Assembly: GCF_004011695.2 (NCBI RefSeq) | Contig: NC_082411.1 | Location: 1,031,001-1,095,000, forward strand | Reading direction: 5' to 3' | DNA from: Ascochyta rabiei | Lineage: Eukaryota; Ascomycota; Dothideomycetes; Pleosporales; Didymellaceae | Length of the DNA: 64,000 bases | Shown: piece after piece, positions 1-64,000 of the stretch | Numbering within the stretch: position 1 is the stretch's first letter | Layout: each line of letters starts with the position of its first letter | The notes under the pieces: generated by a model | The model's database searches: none | Told to the model about the DNA's origin: nothing | What the model saw: only the letters and a program-made list of their open reading frames with translations | Translations under genes and position numbers: made by a program

Positions 1-363
1 GCCGGCCAGATAGATTTTCACACAAAAAAGCGATAGGCTTGATCGAATACCCCAACTCTATAGCTTTGCGTGTTTAAAAATATAATATGATCTTTTGGAG
101 TGATTGGCTCTTCGTGATGTCAACCGTACTTTGGAGCGAAGGTGAACCAAATAAAAAATTGAAAATTGAATCATGCTCGTCTCGCAATAACTACAAGAAG
201 CCAGTACCAGAAGATATAAAGTCCTGAACCATGGATCGATCTTGCAGTATCTCCATGAAAGACTCCCCACTCTCTCTCTTCTCCCTTCCAGGACAGACCA
301 CAACAGCAAGAAGAGGAGCCTCTCTCCCACAAAGTCAACCAACCCAACGCACTCGAACACGAA
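1..363. other. Left-edge intergenic stretch
   Basis: I see no convincing gene here. Reading frames that cross it are antisense or out-of-frame extensions of the simple-repeat region that follows. It may hold the promoter of the putative gene starting at 364. Confidence 0.5.
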
Positions 364-1012
364 ATGATCTCCCCAACTCCCACTCCAGCTACACCCCCAG
401 CTACACCTCCAGCCCCAACCCAACCCATCCCCACAAGCCCACGGGCACACGTCAAATACATGCTCTCGGGCTTACGCCGTACTCGGAAAGGCAGTGCGCC
501 ATGCGAAGCTCCTGGTCTTGCTTCTGCCTCTGCTTCTGCTTCTGCCTCTGCTTCTGCTTCTGCTTCTGCTTCGGTATCTGGATGTGGATGTGGATGTGGA
601 TGTGGATGCTCGGACAGCGCAGCAGCGGAGGGCATGAAGACTCTGAAGAACAACAAAGAATCGCCATCTCAGTCTCCGTCTGAATCTCATTCTCAGTCTC
701 AGTCTCAGTCTCAGGACGAGGTCAAGGTCAAGGTCAAAGAAGAGGATAGGATCGCGGAGGAAGCTGATGAGGAAGCTGATGAGAAGGTCGAGCAGAGGGA
801 TGTTGTGGGTTACCTGGCTGTCTTGTAAGTCGATTCGTACCCTCTCTCGTCTTTTGCTTGGATCGGCTTGGTTTTTTGTGGCTGTACGTGCATGGGATGG
901 TGTTGAGTGTGGGCTGATTCCTCTCGATAGCATATCGGTTCCGTATCGGGTGCGCAGTGAGGAGGGCAGGGGAGAGGGTGGGGTGAATGAGGCGGGGGGT
1001 GGAGACTCGTGA
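364..1012 (+). CDS. Putative low-complexity protein, two exons
   Basis: I recognise no family. The first exon opens at ATG 364 and encodes a Pro/Thr-rich start, an (Ala-Ser)n run, a (Gly-Cys)n run, a (Ser-Gln)n run and an acidic tail (KVKVKEEDR, then EADEEADE). These runs come directly from hexanucleotide repeats in the DNA. The frame would stop at 826-828, but a GTAAGT donor lies at 825 and an acceptor (CGATAG) ends at 930. Splicing 825-930 (106 nt) keeps the frame open to TGA at 1010-1012 and gives a protein of about 180 residues. No domain, signal peptide or membrane helix is evident. The simple repeats make a chance open frame quite possible, so this is a weak call. Confidence 0.3.
525..714. 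repeat. Cluster of hexanucleotide microsatellites
   Basis: Three adjacent simple repeats follow one another: GCTTCT/GCCTCT units at about 527-572, GGATGT units at about 578-610, and CAGTCT units at about 669-713. All are multiples of three or six and lie in the putative gene at 364-1012. Confidence 0.85.
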
Positions 1013-1123
1013 AGCAGGATGGAAATCCGCAGAGTGGGAGGAGGGGGTTTGGGTTTGTGGTGCGGGATCGTTGGGGTTTAGAGGCGATCAAGTCTATGCA
1101 GTAGTATTACGCGTATACGGGTA

Positions 1124-2670
1124 TCATGATTTGCCAGGCTCCAGGCTCTCGCTAGACGGCTTTGGAGTAGCCGTTCCAACCCCCCGCGACGTCTCTGCTG
1201 CTTCCATCTTTCGCGTGCTTTCCTTGCGCGCTGCGTCTTGCATCTTCTCCAATTCCCACACCAGCTTGTCGGCCACGCGCAACAGCGATCGGCCGTCCTC
1301 GAGATCCAGTCTCCAGCGGTCTTTCTTGGCCTTTGCATATCCAGGGTAGGCAATGCCGGCCTCGAAACTCCTGACTTCCGCATCGATGGCCGCCTGCGTC
1401 CGTTCCAACTCCTGAAGTGAAAGCGCAGGGTTGTGCTTTGAGAAATCGTGCGCGGTCTTGGGCAGCCAGGCGGCGAGGGAGCTGTCGGCTGGTGTAGACG
1501 CATCTAGGATAGCCTTGTGTTGCAGCGACATGCGCCAGTTGATGAGTCTTGACTGGAGCTGCTCTGCGGCGCTGCGGATCTTGTTGTAGGTGATTTGCAA
1601 AAGCTGCAATTCCTCAAGACGCTGTCTGCGCTCCTCGTCGTCCGCGTCCTTGAGGTGGCAGTATTCGTATTGCCTGCGCGCGCTGATGAAAAGTATGAAC
1701 TCGGCTTCCTTGAGCAGCGCTGCAATCTCCACCTCGTGCTCCTCGATCTTTGCATACGTAGCTTCCACGCCGATATGCTTCAGGTCATCCGCGTAGTCGA
1801 ATGGTGGGATGTAGTATGACTGGTCCTCGTGTACGGAGTTATCGTCCGACGTGCTCACGTACACATTCGACTCTCGGAGGTCGGGGGCGTCAGACGCGTG
1901 CTCTTCAGCGTGCTCAGAGGCAGTGTCTGGAGACTGCTGCGAATACCAAAAAGCATTGTGACGGATGTACAACTGGATCAATGGATTGAATTGTGCCATC
2001 GTCTTCTTGTCCCAGAACAGGTCCCAGAACTCAAGCGTGCGTCTCTTCAGTTGTCGCTCCAGACGCACACGAGCCTTCTGTCGCTCACCAGTGTACTGCA
2101 GGTACCCATACACACCGACAATGCCGGCGCAGGCCCCAATGTTGGCCAGACCCAAGCAGCATGTCCACCGCGGTATCACTAGCAGGCGGCGCATAAAGAG
2201 GGTGGGAACGGAGGCGGCGAGTCCCACGCCCGCGCCAACAAGACAGCCGTCATCCACGCCAAGACTCTCTGTGCGTTCGTACAGCTTCCACGGCTTCACT
2301 GCATCGTTCTTCTGCGACAGCACGAGCGACGTGAAACGGGAATGGTAGTACCAGTTCGCCGTGGCGCCCAGCACGCCTGCCCACAAGCCCAATTTCGCCG
2401 ACGATCTTATCAGAAGCGCCGGCCTGGGAGCAGCATAGGCTGGCGCTGCCCGGTGCCCATACCGGGTAGCGAGGGATGTGTACGCGGCGGCGGCGACAGT
2501 CGAGCCGAGGACCGAGTACTGCAGCGTTGCGTTGGCACCGAGAGGATCTGGCCGTTTAGGGACGAGCCTGTGCTGTTCTTCCCCTGGAGGGCGTGTTAGT
2601 TGCGTGAAGGCGCGTAGAGCGGGCGGCGCAAGGCTGACTGACCAGGCGGCACGAAAAGACGGAATACCAT
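1124..2670 (-). CDS. Predicted multi-pass membrane protein, conserved-looking, function unknown
   Basis: Two exons: 2670-2643 and 2583-1124, with a 59-nt intron (GTCAGT donor at 2642, branch CTAAC, acceptor ending 2584), giving 495 residues. I chose ATG 2670 because its first exon (MVFRLFVPP) splices in frame into the long exon; the unspliced in-frame alternative further upstream runs through the intron. The N-terminal half has about four hydrophobic stretches, around ALQ..LGSTVAAAAYTSL, LGLWAGVLGATANWYY, GAGVGLAASVPTLF and LGLANIGACAGIVGVYGYL. The C-terminal half is long, charged and helical (many Glu/Gln/Arg), so it is probably exposed to the cytosol or matrix. An organelle membrane location is only an inference. 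I recognise no named family. Confidence 0.75.
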
Positions 2671-3333
2671 CTTGACCGAGCGGCAGCTGCAGACTGATTG
2701 CGGGCAAAGACGTATCACAGCTTCATAGGGAGCAGTTGCACGTGGGAAGAGGAGCAAGGCCGCAAGAGCAGAAGCGAGAGGGAGCGATTCATCGTGGGCG
2801 TGACATGGTCGACAGCGAGGTGGTGAGCGCACAGGGCTGGAGGTGAGGCTGACAGTCCATGTCACACTAGCAAGATGTAGTGTCCAAGCCACATGCACCA
2901 GACTTGACCACGTGAGGGCAAAGGTTGCACACACATGTGGCATCTGACTAGGTCATGCTGCCAAACAAGATGCCGTCGGTGGTGTGAGGATTGTGGCGAG
3001 CTGCAGTCTCACGAGCGCATCTGACCCAGCGTTTCCAAGCTCACTGCATGCGCGATCAGCCATGTGTGGGCGAATGTATTTGCACGGCTGGATGACTATC
3101 TGTGCTGCCGCTGCCGGTCTACATGTACCAGAAAGTGGGAAAGACTGTCTGCAAATTCACGCTCGCAAAATACACACAGACCAGAAGGCTTGAAGCCCTG
3201 GATGCTGAGAACCGCCGAACGCCATCGCTAACGTGGACAGAAAAATACCGTCTGCACTTTGTAGACACACGAGAAGAATAAAACAGCCAAAGCGCTGAGA
3301 AGAGAGGTACGAGAGCGCAGGTCCGTCGCTCGC
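2671..3333. other. Intergenic region
   Basis: This lies between the start of the membrane-protein gene and the stop of the first paralog gene. I see no credible coding segment. It should contain the promoter of the gene at 2670 and the 3' untranslated region of the gene ending at 3334. Confidence 0.5.
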
Positions 3334-5800
3334 TCACCGCCTGTGCATCACAATCTTCGCATCCTCATTGCGGAGAAACTCGAACACGCCCCTGTTGAGC
3401 CGGTCCAGTCCGTCTTTGAAGAGATGCTCCGTATTCTCCGTGTTCGCCATGACAGCAAACGTCCTACAGAGCAGATCCTCCGGGCTCACGCCGTCCAGAG
3501 TACTCATATTCTTCCACTTCAAGCGCATGACTCGGAGGTCGTTCATCGCCAACAGACGATCAATGAGTCCTGACGCGCTCACTCCTGATTGCGCAATGAT
3601 CGAGTGTCGAAGGCTGCTGATGGCTTGCCTCTCGTGCAGCCATGCGGTCAGGATGCGGGAACACATTTCGTAGTGGGGACCGAGCTCAACGCGGAAGATG
3701 GCTTCTCCGTGATACCATAGATGGCTGATTCGGGTGAGAACTGCTGCCTCATCGGGTGGCGATGCCGCTCTTGGAAACAGGTACTGAATGAGCAAAGCAA
3801 GAACCTCACATTGGAGCAGGCGCAGGTCGACCACCGCCGCGACAGATCGAGGTAGGTGTGGAGGAGCCACCTCGACGTGCTGGCTCTTCAATACCGGTTG
3901 AGGAGGTTGGACGGCAGCCAGGACAGGAGGAGGCTGGACGGCAGCCGGGACAGGGGGGGGAGGCTGGATGGCTTGGGCATGACCAGCAGATGCTGCCGCA
4001 GGAACGATGCGTATACCGTGGATCGGGGCATGGGTTTCCGTTGGCGCGGGTGCGATGTGCTGATTGTGTGCTCGTGACGGCTGGGTGTTCGCGTCTTGCG
4101 CAAACGGTGTACTGGATCTGCTAGATGGATGGGGGGCAATGGAACGGCCAACGTGGTGGTTGACTGGAGTATGCGTGCGACTCGGAGGCTGAGCTGATGC
4201 TTGTTGCTGGTGTAGTGGGACGTGGCTCCTAGAAGGTGTGAAATTTTGGGATTGACTTTCAGAGCGAGCTTTGACCTGAGCGGCCTGGCTTTGGGGTGAG
4301 CTCTGAGGGTGTGGAGCCGGCTGGGAAGTAGCCTGAGGAGCAAGCTGTGTGTGTTGAACGGCTTGGGCCACAGAGGACTCGCGACTAAGAAGACCATTGG
4401 TGGGCGTTGGTGAGTTGACTGTACGAAACCCTTGACCGGGGGCAGACGCAGCACTGAGTGCGGGCACTGAACGAGGATCTGGGGTCACGGGTGGCAAAGT
4501 CACGCCGTGAGCGGCTGTGTCGTATGGACTGGTATATGCACGCGGTTCCACACGGTTCTGGCTAGGCGACATCCTCTTCGTATCCAGTGACGGAGCTCGT
4601 GGCGCTTCGCTTGATGGTTCACGAACAGGTGGCAGAGGTGGCGGAGGTGGCGTGTTTACTGCAGTGAAAGTGCCGGGGGTAACGGCGGTGAAAGCGGCAG
4701 CAGATACGGATGCGTTTTCAGAAGATCCAGAGAGTCCGTTGACTTGATTGCTCGACAGTGAGCCGAGTTCCACGCGGGCGCTCTCAGGGCCTGCGTTGGG
4801 GGCTGGTGAGAGGTGATGGTTCTGGTCGAAAGGTCGAACGGGCAGAGGCGGGGTGTTTCCCGCGTCACCAGGAACGGCGAAAGAATCCAGAGGCTTCCTG
4901 GGACTCGTGCTACTTCTTCTTCCTGGTGGCAGCGTGTTGTACGGCCGCTTGGCAGGCGAGGGGGCGTGCTCTTCCCCATCTGACAGTGACCCACCCAGGT
5001 ACGCTGTACTCTTGCGCTTCTTGAGGTTGGGCAATGGCTTCGCATCGACTTCCAGCCCGGCGGAAGCGTCCAGATGTGGTGGAGAGAGCGATTGCGGGGT
5101 TCCACGTTGTGACTGCAGATGGGTTAACCGATCATGTTGGAATCATGGATCGCGTCATGTGACTCGGAGATATTAGTACACTTACGCCACCTTCCCCGTC
5201 GAAGTCAGCCAGGGTGTCGTAGTCGTTTGCACCGGAGGGCCTCTTAAGCTTCATGTTTCTGATGTAATAGCATGCTTTGATGATGATCCAGCGATGCAGG
5301 TGTATCTTGAGTCTGCACGGATTAGCAGGGTGGAGGCAGACGGAGCCGTGCTCCAGCATGGAGGCTCACATTTCTCTGTGCTCGGCATCGTCGTAGAACA
5401 GGTGCTTGTTGTACGTCTTCTTGGTGGGATCGGGGGTGAGGAGACAGGTGCGATCGGCATGCGTGCCCCAGATAGCGGGTCCGTAGGTAGCGAGCAGCTC
5501 CTCCAGCTCGGCATCTAAGCTGTGCGGATCTGCAGCAAAATCGAGCAGGGCATCTCGTTCCTTGGGCAGCTCTTTGGACAGCTTGGTGACTTCACTGGAG
5601 ATCTTGCGATAGTCCGGGTTGTCGAATTTGGGAATGCCGCGATTCGTCGTGGAGCTGGATGCGGACAAGCCCAGGCCCAAGCACTCCGTCACCTCGCGGA
5701 TAGTAGGCGAGTGGCTGCTGAAAACGCTGATCCATCTTTGCCTATCCCATCGCCGCACGCCGTGCTCCAGATCCAAAGCCAGATTATCTTTGGAGCTCAT
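3334..5800 (-). CDS. Paralog A of an unrecognised fungal two-gene family
   Basis: Three exons: 5800-5370, 5312-5186 and 5112-3334, with introns of 57 and 73 nt (GTGAGC..CAG and GTAAGT..CAG), giving 778 residues. The start is ATG 5800 (MSSKDNLALDL). Residues 1-165 form a compact helical domain with the signatures LPKERDALL, YGPAIWGTHADRTCLLT and IIIKACYY. These are also found in the gene at 7376-9134, with the first intron at the same place and in the same phase (2). The middle (about 190-560) is Pro/Ser/Gln-rich and probably disordered, with a basic KKRK patch near its start that could be a nuclear signal. The last 165 residues are structured again and weakly resemble the C-terminal part of the neighbour. 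Function unknown; I found no catalytic motif. Confidence 0.8.
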
Positions 5801-5828
5801 GGTGAGGCATGAGTGCCGGTAGATGCTG

Positions 5829-5882
5829 CGGTGACGGTGACGGTGACGGTGACGGTGACGGTGACGGTGACGGTGACGGTGA
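5829..5882. repeat. (GGTGAC)n microsatellite, about nine units
   Basis: Nearly perfect tandem hexamer immediately upstream of the start codon of paralog A (30-80 bp away), so it probably lies in the 5' leader or core promoter. On the minus strand it reads as GTCACC repeats. Confidence 0.9.
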
Positions 5883-6317
5883 AGAAAGGATGAGGATGGG
5901 GATGGATGGTGCACGCCGAACGAGGAAACGAGTATGTGTTAGATTGAGACCCAGTAACGTAAAGGGGAGTGCGCTAGCTAGCGTAAACGTTCCACTAGTC
6001 GCAGATGCCTTTTCTTTTGGTAGCAACAAAGTTCGAAATCGCCGTGTCTCAGACAGCGAAGCCGGTCGTGGTGATGGCGCCTGCGTGCGCTGTGCACAGG
6101 ACTGACGCCTCCAGGGACCGATCGGGTGAGGATCGTGGAGTTGCAGTACTCGGACGCTCTGGCAGCAGGCAAAAGCTGGTTCACGAAGCGAGCGAGATGT
6201 GGCCGATGGCAGAGTACGCGTCCCACTCCATGTCTCGATATGACTCGCCGCCACCCCTTGGGTAATCATACTACCGCTCCTAACCCATTGGGTGGGCACG
6301 GCGGGCCAGCTACGCAT

Positions 6318-6366
6318 TGCGCACTTTGCACTTTGCACTGCACTTTGCACTGCACTTTGCACTGCG
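6318..6366. repeat. CACTTTGCACTG tandem repeat
   Basis: Short array built from CACTTTG and CACTG units repeated about four times, in the gap between the two paralogs. Confidence 0.75.
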
Positions 6367-7375
6367 CCCTTGCTTCTGCTCTAGCGTCTGGTGTACGACG
6401 CCCGGCATCGTCCAGCACCACGACGGCAGACTCGGCTACCGTACAGCTGTGCTCATGGCCCATGGATCCCTACGTTGGAGAGTTATGGAGTTATGCTGGC
6501 TTGTGCCAAACCTTGCGAGCCATGCTCCCGTTTCAGCGATAGTCGCCTAGCTATGTACCAGCAAACACGCACGGCCAACTGCGCTTTCGTACAAGGAGCA
6601 CAAATGCATCTATGACGCGCTCGTATCCCATCCTATCGTATCGTCTCTGCCATCTGGCTGCCTACTCGCCTACGCTACACGGCCTGGAATCGCTCATCCG
6701 TGTAACGTCGGAAAACTGGTTTCCCTTTCCCTTGGACTCGCTACCCATCCGACTTGGGTCGTCGTGAGGAGCCGCAACAGGCCGCTGGACCACGTTCGCG
6801 CTGACCCAATGGCCTCTTGCAGAGCGAGAACGAGCGCGAGGCGACTCCCTTGTGTTGAATGCGGCAATCCCTGTCTGTGCTCGCGGGACAAACTTGCCAT
6901 CTTGCCATGATGCCAAACGTAAAAATAGGACGGAGGTATAGACTTGGGTCTAGTCAGATTAATTGACGTGGTACGCAACGTACGACGCTCCGCCCTTGGC
7001 AATACACACTACGCGTAGCGAGCATCATGTCCCGCCCGTGCCCATCAGATCCCAAGCCCAACATAATAGTACAGCTACCGTCTACACCAGCACGCTCAAG
7101 CACGTACCTGCGTAGCCTCGCTCTGCTTGCCCTATGCACGCTGCACCCGACTTTCCATCCGTCACCCGCCTACTCACCCACGAGCCTAGCGCGATCCTAC
7201 ACAGATCCTGCAACGTTGTGAAATGACTGAAACGTCCATGGCCGATTACCCGAATACGATAGTGCTGGCCTATCGCTGATCGACACTACCTACGCTCCTG
7301 AACACCCAAGCCCAAGCCCAAAACAGTAATCTGTACATGAATGCTTTTGACAGCCCGTCCGTGCTTCCCTTTGCA

Positions 7376-9134
7376 CTACCCGACATACCACAGCGTACCC
7401 TTTCCCTCTTCCTCTTCAGTCTTGCGGAAGGGCTCCACGCTCTCTCCGAGCCAGCTCACCACCCTCGTGAACTCGATCGGCTTCCACGCCAGCTCCGCCG
7501 CCAACTTGTCGCCCGCCAGAACCACAAAGGCTTGGCGAAGCAGTTCATCTCTGTCCACCATCAGTCCGTAGCCAAGGCCGAAGCCCTGTCCAATGTCCTC
7601 AAAGTTCGCCATGATGGTTTGTGTCGCGCCCATGAGCGTTCTATGCTGCTGGATGCGCCTCTCGATTTCAGGCGCGCTTTGGCCCTCCGAGTTCCAGCCT
7701 GTTGATTGGTCAGTACTGAAATCACCAGCTCCCAGGCTGGACGGTGTAGAAACGAGTCAAACCTACGTCGGTCTGCACGGTCGAGCGCTGCAAGGTGTCG
7801 TCTAAGCTCGATCCACGTGAGAACGGCGCGCTCCCTTGCGATGAACACCGGAATGTTTTCCACCATCTTGTCGTAGTCCGCTCGCACGCCTTCTCTCCAA
7901 CCCTTCTCCACCCGGTTGAGGAGCGTCTCTTCGTCCCACGGAACGCTGCACTCCTCGTCGTAGAGGAGAGATCGAAGCGCTCGCACGCTGTCGTAGTCCA
8001 ACCCCCGATACGGTGTACTGCCATTCTGCTGGGGTATGTCTTCAAAAGCCGCGTCATCAGAGCGGAAACTCGCGACAAGCTTGGCCACTTCAACGCTTAT
8101 CTGCCTGTCAACGTTGGCTTGGTTGGCTTGCGCAATTGGCTGCTGCACGGCAAGCTTGCTGTCTGCGCCCTGCGCCGCACTAGCATTCGCTGCAGCCCAC
8201 GCTGAGTTCGCCTGTTGCGGGCTGCTTCCACCTCCTGCTACCAGCTTATCCCACACGCCTTCCATCACTTTGTGAGGCGCCGCTTCGTTTTGTGTCGCTG
8301 CTCTCAAGTTACCATTCTCGCCCGGCGCGCCACTGTTGACGGAGCTAAGCCCAAGACCCTCGCGGGAGCCCGCGGTTGGACTTCCACCGGGTTCCGAAGG
8401 GGTTAGCATGGCGGTGGAGGAGATTGGACTTCCACGTGATACTGTCTCGCTTTGAAATACCGAGTTGGGAGCAAGTGCGACAAAGGATGCGGGCGTGCTG
8501 CTCTCACCACTTGCGTTTTGCCCGTTGAGCTCGGCTTCAGCTCTTGCCTTTCGATTCTCCTCCTTCTTCTTTCGCTCTCGGTCCAAACGCTCACGCGCCA
8601 AGATGACGTTGCACGCTTTGAGCCCTATCCACCAATGTAGAAGCTTATGTATGCTGCAGATGCAACTGTTAACTGAAGCCCGTTGCTGCTTGCTCACGTT
8701 TCGCTCCACCTAGTGTGTACTCACAGCTGTTTATCTTCCTCGTTCTCAAAGTATACATCTCTTGGATAGACGCCCTCTTCTACTCCAGGCTCATTCGCTG
8801 TGATCAGGTGCTCCCTGTCACCGACCCTGCCCCAGATCCTACTACCATGCTTTTCAACAAGTGCATCGACCTCGGGCTTCAAGCTATTCTCTTCGCTGAG
8901 ACGCTTCATCAAGTCGTCCGACTCCTTTGGTAACGTTGCAACGATGTCGCCCATATCTTGCACCAATTCCCTAACTAATGCAGATTCAAAGTTGGTCTTG
9001 CCCCGCTTGTTCGAAGACCATTTGGCGCGTAATCCGAGCCGTTCGATTAGCTCGTGCATGCGAACTTTACTCCGGTTCTTCATGATATCGATCCAGTCTT
9101 TCGACGTGGCATACGTGATTGCGGAGCCGTCCAT
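7376..9134 (-). CDS. Paralog B of an unrecognised fungal two-gene family
   Basis: Three exons: 9134-8725, 8653-7767 and 7698-7376, with introns of 71 and 68 nt (GTGAGT..CAG, GTAGGT..CAG), giving 539 residues. The start is ATG 9134 (MDGSAITYATS). The N-terminal domain matches paralog A: LPKESDDLM, HGSRIWGRVGDREHLIT and GLKACNVIL align with its LPKE, IWG and KAC signatures, and intron 1 is at the same codon and phase. A charged linker (DRERKKKEENRKARAEAE) follows, then a disordered Ser/Gly/Gln-rich stretch. The C-terminal helical domain (RVEKGWREGVRADYDKMVEN onward) can be aligned loosely with the C-terminus of A. The order is head-to-tail with A, 1.6 kb apart, so this looks like an old tandem duplication. 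Function unknown. Confidence 0.8.
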
Positions 9135-10320
9135 GATTGCGGTTTTGCTTGCATTGGTGGGCGCTGCCGCGCATACCCCGATCGATGGGAGGGTGCAGAC
9201 AATGCCACTTCCTTACTGTCCAACGGCGTGTCGCAAGATGATGCCGGTCATAGGAAGGCGATAGACATGGGCGTTTCGTTAATCTCGCCGCATAGGAGCA
9301 TCGGCAGTTGATCTGCGACCCGCAAGAAGGTACAAATGGTGAAGGGAGAGGGCGCGAAGGATGTGCAGATAAGCTCAGTCAAGGGCGCAGCCCTACCGAC
9401 CACAGCCGTGAGAGAAGCAAATGCTCAATTGATGAACAGACGGCAAGAAAGATGAAGCAGCTTTGCGTCCATGTCGCCTTGGAAAGACTTGCGTACAAAG
9501 CCCTAGAAACGGGAGCGGATCCTCGTGGCAGAATCACCTCATTGGTCAACACGTCCACACCGGACTACCGGACTTACACAAAACTCGTCAAAGCTTGTCC
9601 GCGCAATCGCCCTCGCCATTTCCTGGTCGGGAATCATCAATTCTAGTGCGTCTCCAGAATCGCCCTTGCCTGCACGGACCATGTATTTTGTACAAGTCGG
9701 CCGACCCCTGATGGTCGATGCTACCCTGATACGAAGCCGGTCTACGTGTCGTATACCCACGCTCTACATTCGGAAACGGTATTCGCGCTTGTCACTCTGA
9801 AGCTTAGCGGATCAGAGCAGAGTAACGACATGGCAAGTAGACACTCGCATTGCGGAGAAAGCCGGCTACGAGCCAACAGTCTTTGGTAATAAGTACGAGA
9901 GCTAATTAATGCTATGCTCTGGATCAGCTGCACCCTGAACGGGCGTTACGAGACTTCAGCGTCTTGTCTTGAATCTGAAGAGCAGTGACTGTTACGCTCA
10001 AGGCCTCCAGCAGTACTGCTTTACAGGCTGCCGCCGAGACACCCAGGTCGGAATCTGCTGCATCGTAAAAGGAAGTGAACTGGCAGGATGTTTCGTCAAA
10101 TGAAGTTACAGGTTTTGCTATAGGAAGCGTGTGAAGGGTGTCGTAATCACACATTCCGCGCATGTATCAGCATCGCGATCGTGACGAGTACTGTAACCGC
10201 TCGAGAAATTGGTTCACGCAGGCTGTGCAGGACCAAAGTCACCGATTTTTTTGTTTGTTTGTCAGTCGCCTGCAGTTCCAACCGTCGAATTTGCAGAACT
10301 GCGTCTGTTGCAAGCCCCAT
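9135..10320. other. Intergenic region
   Basis: About 1.2 kb between the start of paralog B and the stop of the sugar transporter. Open frames are short and not protein-like. No repeats or RNA genes were recognised. Confidence 0.5.
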
Positions 10321-12107
10321 CTAAGCCTTGGGCTCGTAAGAGACGTCCTCAACCTGGCCGGGCCCCTTGTTGGTGGAAACCTTGACGTCACCTGCCTCGA
10401 TATCGCGCTGAAGCTGGTCGAGACGCGATTCGATCTTGCCAGCCCTCCACGCAGGGATGCCGCTGTCGAAGACGGTGTCCATCTCTTCAAGAGTCTTGCC
10501 CTTGGTCTCAGGCGCTGCCAAGAACATGTGGATCAGAGCAAGGCCGTTGAAGGTGCCAAAGATCTGAGTACAGTGTTAGCCGTGTGCGGCAACTACGTGC
10601 AAACCGAGAAGCTCACCATATACATCTTCCAGTTGATGCTCCAGAGGAGAGGAGGGACGGCAAAAGCGAGAATGCAGTTCTGTGAAACTGGTCAGTAGTT
10701 CATTCGACAGCCTTTGACCAGTTCCAAACTCACCCATGTCCAGTTACTGGCTGTGGCCAGAGAAACAGCCTTAGCACGGACCTTGGCAGGGAAGATTTCC
10801 GACGGGTATGTCCAGGAGACGGGTCCCCAGGTAGTAGCGAAGGAAGCGACGAAAAGATAGGAGCAAGCAACGATGGCCTTGGAGACGCCGCCGTGCTCCT
10901 TGGGAACGACCCAGGAGATGTCCTTGTCGGTTTTATCGGGGTTGGGAACTCCGTATGAGGCCTGGAGAGCTCCAGTGGTAAAAAGCCATGTCATCATCAA
11001 GAAACTGCCGACGAGGAGCGCCGGGCGACGACCGAACTTGTCTAGGTACAAAATCGCGGGCAAAGTCATGGCGACGTTGATGATATACTGGATAGACGAG
11101 GTCAAGAGCTCGTCTGCGATGCCGGCGCCGCGCATGATAAACACGATATAATACATCATTATGTTCATGCCGCACAGTTGTGACCACATTTGGATCGACA
11201 TGCCGAGGATGACACGCTTGAGGATGCGGGGCTTGACAAGCGCAGCGAAGCTGGTGACAGCCTCCTCGCGCTCGAAGCGGAGAGCTTCCTCGATCTCTTT
11301 GTACTCGGCAAGGACCTTTGGGTGGTTGACATCGCCCGAGCCGTGGAGGTTGGCGAGGACAGTGAGTGCCTCCTCCCAGCGATCCTTGGACGCGAGCCAA
11401 CGCGGGGAACGAGGGAAAAAGAAGAGGCCGACGAACAGGATGGCGCCTGGAACCGCCTGGATGCCCCATGGGATGCGGAAAGCAGCTGTTCCTTGGAGCT
11501 CGTTTTTGACGCCGCCATCGTAGAAAGAAGAGCCGTACTGGATGAAGTATTGAATCAGAATTCCCCACGTAATAGCCCACTGCTGAAACGATACAAATCG
11601 GCCGCGGCTCTCCTTGGGTGCGATCTCACTCTGGTATACCGGGACGATGGCCGAACAGATACCGATGGCGAAGCCACCGACAACACGGCCAACACAGAGA
11701 AGAGCGACACCGTTAGAAGCAGCCTGGAGGATAGCACCGACGCACCAGATGATGGCTGCAATCTGGATAGCGGTTCGGCGAGACAGGCGATCGGCAATGA
11801 AGGAGGAACACAGGGCACCGAAAAGTGAGCCAGCGGGCATGGAAGCGGTCTGCTTGGCGTCAGCGAGCTGTCATTTTGTTAAAAAGATGCGCTCTTACGA
11901 TACCACCCTGACGGGTGCCTGCGGGATGGCCAAAGTATCTGCCATAGGCGGGCGTTCCAAGCACGCCGGACATGGAAGAGATGTCGAAACCGAAAAGTCC
12001 ACCACCAATGGCGGCGAAGCCACAGATGGCGTAGATGTTGTAGAAAGTCTAGCTAGAGTTAGTTGTCATGAACTGTGTGTGTCGAGCGAGTGAGCTCCCA
12101 CCTTCAT
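10321..12107 (-). CDS. MFS hexose (sugar) transporter
   Basis: Five exons: 12107-12102 (only ATG AAG), 12048-11899, 11849-10734, 10679-10617 and 10563-10321, giving 525 residues. Introns are 49-54 nt. The intron ending at 11850 was placed so that the product reads RQGGI-TASMPAGSLFG, as in related transporters. Sugar-porter hallmarks are visible: GGGLFGFDISSMSG in helix 1, RVVGGFAIG, the cytosolic SPRWLASKDRWEEA, FGRRPALLVG, and PETKGKTLEEMD after the last helix. The length is normal for a 12-helix plasma-membrane hexose uniporter or proton symporter of the high-affinity glucose/STL1-like type. The substrate cannot be read from the sequence. The six-base first exon is unusual but is the only in-frame start before an upstream TAA. 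Confidence 0.92.
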
Positions 12108-14418
12108 CGAGCCAAACAGTGGACTAGTCTGGGTTGAGAAGGACAGCGGGGTGTGGGCGATCGCAAGCTGGAATTACACGAGGTTTTATAGAGGGAGGGA
12201 TCTTGCGAGGCGCGTGATTCTACCGGTTAGGCCTCTGCACGTAGATGCCTGTGCGCCTGTGACTGGCCTTCACTCTTGTCCAAGTTGCGGTCGAGCAACT
12301 GCACTCCAGATCCTTGCAACAAAGCGCCTGCGCCCAGCCCGCAGCCCCCGCAAACAACCGTTTGTCCACTAAGGATCGGCCCACTGAGCCTGGGGTAGTA
12401 CAAAGCACATGCATAAACGTCTTCCGGTGATCATGTTATTGTAACATCGTCCACAGTAGTGCCTTCACTTGGACCAATCGAACAGTGAAGAGCAATTGAC
12501 AGGTTCTGTAGCGCTGACCAAAGCAGTTGCCTGTAGACCATCTCTTGCGTAAGGACGGTTCGTCCGAGGAAGATTCTCAGCTGGCGTGACCAACCAGAAG
12601 GCGATCTGCCAAATTGAACGCGGAACAGCTGCCACATCACGCGAGGCTCATGTCGCTTGCCGCGCGAGAGAGGATTGGCACACTCCAGCATTGATCATGT
12701 CCCGGAGGCGGGTCCCAAATTGAAAACCCCGTCTGGGCGTCTCGGCGTTGCACGCCAACTTGATCGAACATCGTGAGTCTTGAGCCAGGGTGAAGGCCTG
12801 ACAACTTGAGATCCCGCACATCAAGGCCACCAAACACTCCACTAGACTCCGTGAGTTCGTGTCACCAGCACATGTGGCTGTAAAGCTGAAAGCCTTCAGG
12901 ATGTTGTGCTACTGTCCTGCGACGGTCAGGCGTTCCGGACGTTGAAAGAGGTTGCGATCAACGAAAGAGGTGTTGGATCATGCAGGATCAGCCTTGGGCA
13001 CATGTGGCTAGCGTCTTTCCCGATGAACATCCCCAGCGTTCAGTCTCCTCTGCACCGCTCGCGCCTACGTGCACAGCTGACATTGCCCAGACACCAAGAC
13101 CGTGGTGGCTTTTTACCATTCGGATTAGAGCAAGCGCATCGAGTCCTCCTTTAGGACAGGCAGCCGGTATGGTTTTGAGGTGTCGAAAATCAGGTTCAGA
13201 TGCCGCGAAAGAAACAGCCACGAACACTCAGAGGAAGTGCCCTACTGTCGCGGAAGGGCGAAAGAGTTGATGAGACGTGATGGTGTGTATAGGTTGCATC
13301 CGATGTGTTCGTCATGTGCAGCAATGTGGAAGTGGCCTCCATCTTGGAACGTAGCAACATAGCAACTGCACGTCGATGTATCGACCAGACGATAGCTGGA
13401 GACTGTCTCGACAGTCCTGGCTGCAAGGGCGATTCGACTCTCAGCGCGCACAGTGTACGCTTGCAAGACCAAGGAATAGCGCAGCTCAGGATACAAGACG
13501 CACCGTATCGCGTTGGGCGTCAGCAAGTAACCTGTTACCGCAAAGTCAGCTCGAACAACCTGTGGCATTCGACACTCATCCTCACCGGTCGTCTCGCGAT
13601 CTTCGGCATTTTGAGACATTTGCAGTCCATCTCAACGTAGCGCAAGAAGCACAATCGGACTTGATGTCGCTGGTTCCCTTCTTTGCACATGCCATGTCGA
13701 ACGAGAGGACCAGAGTGTTTCTTGGAGCAAGAGTTGAAGAGACATGGCGTCCAGTTCCACAAACCGACTCTTTCTCGATGCAGTAAAGGCAGCACTTGAA
13801 CGTCCAGATAAGAACTGCAGGAGCAGACACGCTGCCCTTGTACAGAGAGACGAACCTATGCTGATTCACAGAGGTGAGCTACACCTCGCACCTTCTCGCC
13901 AGTGCAGGCAACGAGCTGACCACTGAGACATATCCTTGTAGCTACCACGCATCACATCCATGATCTCGGGGATTGATACGGAAACCCCTGTGGAAAACTT
14001 AATCTAACCTTGTCATGCTGAGAAAGTCACAGAAGAGGAAAACCAAATCTAACCTTCTCATGCTGAGAAAGCCACAGAAGAGGAAAACTAAACCTAACCT
14101 TGTCGTGTCGAGAAAGTCGCAGGAAAGAAAGCCAAGCTCTCGACAGTAACCGTGCTAGCACGACTGACGACCTCTCCACGAATCTCACAGTTTGCACATA
14201 CACGTCGCACGATAGCTTGCATGCGCTGCTGTTGTGAGGCGAGGAGGCGTATTCTGGAGTCTTGGTTCTGTAGTAGCGGTTTCGTTGTGTTGTATATATG
14301 TATATATGTATATATATCAGGAGTGATGTTTGTGAGGGAAAAGAAAAACGTCTTGCATGCTAGCTAGCTGTCTCTATTACTAGTACACCACGATATCTAC
14401 ACGTAGAATCATGCTTGT
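12108..14418. other. Gene-poor intergenic region
   Basis: About 2.3 kb. No open frame here has domain-like sequence. It includes a 45-bp tandem repeat (13992-14135) and an AT-rich ATATATGT run at about 14291-14319. The side next to 12107 should hold the transporter promoter. Confidence 0.5.
13992..14135. repeat. 45-bp tandem repeat, three diverged copies
   Basis: Units start at about 14001, 14046 and 14091; each reads roughly CTAACCTTGTCATGCTGAG followed by AAAGTCACAGAAGAGGAAAA. The copies differ at a few positions. The period is exactly 45 bp. Confidence 0.85.
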
Positions 14419-16059
14419 TTACAAGAACTCAATGCCCACGCCAAAGCTCAAGCCCTTCCGCCCCTGCTCTTCCTTGCGCATGACCAGGGGCAGGGAGAAG
14501 TTGACTTCGAACCGAGCCATGGGATGCGCGTACACAAGCCCGACACCAGCCGCTGCACTGGGCAGCTCTTCCTTCAGGTCGCGAAGCGTCTTCTTCAGGC
14601 TCTCTCTGGCGTCGCCGGCGAAGCTTCCGTCCTCGCTCTTGGCGCTTTGGAGGGCGAGAAGGCGGCCGCCGTTGACAAAGGCCTGCAGACGCAGCGGTGT
14701 TTCCTTGCCGACGCGCGGGACGGGGAACAGCAGAGAGGCGCCACCGGCAGCGAAGACGTCACCGCCGACAGCGTCGGGGCCGTCGTGGGGACCCAGGCCA
14801 CCGAGGCGGAAACCGCGCACGCTGTTGGGGCCGCCGAGCTGGAAGCGGTCGTTTATGCGAGAGGCGTGGGGGGCTGGGCTTCCGCGCTGGGCGAGCGGGT
14901 AGAGCAGACCAGCACGCAGACCGGCGGTCAGGGTGATGCCCGTGTTGCCGAAGGGGAGGGCGAGCTGGGAGTCGGCTTCGGTCTTGAAGAAGGATGCGTC
15001 GCCGCCGAGGACAGAGAAGCCAGCGAGCTCAGAGACGGACTTGATCAGATAGCCGCTGGAGGGGAGCAGGGGGTAGTCGCGCCTGTCGATGGACCAGGTG
15101 TGGGAGACGCTGGACTTGAACGAGTCGCCAGCGTCGGCGCGGACGGTGGGCGAGGCATTCTCGGCGAGCGAGGTGACCTGTCGCCAGATGGCCGAGTAGG
15201 CCAGGGTGTGCTCGTGGCCGGCGTGGGAGCGCCAGAAGAGCTTGGAGCTGGCGCCCTTCTGGACGTCCTCGTGGCTCGCCCAGCTCTTCAGGACGGAGCT
15301 CGCGAAGCCGTTGACCTGCAGCTTCAGGTCGGGGCTGCTCAGGACGGGGGTGTCGAAGGCGAGCGAGTAGGCGGAGCGGGTGCGGGTGCCCAGCGAGCCG
15401 TGTGCGTTGAGCGTCTCGGCGCCGCCGAACAGGTTGCGCAGCTCCGCATTGACGTAGGCGTCGGCCTCGGAGGCGCCGGCCTCGGTGCCCGTCTTGATGG
15501 TGTAGTTGCCGCGCTCGTGGGCGGAGATGTACACGTCGACGTCGGTGGGCGACGACGAGGCATTGCTGGCCTCCGGGCGGTCGAGGAAGACGGAGAGCGG
15601 CGGCTTGAAGATGCCGAAGCGGTTCAGCTTGTCCGTGGCGGTGCCGACCGCGCCCAGCGCCTCTTCGAGCGTGTACGGGTCGGCGCGGTTGGCGGTCAGG
15701 ATGGGGTTGACGACGCGCTCGAGGAAGCCGCGGCGCGTGCGGTTGGCGTGCAGGATGCGGACCGACGAGATGGTCACGGGCAGCGACGTGTTGTCCTCGA
15801 CCTGGCCTCGGGTTAGCTGGCGGCCGGGCGAGTGCAATTGGACGAGGGGGGTACCAGCTCGGCCAGGCGCTCCTGCGACTTCTGGTGCTGCGCATGCACG
15901 CGCGAGGTGAGCTCGTCCTGCTGGCGCTGCACCTCGGCCGCGTCCGTCTTGTTCTGGAGCCGGGCGAAGACCTGTGGGCCATGTCAGTCACGGGCGGCGG
16001 CATCGCCATGCCATGCACGGCTTCTTCCCACCTACATCGTCTTCCATTGGCGACGCCAT
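14419..16059 (-). CDS. SAM50: SAM50/TOB55 mitochondrial outer-membrane assembly protein
   Basis: Three exons: 16059-16036, 15971-15855 and 15801-14419, with introns of 64 and 53 nt, giving 507 residues. The start is MASPMEDD. This is the central Omp85-family subunit of the sorting and assembly machinery, which inserts beta-barrel proteins such as porin and Tom40 into the mitochondrial outer membrane. The N-terminal part is a charged helical segment followed by a single POTRA-like region (SLPVTISSVRILHANRTRRG, then a repeat with FLERVVNPIL). From about residue 150 the protein is a bacterial-surface-antigen beta-barrel, with the family signature FQLGGPNSVRGFRLGGLGP and a C-terminal strand ending FGVGIEFL. 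It is divergent from UBC6. Codons are strongly GC-rich, which creates long false antisense frames. Confidence 0.93.
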
Positions 16060-16237
16060 CAGAGCTGTTGCGGGTTGCAGCTCCACGCCTTGGCGAGAAA
16101 GGCTGAAAGCCAGGTTGGCCCGCCTCCATCATCGCGCACGTGCGCCGGGCCTGGACTCGACTCGACTCCGCACGCTGACGCTCGCCGTCACTCCCACTCC
16201 CTCCACTTGACCCCTTGTAATTCCCCTGCTTGCCCTT

Positions 16238-16280
16238 TCCTTCTAGTCTCCCTTCTAGTCTCCCTTCTAGTCTCCCTTCT
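16238..16280. repeat. CTTCTAGTCTCC 12-mer tandem repeat
   Basis: About three and a half copies of a pyrimidine-rich 12-mer between SAM50 and UBC6. Confidence 0.8.
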
Positions 16281-16430
16281 CCGCACGCCGCACAAGGCAG
16301 GCACCGCTGGGTTTGGCTCGCTTGTGGCTTCTTTGCATCTCTCGGCCTTTCTGCTTGATACCCTATTTGCCTTTACCATCTGGCCTCGCCCTGACCACAA
16401 CTACGTAAACCGTTTCACTGCACACCACCT

Positions 16431-16510
16431 CCACGCCACACACCACACCACACACCACACCACACCACACCACACACCACACCACACCACACACCACACC
16501 ACACCACACA
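16431..16510. repeat. CA/CCA-rich microsatellite in the UBC6 leader
   Basis: Almost pure CACAC and CACCA units ending three bases before the UBC6 start codon. On the mRNA this is an unstructured, G-free leader. Confidence 0.85.
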
Positions 16511-16512
16511 TC

Positions 16513-17343
16513 ATGGCCACCCCCGCTGCAACCAAACGCCTCACCAAGGAGTACGCCGCCATCGCAAAGTCGCCGCCGCCCTACATCGTCGCCCACCCCT
16601 CCGAGAACAACATCCTCGAGTGGCACTACATCCTCACCGGGCCCCCCGAAACCCCCTACGAAGGCGGCCAGTACTGGGGCACCCTCATGTTCCCGCCCGA
16701 CTACCCCTTCGCCCCGCCCGCTATCCGCATGCACACGCCCTCCGGCCGCTTCCAGCCCAGCACACGCCTGTGCCTCAGCATATCCGACTTCCACCCAAAG
16801 AGCTTCAACCCCGCCTGGGAAGTCAGCACCATCCTCACCGGCCTGCTGAGCTTCATGACAAGCGAGGAGATGACCACGGGAAGCGTGCGCGCCAGTGAGA
16901 ATGAGCGCAAGTTGTTCGCGCACCGCTCTCGCTGGTGGAACAGCACAGGCGGCGGATCCAGGCAGAGCAGCACACCGAGCGCAAACTCGCGCGGCATTGG
17001 AGCTATCAAGGCGGGTGACGGCGGCGCCAAGTTCCGCCTAGAGTGGCCTGAGGTGGACGAGGAGAATCTGAAGTGGATGCAAGAGAAGAACATCGACACT
17101 GCCACGGGTCTGCCACGTCCTGCACACTCAACCGCACAAGCACACTGTCCGCCCGAGGTCGCTGGGCTGCGGCGGAGGCCCAACGGGAGCGCGTCAACGG
17201 TAATACAGGACGCGCAGATTGCGAGGGAGGCTGGCCAGGGATATGTGAGCAGGAACAAGTGGAAGCTCATCTTCGGCGCCATCGTGACCTACATTATGGT
17301 TGCGCGCGTCTTGGGCGATGGGGCTGTTGCTGCATCTGCTTAG
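16513..17343 (+). CDS. UBC6: UBC6-type ER-anchored ubiquitin-conjugating enzyme E2
   Basis: Single exon, 276 residues from ATG 16513. This E2 works in ER-associated degradation and is tail-anchored with its catalytic domain in the cytosol. The UBC fold covers residues 5-160; the active cysteine is Cys87 in RLCLSISDFHP, followed by the family-typical FNPAWEVSTILTGLLSFM. There is no HPN triad, as expected for the UBC6/UBE2J group. A disordered linker follows and then one C-terminal membrane helix (KWKLIFGAIVTYIMVARVLG). The frame remains open upstream to 15832, but the residues there are low-complexity CA-repeat translation, so the ATG before MATPAATKRLTKEY is preferred. Divergent from SAM50. 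Confidence 0.95.
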   Translation: MATPAATKRLTKEYAAIAKSPPPYIVAHPSENNILEWHYILTGPPETPYEGGQYWGTLMFPPDYPFAPPAIRMHTPSGRFQPSTRLCLSISDFHPKSFNPAWEVSTILTGLLSFMTSEEMTTGSVRASENERKLFAHRSRWWNSTGGGSRQSSTPSANSRGIGAIKAGDGGAKFRLEWPEVDEENLKWMQEKNIDTATGLPRPAHSTAQAHCPPEVAGLRRRPNGSASTVIQDAQIAREAGQGYVSRNKWKLIFGAIVTYIMVARVLGDGAVAASA

Positions 17344-18107
17344 CGCACGTACAACCCTCGACAAGGCACCAGATACGGCGAGGTATAGCATAGTCGCGGC
17401 GTTTTTGGCATCAGGCTCATATTCATGGATTTGGTGTACATGCTTCTTTCACCACAAACACATCTGCTTTACGCGGTACTAGACCGATTGGATAGCAGCT
17501 ATGAGAAATCTACAATCTCCTGACACTGACTCTTTTCTTCTTCTTCAACCAACGCAAGTAAATCACATTCTGTGCACAATCACCTTGGAAGAAGTCAGCG
17601 CGAAGAGAGCCAGCGCGACGAAAAGCGCACTCATTGCCTCTTGTTGATTCTATATCAAATACCCAAACCCGCGCATGCCCACCCCGAGACACTCACTTCA
17701 GTCCCCAAAGCATCCCAGCGTGGCTGGAGATTGGGGGTGACGTTGGGATTGGGATTGGGATTGCGATTAGGATTGGGATTGGGATTGCGATTGGGATTGC
17801 GATTGCGATTGCGATTGCGATTGTAAAGGTAATTGACCGTGGTTGAGACTGCGATGCAGCATGTCATTCTCTATCTGGATTCTGGTCGTAGGCATTTGTA
17901 ATGTTGCTCGGTGGGAGTATGGAGAGAGGTGCTAGTCGTCCGTCTGTGACGCACTGCTGCAACCATGTGACGAAAAGACTCAATGGACTTGCCTTCTGCT
18001 AGGAAAGCGTCAAAGAACTCCCTCGGAAAAGGCAGCATAGAAGAAGCGTTCTTGAAAGCTTCTCTGGAGGCTTTTCTGGAAGCTTTCTTGGAAGCATCCG
18101 AAGCGCT
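17344..18107. other. Intergenic region between convergent genes
   Basis: This lies between the UBC6 stop and the TFIIF-alpha stop. It contains a GGGATT/GCGATT hexamer array (about 17740-17823). Frames reading through it are repeat-driven. Confidence 0.5.
17740..17823. repeat. (GGGATT/GCGATT)n microsatellite
   Basis: About fourteen hexamer units in which GGGATT and GCGATT alternate. It is not a canonical TTAGGG telomere repeat. Confidence 0.85.
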
Positions 18108-20012
18108 CTACTGCTTCTTGCTGAGCTTCTCGTTGATGCTCTCTTCGCTCGGCATCTGCGGCAACGGCGTGAGCCACTTGCGCTGGTTGTCGAAGCTGGA
18201 CACGGCCTTGACAATGGAAATAAACACCTTGGAGTTGTCCTTGTCCACGCGGCCCTTGAACATGCCGATGAGCGCTTGGATGCCCATGCCCTGCGGTGGC
18301 AGCGAGTCGTAGATCTCCTTCGCCGAAGGCAGCTTGGGCGCGCTCGATGCAGGCGAGCCGGGCACAGGGCTGCCCGCACGACTAGTGCTTGCAGACGCGG
18401 TGGGCGAGCCGCTGCCGAGCACCACGTTGAGCTTATTCTTCTTCTTCTTCTTGATGCGCGACGACTCGTTGCCAGAGGCCTCGGACATCTCCGAATTAGG
18501 ACGCTTCTTCGACTTGAGCTTGTCGACGGGCTTGTGGTTCCCGGACGGGGTATTCGAGCCCATGGGAGTGTTGGTGCCCTTGCTTGAAGCGCCAGACGGC
18601 GCGTTGCCGGTCTCTGCGGCTTTTGCTTCTGCAGCCTTCTTCTCTTCTTCCTCCTTCGCGCGCTGGCGTTCCGTTTCGCTGTCGGTTTCCGACTCTTCTG
18701 ACATGTCGCTTTCGGCGTAGTCGTAGAGCTTCCCCCGCTTGACGAGTGTTTTTCGAAGACCCTTCTCAAGCTCCTTGGCCATTTCTGCTTCCATTTCCTC
18801 ACGCTCCTCTTCCTCCTGTATCTTCTTCTCGTTGCGATCCCAGAGGGAGGCAGCGAGTTGGTCTCGCTTCAGCTTCTCAGCAGCCTCCTTGACGTCTACT
18901 TCATCGCCCTCGAACAGTCCATTCAGACCCTCTTCGTCATCGGCAAAGTCTTCTTCAAGGTTGAAATCGATATCGTCAGCATCAGCCTCGCGCTTCACGT
19001 AGCCCTCGTCATTGCGCACTGCGCGGATGCGGCCTTCGTCGTCGGCGCCCCCTCCCACTCGCGTGCTCATCTGGTTTCGGCCTCGAAGCTGGTGTGCCTC
19101 CTTCTCTCTTGCCTCAGCGCGCTTCTCGATGTTCCTGAGGAAGCCAGGCACATTTTCCACCTTGAACATGACCTTGTCGGTGTCGTCGCCTGTGGCCTTG
19201 ACCTTGCCCTTGACATTGAACCTGTACCAGCGTTCGATAGGCGCCAGCTGGATGTTGCCTTGCGAGTTCTGCGACAGCATGACGTGCGCCTCGGACAGCT
19301 CGGATTCGTACGTGCCGACCCACGTTTGCTTGTTCTCAAAGTCTTCCAGATGCCAGGGCAGCGTCTCCTCGTACCGCAGCAGCTGGCGCTTCTTGGCTTC
19401 TGGTGTGTCGTCTGGCCGGTACTTCTGCTCGGTCTTTTTCTGGAAAGCCTGGGGTTTCGACTTGCCCGTAGGCGCAATTTTGGCTTGGTTCTCCTCACGA
19501 ATCTTGCGGCGCTCTTCCCTCTGTTGCTCAATGCGTTCGCGCTCCTTGATCTCTTCCATGTCTTCCTTTGTGTCTTCCTCCTCAAAGTGGGAGCCGGCTC
19601 CGCTGGGGGGCGCGCGGGGGTCTCGACGGTGAAGGCGGATGGGCGTAGCAAACTGGTTTGGGTCCTGGACATCGACGTGAGTTTTGTTCTGGAGTCGCAT
19701 AACGTGGTGTCGCAGCTCTTTCAGGTCGCGCCGCGTGACAACGAGAGGGAAGCTGGTTGCGCCTGCCTGCTGGTACTGATAGCGCAGCGCAGCCGGCGAT
19801 GCAGTGTCTTGGGCAGCGGCGGTGGCAGGCTTGTTGGTCTCGTTCATCTGCGCCAGGGAGACCAAAGGGCGCGTTATCTTTGCAAGCGGCCGACGAGGCG
19901 CGCGCAGAGGGCCTTCCTTGGGACGTGGACGCTTCTTCTTCGCAGGCTGCTGTCCATTGGGGGCTGCAGACGGCGGCGCCTGCTGGGGAGGCGCCGTGGG
20001 CAGGTTGTTCAT
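18108..20012 (-). CDS. TFG1: TFIIF alpha subunit (RAP74/TFG1 homologue)
   Basis: Single exon, 634 residues from ATG 20012 (MNNLPTAPPQQ). The open frame reaches 20126 but has no upstream ATG. This is the large subunit of TFIIF, which with TFG2 recruits and stabilises RNA polymerase II in the preinitiation complex. The N-terminal dimerisation region is split: FPLVVTRRDLKELRHHVMRL at about 88-107, then KYRPDDTPEAKKRQLLRYEE through PIERWYRFNVKGKVK at about 197-280. The centre is strongly charged (EEEEREEMEAEMAKE and acidic runs). The last about 75 residues form the winged-helix domain (SAKEIYDSLPPQG..), which contacts the CTD phosphatase in other eukaryotes. Divergent from the nucleotidyltransferase gene at 20600. 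Confidence 0.93.
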   Translation of the reverse strand: MNNLPTAPPQQAPPSAAPNGQQPAKKKRPRPKEGPLRAPRRPLAKITRPLVSLAQMNETNKPATAAAQDTASPAALRYQYQQAGATSFPLVVTRRDLKELRHHVMRLQNKTHVDVQDPNQFATPIRLHRRDPRAPPSGAGSHFEEEDTKEDMEEIKERERIEQQREERRKIREENQAKIAPTGKSKPQAFQKKTEQKYRPDDTPEAKKRQLLRYEETLPWHLEDFENKQTWVGTYESELSEAHVMLSQNSQGNIQLAPIERWYRFNVKGKVKATGDDTDKVMFKVENVPGFLRNIEKRAEAREKEAHQLRGRNQMSTRVGGGADDEGRIRAVRNDEGYVKREADADDIDFNLEEDFADDEEGLNGLFEGDEVDVKEAAEKLKRDQLAASLWDRNEKKIQEEEEREEMEAEMAKELEKGLRKTLVKRGKLYDYAESDMSEESETDSETERQRAKEEEEKKAAEAKAAETGNAPSGASSKGTNTPMGSNTPSGNHKPVDKLKSKKRPNSEMSEASGNESSRIKKKKKNKLNVVLGSGSPTASASTSRAGSPVPGSPASSAPKLPSAKEIYDSLPPQGMGIQALIGMFKGRVDKDNSKVFISIVKAVSSFDNQRKWLTPLPQMPSEESINEKLSKKQ

Positions 20013-20599
20013 GGCGAACGAGTGTGCTTCTGTGTTAGGACTGTGTGAAAGAATGTCGTGGGCGGCTACTGTGTCGTGTGCCGTGGGAGATGGTGAAGGG
20101 CAGCAGCGTTGGCAGCCCTTGTCCAAGTCTCCAAGACAATGCGTCGAAGCTGGGCTGTGACGTTCCGGCGGCGCGTCTTCGAAAACAGCCTGGCGTTGGC
20201 GGATCTCCGGCTTGGCACGCCAGTGGGCGCTCGCCCCAGACTTTGTCTAGCTTCGATCATGCATTTGTCTGCTTCAATATTGAGGAAACAACGGAAAATT
20301 TTCCAGAAGCTTTGGGTTCCAGCCACTGCTATTCGCATTCCCGATCATCTGGTGCGGTAGCTGATGCTTGCGAACTCCGGAGCAGCAATATCATCCTCGC
20401 TCCCACAATTCGCCGGCCACAGCTCGTCAACATCCCACCTACAGGCTACAGCTTAAGCACGGACTGCACAAGCACATAAGCCCATGCAGGCAACAAGCAC
20501 TCTGCGCAACAAAACCACGGGTACAACATCAGCTCTTGCGACCACCAACAATCATCACGTCACAATAGTTGATCACGCCTTCCAGAAGGCTGCGCTATC
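20013..20599. promoter_or_regulatory. Divergent promoter region, TFIIF-alpha / nucleotidyltransferase
   Basis: This 587-bp interval separates two divergent start codons. I see no other gene in it. No strong TATA box was found. Confidence 0.55.
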
Positions 20600-22756
20600 A
20601 TGAGTCAAGCTCCAGCCAACACCAGCGGCCTTGAGGACCAGCTGCGTGGCATGATACTCAGCAACGCCACCATTGCAGGTGGTCAGACTAACCACGACAG
20701 CCATCCTGGCCAATATCGAGGGCGAGGCCGGGGCCGTGGAGGTTTTCATCGCGGCTCTGGTCCGAATCCTCGTGGTGGTTTCGCTCACCCCAACAACACC
20801 AGAGGCAATCAAGCATACGGGATGAATGCGGCTTCTCCTGTAACACGCGGTGGGAGGTCTGATGTCAACAATGGCACAGGTCCCCGCTACCAGCAATCGC
20901 ACAACCACGCCTATGCTCAGCCCAGGAACAACGGACCACCGCCAAACATTGCACATGCCAACCAGCAACCAGCAAACAACAGTCAAGCTCAGCCGCCAAG
21001 AGCGCTGCAGCGGCCACAAGGTGGGTTCAATCAGACAGGACAAGTGTCCAGGGGTGGTGGATCTCATCAATACCCTCGTCCTCAATATGCGCAGAATGGG
21101 TACCAGAGCCAGCCAAGAATCGACTCGGCCGCCCAAGTACAGTTCATGGAAGAAGTTGTCAAGCGTGAGCTTCCCAAGGTTGAGATGACTGAGTCTGAAA
21201 TTTCGAAGCACAGCATATTCAGAGAACGCCTAGAGGTCACCATGCGCCAGGCCTTTGCTGGAAGCGGTATTGAAGACATCGCCGATATTTCTCTAGTTGC
21301 CTTTGGCAGTCTCGGTTCAGGTTTTGCTCTGCCCGGCTCTGACATGGATCTTGCCGTAGTCCCGTTATGGAAGAATCCCGCTCAGGCTGACGAGACGGAC
21401 ATCGGTCCGCGGATTCCACGGATTCTCGAAAAGGCGGTGCTAGATGCAAAGATGGGAGGACGTCTGCTCACGCGTACACGTGTGCCGATATTGAAAGTCT
21501 GTGAAAGCCCCACCCCTGTGCTCTTCACTGCTCTCTTGGAGGAGCGCAGGAAGTGGGATGAGCTTTCTGAAGAAGAGAAGTATCCACTAGCAATAGACCC
21601 AACAGTGCCGCCAAAGACCGTTGACGAGATGGAGATGGAGAGAGCCTTGAAGTCTACATATCAGAAACAGGCTGCAAAGCCCACAAGTGAAGGCTCGGTG
21701 GCGGCTGGAACAGTTGCGCCTGCGTTGAATGCGCCTGCGTCGACCGCTCCGGACGAAACGTTGCCGGTCACTCCGCATGCGGTTTCAAACGATGCTTCAA
21801 ATACCCCTTCAACCAACAAGGAACACCAGAACCGGACAGAGAAGCAGTGGCATCGCGAGAAAGTTCTAGGTCCCCTCGACTTCCCGAAGAACGGCGTCGG
21901 CATTCAGTGCGACATCAACTTCGCGAACTCTCTTGGCATTCACAACACACACATGCTACGTTGTTACTCCCTCACCGATGCTAGAGTTCGGCCTATGGTA
22001 TTGTTTGTTAAGTCTTGGGCCAAGCGCCGCAAGATCAATAGCTCTTACTCAGGCACATTGTCGTCCTACGGCTGGGTTTTGATGGTTCTCCACTACCTTG
22101 TGAACGTTGCATCACCTCCGGTTTGCCCCAACCTGCAACACTACTTGCCCCAAGCAACCGACATCAACTCCCTGTCTGACCGATTCAAGGATGCGAAGAA
22201 GATCAGTGGCTATGACGTCCGCTTTTGGCGCAATGAAGAGGAGATTGTTCGAGCGGCACAAGAAGGCCGACTTACACAAAATCGTCAGTCTTTGGCCTCG
22301 CTTTTGTGCAGCTTCTTCCGATACTTTGCATCCCAAGGCGGACACTACGGTCGCCAAGCCAATTTTTACTGGACGTCTGAGGTGCTCTCGCTTCGCACAC
22401 CCGGCGGAATTCTCACCAAGCAGGACAAGGGCTGGGTTAGCGCTACCACCATCGTCACTGCAGAGAAGAAGGTCACAAACCGGTACCTCTTTGCTATTGA
22501 GGATCCCTTTGAGATCGAGCACAACGTAGCAAGGACTGTCACCCATCGCGGCATCGTTACAATCCGCGACGAATTCCGCCGCGCTGGGAGAATTCTAGGC
22601 GCTGTTGGTAGGAGCATGGAACCTGAGGGAGGTCTTTTTGACGAGCTTATTGAAGAGGCACCGGCATCGACTGCAGAGGTCGAGCAACCCCAGCCTGAGA
22701 AGACGGAGCATCTCGGAACCAAGACGACTGATCAAGTCGAGGCTCAAGCATTGTAA
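20600..22756 (+). CDS. Cid1-family nucleotidyltransferase (non-canonical poly(A)/poly(U) polymerase)
   Basis: Single exon, 718 residues from ATG 20600. Such enzymes add A or U tails to RNA 3' ends. Residues 1-175 are disordered and RNA-binding-like, with RGRGRGRGGF and other RGG patches. The nucleotidyltransferase core starts near 185 with the signature FGSLGSGFALPGSDMDLAV; Asp248 and Asp250 are the first two metal ligands. The strand VPILKV at 295-300 is separated by about 130 residues from GIQCDINF, where Asp438 should be the third ligand; in Cid1 these are nearly adjacent. After that come the central helices (HNTHMLRCYSLTDARVRPM, YSGTLSSYGWVLMVLHYLVN) and the PAP-associated module ending in FAIEDPFEIEHNVARTV. 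Adenylyl versus uridylyl specificity cannot be decided here. Confidence 0.88.
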   Translation: MSQAPANTSGLEDQLRGMILSNATIAGGQTNHDSHPGQYRGRGRGRGGFHRGSGPNPRGGFAHPNNTRGNQAYGMNAASPVTRGGRSDVNNGTGPRYQQSHNHAYAQPRNNGPPPNIAHANQQPANNSQAQPPRALQRPQGGFNQTGQVSRGGGSHQYPRPQYAQNGYQSQPRIDSAAQVQFMEEVVKRELPKVEMTESEISKHSIFRERLEVTMRQAFAGSGIEDIADISLVAFGSLGSGFALPGSDMDLAVVPLWKNPAQADETDIGPRIPRILEKAVLDAKMGGRLLTRTRVPILKVCESPTPVLFTALLEERRKWDELSEEEKYPLAIDPTVPPKTVDEMEMERALKSTYQKQAAKPTSEGSVAAGTVAPALNAPASTAPDETLPVTPHAVSNDASNTPSTNKEHQNRTEKQWHREKVLGPLDFPKNGVGIQCDINFANSLGIHNTHMLRCYSLTDARVRPMVLFVKSWAKRRKINSSYSGTLSSYGWVLMVLHYLVNVASPPVCPNLQHYLPQATDINSLSDRFKDAKKISGYDVRFWRNEEEIVRAAQEGRLTQNRQSLASLLCSFFRYFASQGGHYGRQANFYWTSEVLSLRTPGGILTKQDKGWVSATTIVTAEKKVTNRYLFAIEDPFEIEHNVARTVTHRGIVTIRDEFRRAGRILGAVGRSMEPEGGLFDELIEEAPASTAEVEQPQPEKTEHLGTKTTDQVEAQAL

Positions 22757-23440
22757 GCCGGTGCTCGAGCATTCAGTATTGATAGCGGAACAGGACTAGA
22801 GCTTCAGCAGGCGCTACCAGACCTATTTTAGGCAAGATGCGCTCATTCTGCATGTCGCACACATGTCCGGTGTCTAACACGCCACTGGTCTGCCTCGCTT
22901 CTTGACCTTCACTGTGTCGTTAGGGGTGACTGAGGCTTCGCACTTGTACAAAACAGTCCACAAGCCTGGTATCAAAGCTACCAGCCATGTTAAATTTACC
23001 AAATCCCTCGAAGGCATGGAATATGCTGCGGATGTATTTGCTTCTAAAATCTGCCATCGCAACTGCCGTAGCCCCCATGTCCGTCTCCATACCCCACAAC
23101 GCTCCCCGCAAGACTAAAATGACATTGTACTGCCGATGGGTGAACGTCGGCTCTTTGCCGACCTATCACAACAGCTGCTGAGGCTGCCTCCCCACATCCC
23201 GCACAGCTGGACCATGCTAGCCACGGCGTACTCCCCGCAAAGCTTGATCCGCGGAGGGATACTGTTCCTAAATGGGCAACACGCCGTTCATTCGGTCATA
23301 GGCGTTGTGAAGAACCGACAGTTTTTGCCTGGCACGCGCAAAAATGGTCGAAGCGTGTCCTTGTGATACACAAAGTACATAGGTCACGATCGGATTGTCT
23401 ATCTGAACCATCTTTCCATCGACTTCTTCTGCAGGCCGTC
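22757..23440. other. Intergenic region upstream of the carboxylesterase
   Basis: About 680 bp with no supported coding sequence. It presumably includes the esterase promoter and the terminator of the gene ending at 22756. Confidence 0.5.
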
Positions 23441-25256
23441 ATGACAATGTTGACCAAGACAGTAGTATTGGCCCTCTTGTTGCACGCCAGCCTCGCAAGC
23501 TCTGCACCGACCAATTCTACAGGCCCTACAGCGCACCTAAGAAATGGTACTTACCAAGGTGTCTACTCACCTGGGTACGATCAAGACTATTTCCTCGGCA
23601 TCCCATACGCGCAACCCCCAGTCGGTAATTTGAGATTTCGAAGCCCTGTTAGCTTGAATCAGAGCTGGAGCGGTGTAAAACCAGCTACACAGTATTCTGG
23701 CGAGGTCTGTGCCCTTGACCCTTGAAGTGTGATGCAAGGAGGAGTCAATCGCTGATATTGAACAGTGTTACGGTTATGGGTCCGATCAATGGAACTATCC
23801 CGTATCAGAAGACTGTCTCTATATCAATGTAGTTCGCCCCGCTGGCTGTGAGGACGAAAAGCTGCCTGTTGCTTTCTGGATCCATGGAGGTGGTTACTAC
23901 ATGGGTGGAGGAGTGGATCAACGTTACAATATGTCCTTCATGGTCGAGAACTCAGTCAAAGTTGGCAAGCCAATGGTTGGTGTGACCATCAACTACCGTC
24001 TCAGCGCTTGGGGCTTCTTGAGTGGAAGCGAAGAGATCAAAGACTCTGGAGAGATGAATCTTGGACTCAGAGATCAGCGACTCGCCATGCATTGGGTGCA
24101 AGACAATATTGAGGCTTTTGGCGGTACGTTGTGTCATCAAAAGCGTGAAGTGTAAAGCTTACGGTATCAAGGCGATCCAGATAAAGTCACCATCTTCGGC
24201 GAAAGCGCAGGAGCTGGATCCGTAGGTTTCCACCTCACAGCCTACAGCGGACGAGACGACAAGCTTTTCCGCAGCGCTGTCATGCAGTCCGGTAACCCTG
24301 TACACTTCAATCGTCTCAACGATCCGCTGGGGTTTGCCGACATGTACAATGCGATCCTCGGCCGCACACCCTGCATGAACGCCTCTTCACCCCTGGAATG
24401 CCTGCGCATACTGCCCGCCGAACAGTTCAACGCCGCAATCAACGTCACAAGCGCCACCTTGAACACGACACAGTTCATGCCCGTTCTCGACGGTGACTTC
24501 ATCCAGAAACGTACTTCAATCCAGATGAGCAACGGCGAATTCGTGCACGTACCCATCATCAGCGGCGCAAACAGTGATGAAGGAACTGCCTTCTCGCCCG
24601 AGCCCGTCAACACAACTGAGGATTTATACACCTTCATGACAACTGGGGACCGCGCCGTTCCACCCGCCCTCGCAAACCAACTTCTCGAAGTGTACCCTGA
24701 CGACCTATCTGTCAACGTGGTCGCGAGCCTTGGAGACACAAGACCAGGTCCGCCTTTTGGTGCGCAGTTCCGCCGCTCAGCATCCTACTACAGCGATCAG
24801 GTCTTCATCGCGCCGAGAAGGTTGACATGCCAAACGTGGGCTGCTGCCGGTGTCCCAGCATACTGCTACCGCTTCAACGCCATCCCCGCTGGCCTCCCAC
24901 CGGCCCTTGGTGTTACGCATTTCCAAGAGGTGTCATTCGTCTTCCTCAACCTACTCGGCGTCGGCTATGCGCCCGCAGCCGTGCCGCCGTTTACAAACAA
25001 GACGCAGTCTTACCGTGACCTTAGCAGGTTCATGAGTTCGAGCTGGGCCAGCTTCGTAAGCGACCTGGACCCGAACAGCTGGCGAGAGGGCGGTGCATGG
25101 AATGGCACGGAGGAGATGTGGCCGCGGTACGATGTGGCTGATCCACAGGACTACGTCTTCGATGCGAATGTTACGTCTCATGCAGAGGCGGACACGTTCA
25201 GGAAGGAGGGCATGGACCTTATCAACGCGAACAACCTGGAGGTGTACCTGAGGTAA
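23441..25256 (+). CDS. Secreted type-B carboxylesterase/lipase
   Basis: Three exons: 23441-23704, 23766-24123 and 24172-25256, with introns of 61 nt (GTCTGT donor) and 48 nt, giving 568 residues. Residues 1-22 are a clear signal peptide (MTMLTKTVVLALLLHASLAS). It is an alpha/beta-hydrolase that cleaves carboxylic esters outside the cell. The family signatures are YFLGIPYAQPPVGNLRF, SEDCLYINVVRP, the oxyanion loop WIHGGGYYMGG and the nucleophile elbow FGESAGAGS. The triad is Ser219, Glu344 (GANSDEGTAF) and probably His457 (GVTHFQEVSFVF). Many N-glycosylation sequons agree with secretion. Length and triad are intact. The substrate is unknown. Confidence 0.92.
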
Positions 25257-27049
25257 CGGACCGGAGATTCTGCAGATGTATACAAAATCAAAGCCAGATG
25301 TTTGACCAACTTGCTCAATTGGAAATTCACTGGCACCCACCCGAGTTCCAACCCATCAAATCTCCATTCTATATTGAAACACGTTTTTAACAAACTTCTC
25401 GTTAGGCTTCCCTATGCCTATCACTGCATCACACCCCACTCCAAGCTCTGGGAATTACTAAAAATGCTCCAATCCCGTCTGCAATCATCAAAGTCCAAAA
25501 TACAGTGCCCACACGCCACCAACCACCACCAGTACATCAGTCAACAACCTACACCCCTAACCTCTATCAGTCCTCGACCCTTTCGAGCCAGACGAAGACA
25601 AGGGCGACCCGGCTAGCCGCTGAGGTAGCGATGTACGGAAGCATGCTAGACGATGCTGCATGCAAAGATTCGGTGCTTGATGATGCGGTAGTTGAACGAG
25701 TGGGAGCGAACGATGGGCTTGAGTTTCCCGTGATCGATATTGCGTCATTGTGGAGCTGGCTGACATGGGTGGGTGGACTCTGGGAGGAATTTTGATGTCT
25801 GGACGGGCCAGATAGTTAGTTCTGGGAGAATTAGCGTGTTAGTGAGAAACCATGGGGGCGGATAGACGAGGTGATGAGGAGGTTGAGGTTGAGGTTGCGG
25901 TTGAAGATGCGACCAATCAGAAGGTGGTGGCGAGCAGGACTATGGAAGTGTTGTGGTGGACTTGGTACATAGTTGGCAAGAGGAAAAGTTGTGGGAGATG
26001 CGATACTGGGCACCTAGTTGTTGGAGGCTGATATCCGCTGACAGCAACGCATATGTACATACTCAAGACTAAACGATAATTCCTGTGATATGGCGAGATT
26101 TAGCAGCCTTGCACATCACTCAATCGTCCATGCTGACTATTCTCAAGCTGTTAGGGAATGTGCCGTGTAAGTCCGCGTTTGTAAAATCATGTACAGGGCT
26201 TCCAAATGGGTACCGAATGTGGTTGCAGAATGTAACCATCCTACTGCATACGTCAGTGGTCATCTCATCGGACGGTGATGAGCATCCTTACAGAGAGATT
26301 TTTGACCTTCGACCTCGAGCGATGCTTGAATGCATTGGTGCGACGACACCTGCAGTGCAGTGCTGGCGAGTTGATCTTTGCTGGAGTGATTTGAGCTCTG
26401 TTCGCAATCTGTACTTTAAAGCAGAGAACCCCATCAGCTGCAAACCGCTCTCGTGCCTGATGTACATTCATCTTATTACAAATCACGAATGCCTCAAGTG
26501 GCGAACATGTAGAGTGACGGAGTTCATTCAGATATCAAACCAGCTTGACTGTGTAGTAACTATATCAGTCGACCTACTTGTAGTCTTCTAGTGGAAGCTG
26601 GGAATGCCAAGGTTTCAGGGCTTCTCTTGTGCTGAAAAAGCCAATGCATTCCACGAGCAGGCTCTCTTATCAATATGAGTCCGGCAGTAGCGCACTCGGT
26701 GTTGAAGCAAAGAAGATAGGCAGGTCTAAACCTCCTGCCCCCCCCCCTCTCCAGCCGCTGTTGAAACAAACCAGCTTAAAGTGGCTACTCATTGTATCAT
26801 TTAGCAGGCGGGAGTATATCATGTCGTTCATTTTCCGTAGTAGAGGTCGAAATCTTGCGCCCTCCTCCAGAATTGGCCCTCGGCTGTGGAGTTCGCATGA
26901 TCAGTACTAAAGATGAAGACTCTCTGATTGGAAATGAGACATGTGGACATGCGCAATTCCCCGCAGCACAACAATGGCTGAACAGAGATATACGCGAACC
27001 TTGTAATAGCATGATGCCAGTGTTTGGGCCAGCGGGTGCAGAGCTTTGC
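25257..27049. other. Intergenic region left of the Helitron
   Basis: About 1.8 kb with no supported gene. The longest open frame (26085-26591, +) reads as non-protein-like sequence. A perfect 6-bp inverted repeat (GGCAGG..CCTGCC) with a 9-nt loop lies at 26719-26739. The Helitron 3' end is probably somewhere in the last few hundred bases, but I could not fix it. Confidence 0.45.
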
Positions 27050-27163
27050 GTTTACAGGGGTAGCGGGGTAGAGAGTTAGTAAGCAAGGGAAAATCACAAC
27101 AGTAACAGGAGTGTAAATAGCACTGTAAACACTGTTTTATTCATGTGCAGACCTGTAAACTAT

Positions 27164-27368
27164 TTAATCCTCATCATCTTCATCACTGTCCTCTGAGGAG
27201 GAGGAATCCATAGCAAGCTCTAGAGCCGCTACGGACTTCTTTACGTCCCGTACGCACTTACGGACCTCTGTAAAAAATGTTAGCAGCCAGTAGATTTCTT
27301 TTACAGGCCTGTAACCTACTCTTCTTCTTCCTCTTCCTCTTCTCCTTCTTCTTCTCCTTCTTGGAGGC

Positions 27369-27403
<35 letters not shown>

Positions 27404-28151
27404 GGGAGGCAGCAGGGGTGGCGGTGGTGCGGCGGCGCTTCTTGGAGGGGGTGGCAGGGGCAGCGGCAGGGGCAGGGGCAGCAGCAGCGGCAGCGGCAGC
27501 GGCAGCGACCTGGCGGCGGGACCTGGAGGGGGTGGCGATGGCGGGGACGGGGACGACGGGGGCGGGCGTGGCTGTAGCAGGGTCAATAAGGTCTGTATGG
27601 GGAATGTGGAGGCTGTAAACTTACGGCGGAAGGAGCAGCGGGCGCCCTCACTGCCATAGTGGCAGTTGGCGCACGAGTCGAGCAGCTGGCCTGTAACTAC
27701 CACGCAGGTAGTATACGGGCCAGCTGCTCGCTGGCAGGAGTCGCATTCGGTGGGGGCGACGCGGCCGACAACCTGCGCGAGCGCAGATTCGAGGTTCTGC
27801 TGCCGAACTGCTTACTGTCAGTACAGGGCTCTACAGGACACTTACAGGGGGTTACTTACCAGCGAGGTTGAACTTGCTGGGCTCGTAGCCCGCGCGGAAC
27901 TCCAGCTGGCGCTGGACTGGCCGAGAAGCCAGCCTTGTGCAGGCCCGCGAGGCGGGCGGCATGGCGAGCAGGGCGGCAGCGAGGGCGGCGGCGGCAGTGG
28001 CAGCAGCAGCAGTGGCAGCAGCAGCAGCAGCGGCGGCGTCAGCGGCGGCGGTGTTGGCGGTGTTGGCGGGGGCGGCGAGGGCAGCGGCGGCGTCGGCGGC
28101 GGCGGTGTTGGCGGGGGCGGCGACGTCGTCGGCGGGGGCGGAGGAGTCCAT
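27164..28151 (-). CDS. Helitron cargo gene: cysteine-rich (DUF3716-like), Ala/Lys-rich protein
   Basis: Four exons: 28151-27860, 27807-27625, 27571-27320 and 27267-27164. The introns are 52, 53 and 52 nt, all phase 1 with GT..CAG borders, giving 276 residues. It starts MDSSAPADD. Residues 1-75 are an alanine-rich run coded by GCN repeats. The core at about 98-158 contains TECDSCQRAAGPYTTCVVV followed by DSCANCHYGSEGARCSFR. This paired CxxC..C / CxxC..C arrangement looks like the fungal DUF3716 domain and could bind zinc. Then come a Pro/Ala-rich region, basic patches (SKKRRR, KKEKKKEKRKRKKK) suitable for nuclear or DNA binding, and an acidic tail (SSSSEDSDEDDED). It lies downstream of RepHel in the same orientation. 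Splicing closes exactly, so the gene looks intact. The role is unknown; nuclear targeting is an inference. Confidence 0.72.
27360..27530. repeat. GCN/GGC trinucleotide-rich tract
   Basis: GC-rich imperfect triplet repeats inside exon 3 of the Helitron cargo gene, coding Ala/Pro runs. A similar tract lies at about 27960-28135 in exon 1. Confidence 0.8.
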
Positions 28152-28593
28152 ATTGATGACCTAGAGAGTAGTAAAACGGGGGGAGGGCGGCTGCCTATAT
28201 AGTATATCGCAGCCAGCTAGCGGCTGCCAAGACCTGCGATATTTTGGTGTTGTAGCTCACCGTGAATAGTATATTCTGTTTGTCGGGCCAAAACAGTGAA
28301 TAGGCAGCCATCAAATAACGTTATAGGGCCTGTGGCTATACTGTATCTGGATTGTACAGTCACTGTACGTGGCCTGATTGGTGCTGGATACTGGTACGCG
28401 GGGGTTTGTAAGCTCACGGTGAAGGTCAACCTGCGGGCACAATAGCACCTGTAACGGCAGAATAACTAGGCGGTGACGTACTATTGATAGCCGTTAGCCC
28501 GATATACTAGTAGGTTGTGGCAGTGACGTTGACGGGCTGATATACTGGTAGCGGCGACGTTGGCGGGCTGATATACTAGTAGGTTGTGGCTGG
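28152..28593. other. Helitron internal noncoding region
   Basis: This lies between the cargo-gene start and the RepHel stop. It should contain the cargo promoter and the RepHel terminator. Its right half has the tandem repeat listed separately. Confidence 0.5.
28497..28590. repeat. Short tandem repeats (GATATACTAGTAGGTTGTGG-type)
   Basis: Three imperfect units, each beginning GATATACT(A/G)GTAG and ending GACGTTG(A/G)CGGGCT, lie directly downstream of the RepHel stop codon. The unit length varies (about 38 and 31 bp). Confidence 0.75.
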
Positions 28594-30807
28594 CTACAGG
28601 AGCACCTCTGGGTATACGATATTAGGGACCGTACGGGATGGCTCATCGCTAGTATCAGGTGCTGGCAGCAGGATTGACAGGCCTGCAAGTGTAGTTACAC
28701 GGGACATAGCTACGTATAGCTGGCCATGTGTAAACACAGCGTGACGCAGATCAACGCCTACAACAGAGAGTGACTGGCCCTGTGACTTGTTTACAGTGAT
28801 TGCAAAGGAGAGGCGAACTGGAAACTGGACCCGGCTGACGATAAACGGGAGCTCTCTACTGGTTGAAGTGAGCCTGATACGTGGCAGCAGGCGGAGCTGG
28901 CCTGCAAACTCGCCAGATAGGATGCGGGCCTGGATACAGCGGGAGGATATCTGTGTAACCGCTAAACGGGTACCGTTGCAGAGCCCCTGGCTTGGGTACA
29001 GGTTCCGTAGAAGCATTATTGGTACGCCTACCTTGAGCAGAAGGCGTGACGGGGGCAGTGACGGGGGCTCAAAGGACTGCAGCAGCTCTACGGGAGGCAG
29101 ATCCTGTGTTGTATTGTCCTCAACCTCAGCAGAGTCCACTGCAACCAGCTCTACTAGCTCACCAGGGAAGGCAGCAAGCATTGCGGCGTTGATTACAGCC
29201 ACTGCGTCGTTCCGTACGGCCAGTATAGCACGGCCGTTGAGGACCTGATAGTCCGCAGCAGCCTGCTGGAGGAGGTGCGGCGGATAGACGTGATCCAGGA
29301 AGCCCTGTAGGCTGTAGTAGACGGTCATCCAGTCTGGGATGGAGATCAGGCCATCCATCTCACGGGTAGCCAGTCCCCGGCACCAGGCTGCAAAACAGGT
29401 GTTGTCAGCCCCAGATAGCACCCGCATATTCTGACGCAGGTGCAGTACGGTCATGTGCGGCCATATGAGCGTAGACTGCTGCAGGCAGGCGTTGACGATG
29501 GCAGGCCGCTGGCCCCGGCGGACGACGGGTAGGATCTGGGCAAAATCGCCGCTGGCAATTACAGGGAGGCCGCCAAACAGGGCAGGGGAGCTACGGACGT
29601 CCTGCAGCATACGGTGGACTGCCTCGAAGCAGTAACGGTGCTGCATAGGCACCTCGTCCCAGATAACTAGAGTAGCGGCCTGCAGCAGCCGCCCAAGCTC
29701 CGAGCCTGGAGCAACAGGGCAGATGGAATCGTCGTGGATATCCAACGGGATCCGGAAACGGGAGTGGGCAGTGCGGCCGCCGGGCAGCAGGACAGCAGCT
29801 ATACCCGACGACGCAACGCACAGGACCACCCGGCCTGTAGAGCGATAGTAGGCACATATACAGCGCCAGAGGAACGTCTTGCCTGTGCCTGCTGGGCCCT
29901 GTACGAAGAAGTGGGCAGTGCTGTGGTCAGCCTCAATAGCGGCAGTAACGGCATCAAATACGGCGCGCTGGTCCATATTCAGCCCTGTAACAGTGTCCCA
30001 GAAGGCAGTGTCCTGCCCGTCTGTATCGTAGGCCAGCTCAGCGGCAAGAAGCTGATTCTGCAGCCGTACTCCCCAGTTGAACTGGCACGCAGGGAGTGAG
30101 AAATCCGTAAGACGTTTGCCAGACTCTGCCAGCAGCCCTTCTATCAGATACAGGCCGTAGTCAAGGTACGCGTCTGGATCTGCGGATACTAGCAGGGCAG
30201 CAGCAGCCTCAGGTAAGTCGTCACACAAATCCGCCTGGAAGGCTGCCCAGATAGCAGCTGGATCTGTAACAGGCCCATTTAAGAGAGCAGCAACGAAGAA
30301 GTACCGTAACGCCTGGCCTGTGGCAAACGTAACGGCGTCCTGGAAGCAGGCTACCCAGTCTCTATCGTGTAGCAGTAACCCGCGGGCAGCTGCGGCGGCC
30401 TGGAAAGTAGGATACTCTGTGCCGCTAAAGGTACGCAGGTCCGCGTAGGACTGTGGACCCCGTACGGTAGTCAAGAGAAGCCGTAGATAGAACCGTTCAC
30501 CCTGTAGCGGGCTGCAAAAGTACATGCGGCCAATCGCAGTGCCGCGCTGACGCACGTGCCAGGTCCGTGACGGGAGGTGCCAAACAAACTGGGATGGATA
30601 GTCCTGATATAGGACTTCACGGCCATACTCATGGTCAGCGTTGCGCTGGAAGAACGCCGTAAGCGTAGTTACAGATCGCTCCAGGCAGGCTGATAACTCT
30701 GCAGTGGTAGCGTTAGCAGGGAACGTAACTATCTGCTCATTCGGTAGGTGGACCGCTAGGGGCACTACAGTGGGCCGCTCCATGTGTACTAGGTACTCAA
30801 ACAGCCG

Positions 30808-30810
30808 CTA
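30808..30810 (-). other. In-frame TAG separating Rep from helicase
   Basis: The sense codons on both sides are in one frame: GAG GCT GTT TAG CGG CTG TTT. Helitron RepHel proteins are normally continuous across this joint. A single TGG or CAG to TAG change would explain it. Confidence 0.85.
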
Positions 30811-33100
30811 AACAGCCTCAGATGGACTGATATATCGCCCGTTTAGATGCTGCTTAACCTTATCTGCTTCTGAGACGTTTAGTACTGCCCTGTCAGTGCC
30901 CTTGTAGATGTACTTGTGGACGTATTTGATAGCGTGGATAGTGCCGCAAACCTCTACATTGATATGGGCCCAGTACTTACGGAGCAGACCAGGGTTATAC
31001 GGGACAACCCAGCTGTTATTAAGGTGTACAATACGGCCCTTACACCGTACAGCAAGCGTGCGGCCATCATCCCGGCGCTGATACTCAGGGTACCCGTCCT
31101 CATGGACCACTGTAGATGGGCAGTAACGCTTAGGAAAGTTCTTAGAGCACCGCGGCGGGGCGCTGTCGCGCTGAGGCACCATACACGGGGCCTGCAGATT
31201 GTGCTCCCCACATGGCCCGTGAAGCATGAAGGTCCGTACAACCTCTGTAAGCAGGCCGTCTGGGTCATCCACAGGGGAAGGGATCTCAGCCCGGATAGTG
31301 CTATCAATTGTTACAGGATCCGTGAACGCCTCGCGGTCGTGTGGGGTCAGGAACAGCAGCAGGTGTATATGGGGCAGGCCCCGTTTCTGGTACTCAATTG
31401 TGTACACGTGGCCCAGATGGGTGCCGAACAGGTTGCTCTTCACATCGGCTACTAGCTTCTGCACCTTCAGATGGAAGGCCCAGCAGATTAGATCAGGCCG
31501 ATTCAGGCCTGTCTCCCCAGGGCGGAGCTCACGGGCAACCTCTGGCCAGTATGGGCTAGCTGTAAAAGTGATAAACAGGGTAGGGCGGCCATATCGACGG
31601 ACGATAGCCATAGAGTCCTGATAGCACTGGCTGACAAATCGTGAGCTGCCTAGATAGGACGACGGCAGGACAACGCGGCGTCCAACAGGGCCTGCCTGGG
31701 CGTCGTTGTTGCCCATAACGGCATCAGCAACACCGCTATACAGGTCTGCCCGCAGCTGTGCCTGGTTTGCTCGGATCCAGGCCAGCCGGGCCTGGTCGCA
31801 GATAGCCCAGATATCCACAACGTACTGCTGAAACAGCCTGTAGAAGCGGAACGGATTTGTAGTCTGCCCAGGGCGGGGGTGTAGATAGTATCGATAGTAG
31901 GTTTGCTGGGTCAGCGACGTCTGCAGACGGGATCCGTCCTGGTTACGGAGCGTTAGCCCCGGCCGCCACCCAGAATCCCCGTGGGGAAACATCAGTACGT
32001 AGTGTAGCGGCATGTAAGATGGGTGGGCGGCGCTGATAGTAAACAGGGCGCTGGAGTTACGGGCCGCTAGGACGATGGGACGGGACGTCTCTGCACCTGC
32101 TGCGTCAGGTATCACTAGGCCTAGCTCATCGCTAGTAGGTACGTTCTCCCTGCGGCGGTCCTGCCCAGTCTCTAGGGCTAGTGTAAGCCTGCTGGTTAGT
32201 ATGACGCGGGCGTCTGCAGCGCTACTGTTGAGCCGATCCTGGGCCGTGCGGTATATAGATATATATGGGTTATTGATCTTATATAGCATTGCTGTTAGAT
32301 CTTGGAGAATCTGGAGCTGTAAGTGGCTGTTCCGCTGGTGGCGGGCGTTGGCAGCGTACTGTGGGTCGTAAAAGTATAGCTGAGCGTACTGCGGCAGGCT
32401 TCCCTCGAGAACCTCTACAGGGCCGCTGCGGTGGTATAGGGCCCCGTGGATCTGAAACACCTGCACGCCAGGGCCCTGCGCCCCACGGCTGGTAGGTGTA
32501 CAGTCTACCGAGGTAAACGCAAAGGCAGCGTTGTAGGCCCGTAGCTCCTTACGGAAGTGCCGCGCTGCTAGAGTATTTGTGTTGAGTAGCTGATACAGGT
32601 ACGACGGCAGCGGTGTGAGGGCTGGCAGGTCAACCTCGCCGTCCAGGCAGCAGAGAGTAAATCGCGGGTCTGTTACAGAGGTAGTGCTCTTCCGCTCATC
32701 TATCCAGTGTAAGGCGCCGCAGGCTGAACAGGGCACCTGCATGCTGCCAATATCGTAGTATACACCATCAGGACGACGTCGCAGGAGCGGGGTGGTGTCC
32801 TGTTGGAGCCCTACAAGGACTGTCTCGGGCAGGTCGTCAAACGGGTTATCACTATACTGGGAGCTAGGGGCAGCAGCTGGAGCAGCAGCAGCCGGGTTAT
32901 TAGGAGTATTACTGGCACTGCCCTCACGGCGTGAGGCCTGTTCAGGGGCGCTAGCACTGGGCGCTGGCTGGGAGGCAGTTAGGCGGTCCCTCTGGGGGCT
33001 TGATGGACGTGGAGGTGTAGAGAGACGGCGTCGCCGGCGGCCTGCACGGGACGTCTACTGACTGTAAGCGTAATCAGAGAGAGGGGGAGGTAGTAGTTAC

Positions 33101-33272
33101 GGCACTGCAGTTGCTACATGGCTGGTAGACGCCCCCTATCCGGTTGCGGCGGAAGTTAGCAGATGGGAGATAGGTCCTACAGCTGCTGCAAAATACTTGG
33201 GATGATGGCTGGCTGACGGCTAGGGAAAAGACTGGAGGGGGGGGGGGCTAGAACACGCCGTGGACGGGCCAT
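33101..33272 (-). other. RepHel exon 1 with zinc-finger-like motif and 11-G homopolymer
   Basis: ATG 33272 starts MARPRRVLAPPP. With one fewer G in the run at 33237-33247, this frame runs into FCSSCRTY and PCSNCSA and up to the GTAACT donor at 33100. As written, the ATG frame stops at a TAG soon after. Two CxxC pairs suggest a zinc-binding module, as often precedes the Rep domain in Helitrons. Confidence 0.6.
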
Positions 33273-33716
33273 ACGAACCTGTAGCGAGCCTGTACAGGAC
33301 CTGTAAAGCCTTTTACAGGAGTTTACAGGAGCAGATTACCGGAACAATATAGGGCCGCTACGGGCGGTGTAGGACGTCAGTATAGCTGAGAGTTGACGCT
33401 AGAGGGTGCACGGCCAGAAAACGACAACTTTACACGTCTGCTGCTCCCGCTACAGGGCTGATTAATTTGTCTCAAGCAGATAGGCAGGTAGCGGCGAGTT
33501 TTATCAGCTATCTGGCACTTATTTCAGGGCTTACAGGGGCTTTGTTGGGGAGATCACTTTAACCTGTTTATATATAAGATGGACAGTGAACGGTGGTTGG
33601 AGTGTAGGGTGCTAGCGCGTCATGGCAAGCGCGTTGGTTGCCGAGGTGACAACGCGCCACATGTTTGCAAACGGGAGCAGGCACGAGCTGCGTATTAACC
33701 ATAAGCTCGATGCGCA
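33273..33716. promoter_or_regulatory. Helitron left end and kinesin promoter
   Basis: The Helitron side has CCTGTA/TACAGG copies at about 33289-33335 and the candidate TC terminus at 33553. The remaining about 160 bp before the kinesin ATG contain a TATA-like TTTATATATAAG at about 33577-33588. No other gene is seen. Confidence 0.5.
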
Positions 33717-36062
33717 ATGTCGACGACACCTCCAAACTCTCCACCAAAATCACTCACGATGGCTATGGAGCCTCCATCACGGCCATCGAGCGCCCTTTTC
33801 GACGTCTACCTGCGACTGCGCCCATCGAACTCCGCAAATGCCAGATTTCTCACAGTCGAGGATCGAGACGATAGCCACCCCACACATATCACTGTCAAGT
33901 CACTCGTCAATGACAACCGTAAGCGTGCAGTCGAACGATTCGCCTTCACACAAGTTTTTGAGGAAGATGCGCGCCAGATGGAGCTCTTTAAGGGAACGGG
34001 CATTGTACCCATGATCGAGGGAGTGCTAGGCGCACCTGGATATCACGGGCGAGATGGACTACTGGCAACACTAGGTGTTACTGGCTCTGGAAAGGTAAAG
34101 ATCATGGCCGGGAAGGTATCTGACTTGGAAATTAACAAAACGGTAGAGCCATACCATCCTTGGAACCAAGTCCCAGCGCGGTCTTGTCCAGATGACTCTC
34201 GATGTGCTCTTCCAAAGCTGCAAAGAACAGCTTGTTCAGTCGTTCTATGGCGCGCCAGCTTTCTCATCTCTGGCAGCTGCAGACGTGTCTGAAGCCAACA
34301 TGTTCACCGCCTCTGCGTACCTCGACTCAATGTATGGGGATAACCAATCAGAACGCTTTCCATCGAGAGCAAATACACCTGCGCCTGTAAGTTCATTGTC
34401 TCAATATCTCTTACCTCTCCTTTGCTTCTCTAACTTTCAATGTCTTCGCCTTCTCGTCTGGTGACGTCTGAGACTCTGTATCCTGCTCTACGAGCTACTT
34501 TTCTGAATCGCCCAAACGCCAGCCTTCACTGTATCCGTTCTTTCAACGCAGCTCTCTCCAACTTTTCTCGATCAACTGCGAGCTTTGACTCACGTACGAC
34601 GAAGGACTGTAGTTTTGTCTCGCAAGGCGCCTCTCGATCGAGCAAGATACCTCGACCTTCGACCCTGGCGCAAGCCCCGTCTGTCGCCGACATCGAGATC
34701 CCCGCAGACCCCACCGCCGAGTATGCCATCGTAATCTCGATGTATGAGGTCTACAACGACAGAATCTTTGATCTCCTGGCTGGCAGTGCTATGAAGAGCA
34801 AGCACCCCAACATCAAGCGCCGGGCGCTATTGTTCAAGAGCACGGAACAGAGTCCTGAGCGCAAAGTTGTCGCCGGCTTGACCAAGATCATCTGTGGCAG
34901 CTTCGAGGAGGCTATGATGGTGCTTGAGACAGGCTTGATGGAGCGCAAGGTGGCTGGTACAGGAAGCAACGCTGTCAGCTCCCGCAGCCACGGCTTCTTC
35001 TGTGTCGAAGTCAAGAAACGTGATGCTCAGTACAAGGGCCCGTGGTCCAGCAGTGCACTGAGTATCGTCGACCTCGCGGGATCTGAACGCGCGCGCAATG
35101 CAAAGACTGCGGGTTCCACACTCGCTGAGGCTGGCAAGATCAACGAGTCGTTGATGTACCTTGGACAATGCATGCAAATGCAGGCTGACCACCAAGAAGG
35201 CTCAAAGGTATGCAACATTGCCTCTCACCAGTCATACCGAGGCTAACACATCCAGAACGTCGTTCCGTTCCGCCAGTGCAAGCTCACAGAGCTTCTATTT
35301 TCCAATTCTTACCCATCCTCTTCACGTCAAACACAGCACATCCAACCACAAAAGTCCATCATGATCGTCACCGCTGATGCGCAAGGCGATTACAATGCAA
35401 CATCTCAGATCCTGCGCTACTCTGCCCTCGCTCGGGAAGTAACTGTCCCACGAACACCCTCCTATACCTCCACTCTCCCCACTGGTCCCCGTCCAGGAAC
35501 CGCATGCTCCGGTCGTAGCACGCCCTCAGCGCTGCTCGACGAGCTCGAGTCCTCTGCAGCCGAGATCGCGCGTCTGCAGCAAGAACTCTCCATCTTCGCT
35601 CTGCGCCTCTCCGAAGAGACTTCGCGCCGCAAAGCCGCAGAGCAGTCCTGGACGGCCGCAGAAGACCACATGGCCACGCTCGAGCAAGAGATCCGCGACG
35701 AGTGCTACCTCGAGATGGAGTCTGCCGTTGACCAGGAGCGTCGAAGGTGGCAGGCCACGCTAGACAGCGAGCAAGATAACCAACAAGCACATCTCGACTC
35801 GAAAATCGATGTTGTCATCAAAGCGACCAAGGCGCAGATGCGGCTCGAGGAACAGACGGTCAAGGTGTACGAAGACCCGGATCCAGAGATTAGAGAGCGG
35901 AATGAGGAGCTAGAGCGCGAGAACGAAATCTTGAAGGAGAAGGTGGAGAGATTGGAACGTGAGGCTATGGGGCGGAGTGCGAGTCCGGTGAAGAAGATGA
36001 GGATCTTGAAGACCAAGAAGTGGGAAGATCCTGAGAGCAGGCTATTTGGTCTCGATGATTGA
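33717..36062 (+). CDS. Kinesin-family motor protein
   Basis: Four exons: 33717-34094, 34147-34386, 34473-35207 and 35256-36062, giving 719 residues. Introns are 52, 86 and 48 nt; the second acceptor (34472) is the least certain. It is a microtubule-dependent ATPase motor. The P-loop is split by intron 1 (GVTGSGK|SHTILG). Switch I is NAVSSRSHGFF, switch II is DLAGSER, and FRQCKLTELLFSN and the motor end ILRYSALAREV follow. Insertions of low-complexity sequence sit in the motor before AEYAIVISMYEVYNDRIFDLL, as in the fungal KIF20/23-like proteins. The C-terminal 200 residues are coiled coil (ERNEELERENEILKEKVE). Start: ATG 33717 (MSTTPPNSPP). The gene appears intact despite the Helitron 160 bp upstream. 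Confidence 0.9.
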
Positions 36063-36531
36063 GTGTCTTGGAGGAGTTTGAGTTGCGTTTTACGACTTCA
36101 TGATTGGCGTTTGGGTTCTCATGGGCAGGGTGCCTCCTCAGTCACTGATATCTTCGGTCACCTGGTTTTCTGGTCTTCGTTGGTGGCAGTCTGTCTACAT
36201 CGCGTCAGTCGTCATCTTGCATAATACAATTTTTCTTCCGTTGTCCTATGCTATGACTCAAGCACTGCGACGAATCGCGAGTTCAGTTTGTTTTTTGTGT
36301 TGTGTAGGGGAGGAATTCCCAATCGTAAATTTGGTCCCTTCTTCGTAAATCGTGACGATGCTACCCTAGATATTTTTCCCAAAGCGAAAAACCCCATTCA
36401 ACGCCATGCCTCTTCTGAAGGGTCTATACGAGGTTCAATCAAATACACATGCTCCACTCCGCCTTGCTTTACACGGGCGGAAACACAACCACAACCACAG
36501 GAAATTGCTCGACGCAAACGGCACGAGACGT
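36063..36531. other. Convergent intergenic region
   Basis: This lies between the kinesin stop and the methyltransferase stop, so it contains two 3' untranslated regions. No gene is seen. Confidence 0.55.
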
Positions 36532-37851
<1,320 letters not shown>

Positions 37852-38289
37852 TTTCACAAACTGGAGATTCGTAGAAGGGAACGTGAAGGAGGAAAGAAGA
37901 AATCTGAGAGCAACAGTTTACCGCCGCAGAAAGTACGGTTTACGTCTGTGCGTCAGAAATAATCCTCAGGCGCACAGACGTAGACCATAAGTAATCTCTA
38001 GTGCCCCGCCACGACGACCCAGGGTTCGAATAGGCTACGACAAACATGTCTCAGAAGGTGAGCCGCGGCGAAACGTCATCCCAACTTCACCAAAACTTGT
38101 GTTATGCGGTTGCGAGGTATGGCGCATGCTGAAGCTGAAACACAACGGCAGCGAAAATTCAATCTTGTGAAAGAAGCCTCCTTCGAATGTATGCGAACTA
38201 ACAAGACGCCAAAAGTATGAGAGGGGTATCTTGCAAATGCCAGAGACCGTCCCTCCATAAGATCATGGAATCGTCAAATCGTCAAATCG
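37852..38289. other. Intergenic region upstream of the methyltransferase
   Basis: This contains the methyltransferase promoter. A short GTCAAATC-type repeat (about 38273-38299) lies at the right end, overlapping the stop of the next gene. A GGTTCGAAT string at about 38023 was checked as a tRNA B-box, but no tRNA could be folded. Confidence 0.5.
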
Positions 38290-40246
38290 TCAATCGTCAA
38301 TGCTGTTCTGCTGCAGTCGCACCGATTTGCGCCCAACGACCGCCAGCGCGGCCACACGCAACGGACCATACCGTGTTTGCGCCAGAAAAGCTCCAGACCA
38401 CGCCCCTGCCATCTCATCGTCGGGGTCGAATTCGATGAAAGATTTCGATGAAATCCCTGGCGTCTACTCCTGGTTAGCGATGATCTTGTCTTGGTCCGGT
38501 CGTAAGAACATACCCTCAAGTGCAGAGAAGGTCAGCTGATATCTACCACTTGGACCCTTTGGCAATTTATAGCCCTCACAGAACACGTATGGATGTATTT
38601 GCCTGAACACAACACTGCTCGACTCAACTCGCTTCATCCAGTTTCTTTCTCCGACGTATGGTGTGACGAATGCCGTCCAGATGGGTATCGATTTCAGTGG
38701 ACCACGGCGAGGAGTCGCTTCGAACCGGACTACACCAGAATCCCGATCCCGATACACGCGAAAGTGATGGAGTAAGCGTCCATCTACTATCTCGCTGCAT
38801 TATGTCAGTGAAGATCTTCACACCTTTAAGGAGCCACTTACGTGCTGAACTCGAGCTTATCCTTGTTATCTGGATCAAAGGAATCTTCGAGGCCGGGGGC
38901 GATACCTGTTCGGTCCTGCATCTTCATCGCAATGGCGGTGTTGTAGAAGAGCACCATTCCTGCTCGCTGTTAGCTTTCCTTCAGTGAAGTGTCGAATCGA
39001 ATACGTACGTTCATACAAAGGAAAACGTAAGCGGGCCCATAGGTCGAGCCTTCCGTCCTTCCGGTTCACTCGACACAGCTGTAGGCAAGAGTCCCTGCGA
39101 AGTATCTTGAGCCCCGTTAGCGGGAAACAGAATCCCCTACGCGTTCCATCGGGATCCATGGTGAGAAAGACGATGCGAGCGCGAAGGTCATCGAATCTGC
39201 AATACAGGCGTATCCACACATTAGCCGCTTCTAGAGGCAGCTCGAGGACTTTCTCAAATCCATCGTCACGTAGCATCTCGATGACGCGTGGCTCGTCGCG
39301 CCCGAGGCATTCGGTGACATCCCCCAAAGTCCGGGAAGCGGTCGAAGGATGTCGTCCGTCGAAGATCCGCATAGCCCAATGAGCGACCGGTCCTCCCGAG
39401 TCGGTTGAGTGCGACGACAGCCCCTGCGACGATGCAGATGAGAATGTAGGCGATGTAGGCACAGAAGGGGCTGCTGGAGGGATATAGATTGGAACATTTC
39501 CTATGCCACCATATATCTGCGACGTTGGCCGAGATGACATTCGAGGTGGTGGCGGGGGTGGTGGAGGTGCATGGCTATATGCTGGGTGCGATAGGAAGCT
39601 CTGGATCTTCGGCCTTGGGGTACGAGGTGGTTCGGGCTTGGGCGTTCTGGCAGGACCGTAATTGGGTATCGACAATCTATCAAAGTATGAGTCAAGGGGT
39701 TCCTGTTGCTTTAGCAGCTTCTTCAGACGAATCTGAATCTTGTTCATCTCCTGCCCTGGGTCATCACTGTACTCTGTCAGCTGAGATCGCGCTCGTCTAT
39801 CGCAGGACTCACCCTCGTAGCTCATCATACATACCCTGCAGGTATGTACGAAAGTACTCAAGCCGCAGCGGTAGAGGTATTCCTTGACCTGTGAAATCGG
39901 CAAGAGCATCCTCCCACATCTCAGCATACTGCGGGGTGCCAGGAAATGCGCCAGGGAGTCGATTCTTCCTTTTCGACTTGTTGAATATGTCGCGTACATC
40001 ATCAAGAGTATAGCCCAGACTGGGAAGGCATACATCCAGGTCCTTCAAGATCCGGCCTGATGCCCTGCCATAACGGGACAGGTCGAGCGCTTCATGAAGC
40101 GTCTGCAAGGCACTTGATATAGCGTACAATTCAGCAATATCGCCAGTGATATCTTTGCGATATTGCGGAATCTCGCCGAGGAAGGTTTTAAGTGCTGTTG
40201 CAGTGTCCTCGGCGTCTTTGGCGTACTCGAGCAGTTGCGAATCCAT
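38290..40246 (-). CDS. Fungal protein of unknown function with a helical N-terminal domain
   Basis: Five exons: 40246-39813, 39766-39009, 38959-38842, 38794-38514 and 38456-38290, giving 585 residues. Introns are 46-57 nt and all phases close. The last intron is the least sure; without it the protein ends earlier, at 38464. Residues 1-145 are helical, starting MDSQLLEYAKDAEDTATALK, and resemble the helical N-terminal domains found before fungal STAND and similar signalling proteins. A Pro-rich stretch with an eight-proline run follows. Then comes a conserved-looking region (DDGFEKVLELPLEAANVWIR, ARIVFLTMDPDGTRRGFC, RLDLWARLRFPLYERM). The end is acidic (IEFDPDDEMAGAW). I do not recognise a named family or an enzyme motif. 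Confidence 0.75.
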
Positions 40247-41343
40247 GGCGGACAGTGGATCGCGTGACCGGAACGCCTGAGCCGAAGCTAGCGGCACACG
40301 CTCTGGAGATCAACAGGACAAACCGAATGAAGAGGATAAAAGCGAGTGAGGCGACAGGGCTGAGAAGGAACTCCTGATGTTTCGCTGGCGTTGCGCGCCT
40401 TGACGAGGGCTGACTTTATGCAGCAACGGCCGCAAGCCGCAAAGGAAGCCAATGCCGACGCACGTTACCTGCAGCTCTCCCTCCGCTTTCTTTCTCGATC
40501 TGCCCCTCAATTGCTTTGGCCCCCAAACTTACGAACGCGACGGTTTTTGGTTTCGGGCTTCGCAAAGTCGTTTTCTGGGTAGTCAGAACAACAGAGATTG
40601 CTTGAAGGGGGTCAGCAGCACTGATACAAAAAGAGCCCCAGCGATTCAGTCAGGCGGCATGTACGACTCAGCTCAGCGTGCGATGAAAGCCGCTTCGATG
40701 CGAAAGATGACGAGCCACATGAAGTCTGCAGCCGATGACATGGACAGTCGCCAACATTTCCAGATGGCGCAAGAGGGCCTTCCTGCCTGGCCGTGCTCCA
40801 CTGCAAGCCGTTGTTCTAGTCCTGCAATGTCAGCAAGATCAGATCAGTATATTGGTCAAGCGCAGCTCGGCAGCGGCGGTCAAAGTCTGTTGTGCCGTGC
40901 GATGTACAGACGCACGACGTGGACAGCTGTCAACCGGTCGTCCATTACAAAATCAAGGGTCGGTTCGTCACAAGCTAGGCAGCAGCCAGCAGTGGTTGCA
41001 CAGAGCTCTCTGCAACAGCAACAGCAACAGCAACAGCAGAACGTAATAAAAAAACGACCGGACAATGCAGGAGTAAAAGATCCATCGTTTGAGATGACTG
41101 GAAGCGCTTTATATGTACATATATATGTAGTCTAAACCTGTGCTAAGCCTCACTTCCCTGCGCCACCATGCCGGTAGGCCAACCACCCTCAATATCACAC
41201 ACGAGGCAACGTCTCCCAACCGAGGGATGGTCTATTGGGTATGGACAGCTGTAGGATGTGGGGGCCAAGTCGGGCAGGTCCAGTAACACGAGCGCCCTGG
41301 CGGGCTATCATCATGTGCCGGAACAGCTCACATGGCGATGCTC
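40247..41343. other. Intergenic region with a CAA/CAG repeat
   Basis: About 1.1 kb between the start of the preceding gene and the RIB5 stop. A CAACAG repeat lies at about 41014-41040. A 227-codon open frame (40452-41135) crosses the repeat but otherwise looks random, and I do not call it. Confidence 0.5.
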
Positions 41344-42156
41344 TTACTTACCCAGAGCCTTCAGCCTCTCGTCGACGAGCTTCGAGACCATCTTCTCCAA
41401 TATAGCAAACTCGCCCTTGGAACCGTCCTCGAAGTATCCAGCCACGCTCTTCTCCACATACTTCCCAACCTGGTCCACCTCGACGTTGACATCCTCGCCC
41501 GGCTTCTTGCTGGCTATGATGACCTTCTCCTGCGTATAGGCGATGAGCATGACCTCCCACCACCCCTCAGGGCCGTCCTCCACTTTTGTGACGGTCAAGC
41601 TCGCTCCATCTATTGTGACATAGCCCTTCTCAACAATGTAGCGCAGCACAGCGGAGTCGCGCGGCTTGAAGCGGAACGTGAGGGCGTTGCCGTCAGGCGT
41701 GACCGACTGGATCGTTGCAATGGTGTCGACATGGCCCTGCACGAAGTGGCCGCCCATGCGCGTGGCCGCAGAGACAGCACGCTCGAGGTTGACTTTGGAG
41801 CCCTGCTTCAGCGAGCCCAGATTCGTGCGGCGGAGCGTCTCAGGCGCGCATCCAACCTTGAACCACTTCTTATCGAACTCGGTGACGGTCAGACACGTTC
41901 CTGCGTGACATCAATACTGCCATCCGTCATCACACTACGTTGCGTATACCATTGACGCTGATGCTGTCGCCCAAGTGCGCATCGCCCAAAATGTCCTCGC
42001 AGTCGGAAATAGTCAATGACGTGCCGCCGCCTCCGGACGCCGTCTTATCAAGCTCCTCGAGGGCAGCGACAGCTAGCCATGATCAGCTCAGCCGCGCAGC
42101 ACAATGATGCAGATCTCGAGCTTACTGCCGATGGTTTCAACAAGTCCGGTAAACAT
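41344..42156 (-). CDS. RIB5: Riboflavin synthase
   Basis: Three exons: 42156-42126, 42072-41950 and 41900-41344, with introns of 53 and 49 nt, giving 236 residues, the normal length. It catalyses the last step of riboflavin formation: two 6,7-dimethyl-8-ribityllumazine molecules dismutate to riboflavin plus a pyrimidine. It has the characteristic start MFTGLVETIG and two tandem lumazine-binding barrels. The first carries DSISVNGTCLTVTEFD. The second carries MGGHFVQGHVDTIATI and VTIDGASLTVTKVE. The C-terminal helix (KYVEKSVAGYF..) serves trimerisation. Divergent from the CoA-transferase gene, 175 bp between start codons. Confidence 0.96.
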
Positions 42157-42331
42157 CGTGGTGGTGGGGGGTTGCTATTGGAGAGCAGGTTGATGGTGGG
42201 GGAGCCTAAGCTAAGCTGCACGTCCGAGGCTCATCGGGATGGACTCGGGGAGCCTGTGGGGAGCCTGTGGTGGCTGTCATAGTCGCCATTGCAAGTACAC
42301 ACTCAATTGATCATACAATTGTTGCGCCGCC
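42157..42331. promoter_or_regulatory. Compact divergent promoter RIB5 / CoA-transferase
   Basis: Only 175 bp separate two divergent start codons, so both genes must share control elements. No defined motif was identified. Confidence 0.55.
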
Positions 42332-43814
42332 ATGTCCAACCGTGTTCTCCGGAGTTCAACATGTCTCCTGAGGTGTTCCTCTCGAAAGACTGCTTCGTAT
42401 AGCCCAATGAACTGGTCATTGAAGCGGCTCGCAACAGCTGCAGCTGCCAGTGGAGATGCATCCAACCTACCACTGGCTGGTATCAAGGTGCTGGACATGA
42501 CAAGAGTATTGGCTGGCGTACGTCCAACAAACCAATGGTCGGCAAACGCTTCTTGACTGACTGCTCACCAGCCATACTGCACACAAATACTTGGAGATCT
42601 TGGGTACGCCATAACAAGCACTGCATGGAGCAACAACCAAGGTCGGCCTGTGCTCTCCAAACAACCAATTGACTAGAGACAGTGCAGATGTAATCAAGAT
42701 CGAACACCCGACAAGAGGAGACGACACTCGAGCCTGGGGACCTCCCTACGCCCAGTATACCAACGGCGAGACCGGGCCAGGCGAAAGCGCATACTACCTA
42801 GGAGTAAATCGCAACAAACGCTCAATAGGTCTATCCTTCCAACATCCAGCCGGCGTTGAAATCCTCCATCGCCTTGTTAAAGAATGCGATGTGCTTGTCG
42901 AGAACTACCTCCCTGGGTCGCTCGCCAAGTATGCCATGGACTACGACACCGTCTCCAGGATCAACCCAGGGATCATCTACGCTTCCATCACCGGCTACGG
43001 CCAGACGGGACCGTACCGAAACCGGGCAGGCTACGACGTCATGGTCGAAGCAGAAATGGGGCTCATGCACATCACGGGCTCGCGCGACGGTCCCCCCGTC
43101 AAGGTCGGCGTAGCAGTCACAGATCTGACCACGGGGCTCTACACCTCCAACTCGGTCATGGCCGCGCTTCTCGGCCGCATGCGGACAGGAAAAGGCCAGC
43201 ACATTGACGTCGCGCTGAGCGACTGTCAAGTCGCCACGCTCGCCAACATTGCTTCCTCGTGTCTGATCTCCGGCAAGAGAGATACAGGCCGCTGGGGGAC
43301 AGCACACCCCTCCATAGTGCCGTACAAAGCCTTCAAGACGCTCGACGGCGATGTTCTCCTGGGCGGCGGGAACGACCGTCTGTACGGCGTCTTGTGCAAC
43401 AAACTCGGCAAGCCCGAATGGATCACCGATTCTCGTTTCGCGACCAACGCCGTGCGCGTACAGCACCGCGACACGCTCGAGGAGCTGATTGAGAACGAGA
43501 CGCGCCAGAAGAGTACGCGGGAGTGGCTGGAGATTCTAGAAGGGTGTGGCATGCCGTATGCGGCGATCAACGATGTGCAAGACACGCTGAACCACGAGCA
43601 TGTTTTGGCTAGGGACATGGTCAAGGAGGTCGAGCATCCCGCGTGTGGGACTATCAAGATGGTCAACACGCCGGTGAAGTGGTCCGACTCGACGCCTGGG
43701 ATCAGGATGCCGCCACCGACGTTAGGACAGCATACTGACGAGATACTTGGAGAAACGCTGGGCATGAGTAAGGATGAAGTGGAGGGGTTGAGGAGCGAGG
43801 GCGTCATTGCGTAG
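42332..43814 (+). CDS. Class III (CaiB/BaiF) CoA-transferase, probably mitochondrial
   Basis: Three exons: 42332-42517, 42572-42603 (32 nt) and 42683-43814, with introns of 54 and 79 nt, giving 449 residues. The family moves CoA between dicarboxylates. The closest named type by feel is succinyl-CoA:glutarate CoA-transferase (SUGCT, lysine breakdown), but this is not proven. The first about 45 residues are Arg/Ser-rich without acids until ASGDAS, as in a mitochondrial presequence. The core shows [48 protein letters not shown], the likely catalytic Asp in AGYDVMVEAEMG, GKGQHIDVALSDCQ and GGGNDRLYG. Tail-to-tail with the PHD gene. Confidence 0.9.
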
Positions 43815-43880
43815 ACACGCACTCTATTGTACATGTTTCCACTGTGCTCCACCTGTTAGGCATCTATAAACATATTGAGC

Positions 43881-44030
43881 TCAGCCGACAAGCTCTTCCA
43901 CGTCGTCCGTGTCCATGTCACTGAGCTCGTCGCTCATGTTCCTGACTTTCTTAGAGTGCTCCCTATCTGCCCACCGGACCTCTTTGCCTTTTCCATCCTC
44001 TCTCAGCTTATCGGCGAGCGCATCGGCTAC
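43881..44030 (-). pseudogene. In-frame C-terminal extension beyond the PHD-gene stop
   Basis: After the TAG at 44031-44033 the same frame continues for 49 codons to a TGA at 43881-43883. It reads as ordinary charged protein (VADALADKLREDGKGKEVRW, then acidic DELSDMDTDDVEELVG). This looks like former or readthrough coding sequence of the PHD gene. Confidence 0.6.
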
Positions 44031-45545
44031 CTACACCTTGTTCTCCAGTGTACCGTCAGCTCCTAACCCACTCCCATCCCCCTTCCATCCATGACTGAAC
44101 ACTTCAAAATTGTCATCCACTAACCACTGCAAGTCCTCGCTCTCAGGCCTCATCGTCCGCGCAAGCCCCTGTCCCGCTTTGGGGTAGTGAGCCGGTGGAT
44201 CTGTGTCGTACCCGTCGTCTTCTTCGTATTGATTACCGGCCATATCGAGAGTAACGCGGGGTTGAGCGCGCGTTCCCATGTTGCGCAATAGTTGCGCTTC
44301 GGAAGAAGTGGAGGTGTTTGGTGTTTGTGCGAGAGGAGTAACAGCTGGAGCGGTTGGCTGTATGCCGGTAGGAACGGGTGGAGGTTGTGGTTGGGACGTG
44401 ATGCTCGAAGAGTCTGGAACAAGGTCGGCGACATTTGGGGGAAAGATGGGGAGTTCAGGATGGCGGATTGTGGCGTGGAGAAGAAGAGAGACGAGGTGTG
44501 GTTGTGTCAAGGTTGAGAGGTATGCGCGTTTCTAGGCGATGTTAATACACGGACGATAGTGAGCTCCACTGAACCTACTTCGTCTATGGAAAGACTTTCT
44601 GCAGCCACGAGATGCTCTGTCCCTTGCACGACGCTCTGTTTCGAACGCGCGCATGGATCGCATAGCCACTCCTTTTCCAGGACTGTGACTACCTCATTGC
44701 TAATGGGCGGATCGTGACAGTACTGATGATACGCTGTACTACAAGAATCGCAGAATACTATCCTGTTCTGTGCCGGATCCGTGTCTCGACGGCACGTCTT
44801 GCATTTGGCAGCCAGCATAGTCTTTGCCGATTTCCTGCGCTTGACGCCCGGTGTAGGCTCTGGTATTACTGGGACGAACGCAACTGGCTTGTTTACGCTG
44901 CGTCCCGACTTGGTTCGTGTGGTCTGTGGTGTGTACGACTCTGAGGCATCGGAATCGTCGTCATCGTCCTGTACGTTGTCAGACATGCCTGCATGGCTAT
45001 ACCATGATACTCACGTCGCTCTCCTCTTCTGCGCTATCAGAGCGCTTCCTCTTGCCGGCACGCCCACCTCTTCCGCCTTGCCCTCGCCCTCGCCCTCTGC
45101 CCCGCCCTCTCCCAGAACCTCTGCCGGACGTTGGTGTTACTCCTGCAGGCGACGCGCCAACTTCCGTCTTCAACGGCGTCCCAGCTTTCCCTCTTCTGCC
45201 TCGCTTGCTAGCTGTCAGTGCTGGCGGCGGCGTAGGCATTTTGTCACTCGTAGCGTAGTTTTGCATTATTTCTGCCTTCTTTGCCTCGAAAGCAGCTGAT
45301 GTTGAAGCATGCCCTGACTTGCCTTGCTGCAATCTCTCCAAAATGGCAGCTGTCGACGCTGAGAACTGAGGAAAGCTAGGTCCTGCCCCGGCATTACCGT
45401 TCACAGGAAAAGTGTTCATTTGCGCTGACCATGCGGGCGTGCTGGGCGCAATTGGTGGTTGCGGCGTTGCGGAAGTGGTGGTGGTGTTGGCTGACGCATG
45501 AGTTACATCGAGCGCAGGCTCGTTTGAAGGGTTCAAGGGATCCAT
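44031..45545 (-). CDS. PHD-finger nuclear protein
   Basis: Three exons: 45545-45015, 44968-44579 and 44531-44031, with introns of 46 and 47 nt, giving 473 residues. The start is MDPLNPSNEPALD. Residues 90-175 are basic and disordered, with an RGRGRGRGRGQGGRGGR run and KRKR. A C4HC3 PHD finger covers about 230-285: KCKTCRRDTDPAQNR, then VFCDSCSTAYHQYCHDPP and EWLCDPC. Such fingers read histone H3 tails. The rest is Pro/Thr-rich and ends SGLGADGTLENKV before a TAG. The same frame then continues in good coding sequence to 43881, so the true C-terminus is uncertain. Convergent with the CoA-transferase gene, which ends 67 bp from that second stop. Confidence 0.85.
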
Positions 45546-45932
45546 GTTCACCGTGGAGTTCCCGCAACTGCTAGTATAGTGGTATGAATGACTCCCTTGG
45601 CCCGACTTGAGCGCTGTGTAGGAGCAATCGCCGGCTCGTGTTCGAGAACTGAGCTCGCCTTGAAGTGCACGGACTGCAGATCGCTGGAGGCCGCGGCGAC
45701 ATGTCACTGCTTCGACCGGGCTCAGCCCTATGCCATTTGCACGCGCGGAATGCTGTTCGGGCGCCAACAGTCAGACAATACAGAAAATCCATTGACTATG
45801 CTGTGCTTGCAAGCGGGGTATCGGTGCCAGTGCTCCCCAGTTTAACGCCGTCCGAAGCTGAAATGCCAGGACTATCTATGCAGAGATATATTCATCAATA
45901 TCGCCAAACCCAACTTGTCTTCGCACCAACTC
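45546..45932. other. Short intergenic region
   Basis: This lies between the PHD gene start and the BRF1 stop. Both genes are on the minus strand, so it holds the BRF1 3' region and the PHD promoter. The open frame extending the PHD gene upstream to 45767 has no ATG in good context. Confidence 0.5.
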
Positions 45933-48218
45933 CTAGTAATCATCGTAGTTGTCATCGCCAAATCCTTCCTCTTCATCCTGCATATACTGCGCAGGATCAT
46001 CAAATTCTTCCTCCTCCTGCTCTTCCTCCGCGTACTCCTCTCCCCCGTCATCTTCTTCCTCTTCCTGCACTTGAACAGACACAGGCGCGGCGGTCTGACT
46101 TGGCGCAGGACTCGCGCCCATCCCGCTACCAGATGGTGTGCTTGCCGCATCTGTCTTCCCACCTGGAAAAAGTTCCTTTAATCGATCGTAGTTGATGTGG
46201 TTACTGAACCCCTTGGCGCGCTTCTTCAGCATCTTGTGCGCGGCGTCAGCCGCACTTGTCGCAGGTTGTCCTTCTAGCACGCTCCCATCGCCCATTTGGT
46301 GATGCTTGCGCTTCTGTTTTGGTTTCTTGGGTTTATCCAGCGCAGCCTCCAACTCTGCTGCGAGCAGCTTGGCTTGCTGTTCGCGGAGCCAGTCTTCATT
46401 TTGCGTGAGCCAGACGCGCTCTTTGAGGCGGACTTCGGCCGGATTGAGGATACAGTTTGCCACGTCTGGGTCGTCTTCGAATTCGTCTTCGCCAATGTCG
46501 GGTAGGGTGCTGACGTTGCGGTTGGGTGTCAGGGTGTCGGCGAGTTCTTTGGCGGTGAGACCGGTGCGTTTGAGAACCTCGTGGTTGTCGTTGTCGGCGA
46601 ATCCTTTAAAGATGGTTTCCCACTCTGTTACCTCTTTCACGATTTCTTTTTCAATTTCATTCTCGATTTCAAGGTCTTCCTCAGAAATGGGTATGGGCTC
46701 ACGTTTCTTAGGTGGTCGACCGCGCTTTTTGGGCATGACAAAATTCTCGTCCTCAGGATCGTCTCCGTTTGTATCTGCAAAGGCACTGCCGATCGCGTCC
46801 ACAAGTCCGTCTTCATTCCCTTCATTCAACGCGTCAACATCCACTACCTCCTGAGGTGTTTGTTGCGTTGGGTCGGGGGTCTGAAGTTGGGCAGGGCCGT
46901 CTGGCGATGCGCCGTCGTTGGTCTTCTGCCTCTTACTGGCCCTCGTTGGTGCAGTGCTGGGGCCAGCTTCGGCCTCCATCCCCTCCAACGCCTCCGCGGT
47001 GATGCCCTCCGCTTGAGAAGCCCCCCTCTCCTTCCTCTTCGCTTTGTTTTCTTCTCGCTCTGCTCGTCTCCAGATGGCCGGTGGCAGGGTCTTGACCTTC
47101 ATCCTGTGCCCAACCTCGCGGAATTGATTGACAGTCAAGGCCGAACTCGGTGTCCTCTTGTATTCGTACAGACGCTGATTGATAGTGGAATCGGCAACTT
47201 TGACAACATAGACAACTTCTCGGACGGATCGGCGAAAGTTGTTCATGCGGGCAGCGAGGATGATGCAAGCACCGCAGAGTCCAGCAGGCTGGCGGCCCTG
47301 AACCATCCAGTCTCTGCTCATACGTTTCAACAGCTTGCAGGCATCGTCGGCGACCTTGTGCGACGCCTCGTCAAACTCGAGCTTGCGGCAGTACTTCAGC
47401 ATCAGTGGCTCGATCTCCTGGACTGCCTTGTTGCCTACGAGCTGTGCAGGATCTTCTTCGCGTAACTTCCTCAGGAACTGCTTGTATGTGTCACCCAGCT
47501 GCCAGACGTTGACCTGTACCTTCTCAGCCAAGTCCATGAGCATGAGCGTGTTCTCTGGTTGTCTTCGCGATGCCATGTACAGTGCGACAGCTGCCACGTT
47601 TCGAATGCGGCGACCTTGGACAAAGTTGTGGTTGGACGCGAGCTTGTACCAGCCAATAGCTTGGTCCTCGACTGCCTGTCGAATCTTGAGGGCGTGTGAG
47701 AGTTTCTGGATTTCGCTTCTTCCGTTCATCTCCGCCTGCTCCCTGCTTCCCATCCCACCGAGTCCCCGCATAGTCCCGCCCATGGAATTGGCATGTCGCT
47801 GATTCTCGCCAATGAAGCCACCCTCGACTATTGCAGCTCCGCCAGAAGTTTCACCGAATGTGATTTCGGCAACGATGTGGCTTTCCTCGATAACCTGGCC
47901 GCAGTTGTAGCAGATGGCTCCTCCCTCATCAGCGTCGCTGATGTTCGGATCGTCACAGCATTTTGGTCGCTCGGGTTTCGAGGCTCGCACTGGTGCCGGT
48001 TGCGCTTTCCGTTTTGTCTCCGCGGATTGATAGATGTACCCAGTTCCGGCCGCCTTGGAAGGGTTGATAGAGCCAAGACGTGGCGCCTTGGGCCGCGCGA
48101 CTGCGGCAGGCATGTTGAAGTATGTCGAGGTATCCGCCAAGCCCACCAAGTCGGGGTGTGTCGTGTTGACGTTGACTCGGCGAGAGTTGGGGGAATAGGG
48201 AATCAAAAGTTTAGGCAT
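45933..48218 (-). CDS. BRF1: TFIIIB subunit BRF1 (TFIIB-related factor)
   Basis: Single exon, 761 residues from ATG 48218. It recruits RNA polymerase III to tRNA and 5S genes together with TBP and BDP1. The N-terminal zinc ribbon has Cys87/Cys88 and Cys103/Cys106 (GGAICYNCGQVIEES), followed by the typical IVAEITFGE. Two cyclin-like TFIIB repeats run at about 160-360 (RRIRNVAAVALYMASRRQPE; GRQPAGLCGACIILAARMNN). The BRF1 homology segment near 570-650 (CILNPAEVRLKERVWL) binds TBP. The C-terminus is acidic (EEDDGGEEYAEEEQEEEE). An alternative start at residue 36 (MPAAVARPKAP) would remove a poorly conserved leader. Confidence 0.95.
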   Translation of the reverse strand: MPKLLIPYSPNSRRVNVNTTHPDLVGLADTSTYFNMPAAVARPKAPRLGSINPSKAAGTGYIYQSAETKRKAQPAPVRASKPERPKCCDDPNISDADEGGAICYNCGQVIEESHIVAEITFGETSGGAAIVEGGFIGENQRHANSMGGTMRGLGGMGSREQAEMNGRSEIQKLSHALKIRQAVEDQAIGWYKLASNHNFVQGRRIRNVAAVALYMASRRQPENTLMLMDLAEKVQVNVWQLGDTYKQFLRKLREEDPAQLVGNKAVQEIEPLMLKYCRKLEFDEASHKVADDACKLLKRMSRDWMVQGRQPAGLCGACIILAARMNNFRRSVREVVYVVKVADSTINQRLYEYKRTPSSALTVNQFREVGHRMKVKTLPPAIWRRAEREENKAKRKERGASQAEGITAEALEGMEAEAGPSTAPTRASKRQKTNDGASPDGPAQLQTPDPTQQTPQEVVDVDALNEGNEDGLVDAIGSAFADTNGDDPEDENFVMPKKRGRPPKKREPIPISEEDLEIENEIEKEIVKEVTEWETIFKGFADNDNHEVLKRTGLTAKELADTLTPNRNVSTLPDIGEDEFEDDPDVANCILNPAEVRLKERVWLTQNEDWLREQQAKLLAAELEAALDKPKKPKQKRKHHQMGDGSVLEGQPATSAADAAHKMLKKRAKGFSNHINYDRLKELFPGGKTDAASTPSGSGMGASPAPSQTAAPVSVQVQEEEEDDGGEEYAEEEQEEEEFDDPAQYMQDEEEGFGDDNYDDY

Positions 48219-49096
48219 GAACGGTGGCTCCGCGCACGGGGATCCAATTGCGGGGCTCTTGTTTTAGCGTGCTCCACAGTCAGCCTTACACCTTGAGCCA
48301 TGGACAGTGTGTGAGTCTCGTGCACAAAACGTCTGTCTGAGCGATGGCGAGGTCATAGGCGACCTGGCTATTCAAAGCGCTTGACGCCGTCTCAGCCGTG
48401 TGTGTGGAAGTGGCTTTCTGCAACCCACTGCACAGCTGTTGGCGTTTCTTTCCAGAGCGGGAGGTCAGGAAGGCTGACGTCTACATCATCGATCCAATAT
48501 CAACCCAAATGTACAAAGACCTGTCCTATCTCTGCCAGAATAGCCCGTGTCTTTCACTGGAGAGGAGACATTGAAGATCCAGAGGCTTTTGTAGATTGAT
48601 TGCATGCTGTGTCGTCAAACGGCAGTCGCTGGAGGCTGGCGCGCGTCCCCTGGGAGTGCACGCGATGACGACTAATTTCTGAACATTGCAAGTCGTTAAA
48701 CCGCGGGCAATGTCATGACGTCTCTTGTTGAAGCGTAGAAGACATGCCGTCAGAGTGAGACGGCAGACTTGCACAATGCCAGACTTGACAATCCTCGGTG
48801 TGGTACCTGCAGCAAAACACCCACGGACGCGAGTAGCCCGCGGCAGACACATCGAACCCTTCTTTCGGCTCGCTCGACAGCCTGCGGGTGCCGTGAGCGC
48901 CCTAAACTATTGGCTGAACACAAGTTTCCAATCTTAGCACAGAACATCCCCTTGCCTGGTTTCCCAGCCATCCGCCTAAAGGTACGTAGCTCATCCCCGC
49001 TCCCAGAGCTCGGGACTCGCAGCTCGCCCATCAACTCAGCTCCATCATCTCACCACAACACCTTCGTCTAGTCAAATTTCCAAACCACAACACAGA
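48219..49096. promoter_or_regulatory. Divergent region BRF1 / acidic protein gene
   Basis: About 880 bp between two divergent start codons. I see no gene inside. Short open frames occur on both strands but are not protein-like. Confidence 0.5.
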
Positions 49097-49887
49097 ATGT
49101 CCACCCGCAAGAGGAAGCAGGATGCCGAGGAGGAGCTTGTTGCTCTCCCTTCTGACGAGTCTGAGGAGGAGGAAGAGTGAGTGAGCAGTTCTTTGCCGTT
49201 ATGCTATTGCACCTCCGCAGTTTCTGTGTCGCATTTATGCGGTTTTGACCTGGTTATTGTCGCCGTACTTTACTCCATCGAATGGGCGTTTTCAATTCAC
49301 GTGGTCAAGCTTCGTTGTCGCAGCGCAACCGTTCAAAAGACGAGCGCTGCCACCGTGAGCTACCGCGTCTCGCGATCGCCCAACGCTTGATCAACCAGCG
49401 CGTCGATCGCACGTCAAAAACATTCAATCTGTCTTTTGCCCAACCAGAGTGTAATTCGGGATGCGCAACTCTACTTTTGCACGCAAAAAGCAGCAAGGCT
49501 GACGTGAATACTCTCTAGATACCAAGAGTCTGACGCCTCAGACTTTGGTGAGGAAGAAGACTCCGATGCGGAGGCACCTCGTAAGCTACATCACTTTTAA
49601 ATAACAGAATTGGCGCTGACACTCCACTCTCAGCCCCAAAGAAGAAGACCAAGCGATCCTCCAAGGACAAGGATGGCGACGAAGAGGATGAGGATGAGGA
49701 CGAGGACGAGCTAGATGATGACGAAGAAGCTGCCTCTGATGTGCCTGAAGACGAGGATGACGAGGATGAAGACGTGGGCGACAAGTCAAAGAAGCCTGCA
49801 GGTGCTGAGAAGGATCGCAAAGTCAAGACAACAAAGAAGGATGAAGCTGTCCCTGTAGTTGACGACGACGACGAGGATGACGATTGA
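49097..49887 (+). CDS. Small acidic, probably nuclear protein
   Basis: Three exons: 49097-49176, 49519-49580 and 49634-49887, giving 131 residues. The introns are 342 and 53 nt; the first is by far the longest in this window. The product starts MSTRKRKQDAEEELVALPSD, has a basic PPKKKTKRSSKDKD patch and long Asp/Glu runs, and ends in acidic residues. This composition suits a histone-chaperone-like or nucleolar protein, but I see no diagnostic domain. The phase-2 junction gives EEEEE-YQESDASDFGEEEDSDAEAP, a consistent acidic reading, which supports the long intron. Confidence 0.75.
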
Positions 49888-51286
49888 ATCTCCAGTAACG
49901 TCTCAGGGTGATATTGTGCGCAAGGCTGCGATCTTTCCCTTATGTTACCACCTTAACGCTAGCCAGATTGCGGCCTCAAAAGCATCACTACCGCTATATA
50001 CAATGTCAGAGCACCACGAATCGCCTGGCTTTTTGGCTCTTTATCTCACCCATGACCCACGCCTCTTCTTACCAATGTCCCAAGCCACTGAACAGGGCGT
50101 AGCAGATAACAGCGTTCACGTTCGCCGACCGCACCAGCGCCATCCCATCAATCTTTGCTCTTTGCTTTCATCGCAGCATTGTCATCATACCCACATACAA
50201 TCGACAACCTACATAATGGGCGACGTCACAGCCCTTGGTATCTCCCCCAACTCAAACGAGATCGAGTCTATTTCCGCCTTGGAACCTGAGCTTCAACTAT
50301 TTTTAACTCGTCAATGACTAAGCTGTTCTGAGCTCTGTGGCAGTGCAGCATAAATAAATCTTGGCAAGCCTGAGCTTGTCCTGAACTGCCCAGGATCGGA
50401 CCATCACACACACCATGCTGGCTCACATTTAGGCCACCCACTACACGCACTAGCCTCTTTCACTACAAACAAAATAACTCCATATTCTAGTAAGGGTGAA
50501 TGGGCAGTCATTTCGTGCTGGGTTGTAACATACTATTAGTTATTAGGATTACTAGTTATTGACTACTAGTGACTTCTATGTTCTAAGACTTGTAGTATGT
50601 TCCTATTATCACCTTATGATCAAGGCTCGCAAGGCTTCGCCGTGATCTGGGTGGTAATATCTCGCCCCCACTACGCCGAACGCATGAATACGAGCCGCAA
50701 CTTCAAGCGGAACATCGCATGGGTGTGACTGGACCGCCCATAGGGAAGCCTCTAGATATTCTCCCATCGGAGGACCAACTACAAGTGGTTGCCCAATGCA
50801 CCACATGGTGCAGTATACGCCCTGCTCTACGATTTTCGTACTGCCTCCCTAGTACACGGGTCCTCTACACAGAATTGGACGCTCTTTTCGGCCCTCACAG
50901 TCGTTTCTTACCACTGCTTGGTCAACAGAGGATTTACTCAAAGATGCTGTTCCTTCTGTGCAACACTCATCTTCGTCTACTCTATTCAACGCGTAAAAAG
51001 GTCAGCATAGAAAACACACTCTTACGAGCAGGAATACTGAGAAGCTGTGAAAGAGACGGTACTTCATGAGCAGAGTATGAAGGAGGACAACCAAAGGGCT
51101 GAATACAGGGGTTTGGGAGCTACCCCTACCATTTCCCCTCGTATGTGATAAGAGGCGATAATCTCTCAGAGGATGCGCGGGCTTGATATTATAGGATATG
51201 ATTTGCCTCTATCTCGAACGAGTGTGCACGCCAGCGTGCGCGAGCGTGCGCCCATTCAAGCCGTGTCATGAGTTCATGCAGCAATC
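49888..51286. other. Intergenic region
   Basis: About 1.4 kb with no supported gene. A short AT-rich stretch with CTAGT/TTAGTTATT motifs lies at about 50480-50620. Confidence 0.5.
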
Positions 51287-52816
51287 ATGGATCTAGATGC
51301 AACTACCTTCCTAAATGATGTGGCTGGCAAGCCGTCGGGTGATTCGAGAAAATATCTTTTCTTCAGCCTCAGCCTTGTTGGCATTTCTACAAAGCGGGGG
51401 TGGTGGCCACCGTCCTCCTCAAATCGAAGTTCTGTCAATCGAATACATCTGTTTGGCATGTCTCGCATCGGCCTTGATCACAGCGGGCGTGCAACGAGCT
51501 ACTCGATTCGCCGAAAACCCATACGTAGTGCTCCGTCTGCCTCTACTCGTACGTCTATAGATCTTCAGCCTTGTAGCACGTTAGTCGAACAACACCATCT
51601 AACTTTCCTCACCGTTGATCTAGCTCTCATGGAGATCGCTCAAGAAACAAACACACTGTTCTCGACTCCTGATAGAACTCAGACCGCATCCCCGGCGCCA
51701 TCTATCCCAGCCCAGCGAAAGCCATCGAACGAAGAAACATTTGATGGTCCATTAGCTGCGCCTGAGATGGAAGCTCTACTACTACCCTTATACGACAAAA
51801 CTTTGTCAAGCTACGCGGCAAATGGGTTGGAGGACATTTCAGAGCTTTGTGATGAGACCGAAGATGAACAAAACAAAGCCTTGGTCACGATCGACTCGAA
51901 GCAACCTGGAAAGATTAAAGAATCGGTCAATGAGATCCAAAAGGGCGATGACCTCGACGAGCCAAGAATATCTCCGCTTCCACTCGAAAATCTTCCGGAT
52001 TGGAGGCCTTCCTCCCTTGGTTGGGCGCCACACATCGCGATTTTGATCTTTCTCAGCCTCGTCGTCTACATCGGCCTCTATTTGCGCTCAAAGTACAGGG
52101 GAGTCATCGCGTCTTCTGAAAGTCGTTGGGACTGGATCTTTAGGTTTGGACCGGCTTTCTTGGCTGTAACAATTCAAGAGGCCCTCTTGCGTATTGTCAC
52201 AGACCTGCAATCGGTCCTGCCCTATATTGCTCTGTCGAGTAATCCGTTTGATGACCTTCGATCGAGACACCTCGCTCGACTCACTGAACCACGATGGTAT
52301 GATGGCTTCCATTTCGATCACCTCTTCCAGGCTACAGTCTTCCTCGTTCGCTATTGCACCTTTGTGTTCGTTCCTTTACAGTCGTCACTTCTTAGTTACG
52401 GCCGCAGGCATTACAGCACAAGTTCTAGCCCGTTTCGGGTCGTGCTGCCAAACGACTTGATATCATCATTAAGTCAAAGCCGGGTGCCCGCCCTCGCACT
52501 GAACTCTGTTTGGCACGGGCAACCGGTCGCGGACATCAAGTGGCTTACCATTATGCCACAAGAGAGTGTCGTCAAGAATTACATGGCCATACAGCCAGAT
52601 TACGCAGGCGTGATGCCGTTCAGGACTGAACACGAAAAGTCGTCAAGCAATGCCTCCGAAAGCGAAACTTGGACGCTAACAACCTCAGCCATCTATGGGT
52701 ACTTGAACTGCAGTCAAATCGACAATATAACCTTGACTGTGAACAGCATCTGGCTTGGTGCTTCTGGGCTGGAGATCGATAGACTTGCACTACGTCTTAT
52801 TGACAAAGAAGGCTGA
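51287..52816 (+). CDS. Predicted membrane protein, possibly decayed (DUF3433-like?)
   Basis: The open frame of 509 codons starts at ATG 51287. The C-terminal two thirds look like real protein: a membrane helix HIAILIFLSLVVYIGLYL at about 245-262, then FGPAFLAVTIQEALLRIVTD and SVLPYIALSSNPFDDLRSR. This resembles the fungal DUF3433 membrane family, though it is only a resemblance and the protein would be short for that family. The first 110 residues in this frame look random, while another frame (51315-51548) gives a better membrane-like sequence (IEYICLACLASALITAGVQR) ending at a GTACGT donor. The two frames cannot be joined in phase, so either the 5' structure is different or the gene has suffered a frameshift. 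Confidence 0.5.
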   Translation: MDLDATTFLNDVAGKPSGDSRKYLFFSLSLVGISTKRGWWPPSSSNRSSVNRIHLFGMSRIGLDHSGRATSYSIRRKPIRSAPSASTRTSIDLQPCSTLVEQHHLTFLTVDLALMEIAQETNTLFSTPDRTQTASPAPSIPAQRKPSNEETFDGPLAAPEMEALLLPLYDKTLSSYAANGLEDISELCDETEDEQNKALVTIDSKQPGKIKESVNEIQKGDDLDEPRISPLPLENLPDWRPSSLGWAPHIAILIFLSLVVYIGLYLRSKYRGVIASSESRWDWIFRFGPAFLAVTIQEALLRIVTDLQSVLPYIALSSNPFDDLRSRHLARLTEPRWYDGFHFDHLFQATVFLVRYCTFVFVPLQSSLLSYGRRHYSTSSSPFRVVLPNDLISSLSQSRVPALALNSVWHGQPVADIKWLTIMPQESVVKNYMAIQPDYAGVMPFRTEHEKSSSNASESETWTLTTSAIYGYLNCSQIDNITLTVNSIWLGASGLEIDRLALRLIDKEG

Positions 52817-54366
52817 AAGACAGGATGTAGCGCAAACAAGCTCAAAGGGGCTCTGAGTGTGTTCCTGCAAGTGTTCAAGGGAGCAAAGGCTGACTGCGGC
52901 TTCTGCATGTCGTCGATGTAATAGTTCGAGAGTGGTACAGATGTCCAAAATCGAAGATGAATGTAGTAATTGTACAATTCGACTGCCTCCACTGCTTTGT
53001 GCTTATGTGGGGGCGGTGCAGGTCATTCTCTGCGGCACGGTCCGGGCCTTCTTTCAAGTAGGATTCATAATTTCAGACGTGCGCCGCACCATCACAAGCG
53101 AAGTCTTGTAGTGACTGAGGATACTTTTTGGGGGGATCCTGGTTGAGCATGCACTTCCGCGAGATGTATTCTTATGGCCCTACCAGGATATAAGAGATGA
53201 ACGATCGCTCTGTAGCCGGACAAGGTGCTCTTTCATTGCCCAGTGCTTTCATCGTCAAAGATCCCAGGCATGCATTTTATGGAGAACACAGCAGCTGTAG
53301 ATGCTCTCATCCAGGGGTTTGGTGTGGTTCCAAGCTCAGGCGCAGGTCGATATTGAATGATAGGCGGCGGTCGGCGCGCTGAAGTTTGGGTGTGGGGCAT
53401 CTATCGGGAAAGGGCGTTCTTCTGAGACACTCACGACACCTTCAACACAGCGCCCCGAAAGGTAGCCTGCTCGACTGTCAATACATGCACTTGCATAGTG
53501 CCGCTATAAGAACCCATGCTTTGGATTAAAGATGAAATTTGATGCCTGTCGGCCGACATAGCGGGTACTAGGAGCCTGCGACATCGAGACACATACTTCG
53601 AAAGACCGCGCGATACCTGGACTTGAAACACTGCCATCCAAGGAAACCGGAAGGGAAACGGTACATATCGGCGCAGTCACATCCAGTCGAGGCTCTTGGC
53701 TAATATATTTAGCTCCCCCACAGTCACGCTATTGCCGATGTTAAATTCAGGGAACCCACAAGTTCCGTATAAACAAAAGATTAGTTTCACACCAATAGAA
53801 AGAGCCGGTACATGGGTGGTGGGAAATTGGTGGCGTCCGGGGAAGTTTGACATCAGCTCAGCTAAGAATGCTCCGCCGGTTCTGAAAGGCTACACAGATG
53901 CCATCATCTCTATGTCGACATTTCAGGACCTGTAATCATCCGCTGGAGAGATTCCGCTTTTAGATACGTTTTACACCGGAGATGCCGGTAAATCCACTTC
54001 ATTCGGCTGCCAATACCCCGGATATTATGCCAAGTCAATGAACTTCATGAAGCTACTGCGGAAGGAACTAATCTGAGAGTACTGTGGACCCACCTACAAT
54101 ACTTTCGCCGGCAACCACAGTAAAGTGACATCTCACGACGGCGATTCCCCGCAAGCAATATAGTTCAGGCAGTTACTAGGTGCCACAATTATCGTCGTTG
54201 CGACGTATTTCGCGGAAGATTTATGGAGACTTCCAAGCTTCCCTTCGTCCAGAGGAAATGAGTACACACAGTCTGTTATATAAAGAACGAGATCTTCCCC
54301 TTTAAACAGCGGTCGTAAGATTCTAGCACTCTTCAGGTCAACTATCTCGACATAGCCGTCATCGCA
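52817..54366. other. Intergenic region
   Basis: About 1.5 kb. A 79-codon frame at 53696-53935 has protein-like segments (TWVVGNWWRPGKFDIS) and may be the remnant of a gene, but I cannot name it. The last part should carry the promoter of the acetylesterase gene, with a TATA-like TTATATAAAG at about 54279-54288. Confidence 0.45.
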
Positions 54367-55230
54367 ATGTTGGGCCCTTCATCCGTCCTGTCTTTGCTCG
54401 CGTTGGCTTCTACAGCCTTCAGTGCTCCAAGCGGAAATATTGAGAAACGTGCGCCAACTGTCTATCTCGCTGGAGACTCGACTATGGCAAAGGCCAGCGG
54501 TGGGGCGGGTACCCTTCAAGGTGAGCATCTACTTCCAGTGTGGCTGGTTGCATATCTTTAACATACAGCAGGCTGGGGTGTCTACCTCCCATACTCATTG
54601 TCTGTTTCCATTGTGAACAAAGCTATCGGCGGCCGCAGTTCTCGCTCCTACACTGTGGAGGGACGCTTCACCGACATTGTCAACACAGTCAAGGCGAACG
54701 ACATCGTCATTATTGAGTTCGGGCACAACGACGGCGGTTCATTGACCCCCACCGACAACGGCCACTCTGTGTGCTCTGGTGCTTCTACCCAGACTTGCCA
54801 GTCCACGTACAACGGTGTTGCTACTACCGTGTATACCTACCCATTTTACCTGATCCAGGCCGGTAAGGCACTGATCGCAAAGGGTGCCAAAGTCATCATC
54901 AGCAGCCCGACTCCCAACAACCCTTGGGAATCCGGTACCTTCACCTACAGCGGCAGCCGCTTCGTCGACTACAGTAAGAGCGTCGCTGCTACCCTCGGTT
55001 CGGATGCTTTCTACGTTGACCACGGTGCATATGCAGCCGATGCCTGGAAGACACTAGGCAAGGCAAAGACTGACGCTTACTTCGTCTCCGGCGATCACAC
55101 ACATACCCTTCCTATCGGTGCTGATGTCGTTGCTAAGTCTTTCGTCAAGGGTTTGCAGTGTGCTGGAGGTGGTTTCCTCGGCGAATTCGTTAAGAACAGC
55201 ACCGCCAGCATTACTGGAAAGTGCTTGTAG
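54367..55230 (+). CDS. Secreted rhamnogalacturonan acetylesterase (SGNH hydrolase, CE12 type)
   Basis: Two exons: 54367-54520 and 54572-55230, with a 51-nt intron, giving 270 residues. It removes acetyl groups from the rhamnogalacturonan backbone of pectin, aiding plant cell-wall breakdown. A signal peptide covers residues 1-20 (MLGPSSVLSLLALASTAFSA) with a KR pro-site shortly after. SGNH blocks: Ser38 in YLAGDSTMAK, the Gly in NKAIGGRSSRS, Asn104 in EFGHNDGG, and Asp226/His229 in VSGDHTHTLPIGA. Cysteine pairs around 120-127 and near the C-terminus fit disulphides. All catalytic residues are present. Confidence 0.93.
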
Positions 55231-55427
55231 AGATAGGCCCTACTTCAAATTCAAATATATCCCAATCAAACCAAGCTGTTCGTTCAATTCGACCCAATGC
55301 AGTTTAGCACCATATCGGGCCATGTGACCACGATAGGCAATTGTCTGCGTTGTTCTCCGCTTAGACGAGGCCAAATGCTGACGAACGCGACCTGTCCTAC
55401 AAAACACCACATCGCAGCAACAAGAAC

Positions 55428-56926
55428 ATGATTTACACGTTCGCTCTGGTAGGGCTTGCCAGCCTGATAGCACTTGGGGTCCGACGCCGTTACCTCACGA
55501 GCATATCGGATATTCCAGGTCCGACACTTGCTTCTATAAGTAGGCCATCCAGAAGCGATCAAACAAATCTTTCCTCAGTCTGCTCCCAAAGATAGGTGAG
55601 ACTCGGTGAAGAGCTTCGAGAATAATTTATTGGGATGACGCTTACTCGATCTTCAGAAGGAGAGGTATAGTATCATGTCCCTGCCCGATACTCGCTACCA
55701 GACGCCCATGTCAGCCACAGATCCAAAGGAGCAAGCGCGAAGGATGAAGAACCTTGCTGCCGGCTTCGCACTCTCGCACGTCGTAGCGTCTGAGCCGTAC
55801 GTGGATGAATGCATTCGTCTCCTCAAGAAACGTATTCTCAGCTTTGCCAAACCTGGAGCACCTGTGCATCTCGACCAATGGTTCAACTACATGGCTTTTG
55901 ACGTGATTGCCGAGATCCACTTCTCGCGGCAGTTCGGTTTCTTGGAGACAGGCAAGGATCTAGGTGGATCTATCGCTAATTCAAGACTGCTCGTACCGTA
56001 TGTCACCATGGTTGGCTTCTTTCGAACTCTCCATCGACCGACTGTGGGCAATCCCTTGATTACTGACTGGAACCCCATGCTCACTCAGCACATCTTGGAC
56101 ACAACCTTGTCAGCCATCAAGGCTCGACAGAAGAACCCGGACGTGCGTGAGGATGTGCTGTTACTCTGGCTGAAGCAGCATGAGCGATATCCAGAAAAAC
56201 TGTCCGAGAAGGAACTCCATGGTTGCGTTAACATGTCTGTTGGTGATGCATCAGACACTGTTAGCGCGAGTCTACAATCGTTCTTCTACCTCTTGATACA
56301 AAACCCTCAGCATCTTGCAGTTGCCAAACAAGAGATAGCAGATGCGAACTTGACCAGCGAAATCGTCTCCGATGCGGATGCCTCTCGGCTTCCATTTCTG
56401 CAAGCCTGTGAAAGTTCTTGAAATCTTGAACGTATCACTGCTAGTCTCCAGATCTGCAGCTCAAAGAAGGATGGCGTATGTTCCCACTAGTAGCGTTCGG
56501 TCTTGCACGTGTAGTACCTGCCGCTGGCGTCACGATCGGAGGCCGCCATCTCGAGCCAGGTGTGAGCTTCCTCTGCGGTCGTCACAAGAAGCCATGCATG
56601 CTAACGTTTGTACAAACACAGCTCAGTGTCAATTCGCGTGTCATACACTATAGTCGTGAACTGTTTGGTGAAGACGTCGGCATTTACAACCCAAATCGAT
56701 GGATTGGACCCCAGGCCAAAAACATCAAAAAGTGTTTTGTCGCTGTAAGCTATAGGATTTTTTTGCATTGCCGTTGATCACATGCTCACTGCCTCTTCGG
56801 TTTGGTGCAGGATACAACTCATGCCAAGGTCGCAATATTGCGCAGCTTGAGATTTTCAAGGCTGCAGCTACGCTTCTGCACGATTTTGAATTCAAGCCTA
56901 TTGATCCGGAACAGAAGTGGAGTTAA
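55428..56926 (+). pseudogene. Cytochrome P450 pseudogene
   Basis: Fragments are in the right order. The N-terminal anchor is MIYTFALVGLASLIALGV with the proline hinge DIPGPTL. A conserved block from SLPDTRYQTPMSATDP to RLPFLQA comes next. Then the K-helix region LKEGWRMFPLVAFG, the LFGEDVGIYNPNRW segment, and the heme loop FGAGYNSCQGRNIAQLEI with its cysteine. Between the hinge and SLPDTR about 70-90 codons of the normal N-terminal region are missing. At the K-helix junction the expected intron borders are out of phase. The acceptor before the heme loop reads CGG instead of an AG. A full enzyme cannot be made. Confidence 0.82.
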
Positions 56927-57338
56927 GAAGCTTCTTTTGCAGCTCTGCCGTACGGTTGGCCTTGCCATGTAGCGGAGAGCTCACGTTGAGCCGGAAGAAG
57001 GCAGGGGCTTGCTTGCGCAAGAAACATCGCAGAACGCACTTCTCAGAACAGTCGATCGTGTAGAGGCGCCCTTTGCTGTCTCGTGGTGTGACCGTGGCTC
57101 TAATTGATGTCTGCATCGCACATAGTTTCGAGTCAACTCACTGGCACTGTTTGTGGTAAATTGAGTGGTATTGCAGAAACGCGGACATCTTGTCGACCAA
57201 CTTCTGATTGATCCTGCAGAGATGCTGTCGCTGTGCACTAACAAAACAAAACGCAGCTAGCAAGTGGTATATGGCAAACTAAACAATTGCAGAACACCCA
57301 ACATGCACCTGTACGCCTAAGGCGAAGGGAAACTAACC
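56927..57338. other. Intergenic region
   Basis: This lies between the P450 pseudogene and the stop of the rhodopsin-domain gene. No gene is seen. Confidence 0.5.
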
Positions 57339-58726
57339 TCATCTGGCATGTCCAAACGAGTGCTTTGGTTCTGCCTCAATAATGTCGCTGTCGTCCCTGC
57401 TATAATTCGTGTTCGATTTGCTCGCCGTGGCATCAGTGCTCCTTTCGTAATCGTCATGTCCAATCTGCTCTCTCGAATCAATGCTCCCGAGGGGTTTCAT
57501 ACCATACACATCCTCTGCTTTTGGGCTGTTTACTGCTCTCTCCGTTATAACGACATCTTGTCCCTCTTCGGCGCCTTTTGTTGATAAACCAAAGTTGAAT
57601 CCCATCGAAGATTGCTTTTTCGAGCCCGTAGTGCGCGAGCCGAACTTCGAAGTCGAAGGGGTATACGGAGTATAGCTTTCGTCGTAGGTTGGGTAGTCTG
57701 AGTTGAATGATGGGAACAAGATGCGGAATAAACCCTTAGTGGCTGGGGCGCAAGCCGTGATGATATGGACGGCGGGCTCAGCGATGGAGATGACAATGCC
57801 AATATCCCAGGTTCGGTCGAGATTGGTGGGTGCAACGCGGTAATAGTACACTATGAGACGGCCGACAGACACCCCTGTGGCGCTATTTGTAGGTTAGCAT
57901 CTTCAAGCCACAACATCAACGACGAGCGACTTACATCCAGCCCATACTCATTACACCAACGACAAGCATCTTTGTCTTGACGCTCATCTGCAAATTCCAA
58001 ACCATGAGAGTGGGTATAGGGATGATGACCATGTCCATGAATATGCTGAGCGCGCAACTTGAGAGAACAAAAGCTCGAGAATCAATACAGGTCCCCCCTT
58101 TGACCAGAACATTACCATCAGCGTCATATTGATCCATCTCAGGGCGTAGCCAGGTATATCGTACAGGGTCACACTGTAATATATTCCCTAGTGTAGTTCC
58201 GACCGTATATCCAATGTTCAACCAGACTGGGATACAAGGTCAGCATCCAGAGGTAGGCAAACGACTTGACAGAACGCAACTTACAGACTATGTACAGTGA
58301 TACTCGGATGCGCCGGCGGTTGTCCTTCATACGGAACAGGAACATGATGATACTTGCTCTGACGGCACACATCAGTGGGTGATAGAACATCTGCACTGCG
58401 AAACTCCATTTCAGTGCGGTGATCTTCTCTGCAACGGTCTGCTTGGGAAGATCGTGAACATGATATCCAGTACCGCTCACTAACACATCTGTACGAGTCA
58501 GTATAAGCAGATCCCACGACCTTGTAGAGAACGTACATTTGTACACTGTCAAGGTCTGGCCCAATAGTAGTAGCGTTGCCAGTAAGATCAAGTGATCATC
58601 CCATCCGAAGTTTCGACTCAAGTAGCGAGAGTAGGTCCGTAACACGACAAAGATTGTCGAAAGAACAGGAAAGAAGCATATCATCACGAGAGCCTCATTT
58701 TGACGGCTCGCAACCATGCTGTGCAT
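57339..58726 (-). CDS. Fungal rhodopsin-domain seven-helix membrane protein
   Basis: Four exons: 58726-58537, 58479-58285, 58226-57935 and 57882-57339, with introns of 57, 58 and 52 nt, giving 406 residues. The start is MHSMVASRQNEAL. The family (also called integral membrane or PTH11-related rhodopsin-domain proteins) has seven transmembrane helices and is very common in filamentous ascomycetes. Signatures seen are LRTYSRYLSRNFGWDDHLIL, FYHPLMCAVRASIIMFLFR, QCDPVRYTWLRPEMDQYD with CIDSRAFVLSSCALSIFMD, PIPTLMVWNLQMSVKTKMLV, and WDIGIVISIAEPAVHIITAC. The C-terminal 130 residues are a Ser/Thr/Asp-rich cytosolic tail. Ligand and function are unknown. It lacks an N-terminal CFEM cysteine domain. 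Confidence 0.9.
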
Positions 58727-60073
58727 GAATCTCTCGGGAAATCAATGCTCAACGGCCAGCAGATGCGTAGTTGAGTTCGACAGTGATTAATGTATGGGCG
58801 TGGACCGACTCTTCGAGCAACTGCTGCGACGGGGAACCGGATGGCAACCCTAAAGTGAGGCCGCCCAGTGGTGATGTACACTGCGCGAACTGTTTTGGTC
58901 AATGACAGGAACGTCGTAGGGAAGAAAGGCACTCACTTCCGATATTTGCGTCACTCCACTACAGTACTTCGTCAGGACCTTCAATGTGCGTACATGCTCG
59001 CTGCGTGGGACAACTCGTGGTAGCAACTGGCGGAGAATTACTTTGAGGACTTTGGGCGCGCCACGCAGCATTTGGTCGCGGCGTGGCCATTTGCGGGAGT
59101 CCCACCATCTCGAAGCACACCCTTCAGGGATACAAGAGACGTTTTGGTGGTGATCAGGGCTATTCGGGAAATGGCAGTGTTGATCTGTCAAGCGTCTGTC
59201 CTTGGCTGGCCTGTCGGAAGGGGCTAACAATGATTCATGGTCGCAAGTAAGGCCGAGCCGTGCTGATGTTGGTCATAGCAGTAACCAGGTCTTCTGGCCA
59301 TTCGATGGCGCAACTGAGTTTTCCTGAAAACCTGAGCGATGATGCCCAAGGGCCTCGGGGTACTGGGTGGTTGTTTGGATCAAGGTACGGGCGAGCAACA
59401 CGAAAGCTTCCTTCCTTCACATCGCCGTACAATATTACACGTCGCCGTCACACTCAGGTCGAAAAGGCATGCTCTCAATTCAGTGTCCGTGATGTGTTCT
59501 CGAAACCAGGCACAGTGCGCAATCCTGCTTTACGCGTGCGCACATGCATGCATGAACCTTGACACTCGCCCTACATATTGAAGGTGCCCTGCAACTTTCG
59601 GGATGTTCATTCCGTCTTGCTGGCTCAAGGGGACGAGGATCCACCTACGCGCGAGTCAAAGACTGTCTCCCGGACGGCCCCTTGCCCGTTCCGTACACAT
59701 CCCGACGCGGGGAACAGCTGCCGTCCTGGCCAAACCTCTTCACAGGCCCTCTATTTCGGGCTTCCACGCGTTCTGTAAAGATCGTCTCGCACAATGATTC
59801 GCATGTGGGGCATCGAGCTAGTTCACGACATGCCACAAGTGGGCCAATTGACCAGCAATTTGCCGCGGCGAGCGCCCTTCAAGTGATCGAACAGCGCGAT
59901 GACCGGCTCCTACTTTTAATCATTGCAAAACTGTGAGGGTAGCGGGCACTTGCAAAGACATCCGGAGCCGTTGCGTTGGTAAGTCACAACTCGACTAGAC
60001 AACGACCGGTCATCAGCTAACGGGGACTGGTAGTCAGTGACTTGTTGATCGTGATCACGACGGGAAGACTACC
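58727..60073. other. Intergenic region between divergent genes
   Basis: About 1.35 kb between the start of the rhodopsin-domain gene and the start of the FAD oxidase gene. It contains both promoters. Open frames in it are short and not recognisable. Confidence 0.5.
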
Positions 60074-61968
60074 ATGGCACCATCTACGATTTGGCTCACA
60101 GCAGTCTTGGCTGCTTCGTCAAGCGCTTCACCGTTGCTGACTCGGCGGGACCTTGACGTGCTAGCAGAGGCTGATCTTGAGGGTATCACCTCATCTGTGA
60201 AGAGTCTCTTCCTTCAAAGCTCAGGAGCACCCAAGAACGAGACCTCTCGATGCAAGGTCTACCCAGGCGATGCTGCATGGCCGTCAGACGAGGCATGGTC
60301 GCAGCTGAACAAGCTGACCGACAACCGCCTGCTTTCAAGACCTACACCTCTCGCTGCTGTCTGCTACCCCTCTCATCCGGACTATGATGCAGAGCAGTGT
60401 GCGACCTACTCGGCGACATGGACCCAATCGTACACGCATATGCACGATCCTATCGAGATGATGTCTCCGGTCGCACAGGGTATGACTTGTACTGCGCCAG
60501 TCATCTTCGACAGTCACAACTGCACTCGAGGAGGGTTTCCTGCTTACGTCGTCAACGCCACAGAGCCAAAGCATGTTCAGCTCGCCGTCAACTTCGCCAG
60601 GAACTCAGGCGTCAGGCTCGTTGTCAAGAACACCGGCCATGACTTCCTCGGTAAGAGTGGTGGCAAGGACGCTTTGAGCATCTGGACACACTACATGAAG
60701 GATATTGAGTATATCGAAGAGTACGCAGATGGTGAGCTTGGCTACTCTGGTCCTGCGTTCAAAGCTGGCACTGGTGTGCAGGCCTTTGAAATCTACAAGG
60801 CTGCAGATGAGAAAGGCAGGGTTGTTGTTGGTGGAGAGGGCGAGACAGTTGGTGTTATGGGGGGCTACATTCAAGGAGGTGAGTTCAGAGCATATGATTG
60901 TTCTTCGACATGCTAACGATTCAAGGTGGCCACTCGCCGCTGACTGGTCTATATGGTACTGGCGCTGACAACGTGCTTGCCTTCGAGGTCGTCACTGCCG
61001 ACGGCGAGTTTGTCGTAGCCAACTCAACCTCGCATACTGATCTCTTCTGGGCGCTCCGTGGCGGAGGAGGCAGCACTTTCGGTGTTGCAACGTCTGTCAC
61101 TGTCAAGGCTCATCCCGACCTTCCCGTGACGGCCTCGCGCTTCAGCTTCTCGTCCAAGCAGACGGGCAACGAGACGTTCTGGTCTGCGATCCGCTCCTAC
61201 CTCGACATCAACATTGCAAACGCGGACGCAGGAACGTACACTTACTGGATGATTATCCCGTCGAACGGCTCCTTCACCTTCCAGTTCTCTCCTTTCTTCG
61301 CACCAAACAAGACGCTTGATGAAGCCACCGCTCTCTTGCAACCCTGGTTCAACAAGCTTGACAGCCTGAACATCACCTACGCGCCCAACATCACCCACTT
61401 CGACACATACTACTCCGCCTGGCGCTCTTCATTCCCTCTCGAGTCGGTCCAGAAAGCCAACGTCGCCACCGCCTCACGACTGTTCCCTCGCGCCAACTTC
61501 GTGACGACAGAGAAGCGTCAAGAGCTATATGAGAACATCCGCTCCTCCAGTGAGAAGGGCCGCGTGCAAGTGCACTTCAACATGCAGGCCAAATCGAACA
61601 GCGACAACGCCGTCAACTCGCACTGGCGGCCCCTCGTCTCCTTCTCCATGCAGTCTGTGCGCTGGCCCATCAACAGCACGGCGGAAGAGATCCTGCAGAT
61701 ACGCAAGGAGTTCCAGGAAGTGGACATGCAGAAGTGGCGCGACATCAGCCCTGGCGCGGGGAGCTACCTCGCCGAGGCGGACAGACTGGAGCCCGACTTT
61801 GGCCCGGCGTTCTGGGGCGACAAGTACCCGCGGCTGCAGGCGTTGAAGAGCCAGCTGGACCCGCAGGACGTGTTTTTCGCCACGACGGGCGTCGGCAGCG
61901 AGCGGTGGAGGGTGGAGAGCGTCGACGGGCTGCCGAACGAGAACGGCAAGCTGTGTCGGGTTGAGTAA
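60074..61968 (+). CDS. Secreted FAD-linked oxidoreductase (BBE / 6-hydroxy-D-nicotine oxidase-like)
   Basis: Two exons: 60074-60878 and 60926-61968, with a 47-nt intron, giving 615 residues. A signal peptide (MAPSTIWLTAVLAASSSASP) and many N-glycosylation sites indicate secretion. The family oxidises alcohols, sugars or alkaloid-like compounds with covalently held FAD. The PCMH-type FAD domain shows PAYVVNATEPKHVQLAVNFA, VVKNTGHDFLGKSGG and GGHSPLTGLYGTGADNVLAF, then DLFWALRGGGGSTFGVATSV. The C-terminus carries a BBE-like segment (FGPAFWGDKYPRLQALKSQL, DPQDVFFATTGVGSERW). All sections are intact. The substrate cannot be deduced; no biosynthetic cluster surrounds it. Confidence 0.92.
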
Positions 61969-62719
61969 CCGCGCTTCATGTTGTGATTTTTTTCTTTTTT
62001 TCTTTTTCTTCTTCTTCTTCTTCTTCTTCTACTTCTACTCTTCTACACTTTTTCACTGTCGATCATGTATGCCTCTACCCCCGTCATGTTAGCACAGAGG
62101 TGCTAAGTAGCTCACACCCCTTTTCAGAAATAGACAATCCTAATCCTCTCTCTAGCGAGTATCAGCCTATGCTCCGTCCTCTTTTTACCTACCAAAGCAC
62201 CCAAACATGGCAACAACACGAGACATGATGTGTTGGGAGTGAGTGCTACGAGTGATTTCGTGACCACGTTCGCGGGATGATCGGTAGTTGTACTAGAGTT
62301 GATGTTGTGTAAAAGCGAGACAAGGTGTCACAAGATGCAAACGAGAGGAAAAGTAACTTTGATCAAAACCATGGATGATGTCTGTATTCGGTTCGGCCGT
62401 GGATCACCAGCTTTTTCTATCCACGCTAGTCCGCCACACCCACTCGGATGCCATCTGATAACGACGCACGATATCACTCCGTGTGCCATCCACTCCGCAT
62501 GCTATCCGCGCGATGTAAAATCTCTCCTGCTCCGCGCATACGTAGACTGATATCTAACTTTTTTTTCGCGCGCTTCGTGTCAACTTTTCCCGTGGTGGTG
62601 ATGAGCGCGGCCAATAGCAAGACGACAAGACAAGGAAGAGAGAAACGCCGGTGCTGACCCAAGAAATTTACACAAAGGGCAATGTACAAAGGAAGAAGAG
62701 AAAGGAGCTAGGCTAGGGC
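61969..62719. other. Convergent intergenic region
   Basis: It begins with a polypyrimidine TTC/TTCT tract (about 61986-62042) just after the oxidase stop codon. Otherwise nothing coding is seen up to the ILV2 stop. Confidence 0.55.
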
Positions 62720-64000
62720 TTAGCGACCCGATCTGTCCTTGGTCTGCGCTCTGCGCTTCTTTTGTGTCTCTGCGTTTGTTGTTAGCGACGTTGTTGTGAG
62801 GTGGTGAGAATAGGACGCACCTTCGTCGTACACCAGGAACTCGTGCAGCGCACTTCCTGTGGGTACCATGGGCAGGACGGGAACCTTTTGGTCGGTGACG
62901 ACCTCGAGCAGGGCCGGGCCGTCTGACTCGATCAGCCACTTGAGGTGCTCCTCGAGCTCGTCGGGCTTGATGACACGCTTGGCCTGGACGCCCATGGCGT
63001 CACCCAGCTTGACAAAGTCGGCGTTCTTCTGATGTGTGTGCGAGAAGCGGTCCTCGAAGAAGAGCGTCTGCCATTGCGTGACCATGCCCTGCTCCTCGTT
63101 GTTCAGGACGATGATCTTGACGCCAATGTTGAACTCGGCAGCCGTGGATAGCTCGGTCAGGGTCATGCTAAAGGACGAGTCGCCGTCAATGTCAATGACC
63201 AGGCACTCCGGACGAGCGACCTTGGCACCAATGGCGGCAGGCAGGCCGTAGCCCATGGTACCGAGACCTCCCGAGGTGATCATGGTGCGGGGGTGTGTCC
63301 AGCGGAAGTGCTGTGCGGCCCACATCTGATGCTGTCCGACACCGGTTGTGATGACGGTCTTGTCCTTGATGTGAGCAGTCATGTTGGAGAGCTTCTCGAT
63401 GACGGTCTGGGGCTTGATCATGCCGTTGGCACCCTCCTTCTCGTAGGCCCAGGGGAAGCGCTTCTTCCAGTCGGCAATCTGAGCGAACCACTCGGGCCTC
63501 TCCTTGACGATGTTGACCAGGGGCAGCATCTGGGTCAGGCTGGCACCCACGTCGCCGGCAACGGCCTCGGTGGCCTGGATGACCTTGTTGATGTTCTTGG
63601 GCATAATCTCAAAGTGGACGATGCCACCGCGGCCTTCGGCGGCAGCGGCCTTTGCGGCGGGCGCAAACTTGGCCACGGCTCCGGTGATGCGGTCGTCGAA
63701 ACGAGCGCCCAGGGCGAGGATCAGGTCGGCTTCCTGCATGGCCATGTTGGCGTAGGCGGAGCCGTGCATACCCAGCATGTGCAGAGACTTGGGGTCGAGC
63801 TCGTCGAAGCCACCGAGGCCCTGCAGGGTGGTGGTGACGGGGATGTTGGCCTTGTCAGCCAGCTCCTTGAGCAGCTCGGGACCGTTGGGGGTCTGGAGGA
63901 TACCCTGTCCGGCGTAGATGACGGGCTTCTTCGCAATGTTGATCAGGTCGGCGGATCTCCTGATGGAGGCCTCGAGCTGCTTCTTCGACACCTCGCGCGC
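62720..64000 (-). CDS. ILV2: Acetolactate synthase catalytic subunit, 3' part (runs off the right edge)
   Basis: The last exon is 62769-62720; a 51-nt intron (62770-62820) precedes it, and the upstream exon continues beyond 64000. About 409 C-terminal codons are present. The enzyme makes acetolactate and acetohydroxybutyrate from pyruvate in mitochondria, the first common step of branched-chain amino acid synthesis, using ThDP, Mg and FAD. Visible: the middle domain (PVIYAGQGIL, LILALGARFDDRITG), the herbicide-target region (TTGVGQHQMWAAQ..), and the ThDP/Mg motif DIDGDSSFSMTLTEL with NNEEQGMVTQWQ. The C-terminus PMVPTGSALHEFLVYDE joins after the intron to a Lys/Arg-rich end (ETQKKRRAQTKDRSGR). 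Confidence 0.95.
   Translation of the reverse strand, partial: AREVSKKQLEASIRRSADLINIAKKPVIYAGQGILQTPNGPELLKELADKANIPVTTTLQGLGGFDELDPKSLHMLGMHGSAYANMAMQEADLILALGARFDDRITGAVAKFAPAAKAAAAEGRGGIVHFEIMPKNINKVIQATEAVAGDVGASLTQMLPLVNIVKERPEWFAQIADWKKRFPWAYEKEGANGMIKPQTVIEKLSNMTAHIKDKTVITTGVGQHQMWAAQHFRWTHPRTMITSGGLGTMGYGLPAAIGAKVARPECLVIDIDGDSSFSMTLTELSTAAEFNIGVKIIVLNNEEQGMVTQWQTLFFEDRFSHTHQKNADFVKLGDAMGVQAKRVIKPDELEEHLKWLIESDGPALLEVVTDQKVPVLPMVPTGSALHEFLVYDEGASYSHHLTTTSLTTNAETQKKRRAQTKDRSGR

What the first reader, a model, noticed from the sequence alone, without database searches (positions are those of the whole stretch)
27164..28151. Spliced, apparently intact cargo gene inside a Helitron encoding a cysteine-rich DUF3716-like protein
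Seen in sequence: four exons whose three introns (52, 53, 52 nt, all phase 1) join into one 276-residue frame. The core has paired CxxC motifs (TECDSCQRAAGPYTTC and DSCANCHYGSEGARC). It is flanked by an Ala-rich N-terminus, lysine/arginine patches and an acidic tail. The RepHel gene next to it is broken while this gene is not. Known: DUF3716 is a small fungal cysteine-rich domain of unknown function, and Helitrons capture genes. Inference: it may be a standing partner of fungal Helitrons (DNA binding, regulation or silencing escape) rather than a random capture.
Basis: partly seen in the sequence, partly recalled or inferred. Interest (0 to 1): 0.75.

Follow-up and report, generated by a model that had tools for sequence, protein, structure and literature searches.

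The report
Zinc-type second gene on fungal Helitron
A family of rolling-circle jumping genes in the chickpea blight fungus carries, beside its own replication gene, a second spliced gene for a small cysteine-rich protein that similar elements in other fungi seem to carry too, so it looks like a working part of the element rather than a stray captured gene.

Summary
Four exons (introns 52, 53, 52 nt, all phase 1) join into 276 residues with a PF12511 (DUF3716) domain, inside a 6.57-kb RepHel element of what is very probably Ascochyta rabiei. The genome shows 25 such elements: 21 carry the gene along its length, 2 share one deletion of the DUF3716 domain, 2 are old and RIP-mutated. Elsewhere, relatives of this gene and of RepHel share contig lengths in three cases (0.13 expected), and the two proteins diverge in parallel. 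One intron position is conserved. So it is probably a lasting second gene, not a random capture.

All 29 RepHel stops are RIP-type, and the cargo shows the stops its smaller target predicts (2 seen, 2.5 expected). A shield against RIP is not supported. Best model: an accessory protein acting in trans, perhaps on a CCTGTAA motif found 14 times in the element against 0.9 in shuffles. DNA binding is not shown, and the linkage rests on contig lengths, not on contigs read.

The parts
27015..33579 (-). Whole Helitron: 5' TCTTATATATAAACAGG ... CACTGGCA 3'; left flank A, right flank T
   Evidence: 21 copies at different sites end at the same bases; 25 left ends and 25 right ends genome-wide
28594..33054 (-). 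RepHel gene, 1486-codon frame (first Met at 32742), here interrupted by one in-frame TAG at 30808-30810
   Evidence: PF14214 E 1.7e-56 and PF05970 E 2.9e-66 on its two pieces; frame open in 7 of 21 copies; 29 of 29 premature stops across the 21 copies are RIP-type
27860..28151 (-). Cargo gene exon 1 (Ala-rich N-terminus)
   Evidence: length of the tract before Met64 varies between copies, a multiple of three in 9 of 21
27960..27962 (-). Internal ATG (Met64), start of the public protein P0001
27808..27859 (-). Intron 1, 52 nt, phase 1
27625..27807 (-). Cargo gene exon 2
27626..27784 (-). DUF3716 domain (residues 106-158), six Cys: C-x2-C-x9-C-x10-C-x2-C-H-x7-C
   Evidence: PF12511 E 2.2e-17; the six Cys and the His are invariant or over 90% conserved in 55 aligned proteins
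27572..27624 (-). Intron 2, 53 nt, phase 1; position conserved in relatives
27320..27571 (-). Cargo gene exon 3 (Ala/Pro-rich with Lys/Arg patches)
27268..27319 (-). Intron 3, 52 nt, phase 1
27164..27267 (-). Cargo gene exon 4 (end of a predicted long helix, acidic tail, stop)
33289..33329 (-). 5' subterminal hairpin built of inverted CCTGTAA motifs (sites starting at 33300, 33313, 33323)
   Evidence: 33281-33400 folds better than shuffles, z -2.56, 3 of 200 shuffles as good
33531..33537 (-). CCTGTAA site near the 5' end, within a CCCCTGTAA direct repeat found at a like distance from both ends
27052..27058 (-). CCTGTAA site near the 3' end, partner of the above. Further sites in the element, by first base: 27152, 27301, 27308, 27690, 27842, 28448 and, inside RepHel, 29559, 29984, 31311
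   Evidence: 14 of 20 window matches lie in the element, 11 of these outside RepHel

Best explanation
The gene is a lasting second gene of an ascomycete Helitron lineage and makes an accessory protein that serves the element in trans. Shown: it belongs to the whole family in this genome, and its cysteine core is conserved in 55 proteins. Strongly suggested: relatives of the gene and of RepHel are linked in other fungi and diverge in parallel. Inferred: the six-Cys core folds as a compact, probably zinc-bound module; the basic patches and long C-terminal helix add nucleic-acid contact and pairing; the acidic tail recruits a partner. The most likely target is the element itself, through the CCTGTAA motif that crowds it, above all outside RepHel, helping RepHel find or open the ends or driving transcription of the element. 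Likelihood: accessory protein of the element about 0.62; CCTGTAA as its target about 0.25.
For: All 25 elements found carry the gene or its remains: 21 along its length, 2 with one shared deletion, 2 old and RIP-mutated. No close copy outside: of 24 DUF3716 matches at E up to 1 in the genome, 22 are in elements; the other two are a 29-bit match and one below the cut-off, and neither locus gave a blastn match to the element. Equal contig lengths for DUF3716 and RepHel proteins within one source in 3 cases, 0.127 expected from jittered lengths, 2 of 5000 trials reach 3. Parallel divergence: DUF3716 core (58 columns) 67.2% and 82.8% where RepHel (765 columns) has 58.4% and 81.8%, same pairing of the four sets. 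Intron position conserved in 33 of 54. Core model of a relative: pLDDT 95.7, pTM 0.86. CCTGTAA 14 times in the element against a mean of 0.88, maximum 5, in 500 shuffles.
Against: Only 3 of 54 DUF3716 rows share a contig length with a listed RepHel row, and the six non-Ascochyta RepHel rows closest to ours (67-80% identity) share none; only 120 of 1001 RepHel rows were listed, only the longest contig of each protein is shown, and gene calling may miss a spliced gene, so this absence is weak. The contigs were not read; for the 2.5-Mb contig, sharing it says nothing about neighbourhood. The form without the domain moved at least once. The core has no credible match among solved structures and none to Zn2Cys6 by profile, so zinc and DNA binding rest on the Cys pattern alone; CANCH is also a CxxCH (haem-type) string, the only ground of the best PDB sequence match, SoxA at E 0.025. 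The CCTGTAA motif was picked after looking, and no correction for that was computed.
Confidence: 0.62

Rival explanations
1. Passenger: an ancestor of the element captured a host DUF3716 gene once, and it has been copied along ever since without a task.
For: The form without the domain still transposed. The frame from the first Met is broken in 15 of 21 copies. Helitrons are known to capture genes.
Against: The core keeps 55-67% identity to three relatives whose presumed linked RepHel is 49-58% identical; an idle gene should have decayed over that time. No close host parent in this genome. Conserved intron position.
Confidence: 0.17
2. Recurrent capture: Helitrons in different fungi picked up DUF3716 genes independently, because these genes are common and mobile.
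For: DUF3716 also occurs outside the element (C14 locus); one strain-specific Colletotrichum gene bears PF12511 (PMC5225507, one passage seen).
Against: The pairing of the four sets is the same for both proteins, with similar distances, as expected from joint descent; but these are four sets only.
Confidence: 0.1
3. Silencing-escape factor: the protein shields the element from RIP or other silencing.
For: A very young family: 2-7 non-RIP substitutions from the majority per copy. Fungal transposons do carry genes thought to counter silencing (TET/JBP; PMC12730594, passages seen, one from the abstract).
Against: 311 of 348 substitutions among the 21 copies are C>T or G>A, 302 of those in CpA/CpG context; two old copies are heavily hit. 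It does not stop RIP. Other silencing was not testable.
Confidence: 0.06
4. Host-serving cargo: the gene benefits the fungus and is merely spread by the element.
For: It is a spliced gene with an open frame in 6 (long form) or 16 (short form) of 21 copies.
Against: Presumed linked relatives in other fungi track RepHel divergence; nothing found here ties it to a host trait.
Confidence: 0.05

Closest known systems
DUF3716 (Pfam PF12511)
   Same: Domain match far above cut-off in the gene and in 12 of 12 proteins of the first alignment
   Different: Pfam gives no function; here it is tied to a transposon lineage. No paper in the searched library holds 'DUF3716'; one holds 'PF12511', without link to Helitrons in the passage seen.
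Canonical Helitrons (Helitron1; definition from passages of PMC3627910)
   Same: RepHel protein, 5' TC, flanks mostly A and T
   Different: 3' end reads CTGGCA rather than CTRR, and no 3' hairpin was found
Fusarium FoHeli elements (Helitron2-like; PMC5148889, outline with abstract, sections 6 and 13 and passages read)
   Same: Ascomycete RepHel elements with non-canonical ends; FoHeli3 has an extra ORF found only in Helitrons
   Different: The FoHeli3 ORF is upstream, opposite in direction and has no known domain; FoHeli ends have asymmetric terminal inverted repeats, which I did not find here
Fungal Helitrons with TET/JBP genes (PMC12730594) or the genes capA, capB, capC in Pleurotus (PMC4289320)
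   Same: A second gene riding on a fungal Helitron (passages seen)
   Different: Other protein families
Plant Spm TNPA-type accessory proteins (recalled, no call)
   Same: Works-like comparison only: a second protein acting on repeated subterminal motifs
   Different: Unrelated element class; no binding shown here

Membership tests
DUF3716 / PF12511 | Profile match above the curated cut-off | tested here: met
   63.2 bits against 22
Helitron superfamily | One protein with HUH-type Rep and Pif1-type helicase | tested here: met
   PF14214 and PF05970/PF21530; one 1486-codon frame in 7 of 21 copies
Helitron superfamily | Precise ends; insertion between A and T without target duplication | tested here: inconclusive
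   Ends the same in 21 of 21; right base T in 21 of 21, left base A in 17 and T in 4. Empty sites were not looked for.
Canonical Helitron (Helitron1) | CTRR 3' end | tested here: not met
   Ends CTGGCA in 20 of 21 copies, CTCGCA in one
Canonical Helitron (Helitron1) | Hairpin just before the 3' end | tested here: not met
   Last 100 and last 50 nt fold no better than shuffles, z +1.1 each; no perfect stem of 4 or more in the last 60 nt
Helitron2 | Asymmetric terminal inverted repeats | tested here: not met
   Best ungapped complement of the 5' 40 nt in the 3' 150 nt is 6 bases; 133 of 200 shuffles do as well
Helitron2 | Hairpin at the 5' end | tested here: inconclusive
   A hairpin exists, but 250-290 nt inside the end
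Zn2Cys6 (Gal4-type) DNA-binding domain | Profile similarity | tested here: not met
   hhalign against 14 Zn2Cys6 domains of the same genome (15 fetched of 137 matches): local 3 columns at probability 1.2%, global 19 columns at 0.05%
Recent host-gene capture | Close parental copy elsewhere in the genome | tested here: not met
   the DNA search skips simple repeats, and a parent in another species cannot be excluded
Lasting Helitron partner gene | Same gene beside RepHel in other fungi | tested here: inconclusive
   Three equal contig lengths, 0.127 expected; the contigs themselves could not be read

The most novel reading that the evidence does not exclude
DUF3716 is a dedicated accessory family of ascomycete Helitrons with an unseen small fold that binds CCTGTAA repeats at the element ends and guides RepHel: a two-protein rolling-circle system in which end recognition is shared with a second protein in place of the missing 3' hairpin.
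Probability: 0.22. Interest if true: 0.75.

Novelty: new variant of a known kind. Interest (0 to 1): 0.52.

Why it matters
If the link holds, a domain of unknown function gets a context (transposon accessory protein), and a Helitron without a found 3' hairpin gets a candidate for how its ends are recognised. Helitron end recognition is mostly ascribed to RepHel and a 3' hairpin (general knowledge); a second protein would be testable with a purified protein and short DNA. It also warns that DUF3716 genes that differ between strains may be transposon genes.

Tried and rejected
Zn2Cys6 homology: the six-Cys spacing invites it, but profile comparison found none. Solved or viral structures like the core: none credible (best were PDB sequence matches at E 0.025, an 11-residue CANCH stretch of SoxA, and 1.9, and Foldseek rows at E 9.4 and 5.5). 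A haem-type reading of CANCH was not pursued. Within-family dN/dS: useless, because 302 of 348 substitutions are RIP-type in CpA/CpG context; the raw values there (RepHel singletons 2.51, cargo core singletons 3.4, shared 0.82) must not be read as selection. Intactness of the cargo as a sign of selection: rejected. Anti-RIP function: rejected in its simple form. Short non-autonomous derivatives: none seen, 25 left and 25 right ends match 25 RepHel loci. Relatives in viral contigs and prokaryote genome contigs: none confirmed. Asymmetric terminal inverted repeats and a 3' hairpin: not found.

Full report
What is there. The finding lies in a genome of 40.9 Mb in 23 contigs. Its best protein match is EKO05_0010994 of Ascochyta rabiei on a contig of 1,223,078 bases, the length of contig C21 here, and the published ArME14 assembly is 40,927,385 bp (PMC7341154, passages seen), so the host is very probably A. 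rabiei ArME14. The protein matches DUF3716 (PF12511) at E 2.2e-17.

The element. The 6,567-base stretch 33580-27014 (element plus one flanking base on each side) recurs at 20 other places with the same ends and different flanks. The ends read TCTTATATATAAACAGG and CACTGGCA (one copy CACTCGCA); the right flank is T in 21 of 21 copies and the left flank A in 17 and T in 4. Genome-wide there are 25 left ends, 25 right ends and 25 RepHel loci, so no short derivatives were seen. Of the 27 PIF1 loci, 25 belong to elements. Twenty-one elements hold the cargo gene along its length, two of them matching from base 53 on and several with smaller deletions, one of 45 bases inside the domain. Two (C4 and C18) lack the same stretch of it, including the DUF3716 domain; they are 99.87% identical over 2.3 kb and have different 3' flanks, so the deleted form was copied after the deletion. 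Two (C19 and C3) are old copies in which 286 of 375 and 286 of 396 mismatches are C>T or G>A; both still show the cargo gene. The other rows are short, mostly under 100 bases in repeat-rich parts of the query or on the other strand of the copies themselves.

Why RepHel is broken and the cargo is not. Among the 21 copies 311 of 348 substitutions are C>T or G>A, and 302 of these sit in CpA or CpG context: repeat-induced point mutation. All 29 premature RepHel stops are of this type. RepHel offers 106 places where one such change makes a stop, the cargo gene 9; the rate seen in RepHel predicts 2.46 stops in the cargo over 21 copies and 2 are seen, both in one copy. RepHel's frame is open in 7 of 21 copies. 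The cargo frame is open in 6 of 21 from the first Met and 16 of 21 from Met64; many breaks are length changes in the Ala-coding repeat of exon 1, whose length is a multiple of three in 9 of 21. Assembly error in that repeat cannot be excluded.

Relatives. Two searches gave 55 proteins with PF12511, one of them this family's own; the named ones are from Ascochyta, Cadophora, Halenospora, Stipitochalara and Oidiodendron, the rest unnamed. Six Cys and one His are invariant or over 90% conserved. In 33 of 54 the residues after RC[SY][FLS] are RK or RM, which is how an unspliced phase-1 donor C|GTAAG or C|GTATG reads; the annotated models from Cadophora and Halenospora appear to skip it. A few models that run on beyond it (P0006, P0007, P0017) have a basic stretch, a helix-like stretch and an acidic tail.

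Linkage elsewhere. Contigs could not be read, so I compared contig lengths: 54 of the 55 DUF3716 rows (one has no length) against 119 of the 120 listed RepHel rows (1001 matched). Three pairs agree to the base within one source: 4,036 (lgn), 6,871 (jgi), 2,525,436 (ena). Jittered lengths give 0.127 on average, and 2 of 5000 trials reach three; shifting all lengths by 1 to 15 bases either way gives 0 or 1. For the longest contig, equal length suggests the same contig but not neighbourhood. The four sets pair the same way for both proteins: RepHel 58.4% and 81.8%, DUF3716 core 67.2% and 82.8% within pairs (765 and 58 columns). Against this, the six non-Ascochyta RepHel rows closest to ours (67-80%) share no contig length with a DUF3716 row.

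Structure and motif. A model of an 85-residue relative (P0046) that is nearly the core alone reaches pLDDT 95.7 and pTM 0.86; it has no credible match among solved or viral structures. A model of P0001 (mean pLDDT 69.6) adds a long helix over residues 170-209. The motif CCTGTAA occurs 20 times in the window, 14 of them in the element; shuffles of the element give 0.88, maximum 5 in 500. Eleven of the 14 lie outside RepHel, among them sites in introns 1 and 3 and one in exon 2. One CCCCTGTAA stands near each end, and inverted copies form a 5' subterminal hairpin. A 17-base stretch with the 3' copy is intact in 25 of 25 elements, old ones included. The motif was chosen after looking. Among 7-mers seen at least 6 times in the element it ranks second by excess over shuffles, after the overlapping CTGTAAA; most others near the top are words of triplet repeats. 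No correction for the choice was computed.

Reading. I take the gene as a lasting accessory gene of this Helitron lineage, acting in trans (the form without the domain moved, and RepHel itself is broken in 14 of 21 copies). That its target is the CCTGTAA motif is a guess with some support. A simple shield against RIP is ruled out. In print: no paper in the library holds 'DUF3716'; one holds 'PF12511', without link to Helitrons in the passage seen; searches on Helitrons with extra or accessory genes and on A. rabiei (listings) showed none with this gene; fungal Helitrons with other extra genes are known. The ArME14 paper counts 44 Helitron sequences and the A. lentis paper 2 (PMC7341154 and PMC8022934, passages).

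Noticed in passing
window 27014-33580: CCTGTAA motif crowded in the element, both strands, in introns and both ends
   Followed up: yes
L033 (G000:C14:1468900-1471100), local about 1032-1211: A distant DUF3716 locus outside the element, 29 bits; the in-frame stops may lie in an intron, so it may be an intact host or other mobile gene
   Followed up: partly
G000:C3:392648-417829: An old element split over about 25 kb between its ends, so other DNA has probably inserted into it
   Followed up: no
P0001 against window 27593-27624: The public protein seems to use an acceptor that would make intron 2 only 32 nt; probably a wrong gene model
   Followed up: partly
21 copies of the element: Only 2-7 non-RIP substitutions per copy but 12-58 RIP-type ones: a very young family already under RIP, which may date its last burst relative to sexual cycles
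   Followed up: partly
DUF3716 proteins, contig lengths: Of 25 rows on contigs of 3 kb or more (of 54 with a length), 12 are 5.0-7.3 kb, about the length of such an element, as if repeats had assembled to element length
   Followed up: no
window 27014-27057 and 33531-33579: No 3' hairpin and no terminal inverted repeat, so how the ends are recognised is open
   Followed up: partly
window 14001-17000: Stretch of 63-66% GC with long overlapping frames on both strands (430 and 472 codons) and simple repeats
   Followed up: no
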